From NCBI GenBank assembly GCA_947503625.1, contig CANNEK010000004.1, positions 62,001 to 126,000 on the forward strand: a stretch of DNA of 64,000 nucleotides. Direction: 5' to 3'. The notes beneath the pieces are model-generated. The model was not told the origin of the DNA. It saw only the letters and a program-made list of their open reading frames with translations, and did no database searches. Positions 1-64,000 of the stretch are shown here, in pieces (the stretch's first letter is position 1; every line of letters begins with the position of its first letter). The stretch comes from an uncultured Kordiimonas sp. Lineage in GTDB: Bacteria > Pseudomonadota > Alphaproteobacteria > Sphingomonadales > Kordiimonadaceae. Made by a program: the position numbers and the translations under genes.

Positions 1-12
1 AGGAGAGCCCAG

Positions 13-534
13 ATGATTAAACATGTTCCAAACACGGTATTTAAAACACGCGTCCGCAATGACGCTCTTGATGGCCCAAACCCTTTCGAGTGGAAAGATT
101 TGAGTTCTGACGATATTTTCAAAGGAAAAAAGGTCGTTGTTTTTTCTCTTCCCGGCGCTTTCACACCTACATGTTCCACGAGCCATTTGCCTCGCTTTGA
201 AGAGCTTTACGATGAGTTTAAGGCTCAAGGCGTTGATGCCATCGTTTGTATTTCGGTAAATGATGCTTTTGTGATGTACCAATGGGGTAAGTCGCAGGGC
301 GCAAAAAACGTATTCCTGCTTCCTGATGGAAGTGGCGATTTCACCCGAAAAATGGGTATGCTGGTGTGCAAGGACAATCTGGGATTTGGTATGAGAAGCT
401 GGCGCTACTCCATGTTGGTGGACGACGGCGAGATTAGGGAAATGTTCGTAGAGGACGGCTTCGAAGACAATTGCCCGACAGATCCTTTCGAGGTTTCTGA
501 CGCCGATACCATGCTGAACTATCTGAAATCCTGA
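13..534 (+). CDS. Peroxiredoxin, Prx5-like redoxin
   Basis: A thiol peroxidase of 173 residues that should reduce hydrogen peroxide and organic hydroperoxides in the cytoplasm. The active-site segment around residues 44-56 reads PGAFTPTCS, the Prx5-type peroxidatic signature with the catalytic Cys after TPT. It is followed by the [14 protein letters not shown] and SVNDAFVM stretches typical of this subfamily. Length matches bacterial Prx5 proteins without a fused glutaredoxin. A strong ribosome-binding site (aggag, bases 1-5) precedes the ATG at good spacing. The gene stands alone and ends at a strong hairpin terminator shared with the convergent Lrp-type gene. The resolving thiol cannot be assigned; two further Cys lie near residues 117 and 156. 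Confidence 0.93.
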
Positions 535-561
535 CAGAACAAGCGACCCCCAAAAACTGAA

Positions 562-589
562 AACCGACCTTTCGAGGTCGGTTTTTTTA
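562..589. terminator. Bidirectional intrinsic terminator
   Basis: A 9-bp perfect stem (562-570 with 575-583) closed by a UUCG tetraloop is followed by a T run. On the opposite strand the same stem is followed by TTTTCAGTTTTT, so it can also end the convergent Lrp-type gene, whose stop codon overlaps the T run. Confidence 0.9.
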
Positions 590-1042
590 AGCTTGAGGCA
601 GTTGGTAAGACCTTTTCACTGTTCCGTAGGCGATATGTGATTCAATTGAAGCTATCCCCTGGATTTTGTGAAGTTTGAGTTTCACAAAACTCTCGTAATC
701 CGCAAGGCTTTTTGCAACGATATGGACCAGATAGTCTGCCGATCCGGCCATCAGGAAGCACTCCAGTATTTTATCCAGTTCCTGCACACTGTGCTCAAAG
801 GCCTTAACAGTCGCTTCGTCGTGACGCTGCAACCTGATCATGGCAAATACGCTGATCGGCCAACCACATTTATCGTGATCAACCACCGCCGTATAGTTGC
901 GTACTACTCCATCCCGTTCCAATTTTCGAACTCGTCTAAGGCAGGGCGATGGAGACAGGTTAACAGCAGCAGCCAGGTCGTTGTTGGTGATACGGCCATC
1001 TTTTTGCAGTTCATGCACTATATTTCGATCAATGGTATCCAT
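587..1042 (-). CDS. Lrp/AsnC family regulator, probably of methionine gamma-lyase
   Basis: A 151-residue DNA-binding regulator. The N-terminus (MDTIDRNIVHELQKDGRITNN) begins the AsnC-type helix-turn-helix, with the recognition region NLSPSPCLRRVRKLERDG near residues 28-45. The rest fits the Lrp ligand-binding (RAM) domain. An in-frame ATG at 1054 also exists, but the ATG at 1042 has GGAGG five bases upstream and gives the standard family N-terminus. It is divergent from methionine gamma-lyase, the arrangement known for mdeR-mdeA in Pseudomonas putida, where the Lrp-type regulator activates the lyase gene. That role here is inferred from position. A 13-nt palindrome lies just upstream of its start. 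Confidence 0.85.
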   Translation of the reverse strand: MDTIDRNIVHELQKDGRITNNDLAAAVNLSPSPCLRRVRKLERDGVVRNYTAVVDHDKCGWPISVFAMIRLQRHDEATVKAFEHSVQELDKILECFLMAGSADYLVHIVAKSLADYESFVKLKLHKIQGIASIESHIAYGTVKRSYQLPQA

Positions 1043-1067
1043 TAAAGCCTCCATTTTAGCATAAGTT

Positions 1068-1080
1068 GCCAATATATGGC
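1068..1080. promoter_or_regulatory. Palindrome in the divergent Lrp / gamma-lyase promoter region
   Basis: GCCA-ATATA-TGGC is an exact inverted repeat with an AT-rich centre, located 26 bp upstream of the regulator ATG and about 105 bp upstream of the lyase ATG. AT-centred palindromes of this kind are typical Lrp/AsnC sites, so it is a candidate operator. Function is inferred from position and symmetry only. Confidence 0.4.
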
Positions 1081-1183
1081 CATTTAAGGGTGAATGTTGC
1101 AAGCATATTGCGCTCTAAATTTGTTACACTTGTTACCAATATTTATTTGGACCCTTTGGGTTCGAAGCTGTCAGGAGCGGACC

Positions 1184-2455
1184 ATGAGCAAAACCGGCAA
1201 TCTCTCGAAATCTTCAGGCTTTGCAACGCGGGCAATTCATCAGGGGCATAGAGCGGCAGATCACCATGGTGCGTTAAATCCGCCGGTTTACATGTCCTCA
1301 ACGTTTGCGTTCGAGACAGCCGAGCAGGGTGGGGAAATATTCGCAGGCGAACGTGAAGGATATTTTTATTCTCGCATATCCAACCCCACGCTGGCTTTGC
1401 TGGAAACGCGACTGGCGAGCCTGGAGGGCGGTGAAGCTGCAGTGTCTGCTTCGAGCGGTATGGGGGCGATTTGCTCTGCAATCTGGGCGCTGGTTGAGCC
1501 CGGTGACGAGATCATCACAGATGGCACACTGTATGGATGCACTTTCTCATTCTTTAGAGAGTCCCTGCAGAAATTCGGCATTACGATTACGCATGTTGAC
1601 CTGACACGTCCAGCCAAACTTGAAGAGGCTATCAACGCAAAAACCAAAGTCGTTTATTTCGAGACGCCGGCGAACCCGAATATGCGGATTGTTGACATTG
1701 AGGCGATCTCGACCATTGCACATACTGTTGACGCAACGGTTGTTGTTGATAACACCTACAGCACGCCTTATCTGCAGCAACCCTTGTCACTGGGTGCGGA
1801 CCTCGTTGTACATTCTGCGACCAAATACCTTGGTGGCCACGGTGATTTGGTTGCCGGCGCCGTTGTTGGTTCTGCCGAACTAATACAGCATATTCGGCTC
1901 GTTGGGCTTAAGGATATGACCGGCGCAGTACTTTCGGCGCAAGATGCGAACCTTATCTTGCGGGGTATAAAGACGCTTGAACTGAGAATGGAACGTCATT
2001 GCGATAATGCGGAAAAGGTTGCTGATTATCTCGAAGGTCACCCGCGGGTGACCAAGGTATATTACCCTGGTTTACCCAGTTTCCCCCAGCATGACGTTGC
2101 AAAAAAACAGATGATGCGTTTTGGGGGAATGGTTCCTTTTGAAGTTGAAGGAGGAACGGCAGCCGCAAAAAGACTGCTGAATTCTCTCGACCTGATAACC
2201 ATCGCGGTTAGTCTGGGCGATGCCGAGACACTCATACAGCACCCGGCCAGCATGACCCATTCCACATATTCACCAGAGGAACTGGCGCAGTATCATATCA
2301 GTGAAGGCCTGATCCGACTGTCTGCCGGCCTTGAATGTATTGATGATATTCTTGCTGATCTGGATGCTGCGTTCGAGGCAACATACAGTGCTGATACCGT
2401 TGCTATCGCTGACAGGCGCTTCAGCACTACGAAGCCTGAAAAGATGGCCGGATAA
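1184..2455 (+). CDS. mdeA: L-methionine gamma-lyase (PLP-dependent)
   Basis: A 423-residue Cys/Met-metabolism PLP enzyme that should split methionine into methanethiol, 2-oxobutyrate and ammonia. Visible motifs are YSRISNPT (phosphate-binding Tyr/Arg), SGMGAI, and SATKYLGGHGD with the Schiff-base lysine at K214. The residue that marks true methionine gamma-lyases, the active-site Cys in LYGCTF (C119, equivalent to C116 in P. putida), is present, which favours this over cystathionine gamma-lyase or gamma-synthase. The start is the ATG at 1184 with AGGAG at 1173; longer in-frame readings add an implausible leader. The protein is about 20 residues longer than usual at the C-terminus. It is probably controlled by the divergent Lrp-type regulator. 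Confidence 0.9.
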   Translation: MSKTGNLSKSSGFATRAIHQGHRAADHHGALNPPVYMSSTFAFETAEQGGEIFAGEREGYFYSRISNPTLALLETRLASLEGGEAAVSASSGMGAICSAIWALVEPGDEIITDGTLYGCTFSFFRESLQKFGITITHVDLTRPAKLEEAINAKTKVVYFETPANPNMRIVDIEAISTIAHTVDATVVVDNTYSTPYLQQPLSLGADLVVHSATKYLGGHGDLVAGAVVGSAELIQHIRLVGLKDMTGAVLSAQDANLILRGIKTLELRMERHCDNAEKVADYLEGHPRVTKVYYPGLPSFPQHDVAKKQMMRFGGMVPFEVEGGTAAAKRLLNSLDLITIAVSLGDAETLIQHPASMTHSTYSPEELAQYHISEGLIRLSAGLECIDDILADLDAAFEATYSADTVAIADRRFSTTKPEKMAG

Positions 2456-2575
2456 CGGTAAATAGCGTCAACCCTCGACTTCAGGGCTGAACACTAAAAA
2501 AACCTTACGTCATTGGCAAACTGCATAAAGTCACCTAGGCTTGTATCTTCACGTATTTTTTGAGGCGACCAGTTT

Positions 2576-4105
2576 ATGACGCGTGTTCGACCATTCGTCA
2601 CGTTTTTGCCGATGGCTTTCCTTGTTGCAGGCGTTCTCGCCAGTTTAATCGACCTCAATGCTTTCCTTGGCGCTATGACAGCGGCGAACAGATGGATACT
2701 CCATCATTTTTCAACAGCTTTTAACTGGGGCAGTTTTGGTTTCGTAATAACCATCACCTGGGTGTGGTTTTCGCGTTTGGGCAAGGTTCGTATCGGCGGC
2801 TCAAAAGCGACACCAATTCTGACAAGGTGGAACTGGTTCGCCATTACACTTTGCACGACCATCGCGATTGGAATTCTGTTTTGGGGAACAGCGGAGCCAC
2901 TCTACCATTTTTACGAGCCGCCTGCACTTGAAGGCATTGCGGCCGGTTCGGCAGATGCCAAGCGCTTCGCCCTGTCTTCACTGTTTATGCATTGGTCTAT
3001 TACACCTTATGCTATTTACACCGTGCCGGGCCTTGCCTTCGCTCTTGCATACTACAATCTGGAAAAGCCGTATTCGCTGGCGGCTCCAATGTCTGTTTTG
3101 CTGGGAAAAACACCGGGCAGAGGCGTTACAGAATTGATTGATGCCATCGCACTATTTGCGCTGGTTGCCGGGATATCTGCGACATTGGGGGTGGGAATTT
3201 TATCGATATCCCAAGGTATAGCATCGGTCGCTGGCATTGAGGCGAGTGCTTACCTGCTTGCCTTTGTTGCCGTTTCCATTGTTGCGGCCTTTATGGTGTC
3301 ATCCCTTTCGGGTTTGCTCCGCGGCATCAGGGTGCTTTCTGACTGGAACGTAAAATTCTTCTTCCTTTTGTGTGGTGTTCTGTTTCTGGCTGGCCCAACG
3401 GGTGATATCCTTCTGTCGGGTGCCAGGGGGCTGGTTGACTATGCAGTGAATTTTTTACCCCGATCCGTTGGTGCTGGCGCAACTGGCGACATTGAATGGG
3501 CAAGCTCGTGGACAACGTTTTACTGGGCCAACTGGTTGGCATGGGCACCCGTTACTGCGCTCTTTCTCGGCAGAATAGCCAAAGGGTATACTGTTCGGGA
3601 GTTCATATTGTTCAATATGATCTTGCCTGCAACATTTGCGATCTTGTGGATGTCAATTTTCGGGGCTAGCGCGATTGAATTTGATCGAGCTGGTGGTGAC
3701 TTGTATGCTGTTCTGACCGCCAATGGACCGGAAGCTGTTATATACCAGCTGTTTAACAACTTGCCGTTCTCAGCAGTCTGGTCGGTTGCTTTTATACTCC
3801 TCTCCTTCATCTGTTTTGTTACCGCCGCAGACAGCAACACAGAAGCCATTGCCGGATTATGCCAGTTGGATGAAAGTCATGCGTCAATTGCCGATGAAGA
3901 GCATAGGCCAACTACTCTTCGTCTGAAGGTTCTGTGGGCGAGCCTCATGGGTCTAACTGCCTGGGTCATGGTTACATTTTCAGGCGTTGACGGTGTAAGA
4001 ATGTTGTCGAACCTTGGCGGTTTGCCTGCATTGTTTATTGTGTTGATGATGAATATCGCCTTGATCCTGATGGGCACCACAAAGTTTGCCGCACTCAAAT
4101 CATAG
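2576..4105 (+). CDS. BCCT family transporter
   Basis: A 509-residue, roughly 12-helix inner-membrane carrier of the betaine/choline/carnitine transporter family. The signature WGTAEPLYHFYEPP is near residues 102-115, followed by HWSITPYAIYTVPGLAFA and the glycine-rich GISATLGVGILSISQGI segment of helix 5. Family members import quaternary ammonium or sulfonium compounds by cation symport or antiport. It sits 120 bp downstream of methionine gamma-lyase on the same strand, so its substrate may be a methylated sulfur or nitrogen compound such as DMSP, betaine or S-methylmethionine; this is inference. The C-terminus lacks the long osmosensing tail of BetP, suggesting catabolic uptake rather than osmoprotection. 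Confidence 0.88.
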   Translation: MTRVRPFVTFLPMAFLVAGVLASLIDLNAFLGAMTAANRWILHHFSTAFNWGSFGFVITITWVWFSRLGKVRIGGSKATPILTRWNWFAITLCTTIAIGILFWGTAEPLYHFYEPPALEGIAAGSADAKRFALSSLFMHWSITPYAIYTVPGLAFALAYYNLEKPYSLAAPMSVLLGKTPGRGVTELIDAIALFALVAGISATLGVGILSISQGIASVAGIEASAYLLAFVAVSIVAAFMVSSLSGLLRGIRVLSDWNVKFFFLLCGVLFLAGPTGDILLSGARGLVDYAVNFLPRSVGAGATGDIEWASSWTTFYWANWLAWAPVTALFLGRIAKGYTVREFILFNMILPATFAILWMSIFGASAIEFDRAGGDLYAVLTANGPEAVIYQLFNNLPFSAVWSVAFILLSFICFVTAADSNTEAIAGLCQLDESHASIADEEHRPTTLRLKVLWASLMGLTAWVMVTFSGVDGVRMLSNLGGLPALFIVLMMNIALILMGTTKFAALKS

Positions 4106-4210
4106 ACACATCAAAATTTAAGAGTTTAGAAAAAAACTCTGAGGGTTTTCTCATCTGATGCGTTTTAATTTCTGGTAGGCTCCGAAACTCAGGTTTTAGC
4201 GGTTGGACGA

Positions 4211-4765
4211 ATGAAATCGATCAATGATCCCAAAGTTGTTGCACTTGAAGACGCAGATTACAAAGCGCGTCAGCGTCAGGTTGCGCAATTGGTCAAAGAC
4301 CATGATCGCGCTCTGCGTCGGTACATTCGTGCGCAGCTGGCGGTGGAGGTGGATCGGGATGATCTAATACAGGAAATATACTTCCGCGTCGTTCGTCATA
4401 CCGATTTGAGCACGTTTGAGGAAAACACCCGTGCGTACCTGTTCAAAACCGCAACAAATTTATTGCGTGACAGGTCACGTCGTAGGGCAGTGCGAAAATC
4501 GGACAGTGAGCGAGAGGTCACCGAGATTGATCTCATCAATCCGGTAACACCGGAACGGGAAGCGCAGACCCGACAAAGCCTTGAATTGGTCCAAAGTGTG
4601 CTCGCGGCACTGCCTCCAACCTGCAGGAAGGCATTTTTGTTAAGTCGCTTCTCCAACAAGAACTACGCTGAGATAGGCGCGGAGCTTGGTGTGTCGGCAT
4701 CAATGGTGGAAAAACATGTGGCGAAAGCGCTGCGGAAGATCAGGCGAAGAGTGGCGCTTAGGTAA
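4211..4765 (+). CDS. ECF sigma factor, FecI type
   Basis: A 184-residue extracytoplasmic-function sigma factor. Region 2 spans about residues 30-95 (DRDDLIQEIYFRVVRH, then a FKTATNLLRDRSRRR core). Region 4 spans about 120-180 and contains LPPTCRKAFLLSRF and the helix-turn-helix NYAEIGAELGVSASMVEKHV, the wording of the FecI group. It is followed 37 bp later by a FecR-type regulator and then a TonB receptor with a signalling domain, so it should direct transcription of that receptor when the outer-membrane ligand is bound. Confidence 0.92.
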   Translation: MKSINDPKVVALEDADYKARQRQVAQLVKDHDRALRRYIRAQLAVEVDRDDLIQEIYFRVVRHTDLSTFEENTRAYLFKTATNLLRDRSRRRAVRKSDSEREVTEIDLINPVTPEREAQTRQSLELVQSVLAALPPTCRKAFLLSRFSNKNYAEIGAELGVSASMVEKHVAKALRKIRRRVALR

Positions 4766-4802
4766 ATCGCCAAACCCAAGACAATCGGTAGAAGATAAGT
4801 CT

Positions 4803-5837
4803 ATGAACACGTACAATGATGACATTGCGAAAGAGGCCAGTCGGTGGATTGCCCGACTGAACTCCGGCGCGTTTAGCGCTACTGATGAAACCTCTCTGCG
4901 TGACTGGTTGGACGCATCGGAAAAAAACCGGCTTGAGTATCATGCGCAGGTTGAGCTGTGGCAGGATCTCGCAGGTTTCGAGGGGCGGTTATTGGATGCG
5001 CATGAGCCAGAACAAAACCACCGGGACGCAAATCTTCATAACGGTGAAGCGTTGCAGGGAAAACTGGTTGATTTGCCCATCGGCAAAGCCTGGCGGCGCT
5101 TGTCAGCTGCGGCTACGGGTTTGGTTGCAGCATCATTGTTTGCCGGATTTTTACTGTTTTCGGGGCAAGGTGAACCTGCATCCGGACCTCAGCGTTATTT
5201 GACGCAAAAGGGTCACCAGACTGAAGCGCTGCTTGCTGATAACACCCGCATTCTAATGAATACCAATAGCAATCTTGTTGTGGAATATCAGAAAGAGATC
5301 AGACATGTCGCACTCGAAAAAGGTGAAGCTTTTTTTGATGTGGCCACGGACCCGGAACGACCGTTCATCGTTGAAACGGCGTGGGGAAATGTGCGTGTCC
5401 TGGGTACTAAATTCAATGTACTGAGCACTGATCAAGGGCTGCGTGTTGACGTGCTGGAGGGGCTGGTTGAAGTCATTTCTGAAGCAGATATAGCGGGCGA
5501 ACCCATCGATGTGTTTCTGACAGCAAACCAGAGTATCACGGTGTCCAATGAAGCTGAGGAAAATGTCTCGTTTGCAACGGAGGTCGTTGCAGAGGTAGCC
5601 CCGTGGCGGGACGGTGTGTTGACGTTTAGCAATCAGCCGCTTGCAGATGTTATCGTGGAGATAAACAGATACACCAGTCGGGAAATCAATATCGTTAGTC
5701 CTTCGTTGGAGGACCAGTTGGTAAGCGGAAGCTTCAATATTGGCGATGTGTCTGCGTTTCTGGAAGGGCTTGAGGCAATTCTGCCACTTAAGGTGGAACG
5801 TCAGTCCGGAAAAATAATCATTAGATCAATAGGTTAG
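4803..5837 (+). CDS. FecR-type anti-sigma / sigma-activating regulator
   Basis: A 344-residue inner-membrane regulator. The N-terminal cytoplasmic part (residues 8-47, EASRWIARLNSG and RDWLDASEKNRLEY) is the DUF4880 domain that contacts the sigma factor. One transmembrane helix lies near residues 100-120 (GLVAASLFAGFLLF). The periplasmic FecR domain follows (RYLTQKGHQTEALLADNTRI and VETAWGNVRVLGTKFNV). A C-terminal STN-like region carries FSNQPLADVIVEINRY. The ATG at 4803 gives the canonical N-terminus. It should relay ligand occupancy from the TonB receptor's periplasmic signalling domain to the sigma factor encoded upstream. Confidence 0.92.
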   Translation: MNTYNDDIAKEASRWIARLNSGAFSATDETSLRDWLDASEKNRLEYHAQVELWQDLAGFEGRLLDAHEPEQNHRDANLHNGEALQGKLVDLPIGKAWRRLSAAATGLVAASLFAGFLLFSGQGEPASGPQRYLTQKGHQTEALLADNTRILMNTNSNLVVEYQKEIRHVALEKGEAFFDVATDPERPFIVETAWGNVRVLGTKFNVLSTDQGLRVDVLEGLVEVISEADIAGEPIDVFLTANQSITVSNEAEENVSFATEVVAEVAPWRDGVLTFSNQPLADVIVEINRYTSREINIVSPSLEDQLVSGSFNIGDVSAFLEGLEAILPLKVERQSGKIIIRSIG

Positions 5838-5948
5838 TTATTTTTCCGAAAAAAGTCCTGAGGGTAATGGAGCGTCACGCGTTTAAACTAATGAGGGTGA
5901 AATTCAATCCTGGGTTATTTATTCAGGGAAATTGTGGGGAGGTACCCT

Positions 5949-8738
5949 ATGGGTAGCACAACAAAATTATCGTTATTAACGGCCGTTTCAGTTCTGGCAT
6001 TGTCGCCAGCATCCGCAGGTAACCAAGTGAAACAAGTGCGTGACTACCGCATCGTTGCACAGGATACAAGCGCAGCTCTGTTGGCTTTTGCCAAAGAAAG
6101 TGGCGTTCAGGTAATGTTTGCGCCGGATACGGTGGCGGGTCACCGTTCGCAGCGCGTAACAGGCGAGCTAACATCGCACCAGGCGCTTGCGATGCTGCTT
6201 GCCGGCACAGGGCTTGATTACGAATACACCGATAGCGGTATGCTGGTGGTCCGAGATGCGGGAAACGATGTGGCTGCGTTTGCAGCAAGAAACCCCGTCG
6301 CGGCCAGTGCGACAATCCAAACGGCAACTAGTTCCAGCGAAGCAACAAACGGCGGTGTAATTGAAGAAATTGTTTCTGTCGGTACGCGTTCGAAAGGTCG
6401 GACAGCCATTGCAACGCCGGTTCCGGTAGATGTCGTGGGGGCAGGGGCGTTAGCCAGCACGGGACAAACCGAAGTTGGGCGCATGCTGCAAATTCTTGCC
6501 CCATCTTTTAACTTTTCAAGCTCTTCAGTATCGGATGGCACCGATGCGCTGCGCCCCGCAACGCTTCGCGGTCTTGGTCCGGACCAAACCCTGGTGTTGG
6601 TGAACGGCAAGCGCCGTCATACCGGTGCGCTCATTCATGTCAATACCTCCGTTGGTCGTGGTGCGGCAGGTGTTGATATGAACGCAATTCCTGGTGCTGC
6701 ATTGGGCCGAATTGAAGTCCTGCGTGACGGCGCCGCAGCGCAATATGGTTCTGATGCGATCGCAGGGGTTATCAATCTTGTTTTGAACGACGAGGCCGAG
6801 GGCGGGTCAGCTAATGTGCAGTACGGCCAGACCTATGAGGGAGACGGCGAGACGTTTTTGGCGAATGCAAATATTGGTTTCGAGCTTGGGGATGGAGGGT
6901 TTCTGAACGTTACAGCTGAGTACCGTGACAGGGGCAACACCAACCGTGCAGGTCTCTCGGCCACACAGCAATATCCACTATTGGATGATGGCTCGTTTGA
7001 CCCGCGGGAGTTTACGTTCGAGCGACAGAACTTCAGGATCGGTGATGCAGATAGCGAGCAGTATGCTTTTGTTGCCAATGCGGCAATACCTATCAGCGAT
7101 AATGCCCGTTTTTATGCCTTTGGAACGTATTCTGATCGCCAAAGCCAATCAGCTGGTTTTTATCGGCGAGCCAACCAGACGGACCGTACCGTGCTGGAGT
7201 TATACCCCGATGGTTTCCTGCCGCTGATCAACACCAATATTGAAGACTATTCCTTGTCAGGCGGTATCGAATGGGATTTGAATAACGGTTGGGGCCTGGA
7301 CCTCAGCATCAACCACGGTTCAAACTCATTTCAGTTTGTTATTTCCAATTCACTCAATGCCTCTTTTGGTCCGAGCAGCCCGACGACAGCGGATGCCGGA
7401 ACCCTGGGTATCAGTCAAACGACCTTTAATGCCGATCTGGTAAAGACTTTTGACATTGGTGGTGCAGAAACAACGTTTGCCTTTGGCGGTGAGTACCGCG
7501 AAGAGAATTATACCCTGGAAGCAGGTGAGCCTGTTTCCTACCAGGATGGTGGTGCGGTTAATCCCGTGACTGGTGCGCCTTACGTCAGTGGGTTTCAGGT
7601 TTTCCGTGGGTTCTCTCCGGCAAATGAAGTAGATGAAAGCCGGAGCAACTTCTCCGTTTATGCAGATGTCGAGAGCCAAATCACGGATCAGTGGTTGGTT
7701 GCTGTGGCCGGTCGCTATGAGGACTACAGCGACTTTGGTAGCACGCTCACCGGTAAGTTCTCGACCCGGTTTGAAATAAGCGAGAATTTGGCTCTGCGAG
7801 GTTCTGTATCGACTGGTTTTCGTGCGCCATCCATGCAGCAGAAATTCTTCAACAGTGTTTCAACGCAGTTTGTGGAAGTAAACGGTGTAACCGTGGCGCA
7901 GGAACGCGGTACCTTCCGAAATGATAGTGTTGTTGCGCAGCTTGCCGGCGTGCCGGAGCTTGAAGAAGAAACATCGGTCAGTTTCAGTGGTGGGTTCGTC
8001 GCAACCGCTGGTGCGCTTACATTCACTGCGGACTATTATCATATTCAGATTGATGACCGTATCGGAATCTCAGGCGCAATAGACCTGACGCAGCCGGGCT
8101 TTGAGAATGTTGCGGGCGCCGCATCTTCCGGTCAGTTTTTTGTCAATGCAGCAGATACAAGTACCAATGGTGTTGATATCGTCGCCACATATGATGTGCC
8201 GCTTAGTGGTGCCCAAACCCTGAGACTGTCCGCCGCAGCAAACTGGACGGAAACCAACCTGAAAGAAGGTAGCATTGTCAGTTCCATTGGCGGCGTCGAT
8301 GTTGGCCCCCTGTTTACACCTCAGGATATTTCGATAGTTGAGGAATGGCAGCCTCAAACCCGTATTAACCTGTCAGCGAACTACTCTAATGGTCCGTGGG
8401 ATTTGATCACCCGTGTTAGTCAGTTCGGCTCCTACACCGTGTGTGAGGGGGCATGCGATACCCCGTCCGGGGCTGGTCAAAATGTCCAGGAATTCGGTTC
8501 AAAATGGCTTACCGATATTCAGTTGAATTATAACTTTGAAGATAGTGGGCTGACTGTCACCGTGGGCGCAAACAATCTGTTTGATGTCTTTCCCGATTTG
8601 AACCTGATTGGCCAATCCCGAGGCGGCACCCTGGATGGCATCGTCTCATCCCCCGGAGTATTCCAATACTCTCGCCGCTCGGCGCCGTTCGGCTTCAATG
8701 GTGGCTTTTGGTATGGCCGTGTGACCTATCGATTCTAG
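5949..8738 (+). CDS. TonB-dependent receptor with N-terminal STN signalling domain
   Basis: A 929-residue outer-membrane transducer of the FecA class. A signal peptide (cleavage expected after SPASA, about residue 24) is followed by an STN domain (about 30-100, from YRIVAQDTSAALLAF to DSGMLVVR). Next come the plug (VGTRSKGRTAIATPVPVDV, LRGLGPDQTLVLVNGKR, IEVLRDGAAAQYGSDAIAGVIN) and a 22-strand barrel ending in aromatic YGRVTYRF. The ATG at 5949 is preferred over the GTG at 5934 because GGGAGG (5937-5942) lies in front of it. It is third in a sigma/anti-sigma/receptor cassette. Transported ligand unknown: a siderophore is usual for such cassettes, but glycans are also possible. Confidence 0.93.
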   Translation: MGSTTKLSLLTAVSVLALSPASAGNQVKQVRDYRIVAQDTSAALLAFAKESGVQVMFAPDTVAGHRSQRVTGELTSHQALAMLLAGTGLDYEYTDSGMLVVRDAGNDVAAFAARNPVAASATIQTATSSSEATNGGVIEEIVSVGTRSKGRTAIATPVPVDVVGAGALASTGQTEVGRMLQILAPSFNFSSSSVSDGTDALRPATLRGLGPDQTLVLVNGKRRHTGALIHVNTSVGRGAAGVDMNAIPGAALGRIEVLRDGAAAQYGSDAIAGVINLVLNDEAEGGSANVQYGQTYEGDGETFLANANIGFELGDGGFLNVTAEYRDRGNTNRAGLSATQQYPLLDDGSFDPREFTFERQNFRIGDADSEQYAFVANAAIPISDNARFYAFGTYSDRQSQSAGFYRRANQTDRTVLELYPDGFLPLINTNIEDYSLSGGIEWDLNNGWGLDLSINHGSNSFQFVISNSLNASFGPSSPTTADAGTLGISQTTFNADLVKTFDIGGAETTFAFGGEYREENYTLEAGEPVSYQDGGAVNPVTGAPYVSGFQVFRGFSPANEVDESRSNFSVYADVESQITDQWLVAVAGRYEDYSDFGSTLTGKFSTRFEISENLALRGSVSTGFRAPSMQQKFFNSVSTQFVEVNGVTVAQERGTFRNDSVVAQLAGVPELEEETSVSFSGGFVATAGALTFTADYYHIQIDDRIGISGAIDLTQPGFENVAGAASSGQFFVNAADTSTNGVDIVATYDVPLSGAQTLRLSAAANWTETNLKEGSIVSSIGGVDVGPLFTPQDISIVEEWQPQTRINLSANYSNGPWDLITRVSQFGSYTVCEGACDTPSGAGQNVQEFGSKWLTDIQLNYNFEDSGLTVTVGANNLFDVFPDLNLIGQSRGGTLDGIVSSPGVFQYSRRSAPFGFNGGFWYGRVTYRF

Positions 8739-8773
8739 TATTTCACTCACCCTCCGACGATAGTGAGCACGCA

Positions 8774-8808
8774 GGCCGCAGGGGAAATCCCTGCGGCCAT
8801 TTCGTTTA
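8774..8808 (+). terminator. Intrinsic terminator after TonB receptor
   Basis: A perfect 10-bp GC-rich stem (8774-8783 with 8789-8798) with a 5-nt loop is followed by ATTTCGTTT. It separates the receptor from the convergent tricorn-like gene. Confidence 0.75.
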
Positions 8809-8811
8809 CTT

Positions 8812-11800
8812 CTAATCGTCAATGTCCCGACCATAGCTGCCAACCGGGGGCAGGGGCTGTCCCTCAAGCGGCGGGATTGGCTCATCCTGAATTTTTTGAA
8901 CCAGATAATCAATCGCGGTTTCAAGCTGCAGGTCCTCGCCCCGGTAGCTGGCAAATGGCGGATTTTCAATCTCAATAGTTGGAGAAACCCCTCGACCTTC
9001 CAAAAGCCAGCGACCATCAAGACCGAACTGCGCAGACTCGGCGATGCGGGCGATACCCCCATCAGACTGTCTGTTTCGGTCGGAAAGCCAAATACCTGCG
9101 CCGGCCGTTCTTGTACCAATCAAGGGTGCAAGCCCCAAAGTCTTCATGCCCGCGGCAAAGGTTTCGCCGTCGGAGTAGGTAGACTGGTTCATTAGCACCA
9201 CAACATGGCCGCGGAAGGTTTGCTGCATGTTTCCATAGGGTACCGCCCGGCCATTGAAGTGCCAGAACGCCCATATCTTGCGCAGGAAGGTTTGTATCAG
9301 CCAACTATCGATGTTGCCGCCTCTGTTGCCGCGCACATCTACAATAATGCCATCCTTGTCCCAGTGCTCGTAGAAATCACGGGCAAAGGCTGCAATGTCG
9401 TTGCCACCCATGGCACGGATGTGCAAATAGCCAATTTTGTCACCATCGGCCTGACGAACCTTTTCCGCGTTTGTTTCAACCCAATCGCGGTAGCGAAGCA
9501 TGGTATTTGTTCGCATCGAGACGGGCCTGACAATCGTGTGGTGCGCCTGATTTTCGCCGCGCTTTAGCTCAAGCAAAACCTGCTCATCAGCTCGTTCGCG
9601 TAGGGCCAACTGCAGTTCGGGCTGGCTGGAGATTGCCCGACCGTTTATCGAGACAAGGATATCCCCCACTGCTGCATCCACGCCGGGTTTTGCGAGTGGG
9701 GCCTTAAGCGATGGCAGGCCTTCTTCAGTCCTGTATATGTGGCTAATTCGAAGTCCGTCGCGGCTTGTTTCGAACTCCGCGCCCAAGGCAGAGTCTGTCC
9801 CTGCCTCTGTATCGCTTGGTAGGTCACCGCCGCCGATCTGAGAGTGTAATATCCCCAATTCGCTGGTCATCTGGCCGATTAGGTCATGAAGTTCCGCACG
9901 ATGCCCAATTCTGGAAACCAGAGGCTCGTACTTGGCTCGGACCGCAGTCCAGTCAAGCCCACGCATGTTCGGGTCAAACGAGTAGTCCCTGTGCATGCGC
10001 CACGCGTCAGCAAATATTTGTGGCCATTCCTCGTTGGGATCAATAGCTATCTTCCAGCTTTTGGTACGGATTTTAGCGTCCGCGAGATCTTTTGGGGCTT
10101 TTGCGCCCGCTTTTACAATGTACAAGTTGCCGGAATCGCGGGCCCCTTTGCTGAAGAAAAGCTGTTCGCCGTTCGATGACAGTTCAAATGACCGTATGCC
10201 GGCAGAGAAAATTTCGGCTTTCGGCTTTTGGTTGGTGATCTTTATAGTTTTGATCGATGCAGGACCGCTATCGCCTCGGTCCATCAGATAAAGAAAATCC
10301 TTGTTAGCGGCGAGGTTGCTGTAGTTTCCCGCAGGGACAGGAACTTCAAACAAGCGTGATGACAGGCCGTCCCAAGTAATTTCTATGTTGCGTGTGTTAT
10401 TTGCTTCTTTTTCATCGTCGGTTTCTTTTTCTTCTGGAGTTTCTTCCTTACTGTCAGCTTCCAGTTCGTCAGCGGGTTGGAACGGGAACCGCACATCTGG
10501 AACCAGTGCGAGAGCATAAACCTTGCCACGCTTGTCGAACTGCGTGCCCATGTTCCGGTCACCCCAAGGCGAACCCGGGGTCGCACGGAAATTTCGCGAT
10601 GACAGGAAATACAGCCACTTGCTGTCGGCGGAGAACGCCGCGCTGTAACTGTCATATTTGGTGTCGGTGACCTTTTCGCGCCGTCCAGAATCTGTTTCAT
10701 ACAGATAGATGCTTATGGTGCCGCGTTGATCATTTCGGTGGTAAGCTATGAGGCTGCTGTCTTTCGAGAAAGTCACGCCGCCAAATACATCGTTGCCCAG
10801 CCCGTCGGTGGCTTCTTCAATCAGGGTGTCTTCACCACTTTCGATATCCAGCAGCCAAAGGCGCTCCCTGCCATCGCTATACACCAGTTTTGTGCCGTTG
10901 GGGGCCAGATAGAATTGCCATTTTCTGGCATCGGCGTCATTGGTCAGTTGCTCGGCTTTGCCCAAGCCATTCAGTGGATAACGCCAGATTTCACCAAAGT
11001 TACCCCGATCTATTATTGCGTATACCCAATCGCTTTTCACGCCAACAACGGCGTTTCTAGCCCGCGAGCCCGCGGGCAGCTGGAAATCCACTAGTCGAAG
11101 TGGGCCTGTGCTCGCCAGGGCTATTCTGCCCCGCGCCGTGAGCGCCAGCCTGTTTTCGCCGCCTCCCAAGCGGGCGGTGTCCAAATATTCCAGCGGCTTC
11201 TCAATCCATCGAACACGGCTCATATCCTGGTCCGTTGTCAGGGAAAGGTTGATCTGTGTGTCGCTGTTGGTTGTCAGGTCATAAAGTCGTATATCGGCGC
11301 CAAGGCGGTAAACAATTTTCCCATTCTTGAGGAAAGCCTCCCGAACGTCCCAGCCTTGATGGTTCGTCAACTGTACAACATTTTCCCCGTTATCTGCCAT
11401 TGACCAGATGTTGCCGGAGCCATTCTTGTCACTTATGAAGTAGAGCTGCCCATCAGACCACATTGGTTGCCTTATTGGTGCGCCAAAGTCCTCCGCCAAT
11501 CTGGTTGCCTCGCGCTCACTCGCAGTGTCAAAGCGCCAAAGCTGAGCCATACCGCCGCCTCTGTAGAGTTTGGCATTGTCGCGATTCATTTCCATGCCGT
11601 ACCGGCTGAAATAGAGGGTGTTTTCGTTCGCAAATGTGCCGTTTGTTGCCTCGGAAAGTGGGATTTCTTCCATTGCCAGCGTTGCAGGGTCAACCAGCCG
11701 CAGAACACGAGGAGTAGGGCCACTTTTATTTTGGCTTGTATAGAGAATACGGCCATCTGTGGACCATCCACGCACCCAAACCCGGCCACTATCGAAGCTC

Positions 11801-12126
11801 ACCTGCTTTGGGCTGCCACCTGCCAGTGGCATGACATATGCTTCAACCGCACCGTCGTAGTTGGCTTCAAATGCGATCCAGCGACCGTCCGGGGAGAGTT
11901 TTGGGCTACTCTCGACTTCCGGATGGCTTGTAATGCGAAACGCGTTGCCACCAGTCAGTGGGGCACGCCACAGGTCCCCTTCGGATGAAAACACCAGTGT
12001 GTTGTTATGGAATGTTGGTGACCGATAGTAACCTTCATTGGCGTAGGTCACGCCTGAAAGCACCAACGACATGATTAAGGATGCGGCACCCACCGTGCCA
12101 CTTAAAAATGAGTAAGCTATACGCAT
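8812..12126 (-). CDS. Tricorn-like S41 serine protease, exported
   Basis: A 1104-residue protease resembling archaeal tricorn (about 1070 residues). An N-terminal signal peptide (residues 1-29, ending SGVTYA) implies a periplasmic location, unlike the archaeal enzyme. Residues 30-340 and 350-680 form WD40/PD40-type beta-propellers (repeats such as SPKLSPDGRWIAFEAN and WSTDGRILYTSQ). An acidic Glu/Lys/Asp linker lies near 555-580. The catalytic part starts near 700 with the His of RMHRDYSFDP (about H712), then a PDZ domain (KPGVDAAVGDILVSINGR) and an S41 core, DVRGNRGGNID, with the nucleophile in TYSDGETFA (about S985). It probably degrades oligopeptides in the periplasm. It is convergent with the TonB receptor and appears to be a separate transcription unit. 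Confidence 0.93.
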   Translation of the reverse strand: MRIAYSFLSGTVGAASLIMSLVLSGVTYANEGYYRSPTFHNNTLVFSSEGDLWRAPLTGGNAFRITSHPEVESSPKLSPDGRWIAFEANYDGAVEAYVMPLAGGSPKQVSFDSGRVWVRGWSTDGRILYTSQNKSGPTPRVLRLVDPATLAMEEIPLSEATNGTFANENTLYFSRYGMEMNRDNAKLYRGGGMAQLWRFDTASEREATRLAEDFGAPIRQPMWSDGQLYFISDKNGSGNIWSMADNGENVVQLTNHQGWDVREAFLKNGKIVYRLGADIRLYDLTTNSDTQINLSLTTDQDMSRVRWIEKPLEYLDTARLGGGENRLALTARGRIALASTGPLRLVDFQLPAGSRARNAVVGVKSDWVYAIIDRGNFGEIWRYPLNGLGKAEQLTNDADARKWQFYLAPNGTKLVYSDGRERLWLLDIESGEDTLIEEATDGLGNDVFGGVTFSKDSSLIAYHRNDQRGTISIYLYETDSGRREKVTDTKYDSYSAAFSADSKWLYFLSSRNFRATPGSPWGDRNMGTQFDKRGKVYALALVPDVRFPFQPADELEADSKEETPEEKETDDEKEANNTRNIEITWDGLSSRLFEVPVPAGNYSNLAANKDFLYLMDRGDSGPASIKTIKITNQKPKAEIFSAGIRSFELSSNGEQLFFSKGARDSGNLYIVKAGAKAPKDLADAKIRTKSWKIAIDPNEEWPQIFADAWRMHRDYSFDPNMRGLDWTAVRAKYEPLVSRIGHRAELHDLIGQMTSELGILHSQIGGGDLPSDTEAGTDSALGAEFETSRDGLRISHIYRTEEGLPSLKAPLAKPGVDAAVGDILVSINGRAISSQPELQLALRERADEQVLLELKRGENQAHHTIVRPVSMRTNTMLRYRDWVETNAEKVRQADGDKIGYLHIRAMGGNDIAAFARDFYEHWDKDGIIVDVRGNRGGNIDSWLIQTFLRKIWAFWHFNGRAVPYGNMQQTFRGHVVVLMNQSTYSDGETFAAGMKTLGLAPLIGTRTAGAGIWLSDRNRQSDGGIARIAESAQFGLDGRWLLEGRGVSPTIEIENPPFASYRGEDLQLETAIDYLVQKIQDEPIPPLEGQPLPPVGSYGRDIDD

Positions 12127-12254
12127 CGTTTTCCCTTTTGTGGACTTTGCCCAAATAGTGGCGGAAACCTAACAGTCAGATAATCAAACCTAAAGCAAAT
12201 TGACCTAATCTTTGGTTTGGCCATTTCACTACATGGACGGATGCCTGTTCTAGT

Positions 12255-12270
12255 GCATTGTTATTAATGC
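12255..12270. repeat. Inverted repeat upstream of first phasin gene
   Basis: GCATT-GTTATT-AATGC lies 155-170 bp before the phasin ATG. It could be an operator or simply part of the AT-rich promoter region. The 298-bp gap around it (12127-12424) holds promoters for the tricorn-like gene and the phasin, plus the repeated box listed separately, and no further gene. Confidence 0.3.
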
Positions 12271-12291
12271 GGAAAAATGGAAATGGCTCTC

Positions 12292-12309
12292 TAGTATGCG
12301 CTTTCTAAT
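12292..12309 (+). repeat. 18-nt box, copy 1, in first phasin leader
   Basis: TAGTATGCGCTTTCTAAT occurs here, 133 bp before the first phasin ATG, and identically at 12685-12702, 129 bp before the second. The following T-rich stretches are also similar. This indicates that leader and gene were duplicated together, with this box conserved while the surrounding leader diverged. Confidence 0.8.
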
Positions 12310-12424
12310 GTTTTTCCCTACATTCCATCTCAAGGTTAACGACCCGGAGGCAAAACAGCCTGTAACCAAGGTGCAACCGGATCAAAATTGAATAGATACA
12401 TTTGAGATCGAAAAGGAACTGATC

Positions 12425-12652
12425 ATGGCTATTTTGGAAAACATTCAAAACTCACAGGTTGTTCGCGCTTACCGTCAAGGTTACCTCGCTTGGCTCGGTG
12501 CTCACAAGGCAGCGTTCGATATGACGCAAGAGGGTATTAGCAAGCTGATGAACAGTCGCGAAGAACTGGTCGAGGACCTGGTTCAAAAAGGTGAAGCTGT
12601 TGAAGCTGATGTTCAGACGCGTGTGAACGGTTTTTTCAACCGCGCGAACTAA
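12425..12652 (+). CDS. Short phasin-like granule protein (tail-less paralogue)
   Basis: A 75-residue protein whose first 60 residues match the phasin encoded immediately downstream at 50 of 60 positions (shared core NSQVVRAYRQG and KLMNSREELVEDLVQKGE). It then ends after a short unrelated segment instead of continuing into the coiled-coil and Lys/Ala-rich tail. It is predicted to be helical and amphipathic, suited to coating polyhydroxyalkanoate granules. The start is the ATG at 12425 after AAAAGGA. It is either a truncated duplicate or a small phasin that competes with or co-coats alongside the longer one. Function follows from paralogy and location, not from a recognised domain of its own. 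Confidence 0.72.
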   Translation: MAILENIQNSQVVRAYRQGYLAWLGAHKAAFDMTQEGISKLMNSREELVEDLVQKGEAVEADVQTRVNGFFNRAN

Positions 12653-12684
12653 GCAACGGAAGGAGAGAAGGGTGCGATAGCGAT

Positions 12685-12702
12685 TAGTATGCGCTTTCTA
12701 AT
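12685..12702 (+). repeat. 18-nt box, copy 2, in second phasin leader
   Basis: Exact second copy of TAGTATGCGCTTTCTAAT at nearly the same distance from the start codon as copy 1. No convincing -35/-10 pair can be fitted around either copy, so it may be a regulator site or an mRNA leader element. Confidence 0.8.
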
Positions 12703-12813
12703 TTTTCTCTCTACTTTCCAAATCAGAATTTAGAGATCAGCGGTAAAGAAAGCGAAAGCTGGAAAAGCCGAAGATCTGAAACCAAAAATGATACGATTAC
12801 AAAGGAATTAATC

Positions 12814-13395
12814 ATGGCTATCATGAAAGACATCCAGAATTCACAAGTTGTTCGCGCTTATCGTCAAGGCTGGCTCGCATGGCTTGGCGCACACAAAACC
12901 GCTTTTGATTTTGCCCAGGACGGCGTTAGCAAACTGATGAACAGCCGCGAAGAACTGGTCGAAGACCTGGTTCAAAAAGGCGAAGAAGTTGAAGGTTTGG
13001 CGCAAGACAACATTGAAAAAGTTCGCGGCTACGTTGAGCCTCGCTTTTCTGATGTTACAGAGCGCTTCAACGAAGTAAGCGAAAAAGTATCCGGCGTTCG
13101 CAACAAGGTCATGGACCGCGTTTCCGGTGAATCAACTGACCGCGTTGTTGAGCTCTCTGCTGAAGTTGCGAAACTGACCAAAACAGTAAATGCACTGAGC
13201 CGCAAAGTGAACACAGCAGCTAAACCAGCTGCGAAAAAGCCGGTTGCAAAGAAAACTGTTGCGAAGAAAGTTGCCAAGCCAGCTGTAAAAAAAGCTGCAC
13301 CGGTAGCTAAAAAAGCCGCACCAGCGAAAGCTGCCGCTCCTAAGGCTGCACCTGCTGCAGCGCCAAAAGCTGCTGACGACAAGGCAGCTGCATAA
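12814..13395 (+). CDS. PhaF-like phasin with histone-H1-like tail
   Basis: A 193-residue granule-associated protein. Residues 1-65 form the helical phasin head shared with the upstream paralogue. Residues 65-130 are a heptad-rich helix (DNIEKVRGYVEPRFSDVTER, then LSAEVAKLTKTVNALSRKV). Residues 131-193 are a Lys/Ala/Pro tail with repeated AAKKP/VAKK units. In Pseudomonas PhaF a similar tail binds DNA non-specifically and ties PHA granules to the nucleoid so that they are shared between daughter cells. The same role is inferred here. The gene precedes PHA synthase and ends in a remarkable run of hairpins, so it is probably transcribed separately and strongly. Head identity to PhaF itself is not obvious by eye. 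Confidence 0.82.
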   Translation: MAIMKDIQNSQVVRAYRQGWLAWLGAHKTAFDFAQDGVSKLMNSREELVEDLVQKGEEVEGLAQDNIEKVRGYVEPRFSDVTERFNEVSEKVSGVRNKVMDRVSGESTDRVVELSAEVAKLTKTVNALSRKVNTAAKPAAKKPVAKKTVAKKVAKPAVKKAAPVAKKAAPAKAAAPKAAPAAAPKAADDKAAA

Positions 13396-13400
13396 AGATT

Positions 13401-13496
13401 ATTAGTCCTTCGGGTCTAATAGGCTGACAGGTCTGGTCCCTCCCCTTCCCCCCTGAGTTCGGACCTGTCAGCCATTGCTTCAATTACCAGCAATGG
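13401..13496 (+). other. Three successive hairpins in the phasin 3' region
   Basis: Three inverted repeats follow the phasin stop. At 13401-13420 ATTAG-t-CC pairs with GG-t-CTAAT around a TTCG loop. At 13422-13433 and 13462-13473 there is a perfect 12-bp stem with a C-rich 28-nt loop. At 13472-13496 there is an 8-bp CCATTGCT/AGCAATGG stem. The last two share two bases. None has its own T run, so they look like mRNA-stabilising structures or an RNA element upstream of the true terminator. Confidence 0.6.
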
Positions 13497-13518
13497 TTCC
13501 GTAAACCAGAGATCAACC

Positions 13519-13544
13519 AGCGACTTCGGTCGCTTTGTTTTTTT
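13519..13544 (+). terminator. Intrinsic terminator before phaC
   Basis: AGCGAC-TTCG-GTCGCT stem-loop followed by a run of ten bases that are all T except one G. It ends the phasin transcript and isolates the phaC operon. Confidence 0.88.
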
Positions 13545-13643
13545 CTAGCGCTTAGTGCTTTTCTTGTTCAGTATGGAATGTAAACCTACCGTATAGATGG
13601 CATGGGCGATGAATTTCATGCGTGTGCAAGAAGGGGAGTTGGC

Positions 13644-15326
13644 ATGGCACGGTCAAAAAAATCCATTGGCGAAAGAGCAGCCGAGACAACCACTGCATTC
13701 AGCCCGATCGTTGGTGTGCACCGTTCGGAACTTGTGAAATCACTGGGTGTGGTGATCAAGCAGGCTGCAATGAACCCCGCGTCTTTCGGCCAGCATTTCC
13801 TGAACTACGGCAAGGACATGGTTGATATCGTCAAGGGCGATAGTGAATATGCGCCGCATGCCAAAGACCGACGGTTTCAGGACAAAGCATGGGCTTTTAA
13901 TCCACTTTACAGACGGGGTATGCAGTCCTGGATGGCAATGAAGGAAAACCTCAATAACTGGCTAAGCGAAGCTGAAATTGATGAACTGGACAGGGCTCGC
14001 GCGCACTTTATCCTTGAGGTTGTGACCGATACACTGGCGCCAACCAACACGTTAATTGGCAACCCGGCGGCAATGAAGCGGTTGTACGAGACTGGCGGTA
14101 TGTCGATTGTTGCCGGTTTGAAAAACGCATACAATGATATGGTCAACGGGATCGGTATTCCATCTCAGGTTGATGCAAGGCCTTTCAAGGTCGGAGAAAA
14201 TCTGGCGACAACTCCCGGGTCTGTAGTTTTTAGAAATGAGGTCCTGGAAGTCATTCAGTACACTCCGAGCACGGAACAAGTGCATGAAATTCCGCTCATG
14301 GTCATTCCGCCGCAAATCAACAAATTCTATGCATCAGACCTGACACCGGACAAGAGCCTGTTCAGATTCCTGCTGTCACAGGGTATTCAGCTGTTCGCGA
14401 TCAGTTGGCGTAACCCCGGCGTGGAGCAGGCAGACTGGCACCTCGAGACATATATTGACGCAGTGGTCGAGGCGATGGACGCAGTCATGAAGGTCACCCG
14501 GTCCAAAAAAGTCAACGTTTCAGGTGCGTGTTCAGGCGGTATTACCGTCGCAACACTTCTTAGCCATCTCGCGGCTATTGGTGATGATCGTGTTAATTCT
14601 TCCACTTTTCAGGTTTGCGTTCTTGATCCCCGTCAGGAAGACAGCGAGGTTGGCGCGCTTGTGTCGGAGGAAACGCTGGAGCTTGCGCGTGCGCGCTCGG
14701 CTCAAAAAGGCATTCTTTCCGGCGATGATTTATCACGAACCTTTGCCTGGATGCGTCCGAACGACTTGATCTGGAACTATGTGGTGAACAATTACCTCCT
14801 TGGTGATGCTCCGCCGGCTTTTGATATCCTGTTCTGGAACAACGACACAACAAACCTGCCTGCAGGGCTGCATTCCGATTTTCTCGATAGTTACATGACT
14901 GCACCATTTGCGAACCCTGGGACCGTGGATTTTAAAGACAAGAAACTGGACCTTGGGAAAGTTGACCATGACAGCTTCATAGTAGCTGGTGTGACAGACC
15001 ATATTACGCCCTGGCGGGCGTGTTATCGCACGACTAAAATATTAGGTGGCAACAATGAATTTATTGTTTCCAACAGCGGCCATATTCAGTCTCTTCTAAA
15101 CCCTCCCGGGAATCCGAAAGCAAAGTATTTCTATAACCCCGGTAGTCTTGATGGAACTGCTGATGAATGGATGACGAGCGCTGAACTACGCGACGGTTCC
15201 TGGTGGACGCCTTGGGCCGGTTGGCTGAAAGAGCGTTCGGGCAAGGAAAAAGCAGCTCCAAACAGGTTGGGAAACACAAAATACAAGCCGCTTGCGGATG
15301 CACCGGGCGAATATGTATTTGGATAA
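13644..15326 (+). CDS. phaC: Class II (medium-chain-length) PHA synthase
   Basis: A 560-residue polyhydroxyalkanoate polymerase that joins (R)-3-hydroxyacyl-CoA units at the granule surface. The lipase-like box SGACSGG places the nucleophile at C296, with D452 in DHITPW and H480 in NSGHIQS. These positions essentially coincide with the C296/Asp451/His479 triad of Pseudomonas PhaC1, and long stretches (VPPQINKFY, AWMRPNDLIWNY, DILFWNNDTT) are the class II wording. Length also fits class II. The ATG at 13644 follows GGGGAG. A PhaZ-type depolymerase, PhaI-like phasin and PhaD follow, as in pseudomonads (though only one synthase is present). Substrates are probably C6-C14 hydroxyacyl-CoAs from beta-oxidation or fatty acid synthesis. 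Confidence 0.95.
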   Translation: MARSKKSIGERAAETTTAFSPIVGVHRSELVKSLGVVIKQAAMNPASFGQHFLNYGKDMVDIVKGDSEYAPHAKDRRFQDKAWAFNPLYRRGMQSWMAMKENLNNWLSEAEIDELDRARAHFILEVVTDTLAPTNTLIGNPAAMKRLYETGGMSIVAGLKNAYNDMVNGIGIPSQVDARPFKVGENLATTPGSVVFRNEVLEVIQYTPSTEQVHEIPLMVIPPQINKFYASDLTPDKSLFRFLLSQGIQLFAISWRNPGVEQADWHLETYIDAVVEAMDAVMKVTRSKKVNVSGACSGGITVATLLSHLAAIGDDRVNSSTFQVCVLDPRQEDSEVGALVSEETLELARARSAQKGILSGDDLSRTFAWMRPNDLIWNYVVNNYLLGDAPPAFDILFWNNDTTNLPAGLHSDFLDSYMTAPFANPGTVDFKDKKLDLGKVDHDSFIVAGVTDHITPWRACYRTTKILGGNNEFIVSNSGHIQSLLNPPGNPKAKYFYNPGSLDGTADEWMTSAELRDGSWWTPWAGWLKERSGKEKAAPNRLGNTKYKPLADAPGEYVFG

Positions 15327-15438
15327 AAAAATTTAAGACTTATGTCTTATTATGGGGTGAGAGAACCGAGACGGCCCGGGAAGCTGTCTCGTTGGCTGAT
15401 CGGTATTTGCGGTCAGCGACCTTTGGAGAGAGGAACGT

Positions 15439-16287
15439 ATGGCAGGTTATCAGCCAAAGATCGAGCTTGTCGACGTCGGCAGGCAGAAATTGCGCACAGC
15501 TATCTGGCAAGGCGGCGGAAGAGAGCGGCCCCTGTTGTTTTTCAACGGGATAGGGGCGAACCTGGAACTTGTTGGCCCGCTCGGCGAAATGATGCGGGAG
15601 CGCTCAGACGTCGTGGTATTTGATATGCCGGGAATTGGGGGCTCACCCGCACCAACGTTCCCTTATCGCCCATCAACGGTTGCAACTTGGTCTAATCGCA
15701 TTCTGGACGAATTTGGCTATTCAGATGTGGACGTCATGGGGATATCCTGGGGCGGCGGGGCTGCGCAGCAGTTTGCATTGACCAACCCTGACCGTGCGCG
15801 GTCGCTTGTTTTGCTTGCGACAAGTGCAGGCATGGTCATGGTGCCGGGAAATATCAGCGCGCTCAGCAAAATGGCTAATCCTCGGCGTTATATTGACCCG
15901 GACTATATGATGTCCAATTTCGAAACTCTGTATGGCGATGCTGCAGACAATAGTGCTATGGGGCACAAAAGCAGGATTATTGCCCCTAGCAAGCTCGGAT
16001 ACGCTTATCAGTTGATGGCGATGGCGGGGTGGACAAGTATTCATAGGCTGCCGTTTCTGAAGCAGCCAACTTTGGTGATGTCTGGGGACAAAGACAATAT
16101 TGTTCCACTCGCCAATGCCAGAATTTTGAAAGCTGTGATCCCGAGATCGGATTTAAAGATTGTTAAAGGCGGAGGACATTTATTTGCCGTTTCGCGTGCC
16201 CAGCAGGTTGTTCCGACAATTGCCCGCTTCCTTGACGATCATGCAGATGACTATCTGCAGCAGAACACAGCGTCAGCCCAGGTCTGA
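15439..16287 (+). CDS. phaZ: Intracellular mcl-PHA depolymerase
   Basis: A 282-residue alpha/beta hydrolase that releases hydroxyacids from stored polymer. It carries the oxyanion segment FFNGIGANLELVGP, the nucleophile elbow GISWGGG (S103, next to S102 of Pseudomonas PhaZ), an acid in SGDKDNIVPL and the catalytic His in GGGHLFAV. PRRYIDPDYM and GWTSIHRLPFLKQPTLV are characteristic of the mcl-PHA depolymerase family rather than general esterases. The start has GAGAGGA upstream. It lies 112 bp after phaC in the usual synthase-depolymerase order and is likely cotranscribed with the genes after it. Confidence 0.93.
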   Translation: MAGYQPKIELVDVGRQKLRTAIWQGGGRERPLLFFNGIGANLELVGPLGEMMRERSDVVVFDMPGIGGSPAPTFPYRPSTVATWSNRILDEFGYSDVDVMGISWGGGAAQQFALTNPDRARSLVLLATSAGMVMVPGNISALSKMANPRRYIDPDYMMSNFETLYGDAADNSAMGHKSRIIAPSKLGYAYQLMAMAGWTSIHRLPFLKQPTLVMSGDKDNIVPLANARILKAVIPRSDLKIVKGGGHLFAVSRAQQVVPTIARFLDDHADDYLQQNTASAQV

Positions 16288-16314
16288 AACGGCTGATAAC
16301 TGAAGGAGTACGAC

Positions 16315-16743
16315 ATGAGTGACAAACCCAAAAAAGACATGGATATTGCCCGCAAGATCTGGTTGGCGGGAATTGGTGCCTATGGTCGTGCTGTCGGCGA
16401 TGCAACAGAGGCCTATGCCAAGGTGGGCCGCGAGACGACCAAGGTATTTGAGGATCTGGTTGGCAAAGGCGCCGAGCTTGAGGGTAAAGTTGCGGACGTT
16501 GCTAAAAACTATGTTCCTGAAATGGCCGAGAAGCACCGGGCACAGGTGGAAGACCGGATGGAGAGGATGAAAGCGGCGCTTGGTATGACTGAAGCCGCAG
16601 CTGATCAGCGAGAACATATCGAGAGCATTGAAGCGCGCCTTGATTCCATCGAAGAGAAACTGGATGCGGTCCTGGCAGCGGTCCAAAAGCCAAAACCTGC
16701 GCCAAGGGAAAGAACCGCAAAAGCAGCGGCGGCTAAAAAATAG
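16315..16743 (+). CDS. phaI: PhaI/PhaF-family phasin
   Basis: A 142-residue granule-associated protein beginning with the family head ARKIWLAGIGAYGRAVGDA (about residues 11-29), then FEDLVGKGAELEGKV and a long charged coiled coil ending in a short basic stretch (APRERTAKAAAAKK). It lacks the long histone-like tail, which makes it PhaI-like in length. It is 27 bp after phaZ with its own GAAGGAG site. It should coat and limit the size of PHA granules. It is clearly a different phasin lineage from the two upstream of phaC. Confidence 0.9.
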   Translation: MSDKPKKDMDIARKIWLAGIGAYGRAVGDATEAYAKVGRETTKVFEDLVGKGAELEGKVADVAKNYVPEMAEKHRAQVEDRMERMKAALGMTEAAADQREHIESIEARLDSIEEKLDAVLAAVQKPKPAPRERTAKAAAAKK

Positions 16744-16766
16744 GCCATCCGCAAAGGGGCCCGGTC

Positions 16767-17408
16767 ATGAAGACCAAGGACAGGATATTGCAATACAGTC
16801 TGCAGCTCTTTAACGAAGAGGGCGAGCAGAATGTGACACCTGTCGATATCGCTAATGTGCTGGAGATCAGTCCCGGCAACCTTTATTATCACTTCAAAGG
16901 GAAAGATCCGATAATCCATCAGTTGTTTGTGGATTTTGAGCAGGAATTTAAAATGGTGCTGAATGCACCAATTGATAAACCGCTGGAGCTCTCTGATAAC
17001 TGGGTCTATTTCTACATTCTGTTCGAGGAAATTGCCGATTTTCGTTTCTTTTACCGCAACCTGCAATCCATTCTTGAGCGCTATCCGGATTTGGAAACAC
17101 GTTTTAGAAGGCTGGTATCCCTCAAGACAAAGACCATGGCCTCGATCATTGATACCCTGAACAAGAGTGGTTTTATATCTATCTCGGCAACTGAAGCGGA
17201 GCAGATGTCCGAACGCTTTGCGCTTCAGTTAACCTATTGGCCAACATATCAGACCCTTATGGACGATGACGTCTCGACACCGGTCTCTATTCATCGAGGC
17301 GTTTTTGGCATGATCAGTCAACTAACGCCCTATGTAGTGGACGGTGGCGAAGAGTTTTTGCAGTTATTGACCGAATTCCGAGACAAGATGCTGAAGAACG
17401 CCAAGTAA
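16767..17408 (+). CDS. phaD: PhaD-type TetR regulator
   Basis: A 213-residue TetR-family regulator. The N-terminal helix-turn-helix reads MKTKDRILQYSLQLFNEEG then NVLEISPGNLYYHFKGKDP, nearly the wording of Pseudomonas PhaD. The C-terminal ligand-binding domain has an aromatic-rich NWVYFYILFEEIADFRFFYRNL segment split by the family's typical sequence. PhaD activates pha promoters in response to a beta-oxidation-derived ligand in pseudomonads. Position after phaC-phaZ-phaI supports the same role. The gene starts 24 bp after the phasin. Confidence 0.9.
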   Translation: MKTKDRILQYSLQLFNEEGEQNVTPVDIANVLEISPGNLYYHFKGKDPIIHQLFVDFEQEFKMVLNAPIDKPLELSDNWVYFYILFEEIADFRFFYRNLQSILERYPDLETRFRRLVSLKTKTMASIIDTLNKSGFISISATEAEQMSERFALQLTYWPTYQTLMDDDVSTPVSIHRGVFGMISQLTPYVVDGGEEFLQLLTEFRDKMLKNAK

Positions 17409-17634
17409 CCGCCATGTGTTTTAACGCATACAGTGCTCCATCTAGTTGTTCAGGTACGCTAAGAAACAATATGTCGAATCGTTGCCCATAAAATAGGCAA
17501 TAGTTTCTTTTTTGTGCATTTTTTCGAAAGTTCGTTTGACGTTCCCCAATCTCACTGCCATCCTGTTACAGAAATGTGACCGGGGAGGGTCCATTGAATA
17601 CGGAAACAGGGTCAACAACGGCAAGGAGAACTGT

Positions 17635-18435
17635 GTGTTCAATTTTTCTCGAAAGGTGAAAGCGCCTTCTGCACTATTGGTGATGATGGAAGGGCGTGCT
17701 CTTTTTGAGTTGGGCGCGATGGCAATGTCGGCCCCGTTTCTGAAAAGACTTCCTCGTGGTGACGGACATCCGGTTCTTGTTTTACCCGGCCTTGGGGCTG
17801 CTGATGGTTCTACGCGACCACTAAGATCCTTTCTGGACGACCGTGGCTATCAGCCATATGCATGGGGCCTTGGGCGAAACTTTGGCCTGCGTGAAGGTAT
17901 TCTTGAAGGTATGCTGGACCGGATTGATGAGATTTATGCCATGCATCAGCAGAAAGTCAGCCTTGTTGGGTGGAGTTTGGGCGGGATTTTCGCCCGGGAA
18001 CTTGCAAAACTGAGGCCTGAGCAGACCAGGTTGGTCATTTCTCTCGGTAGTCCGCACTCTGGCGATCCCAAAAATTCGAATGCCTGGCGTTTCTATGAAA
18101 TGACTGCGGGGCATTCCGTCGAGGAACCTCCAATCGATACCTTGATGCATAAGGCACCGCCGGTTCCTACTACATCAATTTATACCAAAACGGACGGCAT
18201 CGTGGCCTGGCAAAATTGCCATCAGGAGAAGCCGGTTTGTGAAATCAAACAGAAGCAAACTGAAAATATCCGTGTTGCCGGCAGCCATTGCGGTCTGGGG
18301 TTCAATCCAAGTGTACTGTATGTCATTGCTGATCGACTGGCACAGCGAGAAGGCACGTGGCGCCCGTTCTCGAACGTGGGAACGCGCAAGGCATTCTTCG
18401 ACACACCGGGCCTGGATTCAGCAGTACCAGCTTAG
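17635..18435 (+). CDS. Lipase-like alpha/beta hydrolase
   Basis: A 266-residue hydrolase with HPVLVLPGLGAADGSTRPLR near the N-terminus, nucleophile elbow LVGWSLGGIFARELAK, likely acid in YTKTDGIVAW and His in AGSHCGLGFNP. There is no signal peptide, so it is probably cytoplasmic. The GTG at 17635 is chosen because AAGGAG lies seven bases upstream and upstream in-frame sequence is not protein-like. It is placed between the PHA genes and the wax ester/triacylglycerol synthase and ends in a strong terminator. A role in neutral-lipid turnover is plausible but inferred. The precise substrate cannot be read from the sequence. Confidence 0.82.
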   Translation: MFNFSRKVKAPSALLVMMEGRALFELGAMAMSAPFLKRLPRGDGHPVLVLPGLGAADGSTRPLRSFLDDRGYQPYAWGLGRNFGLREGILEGMLDRIDEIYAMHQQKVSLVGWSLGGIFARELAKLRPEQTRLVISLGSPHSGDPKNSNAWRFYEMTAGHSVEEPPIDTLMHKAPPVPTTSIYTKTDGIVAWQNCHQEKPVCEIKQKQTENIRVAGSHCGLGFNPSVLYVIADRLAQREGTWRPFSNVGTRKAFFDTPGLDSAVPA

Positions 18436-18466
18436 AATATTGCAAAAGCACACAAAAAATAGGCGG

Positions 18467-18496
18467 AGAGGGTGATTTTTCACCCTCTTTTTTTGT
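18467..18496 (+). terminator. Intrinsic terminator
   Basis: AGAGGGTGA / TCACCCTCT 9-bp stem with a four-T loop, followed by a long T run. Confidence 0.92.
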
Positions 18497-18670
18497 GTTT
18501 TCGAAGCTTAATCGGTCATTTTTGCGACTTTAGGGCGATATTTCTAAAAATGTCTGCATAATGGTTAGCATAAAAGGGAGCGCACATTGGTGTGCCTTGT
18601 GATTGTCATCAAGCTATAGTTTCAACAATCCAAATTGGATCTGTTGAACTGTGGCTCGCGAGAGGGGACG

Positions 18671-20269
18671 ATGATGCATAAATTAACCGGTTTGGATGCG
18701 ACATTTCTTTACATGGAAACAGATGAAACGCCCATGCACGTTTCAGCATTGTTGATATGTGAACCGCCGAAAGAGGGGGACAACCCTTTTGAACTGTTAA
18801 AGTCACAAATCGCTGAACGCGCTCATGAAATCCCGTCCTTTCATCGTAAATTGATGCCTACACCATTTTATGTGGATCATCCGGTATGGGTTAACGCAGG
18901 AACAGTTGATCTTGATTATCATATCAAGCACGCCAGCTTGCCCAGCCCTGGAAACGTTGAACAATTGCGTACCCTGATCCAGGGGCTGCACTCACTTACC
19001 CTTGATCGTGACAGACCGCTCTGGCAGTTTTATGTGATTGAGGGGGTAGAAGACGCTAGCTTGGGCCTGCCCAAAGGTAGCTTTGCCCTGTACACCAAAA
19101 GCCACCATGCCAGTGTTGATGGCGGTGCCGGTATCGCTGTGATGGATATTATCTCTGACCGGGCGCCCAAACCGCGTCCGCCATTGCCGAAAAACAAAAT
19201 CCGCCTGCAGGCCGAAAAGCCTGGTATGTTTGAACTTCTCGGTAGTTCGTATGGGCGTTTCCTGCAACAACAGGTAGATGTTGTCAAAAAAATACCCGAC
19301 CTTGTGAAGGCAGCAGGCTCGTTTGCGAAGGTGGCGATGGAAGACCGCAGCAGCGTTTTCAAAAATATGCAACCCGCTCCGAAAACGCGGTTTAACGTAC
19401 GAATTCAGAAACAGCGTGCATACGGCGCTCAGTCTCTATCGCTGCCGGACACAATCGCTCTTGCGAAGCAGACCGGAGCCACTCTCAACGATATTGTGCT
19501 GACAATCTGTGGCGGTGCCCTTAGGCGGTATCTCGAAGGCCATAAGGAGTTGCCTGAAAGTTCCTTGGTTGCTGCCGTTCCCGTCTCCCTAAGGGAGCTT
19601 GGCGATGCAAGCAATACAAACCAGGTATCTGGCATGACTTGCGGTCTTGGAACTGATATCGCTGATCCCATGAAGCGCCTGCGTACAGTTCAGGAAAACT
19701 CGAAAGCATCCAAAAAGCAGCTTGGAGCCGTCAAAGACGTTATTCCTCAAGACTATACGTTCTTTGGCGCTCCTATTCTGGTTTCGGCTATGGCTCAGCT
19801 CTCCAGCCGAACCGATGTTATCAACATGATGCCGTCGCCTATAAATGTAACGATTTCAAATGTTCCCGGACCGCGTCGCCACATGTATTTTGCTGGAAGC
19901 AAGGTTGTGGCGCAGTTCCCGGTATCTATCGCGACGCACGGCTGTGCGCTCAACATTACCTTGCAGAGTTACGTTGACCGCTTGGACTTTGGTCTTATCG
20001 CCTGTAAAATTGCTGTGCCTGATGTGCAGGTTATTGCAGATTATATCGTTGAAGAATTTCATATTCTCAAGGAAGCTGCCGACAAACTTGGCGATAAAGC
20101 CGTTCCGACGAAAGTTGCCGCAGAGGTTTCGACTAAGTCAGCTGCAAAGAAGGCTGCTACAAAATCAGCGCCCACTAAAACGGCCAACGGCAAAAAACCG
20201 GCAGTGAAATCTTCAGTGCCACCCAAAGCGAAGGCTCGCAAAAGAGGGGCAAAACCTACTGCTCACTGA
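18671..20269 (+). CDS. Wax ester synthase / diacylglycerol acyltransferase with Lys/Ala-rich tail
   Basis: A 532-residue WS/DGAT enzyme that esterifies acyl-CoA to fatty alcohols or diacylglycerol, forming wax ester or triacylglycerol droplets. The catalytic HHxxxDG motif is at H145-H146 (KSHHASVDGG). NDIVLTICGGALRRYL and the late INVTISNVPGP motif are also diagnostic. Start is ATG 18671 or 18674, both behind GAGGGG. After the enzyme domain ends near residue 475, about 55 residues of Lys/Ala/Pro/Thr repeats follow (KSAAKKAATKSAPTK, KARKRGAKPTAH). This tail is absent from the standard Acinetobacter enzyme (458 residues) and resembles the histone-like tail of the phasin upstream. Location beside the pha cluster suggests a shared storage island. 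Confidence 0.93.
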   Translation: MMHKLTGLDATFLYMETDETPMHVSALLICEPPKEGDNPFELLKSQIAERAHEIPSFHRKLMPTPFYVDHPVWVNAGTVDLDYHIKHASLPSPGNVEQLRTLIQGLHSLTLDRDRPLWQFYVIEGVEDASLGLPKGSFALYTKSHHASVDGGAGIAVMDIISDRAPKPRPPLPKNKIRLQAEKPGMFELLGSSYGRFLQQQVDVVKKIPDLVKAAGSFAKVAMEDRSSVFKNMQPAPKTRFNVRIQKQRAYGAQSLSLPDTIALAKQTGATLNDIVLTICGGALRRYLEGHKELPESSLVAAVPVSLRELGDASNTNQVSGMTCGLGTDIADPMKRLRTVQENSKASKKQLGAVKDVIPQDYTFFGAPILVSAMAQLSSRTDVINMMPSPINVTISNVPGPRRHMYFAGSKVVAQFPVSIATHGCALNITLQSYVDRLDFGLIACKIAVPDVQVIADYIVEEFHILKEAADKLGDKAVPTKVAAEVSTKSAAKKAATKSAPTKTANGKKPAVKSSVPPKAKARKRGAKPTAH

Positions 20270-20301
20270 CAAGGTGAACTTCTACTGAAAAAAATCGCAA
20301 T

Positions 20302-20328
20302 AAGCCGTCTCAATCAAGGCGGCTTTCT
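20302..20328. terminator. Terminator between convergent WS/DGAT and TetR genes
   Basis: AAGCCGTC / GGCGGCTT, 8 bp with one G-T wobble and an 8-nt loop, followed by TCTTAT. The T run is weak. Confidence 0.55.
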
Positions 20329-21092
20329 TATATGCGGCCGGTTTCATCGTATTCGAGCAGCAGACCCTTTAGAAAGTAACGGGTCGCTCGCTCGACAAGG
20401 TCATCAGTGTCGATGCTGAGTGTCAGGTTCTGAAATTTATGGTCGATTAACAGAAATGCTGTTCCATGAACGATTGACCACATAGGCGTCGCAATCTTTA
20501 AAGTGTGCTGCACATCAATCCCATTGCGGTCCAGAAATGTCGCGACGCTTTTCAACAGGATTGAAAAGCACGCAATGCCTTTATTGGGCGCATTTTGCGC
20601 CAATGCATAGTTATTTATGTCGTGGTTTTTGATCTCCAGGAAATCAATCAGGGATTTTCCATTTTTGCTGGGTGCATTTTCTTTAAACATTTCCTCAAGG
20701 TTTATATCAGGGCCGCCCCGATGGTTTTCGCACATCAGACGGAATAACTGTGGGTTTTCGCTCGCGAACCGAACGTAGGTTTTGCCCATCGCCGTGATCG
20801 ACTCAATTGTTCCAAGTTCTTGACCTGCTGCGTTTTTTTGCATCAGCAAACCCATTTTGCTGAATGCAACTTCAGTTACTTCATGCAACAGTTCTGACTT
20901 GTCGGAAAAGTGACGATAGGGCGCCGCCACGCTTACACCCGCAATCCGACTGGCGTCTTTGAGCGTAAAGGCATCAGCGCCAACGTTGGAAACAAGCTCT
21001 ACAGAGGCGTCGATAAGAGCGGAGCGAAGGTCCCCGTGATGATAAGGGGTAGTTTCGTTCTTTTTTGGGTCGGTTGTGACTGGTGTTGTCAA
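20328..21092 (-). CDS. TetR/AcrR-family repressor of the adjacent RND pump
   Basis: A 254-residue regulator with an N-terminal HTH (YHHGDLRSALIDASVELV, DAFTLKDASRIAGVSVAAPYRHF), the wording of TetR members with a TetR_C_33-like C-terminus. A longer in-frame reading with an upstream ATG exists up to 21194, but AAGGAG lies nine bases before a TTG at 21092, and the upstream residues are hydrophobic and unlike a TetR leader; I therefore prefer the TTG start. The gene is divergent from a periplasmic adaptor/RND operon, the standard position for a local repressor of efflux. Ligand unknown. Confidence 0.82.
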   Translation of the reverse strand: MTTPVTTDPKKNETTPYHHGDLRSALIDASVELVSNVGADAFTLKDASRIAGVSVAAPYRHFSDKSELLHEVTEVAFSKMGLLMQKNAAGQELGTIESITAMGKTYVRFASENPQLFRLMCENHRGGPDINLEEMFKENAPSKNGKSLIDFLEIKNHDINNYALAQNAPNKGIACFSILLKSVATFLDRNGIDVQHTLKIATPMWSIVHGTAFLLIDHKFQNLTLSIDTDDLVERATRYFLKGLLLEYDETGRI

Positions 21093-21149
21093 TTCCGAGG
21101 TCTCCTTAACGACAATGAATAGCAAGCATACTGTATTTTGACTTGAAAT

Positions 21150-21190
21150 GTTAATTAGCATAACATATGTAAATCCGACTAACATAAAGG
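21150..21190. promoter_or_regulatory. Candidate operator region for the TetR / RND pair
   Basis: An AT-rich segment with the palindrome ACATATGT (21163-21170) flanked by related words TTAGCATAACAT and ACTAACATAA. It sits between the divergent starts where a TetR operator would be expected. Assigned from position and symmetry. Confidence 0.35.
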
Positions 21191-21265
21191 TCAAGTACCC
21201 AATAGAGCCAAACTGTAAACGAACAGGCCAGCCCGAGGGCGATACGAGGATTTAGCGAGCGGACA

Positions 21266-22402
21266 ATGAAAACAGAATCAGCAATTGTAATTTCAAGACA
21301 AACCCTGAGAAAAGCTGGTGCTTTTGTTGGGGTCGCGGGGTTTATTGCCCTGGCGACGATTGGGCTCCACATGCGCGCAGCGTCGAATGACGCACCTGCT
21401 CCAAGGCTTTTGCCGGTTGAAGTGAAAACGATCAAGCTGCAGCCAAATTACATGGTGCAAGAGTTTTATACTGGTCGGGTTGAAGCGCGGCAGATGGTAA
21501 ACTTGGCGTTTGAACAGCCCGGTAAGGTCGCTGAAATTGCCGTCGATGAGGGTGATTTTGTGCAGTCAGGCGCTTTAATCGCTAAGCTGGATACAGCTTT
21601 GCTGGAAGCGAGCCGGGATCAAACCGCTGCATCAATCAGGCGTATTGAAGCACAGGTGGAACTGGCTTTGATCACGGAAAAAAGACAGAAAACGCTCTTC
21701 GACCAAGGCCACAGCACTGAGCAGCGATATGATGAAGCGCGCCTGAACCGAGAGGCGCTGCAAGCACAGATTGCAGAGATCAAAGCTGCGTTGCGCACAA
21801 TAGAAATTAATATCGAAAAGTCATCTTTATACGCCCCGTTTAACGCTCAGGTTGGTGTTCGAAATGCTGATACGGGTAGTGTTCTTAACGCAGGCATGGC
21901 TGTTGTCACCTTGTTGGAAACGACTGTGCAGCAGGCAAGGGTAAGCCTTCCATCCGACCGGATAGTTGCTTTGCGGGCAGAAAAAAACTTGTCTGTTTCC
22001 TTTCGGGATGAACCATTTGCCGCGGAGATTGCTGCTGTTCGGGCAGATATTAACAATACCACCCGCACTCAAGACGTTTTGCTTAACATCAAGCCGGATG
22101 AACCGATACCATTTGGAGAACTCGTAGAGCTTTCATTGCCGGAAACGCGCGTTCAGTCGGGTTACTGGGTGCCTGTAGAAGCCCTTGTCGAAGGAAAAAA
22201 GGGCCTCTGGAATATATTTGCCGTTGAAGACGATGCGAAAGGAAGTCGAATTGCTCGCCGCTCTGTGGAAGTGATTTATGCGGAAACGTCGAGAGTGTTC
22301 GTGACGGCCAATTTGACTGAGACTGCGAAACTTGTCGGTTCCGGCACGCACAGAGTTGTGCCTGGTCAGTATATCGAACAGCTAGACAGCGGGGAGGACT
22401 GA
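21266..22402 (+). CDS. RND efflux periplasmic adaptor (MFP)
   Basis: A 378-residue membrane fusion protein. An N-terminal hydrophobic anchor or signal lies near residues 15-35. The first lipoyl half is YTGRVEARQMVNLAFEQPGKV with AVDEGDFVQSG. A hairpin of coiled-coil helices follows (about 100-170, LEASRDQTAASIRRIEAQVE and LNREALQAQIAEIKAAL). The second lipoyl half is SSLYAPFNAQVGVRNADTGS and then beta-barrel and membrane-proximal domains. It bridges the inner-membrane pump to an outer-membrane channel, for which no gene is visible nearby. The pump gene starts two bases after its stop, so the pair is translationally coupled. Confidence 0.92.
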   Translation: MKTESAIVISRQTLRKAGAFVGVAGFIALATIGLHMRAASNDAPAPRLLPVEVKTIKLQPNYMVQEFYTGRVEARQMVNLAFEQPGKVAEIAVDEGDFVQSGALIAKLDTALLEASRDQTAASIRRIEAQVELALITEKRQKTLFDQGHSTEQRYDEARLNREALQAQIAEIKAALRTIEINIEKSSLYAPFNAQVGVRNADTGSVLNAGMAVVTLLETTVQQARVSLPSDRIVALRAEKNLSVSFRDEPFAAEIAAVRADINNTTRTQDVLLNIKPDEPIPFGELVELSLPETRVQSGYWVPVEALVEGKKGLWNIFAVEDDAKGSRIARRSVEVIYAETSRVFVTANLTETAKLVGSGTHRVVPGQYIEQLDSGED

Positions 22403-22404
22403 AG

Positions 22405-25400
22405 ATGTTGACCCTGTTTTACCGCGAGTGGCGGGTATTTGCGCTGGCAATCGGCATCATTGTGGTTACGGGTTTGACGGCTCTCAGCACTATTGGCCGA
22501 CAGGAAGACCCGACGATAACCAATCTGTTTACAACGATCACCACACCCTTTCCGGGCGCGAGCCCTGCTCGTGTCGAAAGCCTGGTAACAGAAAAAATAG
22601 AGGAAGAGCTGAAGAAGATTGCGGAAATTGAGGAGATTACTTCTATTTCTCGCGAGGGCTTTTCACTCGTTGTTGTCGAACTGTCTCAGATGATCAGTGA
22701 CGAAGAAATTGAAGTCGCATGGTCGGAAATTCGCGATGCTCTTTCGGATGCTGCGCGTAACTTTCCAGTGGGTGTCCCGGACCCGGAATTCGATAACGAC
22801 AAGTTTGGTGCCTACACCGCTATCAGTGTTCTTACTCCCAGCGACGACGGTTATGTAGAGCCATCGCAATTGCAGCGCTATGCCGAGCTTTTGCGGGACC
22901 AGTTGCGGCAGTTACCCGGCGCGCGGCTGGTTCGGTTGTTTGGCGAGCAGCTTGAGGAAGTGTTGGTTACGGTTGATGCGAGGCGCCTGTCCGATCTTGG
23001 TTTATCACCGTCTGCAGTTGTCGAGGCCATTCGCCGGGCAGACAGTAAAGTGCGCGCCGGACAGTTACGGGGCGACGAAAACAATTATCTTCTTGAGGTT
23101 ACCGGCGAGATTAAATCTGTCGAGCGTATTCGCCGTATTCCGCTGGTTACCGACCCCTCGGGTGCTGTTGTACGCGTTGGAGATGTAGCGACGCTTGAGC
23201 GCGGTACTACATGGCCCGTTAGCAGCATAGGTATATCAAATGGGCGTCCGGCTATTCTTGTTGGCGCAACGATGGAAGAGGGCCTGCAGGTCGACAGTTG
23301 GGTGAATTCCTTCCGTGCCGAAACCACTGAGTTCGAGCAGACGCTGCCTGACGATATTCAGCACGAGGTGCTTTTTGACCAGAGCCAATATACGATCGAC
23401 CGTCTGGGTGGTCTGACGATCAATATTCTGATCGGCTCCAGTCTGGTGGTTCTGGTGCTCTTTTTTACTCTTGGCTGGCGCGGCGCGTTTATTGTCGCAT
23501 GTATTCTGCCGCTTACAACGTTGTTGTCGGTGACTGTTCTTCAGTACGCTGGTGTGCCTATTCACCAAATGTCGGTGACAGGGCTGATTGTGGCGCTGGG
23601 TCTGCTGGTGGATGCGGCTATCGTAGTGACGGATGATATCAGGCGCAGGCTGATCAATGCTGTCCCGCGCCTGCAGTCGGTGGAGCAGGCCGTAAAACGG
23701 CTGGCGGGGCCTTTGCTGGCATCAACGGTCACGACCGTTCTGGCGTTTATGCCTATGGCTTTGCTGCCGGGCCCCGCGGGCGACTTCGTGGGTTCGATCG
23801 CGATCGCTGTTATTGTAATGCTAATATCATCATTTTTACTCGCCCTTACTATCACACCCGCTCTTGCAGGCTGGTTACTGCCTGCCAAAGGTGAGGGAAA
23901 GTCTCATGCCTGGTATGCCCGAGGCATGAAGTCCGGCAAAGCCGGTCAACTGTTCAACCGTTCAGTCGGCTGGGCCATCGCAAATCGTGGAACGGCAATG
24001 TTTGCAGCTCTGGCACTGCCAATCATTGGATTGCTATCGTTTCCCACGCTCACATCCCAGTTCTTCCCCGGTGTTGAGCGCGACCAGTTCTATATTCAGA
24101 TGAGGCTGGACGGAAATGCAGCAATCGCCGAGACCCGCGCGATGGCTCAGCGGACTGATATCCTGATCAAATCACGCCCTGAAATTACATCAGTGACGTG
24201 GCTCGTTGGCGAGAGTGCACCAAGTTTTTACTACAATATGCTTTCAAACCAAGAGGGCGTCGCAGGGTTTGCAGAGGCACTGGTGACTACAACGTCCGAA
24301 CGAGCAACACGTGACGTTATTCCCGTTTTGCAGGAGATGCTGGACAGGGAAGTTCCTGAAGCTCAGACGTTAGTGAAGGGTTTGTTTCAAGGGCCACCGG
24401 TAAATGCGCCCGTTGAAATCCTTGTGGTAGGGCCTGACGTCCAGATCCTGCGGGATATTGGCGAAGAGATACGTGCTCGTATGAGTCTCGTGCCGTACGT
24501 TGAGCACACGCGGGCAACTTTCATGGGTGGCAGCCCGAAGCTCGTTTTCAATGCAAACGAAGATCAGACTAACCTTTCCGGGTTGACGCTAACAGGCGTT
24601 TCCCAGCACCTGGAAGCAGCGCTTGAAGGTGTTTCAGGAGGGTCTTTGTTGGAGGATACGGAGGAGTTGCCGGTTCGGGTGCGTTATGATGATCAGTGGC
24701 GCCAATCACTGGACCGCCTGCGGTCAATTGATATCCCAGTCGCACCAGATGGCAGCAACCGTTACCAAGCTGTGCCGCTTTCAGCATTGGGTGCCATTAC
24801 TGTTGAACCGTCTGAAAGTCAGATTAACCGCGAGAATGGGGAACGTACCAATACAGTGCAGGCTTTTACCGCCAATGGTGTTTTGCCGGAAGTGGCCCTT
24901 AAAGCTGTTCAGGCGGAGCTGGATCGTAACCCGGTGGCTATTCCAACCGGCTACAGGCTTGCTATAGGCGGCGACTCTGATGAGCGTGCAGGCACAGTGA
25001 ATAACTTGATGGCCCCCATAGGTTTGATTGTGGTGTTGACGATTGCAACCATCGTGTTGACGTTTAATCGCTTCAAGCTCTCGATGATTACCGGAGTGGT
25101 TGCTGTTCTCTCCATGTGTATGAGTTTGCTGGCACTGGAAATATTTAACTATCCGTTCGGTATTCAGGCACTGATCGGTGTTATCGGGTCTATCGGGGTT
25201 TCAATCAATGCTGCCATCATTATCCTGACAGCCTTGCAGCAGGACGAAAGAGCGATGGCGGGCGATCTGGCGCGTATTCGCGAGATCGTTATGGAGTCCA
25301 GTCGCCATATCATCTCCACCACGACAACAACATTTGGCGGTTTTTTGCCGCTTATCATCGAGGGTGGTGGTTTCTGGCCGCCATTTGCGATGGCGATTGC

Positions 25401-25521
25401 AGGTGGTGTGTTACTCTCGACAATTATCTCGCTTTATTTCACACCAGTTGCCTTCACCATGACGGTGGCAGGGAAAAACAAGACATCTACTCCCGAACTA
25501 AAGGTTGTTGCAGCACAGTGA
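22405..25521 (+). CDS. RND efflux pump, inner-membrane permease
   Basis: A 1038-residue, 12-helix RND transporter driven by proton influx. Diagnostic regions include GRQEDPTITNLFTTITTPFPGA after helix 1, the porter loops, and helix 4 with GLIVALGLLVDAAIVVTDDI. In AcrB the corresponding helix has two adjacent Asp; here the pair is D403-A404, a single-Asp variant. Duplicated topology is evident: helix 7 follows WAIANRG, and the second half ends in GGFLPLIIEGGGFWPPFAMAIAGGV. Substrates are not predictable from sequence. It is cotranscribed with the adaptor and probably repressed by the divergent TetR protein. Confidence 0.93.
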   Translation: MLTLFYREWRVFALAIGIIVVTGLTALSTIGRQEDPTITNLFTTITTPFPGASPARVESLVTEKIEEELKKIAEIEEITSISREGFSLVVVELSQMISDEEIEVAWSEIRDALSDAARNFPVGVPDPEFDNDKFGAYTAISVLTPSDDGYVEPSQLQRYAELLRDQLRQLPGARLVRLFGEQLEEVLVTVDARRLSDLGLSPSAVVEAIRRADSKVRAGQLRGDENNYLLEVTGEIKSVERIRRIPLVTDPSGAVVRVGDVATLERGTTWPVSSIGISNGRPAILVGATMEEGLQVDSWVNSFRAETTEFEQTLPDDIQHEVLFDQSQYTIDRLGGLTINILIGSSLVVLVLFFTLGWRGAFIVACILPLTTLLSVTVLQYAGVPIHQMSVTGLIVALGLLVDAAIVVTDDIRRRLINAVPRLQSVEQAVKRLAGPLLASTVTTVLAFMPMALLPGPAGDFVGSIAIAVIVMLISSFLLALTITPALAGWLLPAKGEGKSHAWYARGMKSGKAGQLFNRSVGWAIANRGTAMFAALALPIIGLLSFPTLTSQFFPGVERDQFYIQMRLDGNAAIAETRAMAQRTDILIKSRPEITSVTWLVGESAPSFYYNMLSNQEGVAGFAEALVTTTSERATRDVIPVLQEMLDREVPEAQTLVKGLFQGPPVNAPVEILVVGPDVQILRDIGEEIRARMSLVPYVEHTRATFMGGSPKLVFNANEDQTNLSGLTLTGVSQHLEAALEGVSGGSLLEDTEELPVRVRYDDQWRQSLDRLRSIDIPVAPDGSNRYQAVPLSALGAITVEPSESQINRENGERTNTVQAFTANGVLPEVALKAVQAELDRNPVAIPTGYRLAIGGDSDERAGTVNNLMAPIGLIVVLTIATIVLTFNRFKLSMITGVVAVLSMCMSLLALEIFNYPFGIQALIGVIGSIGVSINAAIIILTALQQDERAMAGDLARIREIVMESSRHIISTTTTTFGGFLPLIIEGGGFWPPFAMAIAGGVLLSTIISLYFTPVAFTMTVAGKNKTSTPELKVVAAQ

Positions 25522-25549
25522 GTATATAGTTGGCCAGTGATTATGGGCC

Positions 25550-26938
25550 TCACTGACGAAGAGTTTTCCGCGACTTGTCTCTGAGCATTTTTAGACCCAC
25601 TGCAAAGCGGCGCTGGAAACCCTTCCAATAGGGCTTTCCATCCTGTTCGCCGTCGCTATATGCGTTGCCGACATATCCGCCGGCTGGCAGAGGCCATTCG
25701 CCGTCGTTGGAGTTTATGGGGTGTACATCCATATATGAGGCCGCTTCTGTATCTCCCTTGAGGTGTTGGTTCAGAAACGCTGTGATGAAATGCTGGTTGA
25801 TACCCACCACCCGGTCTCTTCTCCACACAGGTTCGTTGAACCAGTCAGTCAGGTCGAAATAGTCGTTTGCGATGGGTGGCTCCGGGTTCCCGCCGATGCT
25901 GTGACGCCCGTTTTCATATACCAGCATGTGTCGATCCGCGTTTACCGCGTTGTCATAAATCCATTTAATGCCTTCGTTGAAGCCCGATATATCATCCTGG
26001 TCTCCAGCCAGGACGAGCAGCGGCGATTGAACGTTGCCCATGGTTTCACGGATCCAGACGCGATTTGCAGGAGCTGCGCCCCACGGTGAAACTGCGACAA
26101 CTGCTTTAAGGTTGGTCGGAGCGGTCACAAATCTTTCATCGTCAAGCACACCTGCAAGCATAGCTGCCGGTATTTGGTTGAGACTTGGACTTTCATGACT
26201 GTACCCCGCTCCCGCTGTGGTCAAGGCACCAAAACCGCCCATGGAATATCCAATGAGGCCGACTGTGCCCGAGTCAATAATCGCCCCGAGGCCTTCCGCA
26301 TTTGCCGCCATAACTGACAGGCTTTCGATGATAAACCGCTGGTCACGCGCACGGTTCAGCATTGTATCACCGAAGGAGAGAGCGAATGTGTCCACATCGG
26401 CAAAAGGCAGGTCATTGTGTTCTATGGAAGCAACGACATACCCTTTGGAGGCCAGGTTTTCGCCCAGGTAGCTCAGGAAGGTTGCCCAGTTTCCATAGCC
26501 GTGAGACAGCACGACCAATGGGAACGGACCGGCGGTAACGGGAGGTGCGCCTGCAGCGGCGATACCGCGAAATTTGTAAAATTGCGGCGCGTTGTCAGGT
26601 TTAACGCCGGGCCGGAAAGGCAATTTACCAACATATACAGCACTTGCCGTATCGTCAGATGGACTGGCTGGATACCAGACTGTCACCGGCACGTCGCGGG
26701 GGACAACAGGTGCACGTCCTGCCTTGGCTTCAACGATGTTTGGACGAGCAGGATCGTTGAATATCAGTTCCTGTACGCCTACTTTGTACTTACCAAGGGC
26801 GGCCAGTTCCGGAGCGTCAGCATTTGGAATGCTATAGGGGCGATCAGATGTGGCATCAAATGTGTCTTCAGCCATAACTGGGGCCATCAGTGCGCCCAGC
26901 ACAAATGAGGTTGCCGCCGCCATCCCAAGTGTTTTCAT
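25550..26938 (-). CDS. Exported alpha/beta hydrolase (PAF-acetylhydrolase / dienelactone hydrolase-like)
   Basis: A 462-residue secreted hydrolase. Its signal peptide is MKTLGMAAATSFVLGALMAP with cleavage near residue 23. The core has a VVLSHGYGNWATFL oxyanion segment, nucleophile elbow GLIGYSMGGFGALT, acid in LAGDQDDISGF and His in ENGRHSIGG. The VPVTVWYPASP segment near residue 80 recalls bacterial PAF-acetylhydrolase-like proteins. Likely periplasmic esterase or lipase; natural substrate unknown. It is convergent with the RND operon, with only 28 bp between stops, and no obvious strong terminator. Confidence 0.85.
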   Translation of the reverse strand: MKTLGMAAATSFVLGALMAPVMAEDTFDATSDRPYSIPNADAPELAALGKYKVGVQELIFNDPARPNIVEAKAGRAPVVPRDVPVTVWYPASPSDDTASAVYVGKLPFRPGVKPDNAPQFYKFRGIAAAGAPPVTAGPFPLVVLSHGYGNWATFLSYLGENLASKGYVVASIEHNDLPFADVDTFALSFGDTMLNRARDQRFIIESLSVMAANAEGLGAIIDSGTVGLIGYSMGGFGALTTAGAGYSHESPSLNQIPAAMLAGVLDDERFVTAPTNLKAVVAVSPWGAAPANRVWIRETMGNVQSPLLVLAGDQDDISGFNEGIKWIYDNAVNADRHMLVYENGRHSIGGNPEPPIANDYFDLTDWFNEPVWRRDRVVGINQHFITAFLNQHLKGDTEAASYMDVHPINSNDGEWPLPAGGYVGNAYSDGEQDGKPYWKGFQRRFAVGLKMLRDKSRKTLRQ

Positions 26939-27142
26939 AAGACATATTGTCCCTTGCTTTGCAGTATTTCACCAAAATCAACCGGTTTTGCGTACCATAT
27001 CAATGCTTATCACTTGCACTTGACGCAAATAAAGTGTTGTTTGTCCGCGTGCAGACACAAGGCTGGGGAGTGCTGTCGTATTTTACAGTAACCAATACGG
27101 TCTGCGTGTCGATATTCAGTAATTTATCGTGTAGAGAAAAAA

Positions 27143-27910
27143 ATGACTTCCAACCATGTTGCCCTTTCGCCGGAACAGCACAAGAATACCAAAGTGCGTA
27201 CTGATGTCGGCTTTCAATTTGCTGAAAAAATTCATGTAGTACCAACCGTAATCACAGAGTTTGCAGATGTTGCTGCGAATTGCCCGATTATCTTTATCAA
27301 GGATGAAAACAGCGAGCGAATGCGCGTTGCCGCAATGCTGGGCCTGGAGGTTGAAAAAAACCTGTATGTGAAAGACGGCGAATGGCAGGGAACACATGTC
27401 CCAATGAATCTGGGTCGGGTGCCGTTTTCATTTACGCCGCTTGGTGACAGCCAGCAGCTTGGTGCGGCGATTGACATGGACAGCGACTTCGTGAGCGAAA
27501 CAGAGGGCACGCCTCTATTCGATGAAAAAGGCGAGCCAACTGATTACAACAAACAAGTGAATAATTTCCTCGCAACTTTGTTTCAGGGCGAGATGGCAAC
27601 CCAGAAGTTCACAGAAGCAGTGTCAAAGTATGACTTGCTACGCGAGTTTCACTTGCAAATGGAAGACGAAAGCGGTGCCAAGCGTGAACTGGTCGGCTTG
27701 TTCACTCCAACCGCAAACCGTGTTCAGCAGTTGAGTGACGAAGCTATTCTGGAGTTAAACAAAGACGGCTTCCTTGCTGGTATTCACATTGCTATCCAGT
27801 CTCTGGCGCAAGTTAAACGTTTAGCTCGCAGATATAATCAAGCAGGTGGACCCGTTATTAAATCTATCCGCATCCAGATGGTTGATGATGAACAGCCAAT
27901 AACCCAGTAA
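27143..27910 (+). CDS. SapC family protein
   Basis: A 255-residue protein with the SapC-family layout: [17 protein letters not shown] at the start, a [22 protein letters not shown] segment, and [17 protein letters not shown] near the middle, ending in [18 protein letters not shown]. The family was named for a Campylobacter surface-layer-linked gene, but in Alphaproteobacteria it is commonly found near TonB receptors and carbohydrate genes with no defined biochemical activity. No signal peptide is visible. It is followed after seven bases by glycerol kinase, suggesting an operon, which is an unusual pairing. Confidence 0.88.
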
Positions 27911-27917
27911 CGCATCA

Positions 27918-29408
27918 ATGAGTGACGACGAACTTATACTGGCAATTGATCAGGGCACGACGAGTAGTCGTGCCATCCTGTTTAGTCATCCGGGAGCCAT
28001 TGAGGCTGCCAGCCAATATGAGTTCACTCAAATATTCCCCAATGACGGCTGGGTTGAGCACGACCCGGAGGAGATCTGGGCGACGACACTCAAGGCTATC
28101 AAAGATGTTCTGACATCTGAGAGCCGTGACACACGTGCAGTCACCGCTGTCGGGATCACCAACCAAAGAGAAACCATAGTTGTCTGGGACAGGGAAACCG
28201 GCCAGCCCGTGTATAATGCCATTGTGTGGCAGGATCGTCGAACCGCGAGCGTTTGTCGGGAAATTGAAGCGGCTGGACACCTGGAAACAATCCGGTCAAA
28301 AACCGGCCTGCTGCTGGATCCATATTTTTCCGCTACCAAAGTCGCCTGGATACTGGACAATGTGGCTGGTGCGCGCGAAAGGGCTGCAGAAGGAAAACTG
28401 GCCTTTGGCACCATCGACAGTTTCCTGATTTGGCGTCTTACTTCGGGCAGAGTACATGCAACTGACGCCACCAATGCCAGCCGTACCAGCCTTTTTGATA
28501 TCAGGGTGCAGCAATGGGACGAAGAGCTGCTCAAGATTTTTGACGTGCCTGCAAATATGCTTCCCGACGTTAAGGACTGTGCAGACGATTATGGCCATGC
28601 TGATGCATCGGTCATTGGCGAAAGCATTGCAATACAAGGTGTGGCAGGTGATCAACAGGCTGCGGCCATTGGTCAATGCTGTTTTGCCAAGGGTTCTTTG
28701 AAAAGTACGTATGGGACAGGGTGTTTTGCACTGGTCAATACTGGCGATAAAATGGTTTTGTCTTCGAACCGGTTGTTATCGACAGTAGCTTATCGTTTGA
28801 ATGGCGAAACAACATATGCTCTCGAAGGGTCTATCTTCATTGCTGGCGCTGCGATCCAGTGGTTGCGCGATGGCATTGGCATTATTGAGAGCGCTGAACA
28901 ATCCGAGGTTTTGGCGTCATCAATAGAAACAGGCGAGGGAGTGACTGTTGTGCCGGCCTTCACTGGCCTTGGTGCTCCTTATTGGGATCCGGATGCGCGT
29001 GCGGCAATTCTCGGAATGACGCGTGCGACCAGCCGTGCCGAGATCGTAAGGGCCACATTGCAGTCTATCTGTTTCCAAACTCATGATCTGCTGGCTGCAA
29101 TGCATGATGATGGTGTGAAGGTTGCTGCGTTGAAAGTTGATGGTGGCATGGTTGCAAATAATTGGTTCAGTCAATATCTGGCTGACCTGCTCCAGTTGGA
29201 GATAGATCGTCCGCAGGTAATGGAAACTACAGCTCTTGGTGCCGCCTATCTGGCTGGCCTGCAGGCGGGGATTTATAAGTCCTTTGACGATATAGCGGCA
29301 AACTGGAAACTGGATCGCAGCTTCCAGCCGTCAGGGGTGGACAACAGCGTTCAACTCTCCAGATGGTCTCGTGCTGTTGCAGCGGTTCGTGCTTTTGCCG
29401 AGGTGTGA
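27918..29408 (+). CDS. glpK: Glycerol kinase
   Basis: A 496-residue FGGY-family kinase that phosphorylates glycerol to glycerol 3-phosphate. The N-terminal phosphate loop is [15 protein letters not shown]. Glycerol-site residues sit in [13 protein letters not shown] and WQDRRT. The central [13 protein letters not shown] and KSTYGTGCF segments and the late [18 protein letters not shown] segment match GlpK. Full length. It has a weak ribosome site and begins seven bases after sapC, so it is probably translated by coupling. No glpF or glpD is visible in the window. Confidence 0.95.
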
Positions 29409-29421
29409 CCCCGGTTACTTC

Positions 29422-30378
29422 TTAAAGCCGCCCTGCATCAAACTCCCGAACCTGCATGTTTAAGTTCACATTGTCCGAGAAGTTTTCCTGACTGATGGTT
29501 CGCATGATTTCAGCGACTTTTCTATATAGCTCTGCCCTTCTTGAACCAGGCCGCCAGGCAAGAACAACCCCACGGGAAAATTGTGGCCCTTCAAACGACA
29601 TGGCCTGAACATCCTGGCGTGGTGTTATCTCGGATTTTACGTAAAGCGATGGCAGGAAAGCGATGCCAAGGCCCGTACCAATCATGTGGCGGAGTGTATC
29701 AAGGCTTGTACCTTCATAGTCGCGCAGGAGGCGTGCCTCGAACTGCGCCGCAATAGTTTGCATCAGGTCGAACAGCCGATGCTTTTCCTCAATGGCAAGA
29801 AGGCTTTCACCGCGCAGGTCGTCAGGAAGTATAGTCTCTTTATTGGCAAAGGGGTGGTCTGGTGCACACACGAGCACAAGAGGTTCGTTAAACAAAGGCT
29901 CCAGTCCAAGATTGGGAATCTCCATCGGCAAGGTCGTGATGATGAAATCATACTCGCCGTGTAACAAACCAACTTCAAGGTCGCGCGGAGCATCTTCCCG
30001 GACAAATATCTTTAGTCCGGGAAATGCAATGTGAATTGCGGGTATCACCTCAGGCAGGAAATAAGGGCCGAGTGTTGGTGGCACGCCCAGTCTGTATGTG
30101 CCAACCAGACTACCTTCCGCTTCCGCTGCAAGTCGCTGAATGACAGCCATTTGTTCCAGAATAGTTTCAATGTGTGGCATGAAAGAACGTCCGATGGGGG
30201 TCAGTTGCGCGCCCTTACGAGAGCGTTCAAGCAAAGTTACCCCCAGTTTGCTCTCAAGCGTATTGATCTGCGCGGTCAATGTTGGTTGGGCAACATCCAG
30301 TCGATCGGCTGCTCCGCGAAAACTCCGCGCCTGACTAACAGATTGCAAATATCGCAGCTGTTTTATTGTTGGTTCCAT
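29422..30378 (-). CDS. OxyR-like LysR regulator lacking the peroxidatic cysteine
   Basis: A 318-residue LysR-type regulator. The winged HTH (residues 1-62) reads LRYLQSVSQARSFRGAADRL and QPTLTAQINTLESKLGVTLLER, close to OxyR. The effector domain also follows OxyR (GVPPTLGPYFLPEVIPAIH, HGEYDFIITTLP). Where OxyR has the peroxide-reactive Cys in a GHCLRDQ-type motif, this protein has EKHRLFDL, and its only Cys lies in VCAPDHPF. It therefore should not sense peroxide by the disulfide switch. The ATG at 30378 gives the usual family N-terminus. It is divergent from carbonic anhydrase-SulP, which it may regulate, perhaps in response to inorganic carbon; that is inference. Confidence 0.87.
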   Translation of the reverse strand: MEPTIKQLRYLQSVSQARSFRGAADRLDVAQPTLTAQINTLESKLGVTLLERSRKGAQLTPIGRSFMPHIETILEQMAVIQRLAAEAEGSLVGTYRLGVPPTLGPYFLPEVIPAIHIAFPGLKIFVREDAPRDLEVGLLHGEYDFIITTLPMEIPNLGLEPLFNEPLVLVCAPDHPFANKETILPDDLRGESLLAIEEKHRLFDLMQTIAAQFEARLLRDYEGTSLDTLRHMIGTGLGIAFLPSLYVKSEITPRQDVQAMSFEGPQFSRGVVLAWRPGSRRAELYRKVAEIMRTISQENFSDNVNLNMQVREFDAGRL

Positions 30379-30402
30379 GCAACGCACTCGAATAAAATTC
30401 AA

Positions 30403-30421
30403 TGATAGGCAAATACTATCA
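30403..30421. promoter_or_regulatory. LysR/OxyR-type binding box
   Basis: TGATAG-GCAAATA-CTATCA is a perfect inverted repeat that contains ATAG-N7-CTAT (30405-30419), the half-site pattern known for OxyR. It lies 25 bp upstream of the LysR gene and about 180 bp upstream of carbonic anhydrase, well placed for autoregulation and control of the divergent operon. Confidence 0.65.
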
Positions 30422-30597
30422 ATAAAAACACAAAAGCATAGATATATTTAGATTTTTAAATCGATACACTGTAACATCGCCACCAGTAACCACGCGATTC
30501 GGATCTTTGAAGAATATGGTGAACTGCTGGGGTGATGCCGTGGCAAAAAATATGCGAACCGCTTTAACTTCAATCGTCAGCATAGAATGGATAAGAT

Positions 30598-31251
30598 ATG
30601 AAAAAGGTAATGCAAGGCGTTTCCCGCTTCAAAAAAGAAGTCTACCCGAAACATAAAGAACTGTTCGAAAAATTGTCGACTGGTCAGGAACCTGAAGTAC
30701 TGTTCATCACATGCTCTGACAGTCGTATCGACCCCAACCTTTTAACTCAAACTGCGCCGGGAGATCTTTTTTTGGTGCGGAATGCGGGCAATATTGTGCC
30801 CCCCCACGGCATTGACCCAGGTGGAACCGTTGCCTCAGTGGAGTTTGCGGTGGGTGCACTGGGAACAACTGAAATTGTCGTTTGCGGTCATAGTGATTGT
30901 GGTGCGATGAAGGGTGCTCTGGCCCCGGAAGGTCTCGGCGATTTCCCCCATGTTTGTCGTTGGCTTGGCCATGCTGATGCTGCGGTCAAAGTCGTGAAAG
31001 AGAACCATGCAGACCTTGAAGGTAAAGAGCAGCTTCAATTGATGATACGGGAAAATATCGTCGCGCAACTGCAGAATCTGAAAACACACCCGTTTGTTGC
31101 CGCGCGGTTAGCTGCCGGCAAAGTGCGCTTGCATGGATGGGTTTATGACATCGGTGAGGGCGAAATTTATTCCTACAATCTGGAAGATCGCTCATGGGCA
31201 CCACTTTCAGATGATGAAATAGCCCAAATTCCAAGCTCAAACGTAGCATAG
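30598..31251 (+). CDS. Beta-class carbonic anhydrase
   Basis: A 217-residue zinc enzyme interconverting CO2 and bicarbonate. Zinc ligands are visible as C39 in TCSDSR, H98 and C101 in CGHSDCGAM, with the catalytic D41-R43 dyad. RNAGNIVPPHG and GTVASVEFAVGALG are also characteristic. Full length, no signal peptide, so cytoplasmic. Followed 11 bases later by a SulP transporter; the pair looks like a bicarbonate uptake and equilibration unit, with the anhydrase hydrating or trapping inorganic carbon. Confidence 0.95.
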   Translation: MKKVMQGVSRFKKEVYPKHKELFEKLSTGQEPEVLFITCSDSRIDPNLLTQTAPGDLFLVRNAGNIVPPHGIDPGGTVASVEFAVGALGTTEIVVCGHSDCGAMKGALAPEGLGDFPHVCRWLGHADAAVKVVKENHADLEGKEQLQLMIRENIVAQLQNLKTHPFVAARLAAGKVRLHGWVYDIGEGEIYSYNLEDRSWAPLSDDEIAQIPSSNVA

Positions 31252-31262
31252 TAGGATCTGGC

Positions 31263-32909
31263 GTGGCTTTTTTTGACAAGAGTAATCTCCGCGGTGACAT
31301 CATGGGCGGTATTACCGCCGGTGTCGTCGCACTTCCATTAGCGCTGGCTTTCGGCGAAGCGTCGGGTGCAGGCCCAATTGCGGGTTTGTACGGCGCGATT
31401 ATAGTAGGATTTTTTGCATCCCTGTTTGGTGGTACGGGTGCCCAGATTTCTGGCCCAACCGGCCCGATGATTGTTGTTTTTGCGGGTGTTTTTGCAGGCC
31501 TTGCCGGTGAACCCCAACTTGTTTTCCTTGCTGTTATTCTAGCAGGGGTTATCCAAATTTTACTCGGTATTTTGAAGTTCGGACAGTATATCAAACTGGT
31601 TCCGTACCCTGTCGTGTCTGGCTTTATGAGTGGCATTGGTTGCATCATTATCGCTCTACAGACTGCACGGTTGTTCGGCCATGAGCCGGTTGGCAAGGGC
31701 ACTATACCCGCACTGCAATCTATTCCCGGCGCTGTTGCCGATCCCAACTGGATTGCATTGGGGTTGGGAATTTTAACGCTCGTGATTGTATTCTTTTGGC
31801 CCAAAAAACTTGGTAAATTTGTTCCGGGCGCGCTTGCTGCACTGGTTATTGGCACATTGATAAGCGTCGCCATGCCCGGTGCGCCTATTTTGGGTGATAT
31901 TCCGACGGGTCTGCCTTCATTGATCATTCCGACACTCACGCAGGATGCGATGTTTATCGTTCTGGAAGCAGCAGTGCTTCTCGCTCTTTTGGGCGCAATT
32001 GATAGTCTGCTGACCTCGCTGGTTGCAGATAACATGACAAGGACACGTCACAACTCGGATAAAGAGTTGATTGGACAGGGTATTGGTAACGGTATCGCGG
32101 GCCTGTTCGGTGGTATTCCGGGAGCGGGTGCCACCATGCGGACCGTTGTTAACATTCGATCAGGTGGTAGTACCAAGATTTCAGGTATGATCCACGGTGC
32201 GTTGTTGTTTGCCGTAGCAGTCAGCCTGGCGCCCCTCGCGGAGCAGATACCTCATTCGGTTCTCGCCGGTATTCTGGTTAAAGTTGGCTATGATATTATC
32301 GATGTGGCTTACCTGAAGCGTGCTCACAAAGGCCCGCGTTGGGACCTTATATTGATGACTCTCGTGTTGGTGTTAACTGTTTTTGTCGATCTCATCACAG
32401 CTGTAGCAGCTGGTGTTGTTCTTGCCGCACTGGCCTTTGTGAAACAGGTTGCGGACATTCAGCTAAAGAATATGGCCAGTGTCGAACCCGGGACAGATCA
32501 TCCGGAGGAACTTCGCATGTTGAGGGAAGCAGGCGGTCGAATAACTGTATTCGACTTTGGTGGACCATTGAGTTTTGGCGCCGCAGCGGACCTTGGTCAC
32601 CAGGTGCGCGATAAATGGAAAGACGGACAGGCGGCGTTGATTATGGATTTCTCAAGAGTACCAGATGTTGACCTTTCGGCGATCAAGGCGATCGAGACGA
32701 TTGCAGAGGATGCTGAAAGTGCAGGTAAGCAATTACTTATTTCCGGCGCATCGGGAGAAATTAACGATCTGCTACATGGTTTGGATGTTGGTCAGAAAAT
32801 TCCTGAAAATCACTGGTTTGCTGACCGCACCGTTGCATTGACATATGCTCTGGAACACTTGAAGCAGCGGGATTTGAATGATCCAAATGCAGCGAAGGTA
32901 GCCAGTTAG
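31263..32909 (+). CDS. SulP family anion (probably bicarbonate) transporter with STAS domain
   Basis: A 548-residue inner-membrane transporter. The N-terminal part carries the SulP repeats (GGITAGVVALPLALAFGEASG, SGPTGPMIVVFAGV) across roughly 12-14 helices. A C-terminal cytoplasmic STAS domain occupies about residues 430-540 (ITVFDFGGPLSFGAAADL, ALIMDFSRVPDVDLSAIKAI). Start is the GTG at 31263 with AGGA upstream. SulP proteins carry sulfate, bicarbonate or dicarboxylates. Cotranscription with carbonic anhydrase argues for bicarbonate. A strong terminator follows. Confidence 0.92.
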   Translation: MAFFDKSNLRGDIMGGITAGVVALPLALAFGEASGAGPIAGLYGAIIVGFFASLFGGTGAQISGPTGPMIVVFAGVFAGLAGEPQLVFLAVILAGVIQILLGILKFGQYIKLVPYPVVSGFMSGIGCIIIALQTARLFGHEPVGKGTIPALQSIPGAVADPNWIALGLGILTLVIVFFWPKKLGKFVPGALAALVIGTLISVAMPGAPILGDIPTGLPSLIIPTLTQDAMFIVLEAAVLLALLGAIDSLLTSLVADNMTRTRHNSDKELIGQGIGNGIAGLFGGIPGAGATMRTVVNIRSGGSTKISGMIHGALLFAVAVSLAPLAEQIPHSVLAGILVKVGYDIIDVAYLKRAHKGPRWDLILMTLVLVLTVFVDLITAVAAGVVLAALAFVKQVADIQLKNMASVEPGTDHPEELRMLREAGGRITVFDFGGPLSFGAAADLGHQVRDKWKDGQAALIMDFSRVPDVDLSAIKAIETIAEDAESAGKQLLISGASGEINDLLHGLDVGQKIPENHWFADRTVALTYALEHLKQRDLNDPNAAKVAS

Positions 32910-32931
32910 GCTGTAAAATAGAGTAAGCAAA

Positions 32932-32966
32932 AAGCCTCTGTGAGTAAAATCACAGAGGCTTTTTTG
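32932..32966 (+). terminator. Intrinsic terminator after SulP gene
   Basis: Perfect 12-bp stem (32932-32943 with 32950-32961), six-base loop, then a T run. Confidence 0.93.
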
Positions 32967-32994
32967 TTGGAAAACCAGTTTACATCAAGAGTAT

Positions 32995-33690
32995 CTACAA
33001 GCCAATAAACGGTTGGACTGCACGGCCGATAAGGCTTTTTAATTTGATAGGTGCTTCCGTCACGACAAGGCAAATGCAATCCTCGCCGTCGTCAATCATG
33101 GGGCGGTGATCAGTAATATCATCTTCGGCTATCTCCAGGTCACCAACACCGAAATGACTATCATTGACGGAGTAGCCGCCTTGTAAAACCAGTGTGTATT
33201 CGCTGCCATTATGACCATGTTCAGGAATTTCAGTTCCGGCTTTGGCTTTCAATAGCCAAAGCTTCTCACCGTCATCACCGGCCCAAAGCTTCACCTGTTT
33301 CATGCCTGGTCCCATAAAGCGCCATTTCAGGCCTCCAAGACCGCCTTCAAGATATTTAGCCAACGGCAGAGGAATCTTCGGATCATAAGTTATTGGCATA
33401 CTTCTGTTCTCAGGAGAAACATCTGCGCCCTGGTCTTCAATGCTCCCCATAAGGCGATCAAAAAAACCATCGGATAACTCCGCTTCTTCACTGGACCCCA
33501 GCAATGCACCACCAATGTCTTCCGCATCGCTGATCTTCCTCAACAGGGAAGGGTGGTAACTTGCATGAGTTGCAACAAGAGTTGACTTTGCCTCGCTCAA
33601 TCTACCAGCCGCATAATCGACAATGAACTCATCAGGTACCGTATGTCCGGGCGTCTTCATCTCAGGCATATGTTGTCCCACGGTGTTCAT
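32995..33690 (-). CDS. chrR: ChrR-type cupin anti-sigma factor with altered zinc motif
   Basis: A 231-residue anti-sigma factor. The N-terminal sigma-binding domain has DEFIVDYAAGRLSEAKSTLV and the C-terminal cupin (about residues 110-225) carries metal-ligand-like PEHGHNGSEYTLVLQGG and a later DHRP. In Rhodobacter ChrR holds RpoE inactive through a zinc site and releases it under singlet oxygen. The usual zinc signature His-x3-Cys-x2-Cys is here HASYHPSL: both cysteines are missing. The ATG at 33690 overlaps the sigma stop as TGATG, so the two are translationally coupled. Confidence 0.88.
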   Translation of the reverse strand: MNTVGQHMPEMKTPGHTVPDEFIVDYAAGRLSEAKSTLVATHASYHPSLLRKISDAEDIGGALLGSSEEAELSDGFFDRLMGSIEDQGADVSPENRSMPITYDPKIPLPLAKYLEGGLGGLKWRFMGPGMKQVKLWAGDDGEKLWLLKAKAGTEIPEHGHNGSEYTLVLQGGYSVNDSHFGVGDLEIAEDDITDHRPMIDDGEDCICLVVTEAPIKLKSLIGRAVQPFIGL

Positions 33691-34364
33691 CAAAACTCTC
33701 CTAACTCTACACGCAACTTCTGGAACGCTATTCTTATCCTTGACTTAACCGTTCCAAGCGGCAACCCGAGTTGCTCGGATATCTGTGAATGCGACAGGTC
33801 CTGATAAAAGGACAATTCAATCACAGTTCGTAAATCCGGCTTCAATGCGTCCAATGCGGTCATAATACGTGATCGATCCTGCATCTGGATCACGGGTGTG
33901 TCGGTTTTCTCCGACGCTTCCATGGAGTGCACATGATCATCTACGTCAACTTCGATGTATTTCTGGCGGCGGACCTTATCGATAAATTTGTTCCGGGCAA
34001 TACGAAATAGCCACGTGGACAATCGAGCCTTTTGCGGGTCATAAAGGTGCGCTTTTTGCCAAACCGTTACCATCACTTCCTGGGTTAAATCTTCCGCAAC
34101 AACATCTGAAACTTTTTGTTTAAGTAAGAACGACTTAATTCTGGGAGCAAAATGGGCAAACAAGAGCCTGAAGGCATGCTTGTCACGGTTTTCCGCAACT
34201 TTTACAGCGAGCGATTCTAGCGTTTCTGTGTTGGCAACCGTAATAGGACGCCCTTTCATGACAACGGTGTTTTTATTTTCCTCTTTCGGAGAAAAACACT
34301 GCTTCCGGTTGGCTGTCAAGACATCCATTGGCTGACTAAGGTTGGCATGCTGTATCGCCGGCAT
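33690..34364 (-). CDS. rpoE: ECF sigma factor, RpoE/ChrR-partner type
   Basis: A sigma factor of up to 224 residues. Region 2 is FRLLFAHFAPRIKSFLLKQK, AEDLTQEVMVTVWQKA and LSTWLFRIARNKFIDKVRR. Region 4 is LKPDLRTVIELSFYQDLSHSQISEQLGLPLGTVKSRIR. This is the group partnered with ChrR cupins. Start is uncertain: ATGs at 34364, 34328 and 34259 are possible; the last gives the length closest to homologues. It probably controls its own operon and the flavin/DUF1365/Cfa-like and DUF6134-SDR operons nearby in response to singlet oxygen or a related membrane oxidative stress. Confidence 0.92.
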   Translation of the reverse strand: MPAIQHANLSQPMDVLTANRKQCFSPKEENKNTVVMKGRPITVANTETLESLAVKVAENRDKHAFRLLFAHFAPRIKSFLLKQKVSDVVAEDLTQEVMVTVWQKAHLYDPQKARLSTWLFRIARNKFIDKVRRQKYIEVDVDDHVHSMEASEKTDTPVIQMQDRSRIMTALDALKPDLRTVIELSFYQDLSHSQISEQLGLPLGTVKSRIRIAFQKLRVELGEF

Positions 34365-34392
34365 AAAGGTCCAATCTTTTAAAGCTTATCTC

Positions 34393-34421
34393 TTATTACG
34401 AGCGTGCTCGCTACTGGATCA
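34393..34421 (-). promoter_or_regulatory. Candidate RpoE-type autoregulatory promoter
   Basis: On the minus strand TGATCC (34421-34416) is followed by TAATAA after 17 bases, or TAAGAG after 20. The -35 word equals that known for RpoE-ChrR promoters, but the spacing fits less well than in the two nearby candidates. Confidence 0.45.
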
Positions 34422-34478
34422 TTCAGTTTGTTTTATTCGCTGTTTTTTCCCGAATTCGTGTGCTTTGGCGGGAATGAA

Positions 34479-34508
34479 TGATCTGTCCATCGACTGGACG
34501 CGTAGAGA
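34479..34508 (+). promoter_or_regulatory. Candidate RpoE-dependent promoter of the flavin/Cfa-like operon
   Basis: TGATCT (34479-34484), 18 bases, TAGAGA (34503-34508), ending 65 bp before the first gene of the operon. The pattern matches the -35/-10 words of RpoE-ChrR regulons and is repeated on the other side of the locus. Confidence 0.6.
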
Positions 34509-34573
34509 CCATCACGTAACGCTGAACAATTTTCGTTCAGATAGATCATTGAATTTAAAAGAAAAATAGTGTC

Positions 34574-35917
34574 ATGCGGCGGAAAAATATTGCGATTGTT
34601 GGCTCTGGGATATCTGGTCTAAGCGCCACCTGGTTGCTGCATAAAAATCATTCAGTGACCGTTTTTGAAAAAGCAGGCTACGTCGGAGGGCATAGCCATA
34701 CGGTTGATATAGAGTGCGAGAACCAGCTTCTCGCCGTTGATACCGGTTTCATCGTCTTCAACCCGCCAAATTATCCCAATTTGTCTGCGTTGTTTGACCT
34801 GCTTGATGTTGATACGACAGCAACTGATATGTCTTTTGCCGTTTCCCGCAGTGAGGGGGCTTTCGAGTACTCAGGCGGCGATAACGCAGGTCTTCTAGCT
34901 CAGCCCAGGAATATACTGCGCCCCCGGTTTTGGAAAATGATCGCTGGTATAATGCGTTTCTACCGGAACACCGACGCATATATAGAAAGCACGATTGATA
35001 CAGGCGTAACTCTGGGAGAGCTTCTACGGCAAGAGCAGTTTTCCACCGCATTTGTTGAAGACCATCTGGCTCCAATGGGGGCTGCGATATGGTCAGCAGA
35101 CAGTGTCGATATCCTGGATTACCCGGCAGCTTCATTCCTTAAATTTTTCAAAAACCATGGTCTGGTTCAGATGACAGGTCGCCCTCAATGGCGGACTGTT
35201 GTTGGCGGGAGCAGAGAGTATGTGAAGAAGCTCTCGGCTCCTTTTAAAGGACAAATTAAGCTGGATACACCTGTAGTCGAGGTCTCGCGCGTTACCAACG
35301 GCGTTCAGGTAAAAACATCAGATGGTCAAGCGCAACTATTTGATGACATCGTCTTTGCCTGTCATTCCAATCAAGTCCTTGATCTGCTGAAAGACCCGAC
35401 CGAAGCCGAGTCCCTCTGGTTGCCGAAGATGCGGTATGGAAAAAATACCGCAGTTTTGCATGCGGACAGGAACTGGTTGCCCAAGCGAAAGAAAGCCTGG
35501 GCTAGCTGGAATTATATAGAGGCAGCTCGTCAAGTTGAAACCGTGAGTACGTCCGGCCCTGCCATTACATATTGGATGAACAGACTGCAGCACCTGCCTG
35601 TAAAAACCCCGGTTTTGGTTACCCTGAACCCTTTCGATGAAATTGAACCGCGGAATGTCTTCGGAACATATAGTTATGACCATCCTATCTTCGACCGTCC
35701 GGCATTTGAAGCTCGCACAAAATTAATGGCGAACCAGGGCATGAAGAATACATGGTATTGTGGCGCTTACTTCGGAGACGGTTTTCACGAGGATGGCATT
35801 CAGTCGGGTTTGGTTGTTGCCGAGATGTTGGGGGGACGTGCTCGCCCTTGGGTACGAGAGAACCAGAATGCACGTGTTGGGTTGCCTGACCACATTCTGC
35901 AGGGATCGTGCCCATGA
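34574..35917 (+). CDS. FAD-dependent amine oxidase-like oxidoreductase
   Basis: A 447-residue flavoprotein with an N-terminal dinucleotide fold (IVGSGISGLSATWLL, then VFEKAGYVGGHSHTVDIE) and C-terminal WYCGAYFGDGFHEDGIQSG, the wording of the FAD/NAD(P)-binding proteins encoded with DUF1365 and cyclopropane-synthase-like genes. In Rhodobacter sphaeroides the homologous RpoE-regulated locus includes fatty-acid-modifying enzymes, one of which (UfaD type) introduces a double bond in methylated furan fatty acid synthesis. A lipid acyl-chain oxidation role is therefore likely. First gene of a tightly overlapping operon behind a candidate RpoE promoter. Confidence 0.9.
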   Translation: MRRKNIAIVGSGISGLSATWLLHKNHSVTVFEKAGYVGGHSHTVDIECENQLLAVDTGFIVFNPPNYPNLSALFDLLDVDTTATDMSFAVSRSEGAFEYSGGDNAGLLAQPRNILRPRFWKMIAGIMRFYRNTDAYIESTIDTGVTLGELLRQEQFSTAFVEDHLAPMGAAIWSADSVDILDYPAASFLKFFKNHGLVQMTGRPQWRTVVGGSREYVKKLSAPFKGQIKLDTPVVEVSRVTNGVQVKTSDGQAQLFDDIVFACHSNQVLDLLKDPTEAESLWLPKMRYGKNTAVLHADRNWLPKRKKAWASWNYIEAARQVETVSTSGPAITYWMNRLQHLPVKTPVLVTLNPFDEIEPRNVFGTYSYDHPIFDRPAFEARTKLMANQGMKNTWYCGAYFGDGFHEDGIQSGLVVAEMLGGRARPWVRENQNARVGLPDHILQGSCP

Positions 35918-36774
35918 CCCGGCGAGGCTTACGATCCGCGTTCCTGTGTGGGCATCTGTGGCACAAACGGTTCAGGCCGAAAGAACATAGTTTTAGCTAC
36001 AAGGTTTTCTATTGCCTGATTGATCTTGACGAGGCGGATGGTCTTGCTCAAAGCACCAGATTTTTTAGTGTCGGCGGAGCGAACCTTGTGTCTTTCTATC
36101 CGGAAGACCACGGTATTGACAAAAAACAGCCTCCGGCAAAGCCGCAAAACTTAAAAGAACAGGTGATTTGCTTCCTTCGCAACCAATTCAACGCCGAAGA
36201 AGTTTCTCGGGTTGAGCTTTTAACTATGCCCCGGATTGTCGGATATGTATTCAATCCGATCTCGGTCTACTATTGCTATGATGGTAATGATCAGCTCGTT
36301 TTTGTGATCTATGAAGTTAACAACACATTTGGCGAACGCTTTTCATACGCATTTCGGACGGAACAATCCGGCACCAAAGTTGGCGTACACACCTGCAATA
36401 AACAATTGCATGTATCGCCGTTTTTTAGCGTGACGGGTGCATACGAGTTTCGGCAAAGCAAATCTGACAAACTCCTGAGTTTAAGTATCGACTATCACGC
36501 AGAAGAAGAAAAAGACAAAACTGATACAACGGCGGGCGTTCGCACGCCCAAGTCTTTCTCGGCATCTATGCAATTGAAAAATCAGAATTTTTCGACGCGA
36601 AATCTGATGCTTAACGCCCTCTGTATACCGTTCATGGCAATCAAGGTCGTGGCTGCAATTCATTGGCAGGCACTATTACTCTGGCTCAAAAAAATAGAGT
36701 ATTTCTCCAAACCCGACGCGCCCGAAGAACTGTTTCGGGCAAGCAAGCACCCAGCAAAAGGACAGTCATCATGA
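35914..36774 (+). CDS. DUF1365 family protein
   Basis: A 286-residue protein of unknown biochemistry. Family marks are FLCGHLWHKRFRPKEHSFSY at the start, the central NPISVYYCYD segment, and YEVNNTFGERFSY. Its start ATG at 35914 overlaps the stop of the flavoprotein (ATGA) and has AGGGA upstream, so the pair is coupled. Invariably found with the flavoprotein and a cyclopropane-synthase-like methyltransferase, it is assumed to take part in lipid modification. Confidence 0.88.
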   Translation: MTRRGLRSAFLCGHLWHKRFRPKEHSFSYKVFYCLIDLDEADGLAQSTRFFSVGGANLVSFYPEDHGIDKKQPPAKPQNLKEQVICFLRNQFNAEEVSRVELLTMPRIVGYVFNPISVYYCYDGNDQLVFVIYEVNNTFGERFSYAFRTEQSGTKVGVHTCNKQLHVSPFFSVTGAYEFRQSKSDKLLSLSIDYHAEEEKDKTDTTAGVRTPKSFSASMQLKNQNFSTRNLMLNALCIPFMAIKVVAAIHWQALLLWLKKIEYFSKPDAPEELFRASKHPAKGQSS

Positions 36775-38003
36775 TGGATGGAATGTGGCCACATTCAACA
36801 GAACGGCACCTTAATACCGAGCAACTCACTACCATAGAGAAGTTGTTTGCAAAGGTCTTGGAACACATTGAACTGGGTGAATTGTTGGTGACGTTCCCAT
36901 CCGGCGCAGAACGTCGGTTTACTGGCGAAATCATGGAGCCGTCCGGGGTCGTGGTCGGGGAAATGCATATAAAAAAATGGTCTGCGATCACACGCGCTAT
37001 GAAGTCAGGGGCTATTGGCCTTGCCGAGGGCTACATGGCCGGGGAATGGACAAGCCCTGACTTGACCAGCTTGCTACGCGTGTTGGCGGTCAATATGGAC
37101 GTCCTGGAAGCAAAACTCAAAAGAGCACCCTTGCAAAAAACACGTGAGCGCGTTGGTCACTGGCTGAACCGGAATAACAAGTCGGGCAGCAGAAAAAACA
37201 TCAGTTATCACTATGACCTGGGGAACGATTTCTACAGTTTGTGGTTAGATGAAACCATGACCTATTCGGCTGGCTTGTATGATCAGGCTTCAACTAGCCT
37301 GGAGAACGCGCAACAGGCAAAGTATCAATCACTTGCGGAGGCCATCGGTATTAAATCCGGCGATCACATTCTTGAAATCGGTTGTGGCTGGGGTGGTTTT
37401 GCAGAATATGCCATCAGCAATTTTGACTGCAGCGTAACAGGCGTGACCCTCTCAACCGAACAATTGGCCTATGCGAACGAGAGGTTGAAAAACAAGGGAT
37501 TGGACCAACGGGCGGACCTGTGCTTGTGCGATTATCGCGACCTGAGTGGCACATTCGATCACATTGTTTCAATCGAGATGTTGGAGGCGGTTGGAGAGGA
37601 ATACTGGTCCACATATTTTGATCAGCTAAAATGCCTTCTGAAGCCAAAGGGTTGTGTTGGCATCCAGGTGATTACGATCGAAGACAGCCGGTTCGAAGCC
37701 TATAGCCGGAACGTTGATTTCATTCAAAAGTATATATTTCCGGGAGGGATGCTGCCATCGGACAGCATCATGAAAAACCTTATAGACCAGCGAGGATTTA
37801 CACTGAATAGTCAGCAGGACTTTGGACTGGGATATGCGGAAACGTTAAAGCAATGGCATCAAAACTATGTTGCGCAAAACTCTGCAGTTCGTGCGTTGGG
37901 ATATGATGACAGGTTTGACCGTATGTGGCGCTTTTATCTGAGTTACTGCGAAGCAGGGTTTCGTCAGAAGACGATTGATGTTTCTCAGTACGTATTTGGC
38001 TAA
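36771..38003 (+). CDS. Cyclopropane-fatty-acid synthase-like methyltransferase
   Basis: A 410-residue SAM-dependent enzyme of the CFA/mycolic acid cyclopropane synthase family acting on membrane phospholipid acyl chains. The SAM site is ILEIGCGWGGFAEYA, preceded by NISYHYDLGNDFYSLWLDETMTYSAG split by the family's usual spacing. Later family motifs are VSIEMLEAVGEEYW and YIFPGGMLPS. Start ATG 36771 overlaps the DUF1365 stop by ATGA. It could make cyclopropane rings or simply methylate a double bond, as UfaM does in furan fatty acid synthesis; sequence alone does not settle which. Confidence 0.92.
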   Translation: MMDGMWPHSTERHLNTEQLTTIEKLFAKVLEHIELGELLVTFPSGAERRFTGEIMEPSGVVVGEMHIKKWSAITRAMKSGAIGLAEGYMAGEWTSPDLTSLLRVLAVNMDVLEAKLKRAPLQKTRERVGHWLNRNNKSGSRKNISYHYDLGNDFYSLWLDETMTYSAGLYDQASTSLENAQQAKYQSLAEAIGIKSGDHILEIGCGWGGFAEYAISNFDCSVTGVTLSTEQLAYANERLKNKGLDQRADLCLCDYRDLSGTFDHIVSIEMLEAVGEEYWSTYFDQLKCLLKPKGCVGIQVITIEDSRFEAYSRNVDFIQKYIFPGGMLPSDSIMKNLIDQRGFTLNSQQDFGLGYAETLKQWHQNYVAQNSAVRALGYDDRFDRMWRFYLSYCEAGFRQKTIDVSQYVFG

Positions 38004-39318
38004 GCCTGTGTCTTTTAAACCGAACAAACCTACACTTTTTAGTTATTCGCTGCCAGCGTTTGCGTTTTCATTTCCGTTGATACCGTTCGCGGTGTTTTTG
38101 CCTGTTTTTTATGCTGAAGACATGTCACTTGGTTATCTGCCTGTTGGCGTCGCTCTGTTCTTGGCGCGCCTGGTTGATGTGCTAAGTGATCCGCTCGCTG
38201 GATATTTAAGCGACTTCAGGCCGATAAGGGGTAGCTACCGGAAATCCTGGATTGCTGTTGGTGCTTTGATTGCTGGCGTGGCACTTGTCATGATCACCCG
38301 CGTGGAGCCGGGTGTGTCTGCGCTGCATTTGGGTGTCTGGTCCGCTCTCTTGTATATCGGCTGGACACTCGTGACCGTACCCTATCTCTCACTAGGCGCC
38401 GAACTCGCGACCAGTTACGAAGCCAAGACTTTATACACAACTGGCAGAGAGGCTGTATCTCTGGTGGGGATGCTGGCAGCTCTCAGTGTTCCGTTTTTTT
38501 TGAGGGAAGGTGAGCCCGTAATCCCCAATATTCCAATAGTGTTGATACCAATAGCATTGCTGTGCCTGTTGATATTTTTTTGGGGCGTGCGCGAGCCATC
38601 TGCCAATCATCTCAATAAACCTGTTTTTCGTGCAAGCCATTTTAAAGAAGTGCTAACCAAAACGAAATTTCGGCAGTTGGGTGTAATCTGGTTGATCACA
38701 TCTGCCGCAAGTACTGTGCCTGCGGTTCTGTTTCCCATTTATGTGCCCCAGGCACTGGCAGGTAGCGAAATGGAGAAGAACCTCTCGATTTTGATCTATT
38801 TTTTATCCGCAGTTGCGGGAATGCCCTTTTGGCTTTGGTATGCGAAAGGCCGGTTGAAGCACAGAGTGATGGCAACGAGCACCGTGATTGTGTGTTTGAC
38901 GTTTCCGGTTGCAGCTCTTCTTGGCCCTGGCCAGATCGGAATATTCTACATCGTATGCGTTGTAACCGGGTTTGCGCTTGCGGCGGAGCTCTCTCTGGCA
39001 CCCTCCATACTCGCTGATGTTGCGGACCTGGATCGGTGTCAAAACGGCGAGACCCGTACGGCAATTCATTTCAGCCTCTGGGGTATGACCAGTAAAATTG
39101 CCTTGGCTCTGGCGACCTTGCTGGCGCTGGGGGCTATGGAAGTCGTGACCATCGCTGTTGAAGAGGCAAGCCGTGGCGTCTATGTGGCTCTGTTGTATGC
39201 GGGGCTTCCTGTACTTATGAAAATCCCGGTTATTTATATGCTTAAAAGGTTCCCGTTTGGTCATGAAGATCGTGATCTAATTCGGGCTGAAATACGTAGA
39301 AATCAACAGATATCGTAA
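37978..39318 (+). CDS. MFS transporter, GPH-like
   Basis: A 446-residue, roughly 12-helix carrier. ARLVDVLSDPLAGYLSDF in the second/third helix region and the GAELATSYEAKTLYTTGREA loop are typical of glycoside-pentoside-hexuronide:cation symporters. The ATG at 37978 overlaps the methyltransferase gene by 26 bp; a GTG at 38008 is an alternative. In this conserved RpoE-linked operon it is more likely a lipid or lipid-precursor transporter or flippase than a sugar carrier, by context only. Confidence 0.85.
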   Translation: MFLSTYLAKPVSFKPNKPTLFSYSLPAFAFSFPLIPFAVFLPVFYAEDMSLGYLPVGVALFLARLVDVLSDPLAGYLSDFRPIRGSYRKSWIAVGALIAGVALVMITRVEPGVSALHLGVWSALLYIGWTLVTVPYLSLGAELATSYEAKTLYTTGREAVSLVGMLAALSVPFFLREGEPVIPNIPIVLIPIALLCLLIFFWGVREPSANHLNKPVFRASHFKEVLTKTKFRQLGVIWLITSAASTVPAVLFPIYVPQALAGSEMEKNLSILIYFLSAVAGMPFWLWYAKGRLKHRVMATSTVIVCLTFPVAALLGPGQIGIFYIVCVVTGFALAAELSLAPSILADVADLDRCQNGETRTAIHFSLWGMTSKIALALATLLALGAMEVVTIAVEEASRGVYVALLYAGLPVLMKIPVIYMLKRFPFGHEDRDLIRAEIRRNQQIS

Positions 39319-39333
39319 AGAAAGGGGACGTCG

Positions 39334-39966
39334 ATGTTCTCTAGAGTTGTGACGGCCATTCTGGGCCTGTTTTTATTGAGTGCATGTGGAACAACCATGA
39401 AACTGGAAGACTTCAATTCAACAACACCAGCCCTTCAGCTTGAGGACTATTTTGAGGGTTCCTCAAAAGCCTGGGGCTTGTTTGAAGATAGGTTTGGCAA
39501 TGTCCGCACGCAGTTCTGGGTGGACATCAAGGGCACATGGGATGGTAAAACTCTAATTCTGAATGAGGATTTTCTATACGCTAACGGCGATACCGAGCAG
39601 CGGGAATGGATCATTGAGAAAACCGGGCCAAATACGTACCAGGGGGTGACGGAGAACGTAATTGGCGTTGCAACCGGTGAAACGTCCGGCAATGCTTTCA
39701 ATTGGCGCTACGACTTCAATCTGGATGTCGATGGTGACACTTGGAAGGTTCATTTCGATGACTGGATGTTCCTGCAAAAAGACGGTGTGCTTTTGAACAA
39801 GGCGACGGTTACCCGTTGGGGCTTCAAAATTGGTACAGTGTTCATTTCCTTCACCAAGGAGGCCGAGAGAGCGGCAACGCCGCTTGCATACATAGACCCC
39901 GCCAACAACCATACCGATCAGGACAATGAGCGCGTCAGCGACCATAAAACAGCTGCTCGGCGTTAG
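39334..39966 (+). CDS. DUF3833 lipoprotein
   Basis: A 210-residue protein with a lipoprotein signal (GLFLLSAC, lipid-modified Cys near residue 19), followed by a lipocalin-like beta-rich domain (FEGSSKAWGLFEDRFGNVRTQ near residue 42). DUF3833 proteins accompany the flavoprotein-DUF1365-methyltransferase set. It is 15 bp after the MFS gene and ends the operon. It may bind or shuttle a lipid at the inner face of the outer membrane; this is inferred. Confidence 0.88.
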   Translation: MFSRVVTAILGLFLLSACGTTMKLEDFNSTTPALQLEDYFEGSSKAWGLFEDRFGNVRTQFWVDIKGTWDGKTLILNEDFLYANGDTEQREWIIEKTGPNTYQGVTENVIGVATGETSGNAFNWRYDFNLDVDGDTWKVHFDDWMFLQKDGVLLNKATVTRWGFKIGTVFISFTKEAERAATPLAYIDPANNHTDQDNERVSDHKTAARR

Positions 39967-39993
39967 TTGCACCGATAGAAACAGTACTAATAT

Positions 39994-40021
39994 AAAGCCG
40001 CCTTTGAGGGCGGCTTTTTTA
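39994..40021. terminator. Terminator between convergent DUF3833 and SDR genes
   Basis: AAAGCCGCC / GGCGGCTTT, 9-bp stem with a 6-nt loop, followed by TTTATC on the plus strand and TATATT on the minus strand. Good for the plus strand. Confidence 0.85.
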
Positions 40022-40032
40022 TCTAAAATGTA

Positions 40033-40779
40033 TCAACCGGAAATTTTGCGTGCAATCGCCAGGAACAAACGGTTGGGCATTTGCCGGAGTAGCTGCATGG
40101 TTACTCCCATGCGCCAAGGGAATACAATCTGGAACTTGGAGCTTCTCAGGCCCTTGATCATAGCACGCACCGCATCTTCAACCGGCATCAAAAACGGCAT
40201 GGGGAACTCGTTCAGGTCGGTCAGGGGGGTTTTGACAAACCCCGGGCACACCAAACGCAAATCTACGCCTTCTGCCTTCAACTCCGGTTGCATGCTCTCA
40301 CAAAGGTTAATCAGAGCTGCTTTTGAGGCTCCGTAAGCGCCTGCGCGCGGTAAGCCTCGATAGCCAGCTACGGAAGCCACTACTGCGATCTGGCCACTAC
40401 CACGTGACAACAACAGTGGAAGGGCAGCATTCAAACCGTTCAATACACCAGTATAGTTGATATCCATTAGCTTCTGGTGGTCCTCCAGCACAAAGGATGT
40501 CGCTGATGTTGGTTTATGTGTTCCGGCATTTAGAATAACCAGGTCAGGCACGCCGCTCCGATCACAAACCGCATCGAAAACGGCTCTCATGCGTTCAGGG
40601 TCCCCAACATCGCCAACTAGGGCGGTCACCGAACCTTCATAGTCGCGTGTTTGGTCTGCCAGGGAGGACAGGTTGGTTTCGTTGCGTGCTGTGGCATAAA
40701 CAGAATGCCCTTGTTCCGCGTACTGGCGTGCAAGCTCTCTGCCGATGCCGGTGCTGGCACCCGTTATCCAGATAATCAT
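40033..40779 (-). CDS. Short-chain dehydrogenase/reductase
   Basis: A 248-residue NAD(P)-dependent oxidoreductase. The Rossmann motif WITGASTGIGREL is at the start, NAG appears as LILNAGTHK, the catalytic Ser is in VASVAGYRG and Tyr/Lys in AYGASKAAL. The ATG at 40779 overlaps the upstream DUF6134 stop by ATGA, so the genes are coupled. Homologous SDRs occur in RpoE-ChrR-linked lipid loci. Substrate unknown. Confidence 0.88.
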   Translation of the reverse strand: MIIWITGASTGIGRELARQYAEQGHSVYATARNETNLSSLADQTRDYEGSVTALVGDVGDPERMRAVFDAVCDRSGVPDLVILNAGTHKPTSATSFVLEDHQKLMDINYTGVLNGLNAALPLLLSRGSGQIAVVASVAGYRGLPRAGAYGASKAALINLCESMQPELKAEGVDLRLVCPGFVKTPLTDLNEFPMPFLMPVEDAVRAMIKGLRSSKFQIVFPWRMGVTMQLLRQMPNRLFLAIARKISG

Positions 40780-41510
40780 GAGGCTTCTAGTGTTTTGGGC
40801 GCGCCGCATTTTATGCAGCGAAACTCAATTGGAGACCCGTCTTTGTGTTCGAATGCCATGCCGCTCCAGTTGCCAGAACGATCATAAAAGGTGTTGATTG
40901 TAAGCTGGCCATCAACACTGTACCTGGTAACCTGTTTTTCACCCAACTTGGTTTCAAGTCTGGCTTCACCGGCTTCTTCAAATGTAACTTCGTTTAACTC
41001 GCCGGTGATGGTGTTAAAGAGAGTGTCGGTCTGAACAACGTCTGGGTTCCAGTGATTTGTTGTGAAAAAATCGTCCGTGAGTTTGTAGGTCTCGCCTCCG
41101 GCATGAGCGGTATAGGTCTCGCCGTCGTTGACAAGAGCTGTTGTACTGCGGGTTCCGTTGTCATTAACGCGTGTTTCAACACTTAGCAGCTCACCGCCAC
41201 ACCAAAGCTCTTCTGAAACATATTCGTACTTGTAAACCGGTACGAAAAGAATACTGACCTTCATTTTCGTTTTGGCCGTTACCTTTAGCCCCCGGTCAGT
41301 TTGGTTAAACATGATGCGATGCGTGCCAATTTTTTTTCCTTTGCGCAGCACTTCATATTCCAGCGTCTCGTCATCGTGAGAATTGGAGGAGAGCTCTGCA
41401 CTGGTACATTGAGGAAATGACAGCGAGGAATGAAGACCGTCTGCACCAGTAGTGGGTGTACTTGCCAATGTTGCCAGGGAAGCGAGTATAACAAGCTTGT
41501 TGTTCACCAT
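40776..41510 (-). CDS. Exported DUF6134-like protein
   Basis: A 244-residue protein with an N-terminal export signal (about residues 1-22) and a beta-rich body (LEYEVLRKGKKIGTHRIMFN, HAGGETYKLTDDFFTTNHW). This matches what I know of DUF6134 proteins, found in bacterial membrane-stress and lipid loci, but the assignment is from general resemblance. First gene of a two-gene operon with the SDR, behind a good RpoE-type candidate promoter. Function unknown. Confidence 0.75.
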   Translation of the reverse strand: MVNNKLVILASLATLASTPTTGADGLHSSLSFPQCTSAELSSNSHDDETLEYEVLRKGKKIGTHRIMFNQTDRGLKVTAKTKMKVSILFVPVYKYEYVSEELWCGGELLSVETRVNDNGTRSTTALVNDGETYTAHAGGETYKLTDDFFTTNHWNPDVVQTDTLFNTITGELNEVTFEEAGEARLETKLGEKQVTRYSVDGQLTINTFYDRSGNWSGMAFEHKDGSPIEFRCIKCGAPKTLEAS

Positions 41511-41842
41511 TGAACTCTCCTCACATTGTCTCTTACGCCCACTTCTCGTAAGTGGATCGTTTGAGTTTGAAAAATGCTTCTTTTATCCGGTACGGACAGA
41601 TGGCAAGTATGGATTACCAAAGTTAATATCTAATTTGATACATATTAAATCATTGTTTTATTTAATTATTTATATGTTTAGTTGCAAAATTTCGCGTTAA
41701 AATCTTGTTAATAGAATGAGCGCAATATCACTCCGAATCGCGCGATAACAGCAATTAAAAATACAGGCACACGCGATCAGGCTCCAGGCAAATAAAACCA
41801 TCAGGCGATGTAGTTATTTGATTAATCGTACCGGAGACTATC
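41511..41842. other. 332-bp AT-rich divergent intergenic region
   Basis: No gene seen. The left end holds the candidate RpoE promoter of the DUF6134-SDR operon. The middle (41620-41720) is very AT-rich, and the right end supplies GGAG (41833-41836) for the GTG start of the transglutaminase-like gene. Confidence 0.6.
41530..41559 (-). promoter_or_regulatory. Candidate RpoE-dependent promoter of DUF6134-SDR
   Basis: On the minus strand CGATCC (41559-41554), 18 bases, TAAGAG (41535-41530), ending 20 bp before the start codon. Same word order and spacing as the promoter at 34479-34508. Confidence 0.6.
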
Positions 41843-42433
41843 GTGAAAGCCTTCTCGTTTAAAAAATTAGTTGTTAGCTGTCTGTTGCTCGGAACACTTG
41901 CTGCCTGCCAGACTTTAACTCCCGAGACCTCAATGCCTGTTGGTGTCGCGGTACCGCCGCCAACAGCCTTCAGGGACTTGTGTGCTCGCGCGCCAGAGGA
42001 ATGCGTGTTGCCTTTAACCCGTGAGACTCAGGAAATATTGGCGGCTAGTCACTATATGGTGAAGGATTTGGTAATTCCGACCGAGGAGGAGGGCGATTAC
42101 TGGCAAACACTGAGCGAGCGCAGCACGGGTGACTGTGAGGATTTTGCCCTTACGCTACGCAAATACCTCCGCGAAAGCATGCCAGAATATGGTGGCGCAT
42201 TTTTACTTGCTACAGCTTATACGGAGATGGGTCAGTACCACGCAGTGTTAACTATTGAGACCGAAAAAGGCACGCTGGTATGTGATATCCGGTTTCCACA
42301 GTGTGCGCCTTGGGAGAGCTTCTCGTACGAATGGCACCTGCGTGAGGTGGCGGGGCAGCGTCACTGGGAAGACATCGGCAACCACAAAATCTTGGCCGAG
42401 TTGAGGTCAGCCAGCGTCAAGAAGAAACGCTGA
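41843..42433 (+). CDS. Transglutaminase-like cysteine peptidase (BTLCP), lipoprotein
   Basis: A 196-residue lipoprotein (lipobox LLGTLAAC, Cys near residue 21). The catalytic Cys is in STGDCEDFALTLRKYL, and His and Asp candidates follow in GQYHAVLTIETEKG and VCDIRFPQC, the order of bacterial transglutaminase-like cysteine proteinases. In Pseudomonas and others a member (LapG) cleaves adhesins, but LapG is longer and comes with LapD, which is not seen here. The GTG start is preceded by CCGGAG. Confidence 0.85.
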   Translation: MKAFSFKKLVVSCLLLGTLAACQTLTPETSMPVGVAVPPPTAFRDLCARAPEECVLPLTRETQEILAASHYMVKDLVIPTEEEGDYWQTLSERSTGDCEDFALTLRKYLRESMPEYGGAFLLATAYTEMGQYHAVLTIETEKGTLVCDIRFPQCAPWESFSYEWHLREVAGQRHWEDIGNHKILAELRSASVKKKR

Positions 42434-42465
42434 GCTCAGACTGTGGTAAAGTCTTCGCGCAAGAG

Positions 42466-42495
42466 AAAGCCGGGCCATAGGCGGGCCCGGCTTTC
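42466..42495. terminator. Hairpin terminator between convergent genes
   Basis: Perfect 11-bp stem AAAGCCGGGCC / GGCCCGGCTTT with a 7-nt loop between the BTLCP gene and the acyl-CoA dehydrogenase gene. T runs are short on both sides. Confidence 0.7.
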
Positions 42496-42516
42496 GTCTG
42501 TCTACCCTGTGGTAAT

Positions 42517-43623
42517 TTACAGGCTGCTGTACCGTTCCAGATGATAGTCAGTGTCTCCAAACAGAGTTTCATTGACCAGCAGTCGTTTTACATACGCTCC
42601 CAGCGCGTACTCGTCGGTCATGCCAATACCGCCATGCATCTGGATAGAGTCTTTTCCAAACTTGCGGCTTGCAGCTCCGACCTTCGCTTTTGCCGCTGAA
42701 ATTGCTTTCATCCGATCAGAGGCATTTTCATTTGTGGCCTCAACAGAGGCCTCCATCGACATGGACTTGACCTGTTCATAGTCGACAAGAAGATCGACCA
42801 TGCGGTGTGCCAATACCTGGAATGTGCCGATCGGGCGACCAAACTGGGTTCTTGTGCGCAGGTACTCTTTGGTCAGATCAATAACTTCCTCGATGGCACC
42901 AAGCGAGTCTGCTACCAGTGCTGCAGCGCCGCGATCAACAGCTTCCAGAATGATCGCTTCAGCGGTTCCCGCATCACCCAGCAGGGCATTTTCCTCGACG
43001 GTAACGTTGTCAAAGATCAAATCTGCAGCACCACGCCCATCCAGAAGTTGATACTTCCGAACCGTTAGCCCTGCAGCATCTGCAGGCACGAGAAACAGGC
43101 TTGATCCATCTGCGTCTGCGGAAACAATAAAATGGCCTGCGGTGTCCGCGCCCAACACTACAGCCTTGTGACCATTTATAGACCATCCGTCGGTTGATTT
43201 GCTGGCTTTTGTATTGTTCGCCAGTGGGTTGTGCCTTTCGCCAGGCTCATAAAAAGCTGTTGCAAAACGTGTCTCGCCCGCAGCAATGCCTCCCAGTTCC
43301 TCAGCAGCAGATTCGCCCCGAGTTGCGTTTAGAATGAATGCAGATACAACCACGTTGCTTACGTATGGTTCAGGCACCAACCGACGACCGAGCTCTGTGG
43401 ATATCAGGGCGATATCAGTGTGGTTGCCATCAAAACCCCCAACCGACTCTGGCAAGGGCATTGCCATAATGCCAAGTTCAGCAAGGCTTGCCCACAGAGC
43501 CGGATCATGGCTGGATTTCGTTTCCAATTGTGCGCGGTAAGTTTCGAAATCATAGGATTTTGCCAGTGTACGCTCAAGCGATTGCACCAGCATCTTTTGT
43601 TCTTCTGAATAATCAAAATTCAT
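42517..43623 (-). CDS. Acyl-CoA dehydrogenase, small-subunit type
   Basis: A 368-residue flavoenzyme that introduces the first double bond in acyl-CoA beta-oxidation. N-terminal helices (FDYSEEQKMLVQSLERTL), a shortened beta domain, and a C-terminal QMHGGIGMTDEYALGAYVKR are clear. It lies 22 bp after a 399-residue paralogue on the same strand. Adjacent unequal acyl-CoA dehydrogenases of this type often form alpha2beta2 heterotetramers, as in mycobacterial sterol side-chain enzymes. The usual C-terminal YEGTS catalytic stretch is absent here. Confidence 0.9.
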   Translation of the reverse strand: MNFDYSEEQKMLVQSLERTLAKSYDFETYRAQLETKSSHDPALWASLAELGIMAMPLPESVGGFDGNHTDIALISTELGRRLVPEPYVSNVVVSAFILNATRGESAAEELGGIAAGETRFATAFYEPGERHNPLANNTKASKSTDGWSINGHKAVVLGADTAGHFIVSADADGSSLFLVPADAAGLTVRKYQLLDGRGAADLIFDNVTVEENALLGDAGTAEAIILEAVDRGAAALVADSLGAIEEVIDLTKEYLRTRTQFGRPIGTFQVLAHRMVDLLVDYEQVKSMSMEASVEATNENASDRMKAISAAKAKVGAASRKFGKDSIQMHGGIGMTDEYALGAYVKRLLVNETLFGDTDYHLERYSSL

Positions 43624-43644
43624 TTTTTATCTCGTTTGCCGTGT

Positions 43645-44844
43645 CTAGAAACCAAGCATCATCTTGGAAATGATGCCGCGCTGAATTTCGTTGGACCCGC
43701 CAAAAATGCTGATTTTGCGGGTGTTAAGATAGTGGGGTGCTGACCGCGCCTGAGCGAGCGTGCCGGCAAGTTCGTCATTCCACCCTGGCTCACCTGCCTC
43801 GGGTTGGAAGGGAAGTGCGTACAAGCCCGATGCATCCATCTTCAGCTCATAGAGGCGCTGCGCAACTTCACTACCGCGAATTTTGAGCATTGAAGATACC
43901 GGTCCGGGGTCCATTCCTCGTTCGGTTTCCACCAGCATGCGCTTGTTGGTAAGGTCAAGGGCCCGCAGCTCGATTTCCACCTCTGACAGTTTAGATCTGA
44001 ACGACCCATCTTCCATCAATGGCTTGCCGTTCTTTTTCTCCGCGGAAGCGAGGCGTTTCAGACTAACCAGTTGCTGTTTGGATTGCCCAATGCCAGCGAT
44101 GCCGATGCGTTCGTTTTGCAGCAGGAATTTCGCATAGGTCCAACCCATATTTTCCTGGCCCACGAGGTTTTCTACCGGCACACGTACGTCAGTGAACCAA
44201 ACTTCGTTAACTTCATGGGAGCCGTCCAGCGTGATAATCGGCCGAACCTCTACGCCGGGGTCACGCATATCAATCAAAATGAACGATATACCGGTTTGTG
44301 GCTTGGCAGCGCCGGGGTCAGTACGAACAAGGCAGAATATCCAGTCACCATGCTGTCCCAGCGTCGTCCAGGTTTTCTGGCCGTTCACTATATAGTGGTC
44401 GCCGTCGCGCACGGCGGTGGTTTTAAGACTCGCGAGGTCGGAGCCGGCGCCAGGCTCTGAAAAGCCCTGGGCCCACCAGTCTTCACCACTGCGGATGCCG
44501 GGCAAGAACCGGTCGCGCTGTTCGTCATTGCCGAAATTGATCAGAACCGGCCCCAGCATGGAAACGCTGAAAGGCAAAACACGGGGCGCGCCCATACGGT
44601 AGCATTCTTCATCAAAGATTGCGTATTCGACAGGGCTCCAGCCGGTGCCACCGTATTCTTTGGGCCATAGAGGTGTTGACCACCCTTTGTCTCCAAGAAT
44701 TTTGTGCCAGCGTTGATGCTGTTCTTTACTTAAATGACCACCAGACGTCTGAGTTTCCTTGATGTCAGCGGGCAAATTCTCATCCAGAAAAGCCCGGACG
44801 TCATCACGAAACGCCGTTTGTGCTTCTGTAAGGCTGAGTTCCAT
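43645..44844 (-). CDS. Acyl-CoA dehydrogenase, large-subunit type
   Basis: A 399-residue member of the same family: MELSLTEAQTAFRDDVRAFL start, FSEPGAGSDLASLKTTAVRD, and C-terminal KISIFGGSNEIQRGIISKMML. The ATG at 44844 follows GGAGAG; longer TTG-initiated reading is less likely. At the position of the canonical IYEGTSEI catalytic motif it reads IFGGSNEI, so any catalytic base must come from another position or from the partner subunit. Probably the partner of the downstream 368-residue protein. Confidence 0.9.
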   Translation of the reverse strand: MELSLTEAQTAFRDDVRAFLDENLPADIKETQTSGGHLSKEQHQRWHKILGDKGWSTPLWPKEYGGTGWSPVEYAIFDEECYRMGAPRVLPFSVSMLGPVLINFGNDEQRDRFLPGIRSGEDWWAQGFSEPGAGSDLASLKTTAVRDGDHYIVNGQKTWTTLGQHGDWIFCLVRTDPGAAKPQTGISFILIDMRDPGVEVRPIITLDGSHEVNEVWFTDVRVPVENLVGQENMGWTYAKFLLQNERIGIAGIGQSKQQLVSLKRLASAEKKNGKPLMEDGSFRSKLSEVEIELRALDLTNKRMLVETERGMDPGPVSSMLKIRGSEVAQRLYELKMDASGLYALPFQPEAGEPGWNDELAGTLAQARSAPHYLNTRKISIFGGSNEIQRGIISKMMLGF

Positions 44845-45055
44845 TGTTCTCTCCAAGATCGGCTAATATTTCGCGAGTAATGTAGGTGGCAGGTTTAAGT
44901 TGTCCAACAATTAGCCAAAAACTTCTCATGTCTAAGCGGCGGGACTCCAATCTGTTCAGAAAACCCACTATTAATATTCGTTTTTGTTGCGTCAGTTGAC
45001 AAAGTGAAGCAAGTGAGTGCTAGTTTTCGTAAATTTTAATATAGGGGACCAGCTC

Positions 45056-45457
45056 ATGAGGTTTATTTTCGCAGTTTGTTGTTTTGTCTTCACACTGGCC
45101 GCGCAAGCGCAGGACGGTCCTCCGTTCTCGAAGGCCCGCAAGGTTGGCAATATGCTCTACCTCGCAGGCGAACTTGGTATCGACCCGGTATCGAACAAGC
45201 TGGCTGAAGGGGGCATAGGCCCCGAAACGCGTCAGGCCCTGACCAATATTCGCTCAACGCTGCAGGCGAACGGCTCTGATATGGATAAGGTTGTGAAGTG
45301 CCTGGTTATGCTCGCTGATATTGATGAGTGGGGCGCGATGAATGAGGTTTATCGCACGTTTTTCAGTGCCCCATATCCGGCTCGCAGTGCTTTTGGTGCT
45401 TCCGGCCTCGCTATAGGTGCCCGCGTTGAAATCGAATGTATGGCAACCGCTGATTAG
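45056..45457 (+). CDS. RidA family protein with signal peptide
   Basis: A 133-residue RidA/YjgF-type protein, normally a cytoplasmic deaminase of reactive enamines and imines. Family residues are visible: PARSAFGASGLAIGARVEIEC includes the Arg that binds substrate carboxylate and the IEC motif, here with the Glu. Unusually, residues 1-19 (MRFIFAVCCFVFTLAAQAQ) form a clear signal peptide, so the mature protein should be periplasmic. The ATG at 45056 follows AGGGGA. The 3' end overlaps the convergent acyl-CoA dehydrogenase gene by four bases. Confidence 0.87.
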   Translation: MRFIFAVCCFVFTLAAQAQDGPPFSKARKVGNMLYLAGELGIDPVSNKLAEGGIGPETRQALTNIRSTLQANGSDMDKVVKCLVMLADIDEWGAMNEVYRTFFSAPYPARSAFGASGLAIGARVEIECMATAD

Positions 45458-46605
45458 CCTGTCGTTCGGATCACGTCTTTGGCAATGATCAGCTGCTGGA
45501 TCTGGCTGGTGCCTTCATAGATGCGGAACAGGCGGGCATCCCTGTAGAGTTGTTCCATGCCATAGTCGGCAATATAGCCGGCACCGCCCAGTATCTGTAC
45601 GCCGCGGTCAGCTACTCGGCCTAGCATCTCAGATGCGAACAGCTTTGAGCATGAAGCCTTGCGAGTAATATCAAGCCCGGCATCGCGGTCAATTGCAGCG
45701 TCCCGTACCATGCACTTCGCGGCGTAGATATCGGTTTCACTGTCGGCAATCATGGCCTGAACAAGTTGAAAGTCAGCTATGGCCTGCCCGAATTGAAAAC
45801 GCTCTTTGGCGTAGAGGACAGTGTCCCGCAGAATCCTGCCCGCAAGGCCGGTGCAAACAGCCGCAATGTGCAAGCGTCCTTTATCAAGCACCTTCATCGC
45901 AGTTTTAAATCCCAGGTTTTCCACACCGCCGATAATGTTTTCTGCCGGGACCCGGCAATTCTCAAAGACAACATCTGCGACAGGTGCACCTTGCTGCCCC
46001 ATTTTCTTTTCCGGTTTTCCGATCAAAAGTCCGGGGGTTCCTGCCTCCACAAGAAAGGCGGACACACCTCGTGCTGTTTTTGTGTTTTGGTCTGTACGGG
46101 CCATAACGGTATAGAGCCCCGCCAAAGGCGCATTGGTAATGTATCTCTTTGTGCCATTAAGAATGTAGCTATCGCCCTCTTTGGTCGCAGTGGTGGTTAA
46201 TGACCCTGCATCTGACCCTGACCCCGGTTCTGTCAAACAGAAGGAGCCAATGATTTCACCACTTGCCAATTCCGGCAGGTATTTTCCTTTTTGTGACTCC
46301 GTGCCGTCAATCACGATTGCTTGAGACCCAATGCCTACATTAGTGCCGAAAATTGACCGAAAAGCAGGCGCAGCCTGACCAATGGCCAAAGCCACTTCAA
46401 TTTCTTCGCGCATGTTCAGGCCCAATCCGCCGTAACTTTCTGGTATCGAAAGGCCAAACAAACCCAGGTCGCGCATCTCGGAAATGATTGACGCCGGTAG
46501 TATGTCGGTCTCCGCTACCTCCGCTTCCATTGGAAGAAGGCGCTCATGCACAAATCTGTCAACGGTATCAATCAGTTGTTTCAGGGTATCCGAGTCTAGC
46601 GCCAT
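45454..46605 (-). CDS. Acyl-CoA dehydrogenase
   Basis: A 383-residue classical homotetrameric-type acyl-CoA dehydrogenase. FAD and substrate motifs are LTEPGSGSDAGSLTTTA, the arginine-rich ITNAPLAGLY region, and the C-terminal RDARLFRIYEGTSQIQQL with the catalytic Glu in YEGTS. It lies divergent from thiolase, in the beta-oxidation island. Chain-length preference cannot be read reliably. Confidence 0.92.
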   Translation of the reverse strand: MALDSDTLKQLIDTVDRFVHERLLPMEAEVAETDILPASIISEMRDLGLFGLSIPESYGGLGLNMREEIEVALAIGQAAPAFRSIFGTNVGIGSQAIVIDGTESQKGKYLPELASGEIIGSFCLTEPGSGSDAGSLTTTATKEGDSYILNGTKRYITNAPLAGLYTVMARTDQNTKTARGVSAFLVEAGTPGLLIGKPEKKMGQQGAPVADVVFENCRVPAENIIGGVENLGFKTAMKVLDKGRLHIAAVCTGLAGRILRDTVLYAKERFQFGQAIADFQLVQAMIADSETDIYAAKCMVRDAAIDRDAGLDITRKASCSKLFASEMLGRVADRGVQILGGAGYIADYGMEQLYRDARLFRIYEGTSQIQQLIIAKDVIRTTG

Positions 46606-46735
46606 GTGGCTCTCCTGTTCATTATGTCATGATAGTAGGGCAGGGCGTGGACTGCTCAAGACTATTTATCCATGGTGCTGGATTTCAATGTAAATTGCCC
46701 TAGGTTTTTTGATGCAGGTCTTGGAAGGCAACTAT

Positions 46736-47941
46736 ATGGCGGATGCATTCATTTGCGATGGAATTAGAACCCCAATCGGGCGATACGGCGGCGCTTTGTC
46801 TATGGTGCGTGCAGATGATCTGGCGGCTTTGCCAATAGCTAGCCTTCTGGAACGCAGTCGCTCTTTAAGTGCCTCAGATATCGACGATGTGTTCCTGGGT
46901 TGTGCAAACCAGTCTGGAGAAGACAACCGCAACGTTGCTCGTATGGCAGCACTACTGGCCGGATTGGCAGCCGACGTGCCGGGTGTGACAGTTAACCGGC
47001 TATGTGCTTCAGGGCTTGAGGCTGTCGCCCAGGCCGCGCGTTCGATCATGGCCGGTGACAATGAGCTTTGCATCGCTGGTGGTGTCGAAAGTATGTCGCG
47101 TGCTCCGTTCGTGATGCCCAAGGCAGGCAGTGCCTTCTCTCGTAATGCAGAGATTTACGATACCACCATTGGCTGGCGTTTCATTAACCCTAAACTTGAT
47201 ACGACGTACGGCACTGATTCCATGCCCGAAACAGCCGAGAATGTAGCTGATGACTTCGGTATCAGCCGGGCGGATCAGGATGCATTTGCTTTTCGGTCAC
47301 AACAGCGTGCGGCCCGTGCACAGAGAGATGGGCGGTTTGATCAAGAGATTGTGCCTGTTTCTATCCCGCAGCGGCGGTCAGATGATTTGGTTGTAGATGT
47401 TGATGAACATCCACGACCGGAAACCACATTAGAAGGACTTGCGAAACTCAGAACGCCCTTCCGAAAGGATGGAACCGTAACAGCGGGCAACGCATCGGGC
47501 ACTAACGATGGTGCTGCGGCATTGGTCGTTGCTTCGGATGACGCCATCCGAAAACACGGACTTGAACCCATGGCCCGGGTTGTTGGCACCGCTGCAGCGG
47601 GTGTGCCTCCAAGAACCATGGGTGTTGGTCCCGTGCCGGCAGTGAAAAAACTGCTGACCAAACATGGCCTGTCCATTGGTGACATTGATGTTGTTGAACT
47701 TAATGAAGCTTTCGCTGCACAGTCACTTGCCTGCCTTAGAGGACTTGGCCTGCCGGATGACGCCGACTTCGTCAACCCGAACGGCGGGGCGATTGCCCTT
47801 GGGCACCCGCTCGGCATGTCGGGTGCGCGCCTCGCCCTGACATTGAGCCATGAACTACAGGCACGCGGCGTGCGTTATGGAATAGCCACTTTATGTGTGG
47901 GCGTCGGGCAGGGGCTCGCCGTTTTGCTTGAAAGAGTGTGA
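46736..47941 (+). CDS. Acetyl-CoA C-acyltransferase (beta-ketothiolase)
   Basis: A 401-residue thiolase that cleaves 3-ketoacyl-CoA to acetyl-CoA and a shortened acyl-CoA. The nucleophile is in [10 protein letters not shown], His in [17 protein letters not shown] and the second Cys in [10 protein letters not shown]. The start of the protein ([19 protein letters not shown]) is like PcaF/PaaJ beta-ketoadipyl thiolases, but the context is fatty acid oxidation. ATG at 46736 follows GGAAGG. It is 55 bp before the bifunctional enzyme, so the two form the classic FadA-FadB pair in reversed order. Confidence 0.92.
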
Positions 47942-47996
47942 AGAAAGATAAGATTTAGACAAACAAACTGAGTTTTAAGGATGAAAAGGACTGAGA

Positions 47997-50096
47997 ATGG
48001 CCACCGTATCTATCGAAAATAGAGGCAATATTGCACTAGTACTGGTCGACAACCCGCCAGTGAACGCCCTGTCGCATTCGGTGAGGGAAGGCCTGTCAAA
48101 TGCGATGAAAGCCTGTTCCAATGATGACACCATCGATGCGGTTGTGATTGCCTGTCAGGGCAGGACATTCATTGCCGGTGCCGACATCAAGGAATTTGCC
48201 ACAGGGCCCAAGGCACCGCATCTTCCCGAGGTGGTTCAGGAAATTGAGGACATGCAAAAACCTGTGGTCGCTGCCATACATGGCACTGCGTTGGGTGGCG
48301 GGCTTGAAGTGGCGCTGTCGTGTCACTACCGGGTGGCGCTCGAAAGCGCAAAAATTGGCCTTCCGGAAGTCAAGCTTGGCATTCTTCCCGGCGCGGGCGG
48401 TACTCAACGTTTTCCGCGCATCGCAGGTGTTGAGAACGCGCTGGATGCAATTCTGAGTGGACGACATGTCAAAGCCAAACAGGCGTTGGGCTGGGGAGCG
48501 CTGGACGAACTAGTTGCTGATGACCTGGTAGAAGCTGCAATTGCCTTCGCAAAAGGCGCGATTTCCAAGGGACCGAGGCGGACCGGTGCCATGGAAATTG
48601 ACAGTTCAAAATATGATCAGGCTTTCTTTGATGCGTTTCGCAAGTCAATCGCCCGGCGCACCAGAGGATATTTTGCCCCCGAAAAATGCATTCAGTGTAT
48701 TGAAGCGGCGGTTCGCCTGCCTCTGAAAGAAGGTTTGGCCTTCGAGCGAGCGGCTATCGGTGAGTGTTTCGTACACCCGCAATCGCGCGCGTTGCAGCAC
48801 ATGTTCTTTGCAGAGCGCCAGGTTTCGCGTATTCCGGGCATTGGCAAGGAAACGCCGCGCCGCGAGATTAAGAAGGTGGGCATCATTGGCGCCGGGACGA
48901 TGGGCGGTGGAATTGCGATGAATTTTGCCAATGTCGGTATCCCGGTTACGCTGCTTGAAATCGAGCAGGCGGCGCTTGACAAGGGTTTGGCTGTCGTTCG
49001 TAAAAACTATGAGCGTAGCGCTGCAAAAGGAAAGCTCTCCGGTGACGATGTTGAGAAGCGTATGGGGCTGTTTAACGGCACTGTTAGTTATGATGATCTG
49101 TCAGATTGTGACTTGATTATCGAAGCTGTTTTTGAGACGATGGACATTAAGAAGAAGGTTTTCACCTCTCTTGATGCTGTTGCCAAAGACGGCGCCATTC
49201 TGGCGTCCAATACATCGTATCTGAATATCGATGAAATCGCGGCTGTGACCAAGCGCCCCACTGATGTGCTTGGTTTACACTTCTTTTCACCTGCCAATGT
49301 AATGCGTTTGCTCGAGATCGTAAGGGCTGATGCAACAGCACCGGACGTTCTGGCGACCTGTGTGGATATGGCCAAAGCTATCGGGAAAGTTGGCGTTGTT
49401 GCAGGCGTTTGCCCGGGCTTCATCGGCAACAGGATGCTGTCGCCGTATGGCCGTGAAGCCTCACTTTGTGTCATTGAGGGCGCTAAGCCAGAGGAAGTAG
49501 ACGCCGCAATGTATGGTTTTGGTATGGCGATGGGGCCATTAACCGTGTCTGATATGGCGGGCCTTGATATCGGATATCTGAACCGCAAGGGCATGGACCG
49601 GGCAAGCTACGAAACCAAAGCTACCGACTGGTACGACAGGCTTGTCGAGTCTGGCAGGAAAGGCCTGAAAGTGGGTGCAGGTGTTTACGACTATGACGAA
49701 GGCAGTCGAACACCAAAGCCATCCGCTGAGGTTATGGCCATTATTGAAGAGGAAAGCGCCAGGCTGGGCGTTGAACGCAAGCCCAAAACGGCAGACGAGA
49801 TTATTGAACGCTGCATGCTGGCTTTGATTAACGAAGGGGCCAAAATTCTGGGTGAAGGCATGGCCTACCGCGCCAGTGACATCGATGTTGTTTATGTGAA
49901 TGGTTATGGTTTCCCTCCCTACAGAGGCGGCCCCATGCATTATGCAGACAGTCTTGGGCTCAAAAACGTCTATGAAAAAATTTGCAGCTTTGCGGACGAA
50001 TTCGGCCCGCGCTGGTGGGAACCTGCGCCGCTGCTGAAAGAACTTGCAGAGGCGGGTCAGTCTTTTGCTGACTATGACAAAAAACAAGTTGGTTAA
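47997..50096 (+). CDS. Bifunctional enoyl-CoA hydratase / 3-hydroxyacyl-CoA dehydrogenase
   Basis: A 699-residue FadB/FadJ-like enzyme. The hydratase domain (1-190) has the oxyanion and catalytic regions AGADIKEFA, HGTALGGGLEVALSCHYR and EVKLGILPGAGGTQR. The dehydrogenase domain begins near 290 with VGIIGAGTMGGGIAMNFA, followed by HFFSPANVMRLLEIV and a C-terminal repeat FPPYRGGPMHYAD. The two domains catalyse successive steps of beta-oxidation. It is slightly shorter than E. coli FadB. Likely cotranscribed with thiolase and the SDR downstream. Confidence 0.93.
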   Translation: MATVSIENRGNIALVLVDNPPVNALSHSVREGLSNAMKACSNDDTIDAVVIACQGRTFIAGADIKEFATGPKAPHLPEVVQEIEDMQKPVVAAIHGTALGGGLEVALSCHYRVALESAKIGLPEVKLGILPGAGGTQRFPRIAGVENALDAILSGRHVKAKQALGWGALDELVADDLVEAAIAFAKGAISKGPRRTGAMEIDSSKYDQAFFDAFRKSIARRTRGYFAPEKCIQCIEAAVRLPLKEGLAFERAAIGECFVHPQSRALQHMFFAERQVSRIPGIGKETPRREIKKVGIIGAGTMGGGIAMNFANVGIPVTLLEIEQAALDKGLAVVRKNYERSAAKGKLSGDDVEKRMGLFNGTVSYDDLSDCDLIIEAVFETMDIKKKVFTSLDAVAKDGAILASNTSYLNIDEIAAVTKRPTDVLGLHFFSPANVMRLLEIVRADATAPDVLATCVDMAKAIGKVGVVAGVCPGFIGNRMLSPYGREASLCVIEGAKPEEVDAAMYGFGMAMGPLTVSDMAGLDIGYLNRKGMDRASYETKATDWYDRLVESGRKGLKVGAGVYDYDEGSRTPKPSAEVMAIIEEESARLGVERKPKTADEIIERCMLALINEGAKILGEGMAYRASDIDVVYVNGYGFPPYRGGPMHYADSLGLKNVYEKICSFADEFGPRWWEPAPLLKELAEAGQSFADYDKKQVG

Positions 50097-50126
50097 GCCA
50101 ACATATCAATCCATCAGGAGTATCGG

Positions 50127-50909
50127 ATGTCTGATTATTTAACGGAAACCTTTGGTCTCAAAGGCAAAGTTGCGCTTGTTGTGGGTGCATCTTCGGGCAT
50201 CGGTGCCCAGTTTGCCCGCGCGCTCGCACTTGCCGGCGCGGATGTTGTTCTGGGTGCGCGCCGTGCTGCCAAGATTGAGGCCCTCGCAAAGGACATTGCA
50301 GACGAGACCGGCGCGCGCACGCTTGCGGTCTCTATGGATGTGACAGATGCTGACAGTGTGGTGAAAGCGTTTGACGCTGTCGAAGAAGCGTTTGGTACCT
50401 GCACGGTTGTTTGCAACAATGCGGGCCTTGCTATTCCAAACTGGGCACTTGAAGACACCGAAGAGGACTGGGACACGACAATGAACACAAACCTGAAGGG
50501 TATGTGGCGTGTTGCTCGTGAAGCTGCCAAGCGGATGTTGGAGGCTGGTTCCGGTGGGTCCATTATCAACACGGCTTCCATTCTTGGTCTTGGTGTTGGC
50601 CCGATGCAGTCAACATATGCGATCAGTAAAGCGGGTGTTGTTCAAATGACGCGCGCGCTCGCGCTCGAGTGGCAGCGGTTTGGTATCAGGGTCAACGCAA
50701 TTTGCCCCGGCTATTTCAAGACCGAGATCAACGATGACTTTCTGGAGACTGAATACGGCCAGAAGATGGTTCAGAATACACCGGCTCGCCGGGTTGGAAA
50801 ACTGGCTGAGCTGGAACCCGCCATGCTGATGTTAGCCAGCGATGCTTCCAGTTTCACGACTGGCGTTGCGTTACCGGTGGACGGCGCTCACACAGTTCGC
50901 CTTGCTTAG
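50127..50909 (+). CDS. Short-chain dehydrogenase in beta-oxidation island
   Basis: A 260-residue SDR: ALVVGASSGIGAQFARALAL, VCNNAGLAIPNW, catalytic Ser in INTASILGLG and STYAISKAG, late NAICPGYFKTEIND. Resembles 3-oxoacyl-reductase or 3-hydroxyacyl dehydrogenase SDRs. It is 30 bp after the bifunctional enzyme, so probably in the same operon; a role in hydroxyacyl or hydroxysteroid oxidation is inferred. Ends at a strong terminator. Confidence 0.88.
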   Translation: MSDYLTETFGLKGKVALVVGASSGIGAQFARALALAGADVVLGARRAAKIEALAKDIADETGARTLAVSMDVTDADSVVKAFDAVEEAFGTCTVVCNNAGLAIPNWALEDTEEDWDTTMNTNLKGMWRVAREAAKRMLEAGSGGSIINTASILGLGVGPMQSTYAISKAGVVQMTRALALEWQRFGIRVNAICPGYFKTEINDDFLETEYGQKMVQNTPARRVGKLAELEPAMLMLASDASSFTTGVALPVDGAHTVRLA

Positions 50910-50927
50910 TATATAACCGTAGATAAC

Positions 50928-50960
50928 AAAAATGCCCTGCAAGACGCGGGGCATTTTTGT
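50928..50960 (+). terminator. Intrinsic terminator after SDR gene
   Basis: AAAAATGCCC / GGGCATTTTT stem extended inwards by three more pairs (one wobble), loop AAGAC, T run after it. The stem's A run on the left makes it symmetrical. Confidence 0.92.
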
Positions 50961-51083
50961 TTGTGCGCTGGACGCTTGATGTGAAACAAAAATCAACCTA
51001 AAAGAGTATAAAGCACGCATTGCATGATTTTGACATAATTAAGTGTATAATCACCATATCATTTAACCTTGGGGGTCATGATC

Positions 51084-52319
51084 ATGAAAACACTATTGGC
51101 ACTATCAACAATATTGATTGGAAATGCGGCACAGGCTGCTCCGCCATCGGGCGGTGACTGGACGCAGATATGGAATGATGAGTTCAGCGGTTCGTCATTG
51201 AGTAGCACAAGGTGGGTAAACAATTTTCCTACAGATCACACAAGAGGCTCTGTTAGCTGGAACCATGACATGGATTTTGTTGAAGTGTCGGGCGGAAAGC
51301 TGGTAACCTTCTTCGAGAAAGAAGCCAACAATGATTTCGGGGCGGGCTACGCCACGACTCACCAAAAGTTTGGCACTACATACGGCTATTTTGAAGCGCA
51401 TATTTACCCCACTACCATATCCCATGGTCAGTCGGCTTTCTGGATGCAACCTTTTGCGGGTAATGGCCGATTGTCGCCTAATAATTCTGTCAATAACAGC
51501 GCGAATGATGCAGCAGAAATTGATATCTTCGAATCCAAAGCGAAAACCAACCAGTATAGCGCTGGTATAATATGCGATAATTACAACTCGCAGCCAAATG
51601 TGTGCTCGGACACCCGGGATGATTCGATTTCTGCGACCGGATTTAGAAACGGTTACAATACCTATGCGCTGAACTGGACACCGGAAAAAATGGAGTTTCT
51701 GTACAATGGTGTTGTCAAGCATACGGTGACAACAGCGAGCAGGATAGTTCATGTCCCTGAACGCTTGATCTTATCGGTGGGAGTAATCGATCAAAACATT
51801 AACGGCGAATTGAGCACCGGAGGAACTGACAAGACCGGAAAAGTTGACTGGATACGGGTCCACAAGAACAACGAAATGGATTGGGGGGATGGTTATTTCA
51901 AGATAATCAACCGGGACACCGGAGATGCGTTGACAGCACAGTCGTCGGGATTTGCAATTCCTGCTGCTTTTCAGAATGGCGATAATGCGCAGCTTTGGCA
52001 AATCGAAAAAAATGGAACATGCGGTGAAGATTTGTACGGACTAAAGTCAAAAGCACATGGAAATTATGTCAAAGCGGGTGACCAAACTGTTCCAGGGAAT
52101 CCACAAGCCCTAAATCCAGAGGTGAAAATGGCAGGGAATGCTGTCTGTGAGTGGAGCATCGAATTTGAGTCCAATCAGGATGGAAAAGATTATTATGACG
52201 TATCGACTGATGACAGTGGTTATCGTTATTATTTGAGCGACTCGCACCCGCAAAATACGTATGTGACACAGCTCCCAATTAGCGGATCAACTTGGCAAAT
52301 CGTTTGGGTGGAAGACTGA
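51084..52319 (+). CDS. Exported glycoside hydrolase family 16 enzyme with C-terminal trefoil-like domain
   Basis: A 411-residue secreted endo-glycanase. Signal peptide residues 1-18 (ends in NAAQA). The GH16 jelly roll occupies about 25-260, with catalytic ExDxxE as E145-D147-E150 (AAEIDIFE) and later W-rich substrate strands (TYALNWTPEKMEFLYNG). After residue about 270 a second domain (DGYFKIINRDTGDALTAQS, AQLWQIEKNGTCGEDL) has the repeats of a ricin-type beta-trefoil, probably a carbohydrate-binding module. Substrate may be laminarin-type beta-glucan or an algal galactan; not resolvable by eye. Start ATG 51084 is favoured by spacing from GGGGGT. A TonB receptor is convergent next door. Confidence 0.87.
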   Translation: MKTLLALSTILIGNAAQAAPPSGGDWTQIWNDEFSGSSLSSTRWVNNFPTDHTRGSVSWNHDMDFVEVSGGKLVTFFEKEANNDFGAGYATTHQKFGTTYGYFEAHIYPTTISHGQSAFWMQPFAGNGRLSPNNSVNNSANDAAEIDIFESKAKTNQYSAGIICDNYNSQPNVCSDTRDDSISATGFRNGYNTYALNWTPEKMEFLYNGVVKHTVTTASRIVHVPERLILSVGVIDQNINGELSTGGTDKTGKVDWIRVHKNNEMDWGDGYFKIINRDTGDALTAQSSGFAIPAAFQNGDNAQLWQIEKNGTCGEDLYGLKSKAHGNYVKAGDQTVPGNPQALNPEVKMAGNAVCEWSIEFESNQDGKDYYDVSTDDSGYRYYLSDSHPQNTYVTQLPISGSTWQIVWVED

Positions 52320-52340
52320 TCTGTTTCGTTGAAGAAACTA

Positions 52341-52373
52341 AAAAGCGGGGAAATTTATCCCCGCTTTTCTTAC
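52341..52373. terminator. Bidirectional terminator between GH16 and TonB receptor genes
   Basis: Perfect 10-bp stem AAAAGCGGGG / CCCCGCTTTT with 8-nt loop; T-rich on both exits. Confidence 0.88.
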
Positions 52374-52390
52374 TTTTTAGTTTTAGTTGA

Positions 52391-54589
52391 CTAGAAGCCG
52401 ACGCGGAATGCAGCACCCATAACCCGTGGCTCGTTAAAGAAGGCTGTCAGGTTATTGAAGTCGATCCCGCCTTTGATGTTGGCTTCGTTGGTTATGTTTC
52501 TGCCAAAGAGTGCAAGTTCGTACTTGCCGTCCTGCCAGCGATACCCAATTCTCAGACCACCTTCAAAATCACCGTTCGAGGTGAATTCGACAGACTCGTA
52601 GATGAAGAAGTTGGTGCGGCCCTGGAACGCCCAGTCCGTGAACATGAACAGTTCACCGTCGTTGCCAACAGGTTTGGTGTATTCAGCGGTGAGATTCAAG
52701 GTCCACTCAGGCGCTTGCGGCAGAGGGTTGCCGTCCACGAGTGCGAAACCTTGCGCGTTGAATGGATCAAGGACGGTGCAAATGCGACCAAAATCACAAG
52801 GGTTTACACCCAAGTCTTCGTCTTTGATTTCTGTGTTGTTGTAGGCAAAGCCCATGGTCAACATCAGTTCTTCGGTCGCCAGATATTCGATTTCGGTCTC
52901 GAAACCGTAGCCAACTGCATTTTCGGCATTGATTAACGAAATAAAGTTACCGCCGCCGCCAACAGCGGAGATTTGCAAGTCGTCTACGTCCCAATAGAAC
53001 ACAGAACCGTTCCAGCGCAGGCGGTTGTCAACCAGATTTGCCTTAAAGCCAGCTTCGTAAGAAATGATGGTTTCTTCACTTGCTACTGATGGATTACCGC
53101 CAAATGCGATGTCCCGCCCTTGAATGGTGGGGGCCCGGAAGCCACTGGCGACACGGGCATATACGGAGATATCATCCGTAGCATTGTGATTAACCGCAAT
53201 ATCCCAACTCAGTCTGTCTGCTTCCACGTCACGTGTGAAGCGCACGGCACCGCCACCAAAGCCGGGGAATTTGGAACGCATTTCACGTTGATCGTCAGTG
53301 TAGCGAGCGCCGACCGTTATCGTCGTTTCTTCGCTCAGGTCGAAGGCGACCTGACCAAATAGAGCCCATGCTTCATTTTCATGTGTGGCGAATGTCGGGT
53401 CGACAAAACCGGGATCGGTGCCGATTACATTGACGCTGTTGAAGTAGAAGAAGCCACCTTGCCAGAAGATTTCATCCGTTGCCTGTTGTGAAAGCCGCAG
53501 TTCCTGTGTGAACTGTTCAGCGTTATCTGTGATGCCTGCGGTTGTGGATGGGAAGGGGATAAAGCCCGGTCCGGTTGGATTGCCGCCGTCAATATCGCCA
53601 AGGCTGACACCATCGGCATCCAGATAGGCAGTAATCGATGTGAGGGTAATTTCATTGCCGAATCTGTAGTTCATGCGCAAGGACGCACCCCAGTTTTCAT
53701 ATTCCTGCGGGTTGTTATGATCATCGCTAAAGAACACCGTGTCACGAATAAAATTGTTATTCAGTTCGTTGCTGCCGCGGTCCAGTACGTTGGCGCGAAA
53801 CAGAGCGGAAGTACCTTCAATATCGCGATACTGGAACATTGCCAGTGCATCGAAATTGTCTGTTTCATAAAGAACCTGCGCACGTGCAGCTTTTTCATTG
53901 TAGCCGCCCAGCGCATCTTCAGTGCCGAGGAAATCATTGTCGATATAGTCATTCCGGTCCTGCAACATGGCCGACAGTCGGAAAGAGACGGTGTCACTGA
54001 CACCTTGGCCAAATGCGCCTTCAAGGTTTTTCTGGCCGAAAGATCCATAGCTGGCAGTGAAGTAGCCGTTTGGTTCCTGAGTTGGCTTGCGGCTTTCGAA
54101 CTTGATGATACCGGCGGGTGTGTTGCGACCGAACAGTGTGCCTTGCGGGCCGCGCAGAACCTCGACACGCTCCAGATCAAATAGTGGGAAGCTTTTGTGC
54201 ACCACATTTTCCATCACGACGTCGTCCATAATGATGGAGACCGGCTGAGAAGCGATCAGGTCAAAATCCGTGTTACCAAGGCCACGCAGATAAAAACGCG
54301 GCGCAACACGGCCATTCGATGATTCTGCGTTCAGGCCCGGAATACGAGCCGACAAAAGGCGGATATCTGTGCCGCCAGCGGCAAATTCATTGATCCGGTC
54401 TCCTTGCAGCGTTGAAACTGAAATGGGCACGTCCTGCAAGCTTTGCTCACGGCGTTGTGCGGTAACGATGATTTCCTCAAGTGCGAAATCACTATCATCT
54501 GAATTCTGTGCCGATACGCCGCCGCTGATCGCCAGCATTGAGCAACTGGCAGCAAGCTTGACGCTTTGGGCCAACAAGTTTTTGGTCAT
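52391..54589 (-). CDS. TonB-dependent receptor
   Basis: A 732-residue outer-membrane receptor. Signal peptide residues 1-27 (ends GGVSA). TonB box-like ALEEIIVTAQRREQSLQDVP then plug (LRGLGNTDFDLIASQPVSI, VLRGPQGTLFGRNTPAGII) and a barrel ending in aromatic MGAAFRVGF. No STN domain, so no signalling role. It belongs to the broad group of alphaproteobacterial receptors with unknown ligands; with the GH16 enzyme adjacent, oligosaccharide uptake is plausible but only by proximity. Confidence 0.92.
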   Translation of the reverse strand: MTKNLLAQSVKLAASCSMLAISGGVSAQNSDDSDFALEEIIVTAQRREQSLQDVPISVSTLQGDRINEFAAGGTDIRLLSARIPGLNAESSNGRVAPRFYLRGLGNTDFDLIASQPVSIIMDDVVMENVVHKSFPLFDLERVEVLRGPQGTLFGRNTPAGIIKFESRKPTQEPNGYFTASYGSFGQKNLEGAFGQGVSDTVSFRLSAMLQDRNDYIDNDFLGTEDALGGYNEKAARAQVLYETDNFDALAMFQYRDIEGTSALFRANVLDRGSNELNNNFIRDTVFFSDDHNNPQEYENWGASLRMNYRFGNEITLTSITAYLDADGVSLGDIDGGNPTGPGFIPFPSTTAGITDNAEQFTQELRLSQQATDEIFWQGGFFYFNSVNVIGTDPGFVDPTFATHENEAWALFGQVAFDLSEETTITVGARYTDDQREMRSKFPGFGGGAVRFTRDVEADRLSWDIAVNHNATDDISVYARVASGFRAPTIQGRDIAFGGNPSVASEETIISYEAGFKANLVDNRLRWNGSVFYWDVDDLQISAVGGGGNFISLINAENAVGYGFETEIEYLATEELMLTMGFAYNNTEIKDEDLGVNPCDFGRICTVLDPFNAQGFALVDGNPLPQAPEWTLNLTAEYTKPVGNDGELFMFTDWAFQGRTNFFIYESVEFTSNGDFEGGLRIGYRWQDGKYELALFGRNITNEANIKGGIDFNNLTAFFNEPRVMGAAFRVGF

Positions 54590-54831
54590 GGTATTTCCTC
54601 GTGATGGGGTCGTATTTAGAAAATGGTCTCTTTAAGTGCCCTCTCGGGCTGAAACTCATAAAATACTGTTGTTATCAGCAGTTTTTACCGCGCTCGCGCA
54701 CGTAAAAGCGACTGGAAACGGAATATTTGGTGTCAAATTTTGACAACAACGCTGCATACTGTTGCAGTTGGGCAACCAGATGCCTTATGGGTTAGCACAA
54801 TTGGAAAAGACTTCACCCGAGCGGAAGCCCT

Positions 54832-55527
54832 ATGAAATTTCCTGTGCCATTGACAGAGGGGCGATTGATCAAGCGCTACAAGCGGTTTCTGGCTGATGTA
54901 GAGCTGGCGGATGGTTCGACGGTGGTCGCCCACTGTGCCAACAGTGGCTCAATGCTTGGTTGCAAGGAACCGGGCAGCAAGGTTTATCTTTCACCCAACC
55001 AGAACCCCAAAGCCAAACTGGACTGGCGCTGGGAGATGGTGGAGGTTGAAGGGACCCTCGTCGGTATCAATACATCTCATCCAAACAGGCTTGTGGAAGC
55101 GGCGATCGCGGATGGCACAATTCAGGAACTTCAAGACTACGGTTCGATGCGGCGGGAAGTGAAGTACGGCCAGAACAGCCGGATCGATATACTGCTTGAA
55201 GACCCGGGCCTTTGTTATGTTGAGGTCAAGAACGTGACGCTGCGAGTAGGGGTTGAGGCGCAGTTCCCGGATGCGGTGACAACTCGCGGGACCAAACATT
55301 TGAACGAGCTCTCCCAGATGGTTTCCGACGGACATCGTGCCGTGATGGTTTATCTGGTGCAGCGAGGAGACTGCGAACTGTTCAGACCAGCGGCGGATAT
55401 TGACCCGATCTACGCTGGCGCACTAAAAGCGGCTTACGCGGCGGGCGTGGAGGTTTTGTGCTACCGGTGCAGTCTTAGCCCTTCCGCCATTGAGGTAGTC
55501 AGTGCAATGAACTACAGTATTGAATAG
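54832..55527 (+). CDS. sfsA: SfsA family DNA-binding/nuclease-like protein
   Basis: A 231-residue SfsA protein: FPVPLTEGRLIKRYKRFLAD, HCANSGSMLGCKEPGS, the nuclease-like RIDILLEDPGLCYVEVKNVTL and AQFPDAVTTRGTKHLNEL. SfsA was named for a maltose-metabolism effect in E. coli; its biochemical role is uncertain, though it has an endonuclease-like fold. It starts the sfsA-map-radC run that is common in Alphaproteobacteria. Confidence 0.94.
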   Translation: MKFPVPLTEGRLIKRYKRFLADVELADGSTVVAHCANSGSMLGCKEPGSKVYLSPNQNPKAKLDWRWEMVEVEGTLVGINTSHPNRLVEAAIADGTIQELQDYGSMRREVKYGQNSRIDILLEDPGLCYVEVKNVTLRVGVEAQFPDAVTTRGTKHLNELSQMVSDGHRAVMVYLVQRGDCELFRPAADIDPIYAGALKAAYAAGVEVLCYRCSLSPSAIEVVSAMNYSIE

Positions 55528-55588
55528 AAAAAATATCTGATGCATTGGTAATAAGTGCTTCCGGGTGGTTAAATACGGACGGGATAAA

Positions 55589-56419
55589 ATGAATTATATT
55601 GACGGTATGTCGGCCCCGGAACTGAGGACTGGCGCGATCAAAATATATGGCGATGATGCATTTGAGGGCATGCGGGCGGCTGGGAAGCTGGCGGCTGAAA
55701 CGCTTGATCATGTAACGCCGCATGTAAAGCCCGGCATAACGACCGAAGAAATCAACACGATTTGCCACGACTTCATTATTGCGCATAACGCCGTGCCAGC
55801 ACCCTTGAATTATAAAGGGTTCCCGAAATCTGTTTGTACGTCGATTAATCACGTGATTTGCCATGGTATCCCGGGGCCAAAAAAATTACGCGAAGGCGAC
55901 GCCCTGAATATTGACGTAACTGTCATTCTGGACGGGTGGTTTGGCGACACAAGCAGGATGTTTTTTGTTGGCAAGCAAAAGCTGTTGCCTCAACGGCTGT
56001 GTCAGGTCACTTTCGAAGCCATGTGGAAGGGTATTGAAGCAGTGAAACCCGGCGCTCATTTGGGTGATATTGGTGCAGCGATACAGGCCCATGTGGAAGC
56101 GCATCGGTATTCTGTTGTACGCGACTTTTGCGGCCATGGTATCGGGCGTGTTTTTCATGATGAACCCAGTGTGATGCACTTTGGTCGTGAAGGCACAGGC
56201 CCTGAACTGAAGCCGGGCATGTTTTTTACCATTGAGCCAATGGTGAATGCTGGAAAGCCGGGGGCAAAGGTGTTGGGCGATGGCTGGACCGCTGTGACGC
56301 GTGACAAATCGCTCTCTATGCAGTTTGAACACACGCTTGCTGTAACGAATGATGGTTATGAGGTCTTTACCAAGTCACCGAAGGGTTGGGAGTTTCCACC
56401 CTATAACACAGAAGGCTAA
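55589..56419 (+). CDS. map: Type I methionine aminopeptidase
   Basis: A 276-residue metalloprotease that removes the initiator methionine from new proteins. Metal ligands are in LNIDVTVILDGWFGDTSRMF (two Asp), the GHGIGRVFHDEP His, EPMVN Glu and the FEHTLAV Glu. Typical class I length. The ATG at 55589 starts MNYIDG; a GTG at 55565 is an alternative with no better ribosome site. Its stop is only 48 bp before the first usable start of radC in the same frame. Confidence 0.93.
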   Translation: MNYIDGMSAPELRTGAIKIYGDDAFEGMRAAGKLAAETLDHVTPHVKPGITTEEINTICHDFIIAHNAVPAPLNYKGFPKSVCTSINHVICHGIPGPKKLREGDALNIDVTVILDGWFGDTSRMFFVGKQKLLPQRLCQVTFEAMWKGIEAVKPGAHLGDIGAAIQAHVEAHRYSVVRDFCGHGIGRVFHDEPSVMHFGREGTGPELKPGMFFTIEPMVNAGKPGAKVLGDGWTAVTRDKSLSMQFEHTLAVTNDGYEVFTKSPKGWEFPPYNTEG

Positions 56420-56467
56420 ACCATCTCAGGCCCGGAAAAAGATCATCGGCATGGGCACCGCGCACGC

Positions 56468-57109
56468 TTGCGCGAACGGTTCCTCAAGGGCGGTTCCGAT
56501 GCGCTCGCGGACTATGAACTCCTTGAGCTGATCCTTACGCTTGCAATCCCTCGCCGGGACGTCAAACCGCTTGCAAAAAAGTTGATTGAAACCTTCGATG
56601 GCTACGCTGGTGTATTAAGTGCAGATGTTGAAGCGTTACGCGGAATAGCCGGTTTAGGTGATACAGCAATTGCCGCGATCAAGTCCGTTCAGGCATCGGC
56701 AGTGCTTTTGGCTCGAAGCAAAAGTCACAATAAACCGGTTTTGTCAAATTGGCAGGCCGTTGCTGAATACCTTCAGGGCGCGATGGCAGGCCTTGCACGC
56801 GAACAATTCAGATTGTTGTTTTTGGACCGGCAAAACCGCTTGATTGCTGATGAGGTCATCAGTGACGGGACGGTTGACCATACCCCCGTTTATCCGCGCG
56901 AGGTTGTACGCCGCGCGCTTGGTAATAACGCAACTGCAATTATTCTCGTGCACAATCACCCTTCAGGCGACGTGACGCCAAGCCGTGACGACATAGTGAT
57001 GACACGGGAACTGGGCGAAGCCTGCAAGAAGATCGGCATTGCTGTACATGATCATATTATTGTCGGCTCTACCGGCCAAACCAGCTTTCGGGATTTGGGC
57101 TTGTTGTAG
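56468..57109 (+). CDS. radC: RadC/UPF0758 family JAMM protein, unusual start
   Basis: A 213-residue RadC-family protein. An N-terminal helix-hairpin-helix region (LRGIAGLGDTAIAAIKSV) is followed by the JAMM metal motif VHNHPSGDVTPSRDD, a putative metalloprotease or nuclease. The family N-terminus GHRxRLRERFL is encoded from about 56444, upstream of the first canonical start in frame, which is the TTG at 56468. The only in-frame codons before it are the 16 that follow map's TAA at 56417. So the start is either this TTG or a non-standard codon, unless map is read through. Confidence 0.88.
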   Translation: MRERFLKGGSDALADYELLELILTLAIPRRDVKPLAKKLIETFDGYAGVLSADVEALRGIAGLGDTAIAAIKSVQASAVLLARSKSHNKPVLSNWQAVAEYLQGAMAGLAREQFRLLFLDRQNRLIADEVISDGTVDHTPVYPREVVRRALGNNATAIILVHNHPSGDVTPSRDDIVMTRELGEACKKIGIAVHDHIIVGSTGQTSFRDLGLL

Positions 57110-57168
57110 ATTAGTTGAATTGCTAAGAAGCGGCCAGTCCGGGGGTGTGAAAACGGAGGAGGTGCCAG

Positions 57169-57624
57169 GTGTATTGGCAGCAAATCGGGTCTGAAAAGAA
57201 ATCGTTACAAAAGATGCCGGTTTCGGCAAAAGCGGTAATCATTTCAAAAGACGGCCGTGTACTTCTGATGCGCAAAACCAGCGGTATTGTTGATTTGCCG
57301 GGCGGTAAAGTAGAAGAAGGTGAGGATCTCTATCTGGCATTGCGGCGTGAAGTTCTGGAAGAAACCGGCCTCAAAATGAAAAGGTTCGATTTTGTTGCAT
57401 CCTGGGTCAAACATCATGCGGTGCTCGGTGATCGGCTTGTTGTGGTTTTTGAGGCGCGGGTAAAAGCAAAGGCGAAGAAAATCGATATCCAGATGTCGAA
57501 CGAACATGGCTGGTTCGATTTCATTTGTCCAACAACCGCTGACGAAATTGGTGATATGCCGCCTGGTTTTGGCCAGGCGATCATGATCTGCCATCAACGC
57601 TATATCACGAGAAACAACTCCTGA
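57169..57624 (+). CDS. Nudix hydrolase
   Basis: A 151-residue pyrophosphohydrolase. The full Nudix box is present: GGKVEEGEDLYLALRREVLE then ETGL, with the REUxEE core. Starts at GTG 57169, strongly supported by GGAGGAGG just upstream. Substrate (dNTP, ADP-sugar or similar) unpredictable. The gene lies 59 bp after radC and abuts the convergent amidohydrolase without any gap. Confidence 0.9.
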   Translation: MYWQQIGSEKKSLQKMPVSAKAVIISKDGRVLLMRKTSGIVDLPGGKVEEGEDLYLALRREVLEETGLKMKRFDFVASWVKHHAVLGDRLVVVFEARVKAKAKKIDIQMSNEHGWFDFICPTTADEIGDMPPGFGQAIMICHQRYITRNNS

Positions 57625-58917
57625 TCAGTTTGCGACATCTCTGGCAATCTGGTCCAGACGCGCGTCTATTTCGTTCCGGCTGTACCAGCGCCCCGCAGCC
57701 ATGACACCTTCCTGGCTAAATACCGCTTCAAGGTTTTCATAAGGATTGTCGTTAATCAAAATCAGGTCTGCACGCGCGCCTGGCGTGACTGTTCCGAAAG
57801 TATCCACGTTGGCAAAGTAGGTGCCGGGTTTTTGGGTGCCGATATTGAGAATTTGCCTGTTGGTCAAGCCGGCCTGTTTCATCACTTCAATCTCCCGCCA
57901 GATCGAGAAACCAGGAACAGAAAAGAGCTGCGGCGCGTCGCTGCCAAGTGCAATGTTCACATCCGCATCCGCGAGGGCTTTAAGAAGCCGCTGCCGGTTC
58001 TCCACAGCGAGCGAGTTTGCGCTGGCATTTGCCTGAGCAGCCCTGCGCTGATAACTGGCAAGTGTGTCGCGGGTTATGTAGCGGTTTTCAGGCCGGGCGC
58101 TCATTGCGTCTATATCACCGCCCGCAATCAGGACGTTGAATAGCTCTTGAGTTGGCACAACCCACGTGCCCGAGCGCTTGGTAATATCAATCAGCCTACT
58201 AAAGTCAGGTTCAGTCATACGGCGCTCGCCCCCATCGACCAGTTCGAGGTATCCATCCATATGGTCCATGGAGATCTGGCCAGCTTCGGCCGCGCGTTCC
58301 AGCCCGACATCTGCCGGGACATGACCACCAAACGGAAAGTTCAGGCTGTTGGCTTCATCGGCAATCGCATCGTATTCCGCGCGTGTCAGTCCCGGGTGAA
58401 TCTTTTGAAGGTCCCAGCCTTCCGCGACGTGTTTTCTTATTTTGGCGCGCCCTTCTTCGGGCGAATTTACAGTGTTACCATTCAAGCTGGGGGCGGCGAG
58501 ATATAGTGTTGGGCCTGCCATTTCCCCTGATTGAATTTTTTCCCGGAGCTCAAATTGAACAGGATCACCCAGCATACCGCGCACGGTTGTTACACCCCCA
58601 GCCAGATACAGAAACAGTATTCGTTCCTGCCGTTGTTGCGACCAGTTACTGAAGGGCAGGTGGCCATGCATTTCAGCGAGTCCAGGCATCAGATACTTGC
58701 CTGTACCGTTTATTATCGTTGCTGATGAGCTAACATTCGGTGCTCGCTCCGCCGGGCCAACATATACAATCCTGTCGTTCTGAACGACAACAGTTGCTCC
58801 CGTAACGACTTGATCATTCTGCATTGTAAGCACATTGACGTCTTCAAAAATGACATCGTTCGCTTGTAACGAAAACGCAAAGACCAGATTAAAAAACAGT
58901 GTCGCAAAAAAACGCAT
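57625..58917 (-). CDS. Exported amidohydrolase
   Basis: A 430-residue imidazolonepropionase-like metallo-dependent hydrolase. Signal peptide residues 1-19 (MRFFATLFFNLVFAFSLQA). Metal ligands: HGH in MPGLAEMHGHLPF, then GGHVPADVG and SMDHMDGYLE His residues, and Asp in ALGSDAPQ. The C-terminal TPGARADLILINDNPYEN is also typical. Likely periplasmic peptidase or amidase related to prolidase-like Xaa-Pro enzymes. It ends precisely where the Nudix gene ends, on the opposite strand. Confidence 0.9.
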   Translation of the reverse strand: MRFFATLFFNLVFAFSLQANDVIFEDVNVLTMQNDQVVTGATVVVQNDRIVYVGPAERAPNVSSSATIINGTGKYLMPGLAEMHGHLPFSNWSQQRQERILFLYLAGGVTTVRGMLGDPVQFELREKIQSGEMAGPTLYLAAPSLNGNTVNSPEEGRAKIRKHVAEGWDLQKIHPGLTRAEYDAIADEANSLNFPFGGHVPADVGLERAAEAGQISMDHMDGYLELVDGGERRMTEPDFSRLIDITKRSGTWVVPTQELFNVLIAGGDIDAMSARPENRYITRDTLASYQRRAAQANASANSLAVENRQRLLKALADADVNIALGSDAPQLFSVPGFSIWREIEVMKQAGLTNRQILNIGTQKPGTYFANVDTFGTVTPGARADLILINDNPYENLEAVFSQEGVMAAGRWYSRNEIDARLDQIARDVAN

Positions 58918-59056
58918 GAAACCCTCCCACAGAAATATGCATTTACGATGCTCAGCTTCGCGGGGAATATTGTCAAGGGAACTTGCGATTAGTCCCGGTA
59001 TCTGCTAGCAGGACGGCATATTCTGTTCCTTCTTTTTTCACCGAAGAAAGCGCCTC

Positions 59057-60358
59057 ATGATCCCTCGATATACTCGCCCTGAAATGGCTTCAATATGGTC
59101 ACCTGAATCCAAGTTTCAAATCTGGTTTGAGATTGAAGCCCATGCTTGTGATGCGCAGGCAAAACTGGGCGTTATCCCGGAGGACGCTGCAAAAGCTGTT
59201 TGGGAGCGAGGCAAATGGAATATTGACCGCATTGACGAAATCGAGCGCGAAGTTAAGCATGATGTGATTGCTTTCCTGACAAATCTTGCGGAGCATGTAG
59301 GCGATGAAGCACGATTTGTTCATCAGGGTATGACTTCGTCTGACGTGCTGGACACGTGTTTTAATGTGCAGCTTGTTAAAGCCGCCGATTTGTTGATCAA
59401 GGATTTGGAAGACCTTCTGGTTGTGCTGAAGCGACGGGCATTGGAGCATAAGCACACAATTTGTATTGGGCGCAGCCATGGCATTCATGCTGAACCAGTG
59501 ACTTTCGGATTAAAAATGGCACAAGCCTATGCTGAGTTTGATCGCTGCCTTGCCAGAATGAAAATGGCTCGGGAAGAGGTGGCTACCTGTGCGATTTCAG
59601 GCGCTGTGGGCACTTTCGCCAATATCGACCCGTTCGTTGAAGAGCATGTTGCTGAGAAACTTGGCCTGACTGTTGAGCCGGTTTCCACACAAGTTATACC
59701 GCGCGACCGTCACGCAATGTATTTTTCCGTGCTCTCGGTCATTGCGAGTTGCATGGAGCGACTGGCAGTTGAGGTCAGGCACCTGCAGCGTACCGAAGTC
59801 CTTGAAGCGGAAGAGTATTTTTCTGCAGGGCAGAAGGGTTCCAGTGCGATGCCGCACAAGCGGAACCCTATTCTGACTGAAAACCTGACCGGGCAGGCAC
59901 GTTACATTCGTGCGATGTGTATACCGGCAATGGAGAATGTGGCCCTTTGGCATGAGCGAGATATTTCTCATTCGAGTGTCGAACGCAATATTGGCCCTGA
60001 CGCTACTGTTGCACTTGACTTCTCGCTGGTGCGGCTCACGGGCATGATGGATAAACTAGTCGTCTATCCGGATAATATGCTGGATAACATGAACAAGCTT
60101 GGCGGTCTTCCGAACAGCCAGCGCGTGCTGCTTGCATTGACGCAGGCGGGCGTTAGCCGGGAAGATGCTTATCGGCTGGTACAGCGCAATGCGATGAAGG
60201 TTTGGGACAGCAAGGGCGATGTTCATCTGCTTGAGCTTCTTAAGGCTGACAGCACCGTGACGGAGAAGGTTTCCGTGGCGGAACTGGACGAGCTCTTTAA
60301 TATGGACTATCACACCAAGCATGTAGATACGATTTTCAAGCGCGTTTTCGGGGAATAG
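59057..60358 (+). CDS. purB: Adenylosuccinate lyase
   Basis: A 433-residue fumarase/aspartase-superfamily lyase acting twice in purine synthesis (SAICAR and adenylosuccinate cleavage). Signature GSSAMPHKRNPI, earlier HQGMTSSDVLDT and GRSHGIHAEPVTFG are diagnostic. The short length and sequence style are those of the alphaproteobacterial/Bacillus group rather than the longer E. coli enzyme. Starts at ATG 59057. Confidence 0.96.
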   Translation: MIPRYTRPEMASIWSPESKFQIWFEIEAHACDAQAKLGVIPEDAAKAVWERGKWNIDRIDEIEREVKHDVIAFLTNLAEHVGDEARFVHQGMTSSDVLDTCFNVQLVKAADLLIKDLEDLLVVLKRRALEHKHTICIGRSHGIHAEPVTFGLKMAQAYAEFDRCLARMKMAREEVATCAISGAVGTFANIDPFVEEHVAEKLGLTVEPVSTQVIPRDRHAMYFSVLSVIASCMERLAVEVRHLQRTEVLEAEEYFSAGQKGSSAMPHKRNPILTENLTGQARYIRAMCIPAMENVALWHERDISHSSVERNIGPDATVALDFSLVRLTGMMDKLVVYPDNMLDNMNKLGGLPNSQRVLLALTQAGVSREDAYRLVQRNAMKVWDSKGDVHLLELLKADSTVTEKVSVAELDELFNMDYHTKHVDTIFKRVFGE

Positions 60359-60862
60359 TTGTTGGCTTCGCCAATCGAAAAATCGTTAAAAACCGAACTT
60401 GATTTGGAAAAAATTGGCCCGGTCGCAACAGAGATTGAAGCGCCAACTCACGTGATTACGCGTGCGTTGTTCGATATCTGGTCAAACGAGTGCCGAACTA
60501 ACAACCCTCCGAAATGGAGAGCATTTTCTGCCGGAAAAATCAAAGAACTTACCCGATTTGTTTATGCCCTGGATTCGATTGACGAGGGCAGGGACTTTCG
60601 TGTTCGGTTTATGGGTTCCGCTATTGTTCAGTCGATTGGCGGAGACTATACCGGTGTAACGCTGAGCGATTATGGCGATGATCCATCGCTTTGGCGTACA
60701 GACGTTTACCGCGAGGTATTGAAGAGACGGGCACCGATCTTTACTGCCGTCAACCTTGGTGACTTTGACAGGGAATTCATTAAAACTGAATGTGTTCTCT
60801 TGCCGGTCGCCGACAACAGCGGTGCATTCTCAATCGTGATGTGTGCTGCAGCGGCTTATTGA
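60359..60862 (+). CDS. PAS domain protein (PAS_5-like)
   Basis: A 167-residue protein starting at adjacent TTG codons (60359/60362) directly after the purB stop. LFDIWSNECRTNNPPKWRAF, FVYALDSIDEGRDFRVRFMGSA and VLLPVADNSGAFSIVMCAA match the single-domain PAS proteins common in Alphaproteobacteria. No output domain. Function unknown. It overlaps the convergent next gene by seven bases at the 3' end. Confidence 0.82.
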   Translation: MLASPIEKSLKTELDLEKIGPVATEIEAPTHVITRALFDIWSNECRTNNPPKWRAFSAGKIKELTRFVYALDSIDEGRDFRVRFMGSAIVQSIGGDYTGVTLSDYGDDPSLWRTDVYREVLKRRAPIFTAVNLGDFDREFIKTECVLLPVADNSGAFSIVMCAAAAY

Positions 60863-61854
60863 TGCTTGTGAACCTTTCCGCGTAAACGGGCAATAAACCC
60901 TTTGCGATCTTTTTGAAGTTGCAGCCTGATTTCGTTGGATAATCGTTCATTGTCGGCGAGGTATTTGTCATCAACCCGTGTAAACAACCTCCATAGCACC
61001 GGCATTCCGTGCAGGCCTTTCAGTAACCTGAGAGATAACTTCGTTTGATAATCTACATGGAAGGCTGGTGCGCGTGATGACGCGCCGAGGTGAAAAAAAA
61101 CGTCATCATAAATTCCCGCCATCATGAAGTGTAAATCTGTCTGGTTGGACCGATACAGTTTTAGCCAGGCCTCATTCGCTTGCCATAAAGCGAAGCCCAA
61201 GCCTGACCCCGTGTCGATCCTTTTTTGCGTCGACGATACATACCGTTGGAATTCTGCGGTTGCTTGCTGTTCAGGGGTAGGGAAGAAATCAAATTCTCTA
61301 TCGTTTATCACACTTGAAAGCATGAAAGTGCCACATGGGTGTGGCAGGTCCACATCTCTGTTTTCAGCCCGAAAGACGGCTGCGACCCGGTGTTTACCCA
61401 TTTTTTCAGCCAGGTAGGTTGGCCAGCCCCTCCGAATAGGGAAAGAGTCGCAATCCAGCGTGCATAAGTGTGTGCAACCATCCGCCCTGGCAACTTTCAG
61501 AAGCTCACCAAGATAATGTCCGTGCTCGGGCCCGCCATCACCGCTATAGTCGGGCAGATCAATAAACTTCACGAAAGGCCGGTCGATCAACTGCTTTTTC
61601 AACTCAGGCTGGAGGCGATTACCCGCGGCATAAACGTGAAAATCAGTTCCGGCAGTACATTCTTCGATGAAATCCAACTGCGTTTCGAGCAACCAGGCAT
61701 CCTCATCACGGAAGAAATAAACACAGGCAATGCCCAGTTTCATATAAGGCGAATTGGTCATGAATGTAGAATTGCTTCCTGGTGTTGCAGATGGTGTTTG
61801 TTCTGGTTTGCTCTGTTGGCCGCGGCGGTACGCGTCTTCATCAGGCAACTCCAT
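60856..61854 (-). CDS. Uncharacterised protein, glycosyltransferase GT-A-like
   Basis: Up to 332 residues. After a low-complexity N-terminus the body begins at KLGIACVYFFRDEDAWLLETQ and carries an acidic CTLDCDSFPIRRGW stretch, the D-x-D style sugar-nucleotide site of GT-A enzymes, and HPCGTFMLS, YDDVFFHLGAS further on. I do not recognise a close named family. Start is uncertain: internal ATGs at residue 32 or 38 (KLGIA just after the latter) may be used. Assigned on fold-like motifs only. Confidence 0.55.
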   Translation of the reverse strand: MELPDEDAYRRGQQSKPEQTPSATPGSNSTFMTNSPYMKLGIACVYFFRDEDAWLLETQLDFIEECTAGTDFHVYAAGNRLQPELKKQLIDRPFVKFIDLPDYSGDGGPEHGHYLGELLKVARADGCTHLCTLDCDSFPIRRGWPTYLAEKMGKHRVAAVFRAENRDVDLPHPCGTFMLSSVINDREFDFFPTPEQQATAEFQRYVSSTQKRIDTGSGLGFALWQANEAWLKLYRSNQTDLHFMMAGIYDDVFFHLGASSRAPAFHVDYQTKLSLRLLKGLHGMPVLWRLFTRVDDKYLADNERLSNEIRLQLQKDRKGFIARLRGKVHKHQ

Positions 61855-61958
61855 TGATTTCCTATGGGATATTCGCTTATACCTTGGCCGAATAAAGCCC
61901 GGGAGTGCAAGCCGGAATTCATCTTTTGCACGCGCTGAAACTGGACTGGATACGCTGC

Positions 61959-62696
61959 ATGCAGGCTGCCCTACTGATCATCGGTGATGAAATACTCTCA
62001 GGCCGTACGCAGGACAAAAACCTGTCGTATCTGGCAGAATGGTTGAATGAGGCTGGTATTCAAATGGCCGAGGCGCGCATCGTTCTGGATGTGCGTGATG
62101 ATATAGTCCGGGCAGTCAATGAATTGAGGGCAAAACATGACTATGTTTTCACCACTGGCGGTATAGGACCAACACATGACGATATTACCGCTGAGTGTAT
62201 GGCGGTGGCCTTTGGCCGCGAGTTAACGCTGCACCCTGAAGCTTTCAGGCGATTGGAAGAGCATTACGGCGCAGCCGAGTTTTCTGAAGCCAGGCAGCGT
62301 ATGGCGCACACGCCTGAGGGGGCCGACCTTATTGATAATCCGGTGTCTATTGCTCCCGGGTTTCAGGTGGAAAACGTATTTGTGATGGCGGGTGTGCCCA
62401 AAATCATGCAGGCAATGCTGGAAACTGTGCGGCCACGGCTAAAGGCGGGGCGCAAAATCTGGTCAAAGGCCCTGACAATTCATGCACCTGAAAGCCAGAT
62501 GGCTGGCGTTTTGGCAGAAATTCAGGAGTCCCATGAAGGTACAAGCCTGGGAAGTTACCCTTTCTTCCGTGAGGGCAAAATAGGCACACAAATCGTTATT
62601 CGTTCAGCAGATCAGGGTTTGATTGAGGCAGCACTTTCCAGTCTTGTGCGTTTTTGCGACGCAACAGGCTACGGGCATGATGCACCAAAGGAGTGA
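61959..62696 (+). CDS. CinA N-terminal / MoaB-like molybdopterin-binding domain protein
   Basis: A 245-residue protein beginning MQAALLIIGDEILSGRTQDK, with VFTTGGIGPTHDDITAECMA and GFQVENVFVMAGVPKIMQAM: the CinA N-terminal (COG1058) wording. The C-terminal nicotinamide-nucleotide amidase domain of CinA is absent, so this is the short form. In other bacteria this domain hydrolyses ADP-ribose or FAD. ATG 61959 is preferred because it gives the standard start; a longer reading adds 18 residues. Confidence 0.88.
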   Translation: MQAALLIIGDEILSGRTQDKNLSYLAEWLNEAGIQMAEARIVLDVRDDIVRAVNELRAKHDYVFTTGGIGPTHDDITAECMAVAFGRELTLHPEAFRRLEEHYGAAEFSEARQRMAHTPEGADLIDNPVSIAPGFQVENVFVMAGVPKIMQAMLETVRPRLKAGRKIWSKALTIHAPESQMAGVLAEIQESHEGTSLGSYPFFREGKIGTQIVIRSADQGLIEAALSSLVRFCDATGYGHDAPKE

Positions 62697-62827
62697 GCTC
62701 CTATAGTAGGCAAAATGCTCGAGCAGATATCTCGCTGTTTTCCATAGCCTATTGCATATTTTCATTATTGAATTCAGTTGCCAGTGCTATATAACCCGCT
62801 GTGTCGATGCTGACATCTCCACCGTGT

Positions 62828-62915
62828 GCCCGCATGATGGAATTGGTAGACATACAAGACTTAAAATCTTGAGGCCCTTGTGGCCGTGCCGGTTCGAGTC
62901 CGGCTGCGGGTACCA
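62828..62915 (+). tRNA. tRNA-Leu (anticodon UAA)
   Basis: An 88-nt class II tRNA. Acceptor GCCCGCA pairs with TGCGGGT, and CCA is encoded (62913-62915). The anticodon loop CTTAAAA gives UAA at 62862-62864 within the CAAGA/TCTTG stem. It has a long variable arm (GAGGCCCTTGTGGCC region), and T arm GCCGG-TTCGAGT-CCGGC. A T run follows. Confidence 0.97.
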
Positions 62916-62960
62916 TTTTTCAACACCATGCCAGTATGTTTTGCCGCCCTTGGAATTTGC

Positions 62961-63488
62961 TTAGCAATCAAGACTGCCGATCACTAACATTACGCGCAGA
63001 ACATCCTCTTTGGCGATCACGATTTCCTTTTCCGGATTAAACTGGTGAACAACCAGACTGTCTTCCTGCCAGTTTACAAATTGTTTGATAAAACCTTTAT
63101 GTTCTGTGGTCTCAACCAAAACATATCGGTTTTTTACGATTGAGCGCGTGGGGTGCACGTAAACAAGGTCGCCATTTTTGTACTTTGGCTTCATGGAATC
63201 GCCGCTGACAAATACAGCAAACGCATCATTAACACCCTGTAAATCAGCCGGACGAAATGTCCAGTCAATTGGATGTTCTTCAATTGAGACATTGCCGTCA
63301 TTGCCGCCCTGAGCACGCCCGCGCACCGGCAGGCAACGATCTTCGCTAAATGACGATGTTGATTGGATTCCGTTGCTGCTGCGTGACCTGTAGGCACGTT
63401 GCGCTCCCTGATAGTCGAACAGCACGGGGTCGGTCAGCGAGGTCGTTGGTTTCTGAGATTGGGAAAGCGGTTGGCGAGCAGGTTGCAT
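62961..63488 (-). CDS. S24 family peptidase / LexA-like protein without HTH
   Basis: A 175-residue protein with the S24 (LexA/CI) serine-lysine protease fold. The catalytic Ser is in FVSGDSMKPKYKNGDLVYV and the Lys in HKGFIKQF. Autocleavage-like AQGG precedes the fold near residue 60. The N-terminal 60 residues are Gln/Ser/Pro-rich without a helix-turn-helix. Repressors in this family normally have one, so this protein may work by partner cleavage or as a signalling regulator. Ribosome site AAAGGAG supports the ATG at 63488. Confidence 0.82.
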   Translation of the reverse strand: MQPARQPLSQSQKPTTSLTDPVLFDYQGAQRAYRSRSSNGIQSTSSFSEDRCLPVRGRAQGGNDGNVSIEEHPIDWTFRPADLQGVNDAFAVFVSGDSMKPKYKNGDLVYVHPTRSIVKNRYVLVETTEHKGFIKQFVNWQEDSLVVHQFNPEKEIVIAKEDVLRVMLVIGSLDC

Positions 63489-63510
63489 CTAATGTTCTCC
63501 TTTTGTTCTT

Positions 63511-63541
63511 ATTATACACAAAGGTGTTTTTCTGGAAACAC
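63511..63541 (-). promoter_or_regulatory. Promoter with overlapping inverted repeat upstream of S24 gene
   Basis: On the minus strand TATAAT (63516-63511) serves as -10, with GTTTCC 17 bases upstream as a weak -35. The inverted repeat GTGTTT-N6-AAACAC (63524-63541) covers the -35 and spacer, a good operator position. Confidence 0.6.
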
Positions 63542-63657
63542 AAAAGTGGGCGTCCTTAACCACTTTTAAAGGCTTTGAGCGCTAACCAGATGAAAGGTAA
63601 TGATTTTCGGCTTCGGGGGCGGCCGAAATCTGACGACATGTGGAAGGACGCATCGGT

Positions 63658-64000
63658 TTGCCTCTGGATAGCAACGACCCGTTGGACGATCAGGCTGGTC
63701 TTACTGGTGAAGAACTGAACGCACAGGATAGCGATCTGCGGTCCTGGTTACCGTTGTTTGAAGGTCTCGCTCCGGCTTTTATAGAAGTTGACAACAAAGA
63801 CATCGTTACACGACTGCGCGGTGAGCCAGCCATGTTGCTGGGCGTGCCAGAAAATGAACTGTTGGCCAGTGTATTTCCCGACCTTATTCACGACCGGGAC
63901 AAGGCCCTTTGGAACCTCGTGAAAGAGCGGCTCAAAAAAAGCGCTTTTGTGGCGCCGTTCCCAATAAGGATTGTGCGGCAGGACCGGACGGTAAGTGCAG
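63658..64000 (+). CDS. PAS-like protein, 5' part only
   Basis: An open reading frame runs to the window edge with no stop. The TTG at 63658 has GGAAGG ten bases upstream; a GTG at 63640 is also in frame. The readable 114 residues include SWLPLFEGLAPAFIEVDNKD, LLGVPENELLASVFPDLIHD and FPIRIVRQDRTVSA, matching a PAS fold, as in many sensor histidine kinases or diguanylate cyclases. The output domain lies outside the window. Confidence 0.6.
   Translation, partial: MPLDSNDPLDDQAGLTGEELNAQDSDLRSWLPLFEGLAPAFIEVDNKDIVTRLRGEPAMLLGVPENELLASVFPDLIHDRDKALWNLVKERLKKSAFVAPFPIRIVRQDRTVSA

Follow-up and report, generated by a model that had tools for sequence, protein, structure and literature searches.

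The wax ester synthase/DGAT (WS/DGAT) encoded in the window (the whole 64,000 nt stretch of Kordiimonas DNA analysed here) carries, behind a complete acyltransferase fold, a flexible polycationic module of the AlgP/PhaF/MLDS kind. Judged from sequence comparison, structural modelling and analogy, this module, fused to a droplet-building enzyme, would most likely bind DNA and fasten oil droplets to the nucleoid, a reading that we place somewhat above even.

The gene (nt 18671–20269; all window features described here lie on the forward strand) translates into 532 aa with no internal stops, and an in-frame TTG upstream, at nt 18635, is an alternative start that would add 12 aa. Three matches above curated cut-offs assign the protein to the WS/DGAT family: PF03007 (WS_DGAT_cat, residues 5–276, nt 18683–19498), PF06974 (WS_DGAT_C, residues 317–467, nt 19619–20071) and TIGR02946 (438.5 bits against a cut-off of 309.95), the last of which ends at residue 470. 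No phasin domain (PF05597 or PF09361) was found by Pfam within the protein itself. The sequence HHASVDG (residues 145–151, nt 19103–19123), which we take to be the HHxxxDG active-site motif of WS/DGATs, has its H145, H146, D150 and G151 invariant among 26 aligned sequences. The product is presumably a wax ester or triacylglycerol, going by the family, and the genome (4.07 Mb in 11 contigs) contains a single match both to PF06974 and to the WS/DGAT protein. A sequence search for solved structures found two, 7nxg, which aligns to residues 4–468, and 6chj, which aligns to residues 5–461. In the AlphaFold2 model (mean pLDDT 82.6, with the 26 aligned sequences as input) the last helix of the fold spans residues 452–477 (nt 20024–20101); the modelled fold stops at about residue 477, and pLDDT is below 50 for residues 480–532. 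This confirms a preliminary description, in which the fold was said to end near residue 475 and to be followed by about 55 residues rich in Lys, Ala, Pro and Thr.

The tail (residues 478–532, nt 20102–20266), delimited by pLDDT, composition and conservation, is predicted to be disordered. Counted from residue 471, it comprises 62 aa with 24% Lys and 23% Ala, a net charge of +14 and only two bulky-or-His residues, so that by composition and modelled disorder it is predicted to belong with the Lys/Ala/Pro-rich tails of PhaF/AlgP/MLDS-type tethers. Pfam, including the histone-like HC2 family, returned no match to the tail at E-values up to 1. There are no DNA tandem repeats within it, the only repeat found being a two-copy 10-mer at nt 20025–20044, upstream of the tail, and its Ala and Pro residues each draw on all four of their codons. 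An origin as a tandem-repeat artefact or a frame error is ruled out by the lack of repeats, the full codon use and the existence of orthologues.

Ten of 18 same-genus relatives show no WS/DGAT match at all, so the gene is patchily distributed. All six intact orthologues from the genus (L003–L008) have basic tails of 53–96 residues with net charges of +7 to +21; two further sequences are incomplete, L011 being cut by a contig end and L013 running into N near one. The sister-genus orthologues (L009 and L010) carry a stub of 18–19 residues, net +3. At four-fold degenerate sites of the core, the window differs from the five orthologues L003–L007 at 64–74% of positions, which is close to saturation, yet the tails of these six sequences retain net charges of +11 to +21 and 2–5 bulky-or-His residues. 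A neutral simulation at one substitution per site, rough in that insertions are ignored and a single, fixed transition bias is used, gave a mean net charge of +4.4 and 11 bulky-or-His residues, with the frame remaining open in 18% of runs. Since charge is kept despite near-saturated silent divergence in the core, the alignments indicate that the tail is maintained over a large evolutionary distance. Its best-kept piece is NGKKPA (residues 506–511, nt 20186–20203), exact in four of the six sequences and present as NGKKAA in L004 and TGKKPA in L007. Within one orthologue pair (window nt 20081–20266 and L003/L028), 7 of 30 four-fold sites differ in the tail compared with 126 of 198 in the core; plain DNA identity in the tail of this pair is not unusually high.

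The distribution of such tails was surveyed by running PF06974 against 289 genomes from the class, 21 of which matched, and 299 from the phylum, 35 of which did. With relatives and named contigs added, the survey set, in which close relatives are over-represented, contained 155 distinct WS/DGAT sequences after de-duplication, and 150 once five that were open or partial (L011, L013, L049, L065 and L135) had been dropped. Under a loose rule (at least 23% Lys plus Arg, a clear net charge and a low content of bulky residues, judged over 30 residues of the tail or, where the tail is shorter, over the whole of it provided that it has at least 12), a basic tail is present in 74 of the 150 and absent from 76. 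Tails of this kind are not confined to the organism of the window. Tails occur on 31 of 57 typed WS/DGATs of the class sample, in 18 of 20 genomes, and on 10 of 50 WS/DGATs (9 of 30 genomes) in the genomes added by the phylum sample only; L085 (a weak partial match in genome G258), L130 and L135 of the class rows were left untyped, as was G506, whose gene duplicates the tailed L056. With core identity between representatives kept under 60%, 24 of the 61 are tailed, and tail lengths range from fewer than 20 to 144 residues. A strict rule, judged on the last 30 residues of each ORF, leaves 53 of 153 complete WS/DGATs tailed.

On a FastTree phylogeny of the catalytic part of the 150 sequences, whose long branches make individual placements unsure, tail state changes 19 times, with at least 16 changes forced by starred (well-supported) branches, compared with about 50 in shuffles; the stricter rule (53 of 150 tailed) gives 22 changes. 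As reconstructed from these sequences, the history of the tail is one of repeated gain or loss, between which the tree does not distinguish. A single gain with no subsequent loss is ruled out, and the tree may be compatible with one early gain followed by many losses. WS/DGAT matches were also present in 41 plasmid records, of which eight were examined; six have no tail (two from Rhodococcus and one each from Pseudonocardia, Acinetobacter, Halioglobus and Sphingomonas), and two from Caballeronia have mixed, partly acidic extensions. As half of the WS/DGATs and six of these eight plasmid copies are tailless, the tail is not required for the chemistry of the family. On a Caballeronia plasmid a phasin gene directly precedes the WS/DGAT gene, and the WS/DGAT match of Caballeronia grimmiae (L257, 1501–3109) is in two pieces, only a short C-terminal ORF being annotated; the gene looks broken.

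Such protein ends are rare elsewhere. Within a genome sample (400 kb of contigs C1, C3 and C4 plus the window, with ORFs called mechanically), only 2 of 366 ORFs of at least 150 aa are tailed by the fixed, strict rule, namely WS/DGAT and ribosomal protein S2, and the WS/DGAT tail is beyond chance in this sample. The S2 protein (L177, 8834–9868, same genome) ends in an HC2-like Lys/Ala tail of about 100 residues, which matches HC2 at E = 5e-6, below the curated HC2 cut-off. Across the survey loci the stricter rule finds tails on 21 of 98 WS/DGATs and on 3 of 194 neighbouring ORFs, with a p-value of 1.8e-8 that is overstated, related sequences being non-independent. ORF calling was mechanical here as well. 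Two of the three tailed neighbours are a phasin-like protein (L107 of genome G534; PF05597 E = 7.8e-4, below the cut-off) and a phasin (L170 of G517; E = 2.9e-10), both adjoining untailed WS/DGATs, and the third (L102) is an Arg-rich frame at a locus end. In the flanks of loci L028–L064, 5 of 352 other ORFs are tailed, four of them matching the phasins of the window and the fifth being an Arg/Ser-rich, possibly spurious frame.

Pooled, the 74 tails contain 24% Ala, 21% Lys, 10% Pro, 8.5% Thr and 7% Arg, and Phe, Trp, Tyr, Ile, Leu and Met together make up about 4% of their 4170 residues. Several short motifs exceed the expectation from shuffled tails (KPA 61 against 20.6, KPAA 21 against 4.9, PAKK 13 against 4.5, PAKKA 4 against 1.1), while there is no enrichment of KK or KKK, and KxxK and TK fall below expectation. 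The enrichment persists among 28 representative tails (KPA 16 against 7.4, KPAA 6 against 1.8, PAKK 6 against 1.4), and of 1000 shuffles 3, 12 and 1, respectively, attained these counts. It is a property of the tails as a group, the window tail alone being too short, and the shuffles leave local duplication as a possible source of the KPA-type motifs.

Upstream of the WS/DGAT gene lies a cluster of genes for polyhydroxyalkanoate (PHA) storage. It begins with phasin 1 (nt 12814–13395; PF05597 at 25.8 bits, below the cut-off of 28.8), whose Lys/Ala tail occupies about nt 13210–13392, and continues with the PHA synthase PhaC (nt 13602–15326; PF07167), a PhaZ-like PHA depolymerase (nt 15439–16287; TIGR02240 at 259.3 bits, cut-off 250.6), phasin 2 with a short basic end (nt 16315–16743; PF05597 at 49 bits, cut-off 28.8) and a TetR-type regulator (nt 16767–17408; PF13972), which we take to be PhaD-like by position only. 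In gene content this cluster (nt 12814–17408) resembles the medium-chain pha cluster of Pseudomonas, here in an alphaproteobacterium. A likeness between the tails of phasin 1 and WS/DGAT, remarked upon earlier, holds, with that of phasin 1 (27% Lys, 46% Ala) the more Ala-rich. The phasin 1 tail fails the strict rule, with six Lys and two Asp in its last 30 residues, and matches HC2 weakly (E = 0.075); phasin 2 (142 aa) is too short to enter the ORF count of the genome sample. Between the regulator and the WS/DGAT gene, an alpha/beta hydrolase, identified by Pfam and locus comparison as the partner gene of WS/DGAT, occupies nt 17512–18435 (TTG start, with 17632 as an alternative start) and completes a run of seven genes on the same strand.

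This gene order recurs in the Kordiimonas-type loci L028–L034, some of which have single genes uncalled or unmatched. Loci titled Robiginitomaculum have the hydrolase-WS/DGAT pair and no PHA-gene matches in the stretch compared, and 7 of the 11 Sphingomonas-type WS/DGATs have a hydrolase homologue (48–51% identity) in the vicinity. The hydrolase adjoins WS/DGAT in Kordiimonas-type and Robiginitomaculum-titled loci and in one locus from Pseudomonadaceae (L028–L062; 40–91% identity, including the Sphingomonas-type proteins), and one might guess that it is a droplet lipase or a supplier of acyl chains. Locus L046, from a contig titled as a Cellvibrionales MAG, has a WS/DGAT 70% identical to that of the window with phasin, TetR and hydrolase neighbours, a placement that suggests misbinning or transfer.

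The preliminary description had linked the tail to PHA, proposing one partitioning mechanism shared by two storage polymers, and had suggested a check on whether tails occur only in genomes with PhaF-type phasins. Neither idea is borne out by the genome counts. WS/DGATs were found in 65 genomes (all those with matches except G258), 62 of them with a typed WS/DGAT, and a PhaC_N match is present in 51 of the 65. Tailed WS/DGATs occur in 37 of the 62 genomes; of these 37, six (G022, G026, G066, G100, G180 and G318) have no PhaC and 18 have no PF05597 phasin match. Across the 62 genomes, the tail is not significantly associated with PhaC or with a PF05597 phasin (Fisher p = 0.22 and 1.0, respectively). 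A restriction of the tail to genomes with a PHA synthase or a PhaF-type phasin is thus ruled out. Among the 14 PhaC-negative genomes, four (G099, G405, G408 and G488) show no tail on their WS/DGATs or on the phasins examined.

Phasin genes are nevertheless found beside WS/DGAT genes in several arrangements. Of 125 WS/DGAT matches, 23 (from 21 of 62 genomes) have one or more phasin matches within 4 kb; nine of these 23 cases belong to the same family of pha clusters as the window, 13 positions are rounded, and the search for Phasin_2 (PF09361) covered 36 of the 65 genomes. By the strict rule, no Lys-rich end was found on Phasin_2 proteins in the 30 loci examined (L226–L255), a subset of the matches; among PF05597 loci, L199 and L200 are tailed and L206 is not. 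Genome G026, which has no PhaC, encodes a WS/DGAT with a 103-residue tail (net +25) flanked by two untailed Phasin_2 genes. The WS/DGAT at locus L276 (2341–5347) lies between two Phasin_2 genes in a genome with no PhaC match, which hints at phasins on oil droplets. In G506 and G510, both with PhaC, an untailed Phasin_2 gene adjoins a tailed WS/DGAT.

Elsewhere the tail is on the neighbour of a bare WS/DGAT. Two PF05597 phasins, one tailed and one not, directly precede the bare WS/DGAT of G517 (without PhaC), and a tailed and an untailed phasin-like gene directly follow that of G534 (with PhaC). In G348 and G354, both without PhaC, the WS/DGAT is bare, and 4–7 kb away an untailed PF05597 phasin lies beside a tailed protein; the latter gives a weak PF05597 match in G348 (E = 0.025) and none in G354, whose copy also falls narrowly short of the strict rule over its last 30 residues. 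These four genomes fall outside the class and within the phylum, and our guess is that they are gammaproteobacterial. In G593, which has PhaC, a bare WS/DGAT lies about 2 kb from a tailed phasin, and a tailed WS/DGAT is encoded elsewhere on the contig. A strict either/or rule, with the tail on the synthase or on the phasin, is broken by Kordiimonas, where both are tailed, and by contig C12 of G162 and by G088, G550 and G548, where neither is. Taken together, the arrangements suggest a modular tail, which one droplet protein or another may carry, and a role on oil droplets for some phasins.

For the enzyme of the window, the following mechanism is proposed. The acyltransferase fold would dock on the inner membrane or on a neutral-lipid droplet, the site of wax ester/triacylglycerol synthesis expected from the family, with the tail extending into the cytoplasm and holding the DNA backbone, its putative ligand, without sequence preference. 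Droplets would then be distributed along the nucleoid from the outset, remain so and be divided between the daughter cells. The module would not be polymer-specific, being carried by the synthase in many Alphaproteobacteria and, in some genomes from beyond the class, by a phasin-like protein encoded close by. Counting in favour of a tether module are the disordered tail behind a complete fold, the kept charge, the recurrence of basic tails among distant WS/DGATs and across the tree, and the enrichment over neighbouring ORFs; the HC2-like tail on S2, the sole other tailed ORF of the genome sample; and the tails in PhaC-less genomes together with the tailed phasin-like proteins near bare WS/DGATs. 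The motif enrichment counts in favour as well; KPAA is the repeat of AlgP and PAKKA the motif of MLDS, and DNA binding has been published for both (PMC9239181, PMC5504291). Counting against it are the tailless half of the family, the spread of lengths, the sister-genus stub, the missing HC2 match, and those PhaC-negative genomes and loci in which no tail was seen.

Polybasic tails are also able to bind RNA, polyphosphate and acidic lipids, and the nucleoid tether has to be weighed against such partners. WS/DGATs are amphitropic enzymes, and the strongly positive tail could be an electrostatic anchor to acidic phospholipids that holds the enzyme on the inner membrane or the droplet monolayer and makes no contact with DNA, an arrangement with which repeated gain or loss would also agree. 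Classic polybasic-aromatic membrane anchors, however, differ from these tails in their content of bulky and aromatic residues, and both the scarcity of bulky hydrophobic or aromatic residues (about 4% of 4170) and the presence of KPAA and PAKK motifs beyond composition speak against an anchor of this type, which we consider unlikely. That the tail binds RNA, ribosomes or polyphosphate, and so links droplet synthesis to them, is less probable again; the other tailed protein of the genome sample is a ribosomal one and AlgP is located on polyphosphate granules (PMC9239181), whereas the neighbourhood is concerned with PHA and lipid storage, in itself a weak counter-argument.

The least probable account, if only slightly so, sees a weakly constrained, low-complexity extension that provides solubility or spacing, arises easily and does nothing specific. 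The wide range of lengths, the stub of the sister genus and the many gains or losses would all be expected of it, but a charge kept across near-saturated silent divergence would not, nor would the rarity of such ends elsewhere (3 of 194 neighbouring ORFs; 1 of 365 other ORFs in the genome sample) or the finding that tailed ORFs near WS/DGATs are mostly phasins (four of five in the L028–L064 flanks, two of three in the survey loci). The nucleoid tether remains the preferred reading. A wider proposal is more tentative, and in our estimate falls a little short of even: that a movable nucleoid-tethering tail is common to droplet-surface proteins of different descent, so that in many Alphaproteobacteria it sits on the oil-making enzyme and droplets are born attached to the chromosome, while in some PHA-negative bacteria outside the class it is pairs of PhaI/PhaF-like phasins, encoded near a bare WS/DGAT, that play this part on oil droplets instead of on PHA.

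The reported cases of nucleoid attachment concern PHA granules, polyphosphate granules and the droplets of Rhodococcus, and in each of them a separate protein of the coat or granule makes the link (PMC5504291, PMC13052382, PMC9239181). Were the tether part of the synthase itself, droplets would be positioned from birth onwards, and this could hold for many wax- or oil-making bacteria. The tail would then offer a handle for engineering droplet number, and some proteins annotated as PHA phasins may act on oil droplets.

Of the known tethers, a 2025 review on organelle positioning names PhaM, PhaF, PhaH and AlgP for the nucleoid, and the terms 'lipid droplet', 'wax ester' and 'MLDS' are absent from its main text (PMC13052382). 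A survey of sediment WS/DGATs describes a different C-terminal addition, SCP-2, in Bacteroidota, and its main text does not contain the terms 'lysine' or 'tail' (PMC10351704). In the open-access literature, the scope of which largely excludes subscription papers, no report was found of a WS/DGAT whose tail is rich in lysine or tethers DNA. HBHA of mycobacteria also has a Lys-rich C-terminal domain (PMC8467707) and is reported to be nucleoid-associated and involved in lipid inclusions (PMC6176652, PMC10665949), but it is described as an adhesin and not a synthase. The preliminary description had likened the tail to the DNA-tethering tail of PhaF; the resemblance to AlgP, PhaF and MLDS tails stands for composition and, for the tails as a group, for motifs, and does not extend to an HC2 match. 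PhaF of Pseudomonas putida combines a granule-binding part with a Lys-rich C-terminal domain that binds DNA although it is disordered in its absence, and granules aggregate when PhaF is lost (PMC3574117, PMC13052382). It is a phasin on PHA granules, whereas the tail described here is on an acyltransferase, also in genomes with no PhaC match. AlgP of Pseudomonas aeruginosa has a KPAA-rich, H1-like disordered tail that is needed for granule spacing; its C-terminal peptides bind DNA, and its loss disturbs the spacing of polyphosphate granules (PMC9239181). It differs in acting on polyphosphate, in the length of its repeat region (154 residues) and in being a DNA-binding protein rather than an enzyme (PMC9239181). 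MLDS of Rhodococcus jostii RHA1 is a lipid-droplet protein with a Lys-rich C-terminus whose PAKKA motifs bind DNA with no sequence specificity; droplets are tied to genomic DNA, and Lys-to-Glu changes abolish binding (PMC5504291). One plasmid-borne WS/DGAT of this strain is tailless, the strain having further WS/DGATs outside the comparison. MLDS is a separate major droplet protein and not a synthase (PMC5504291). The tethering of droplets to DNA is as such already known from MLDS (PMC5504291), and what appears to be new here is a PhaF/AlgP/MLDS-like tail on the synthase itself.
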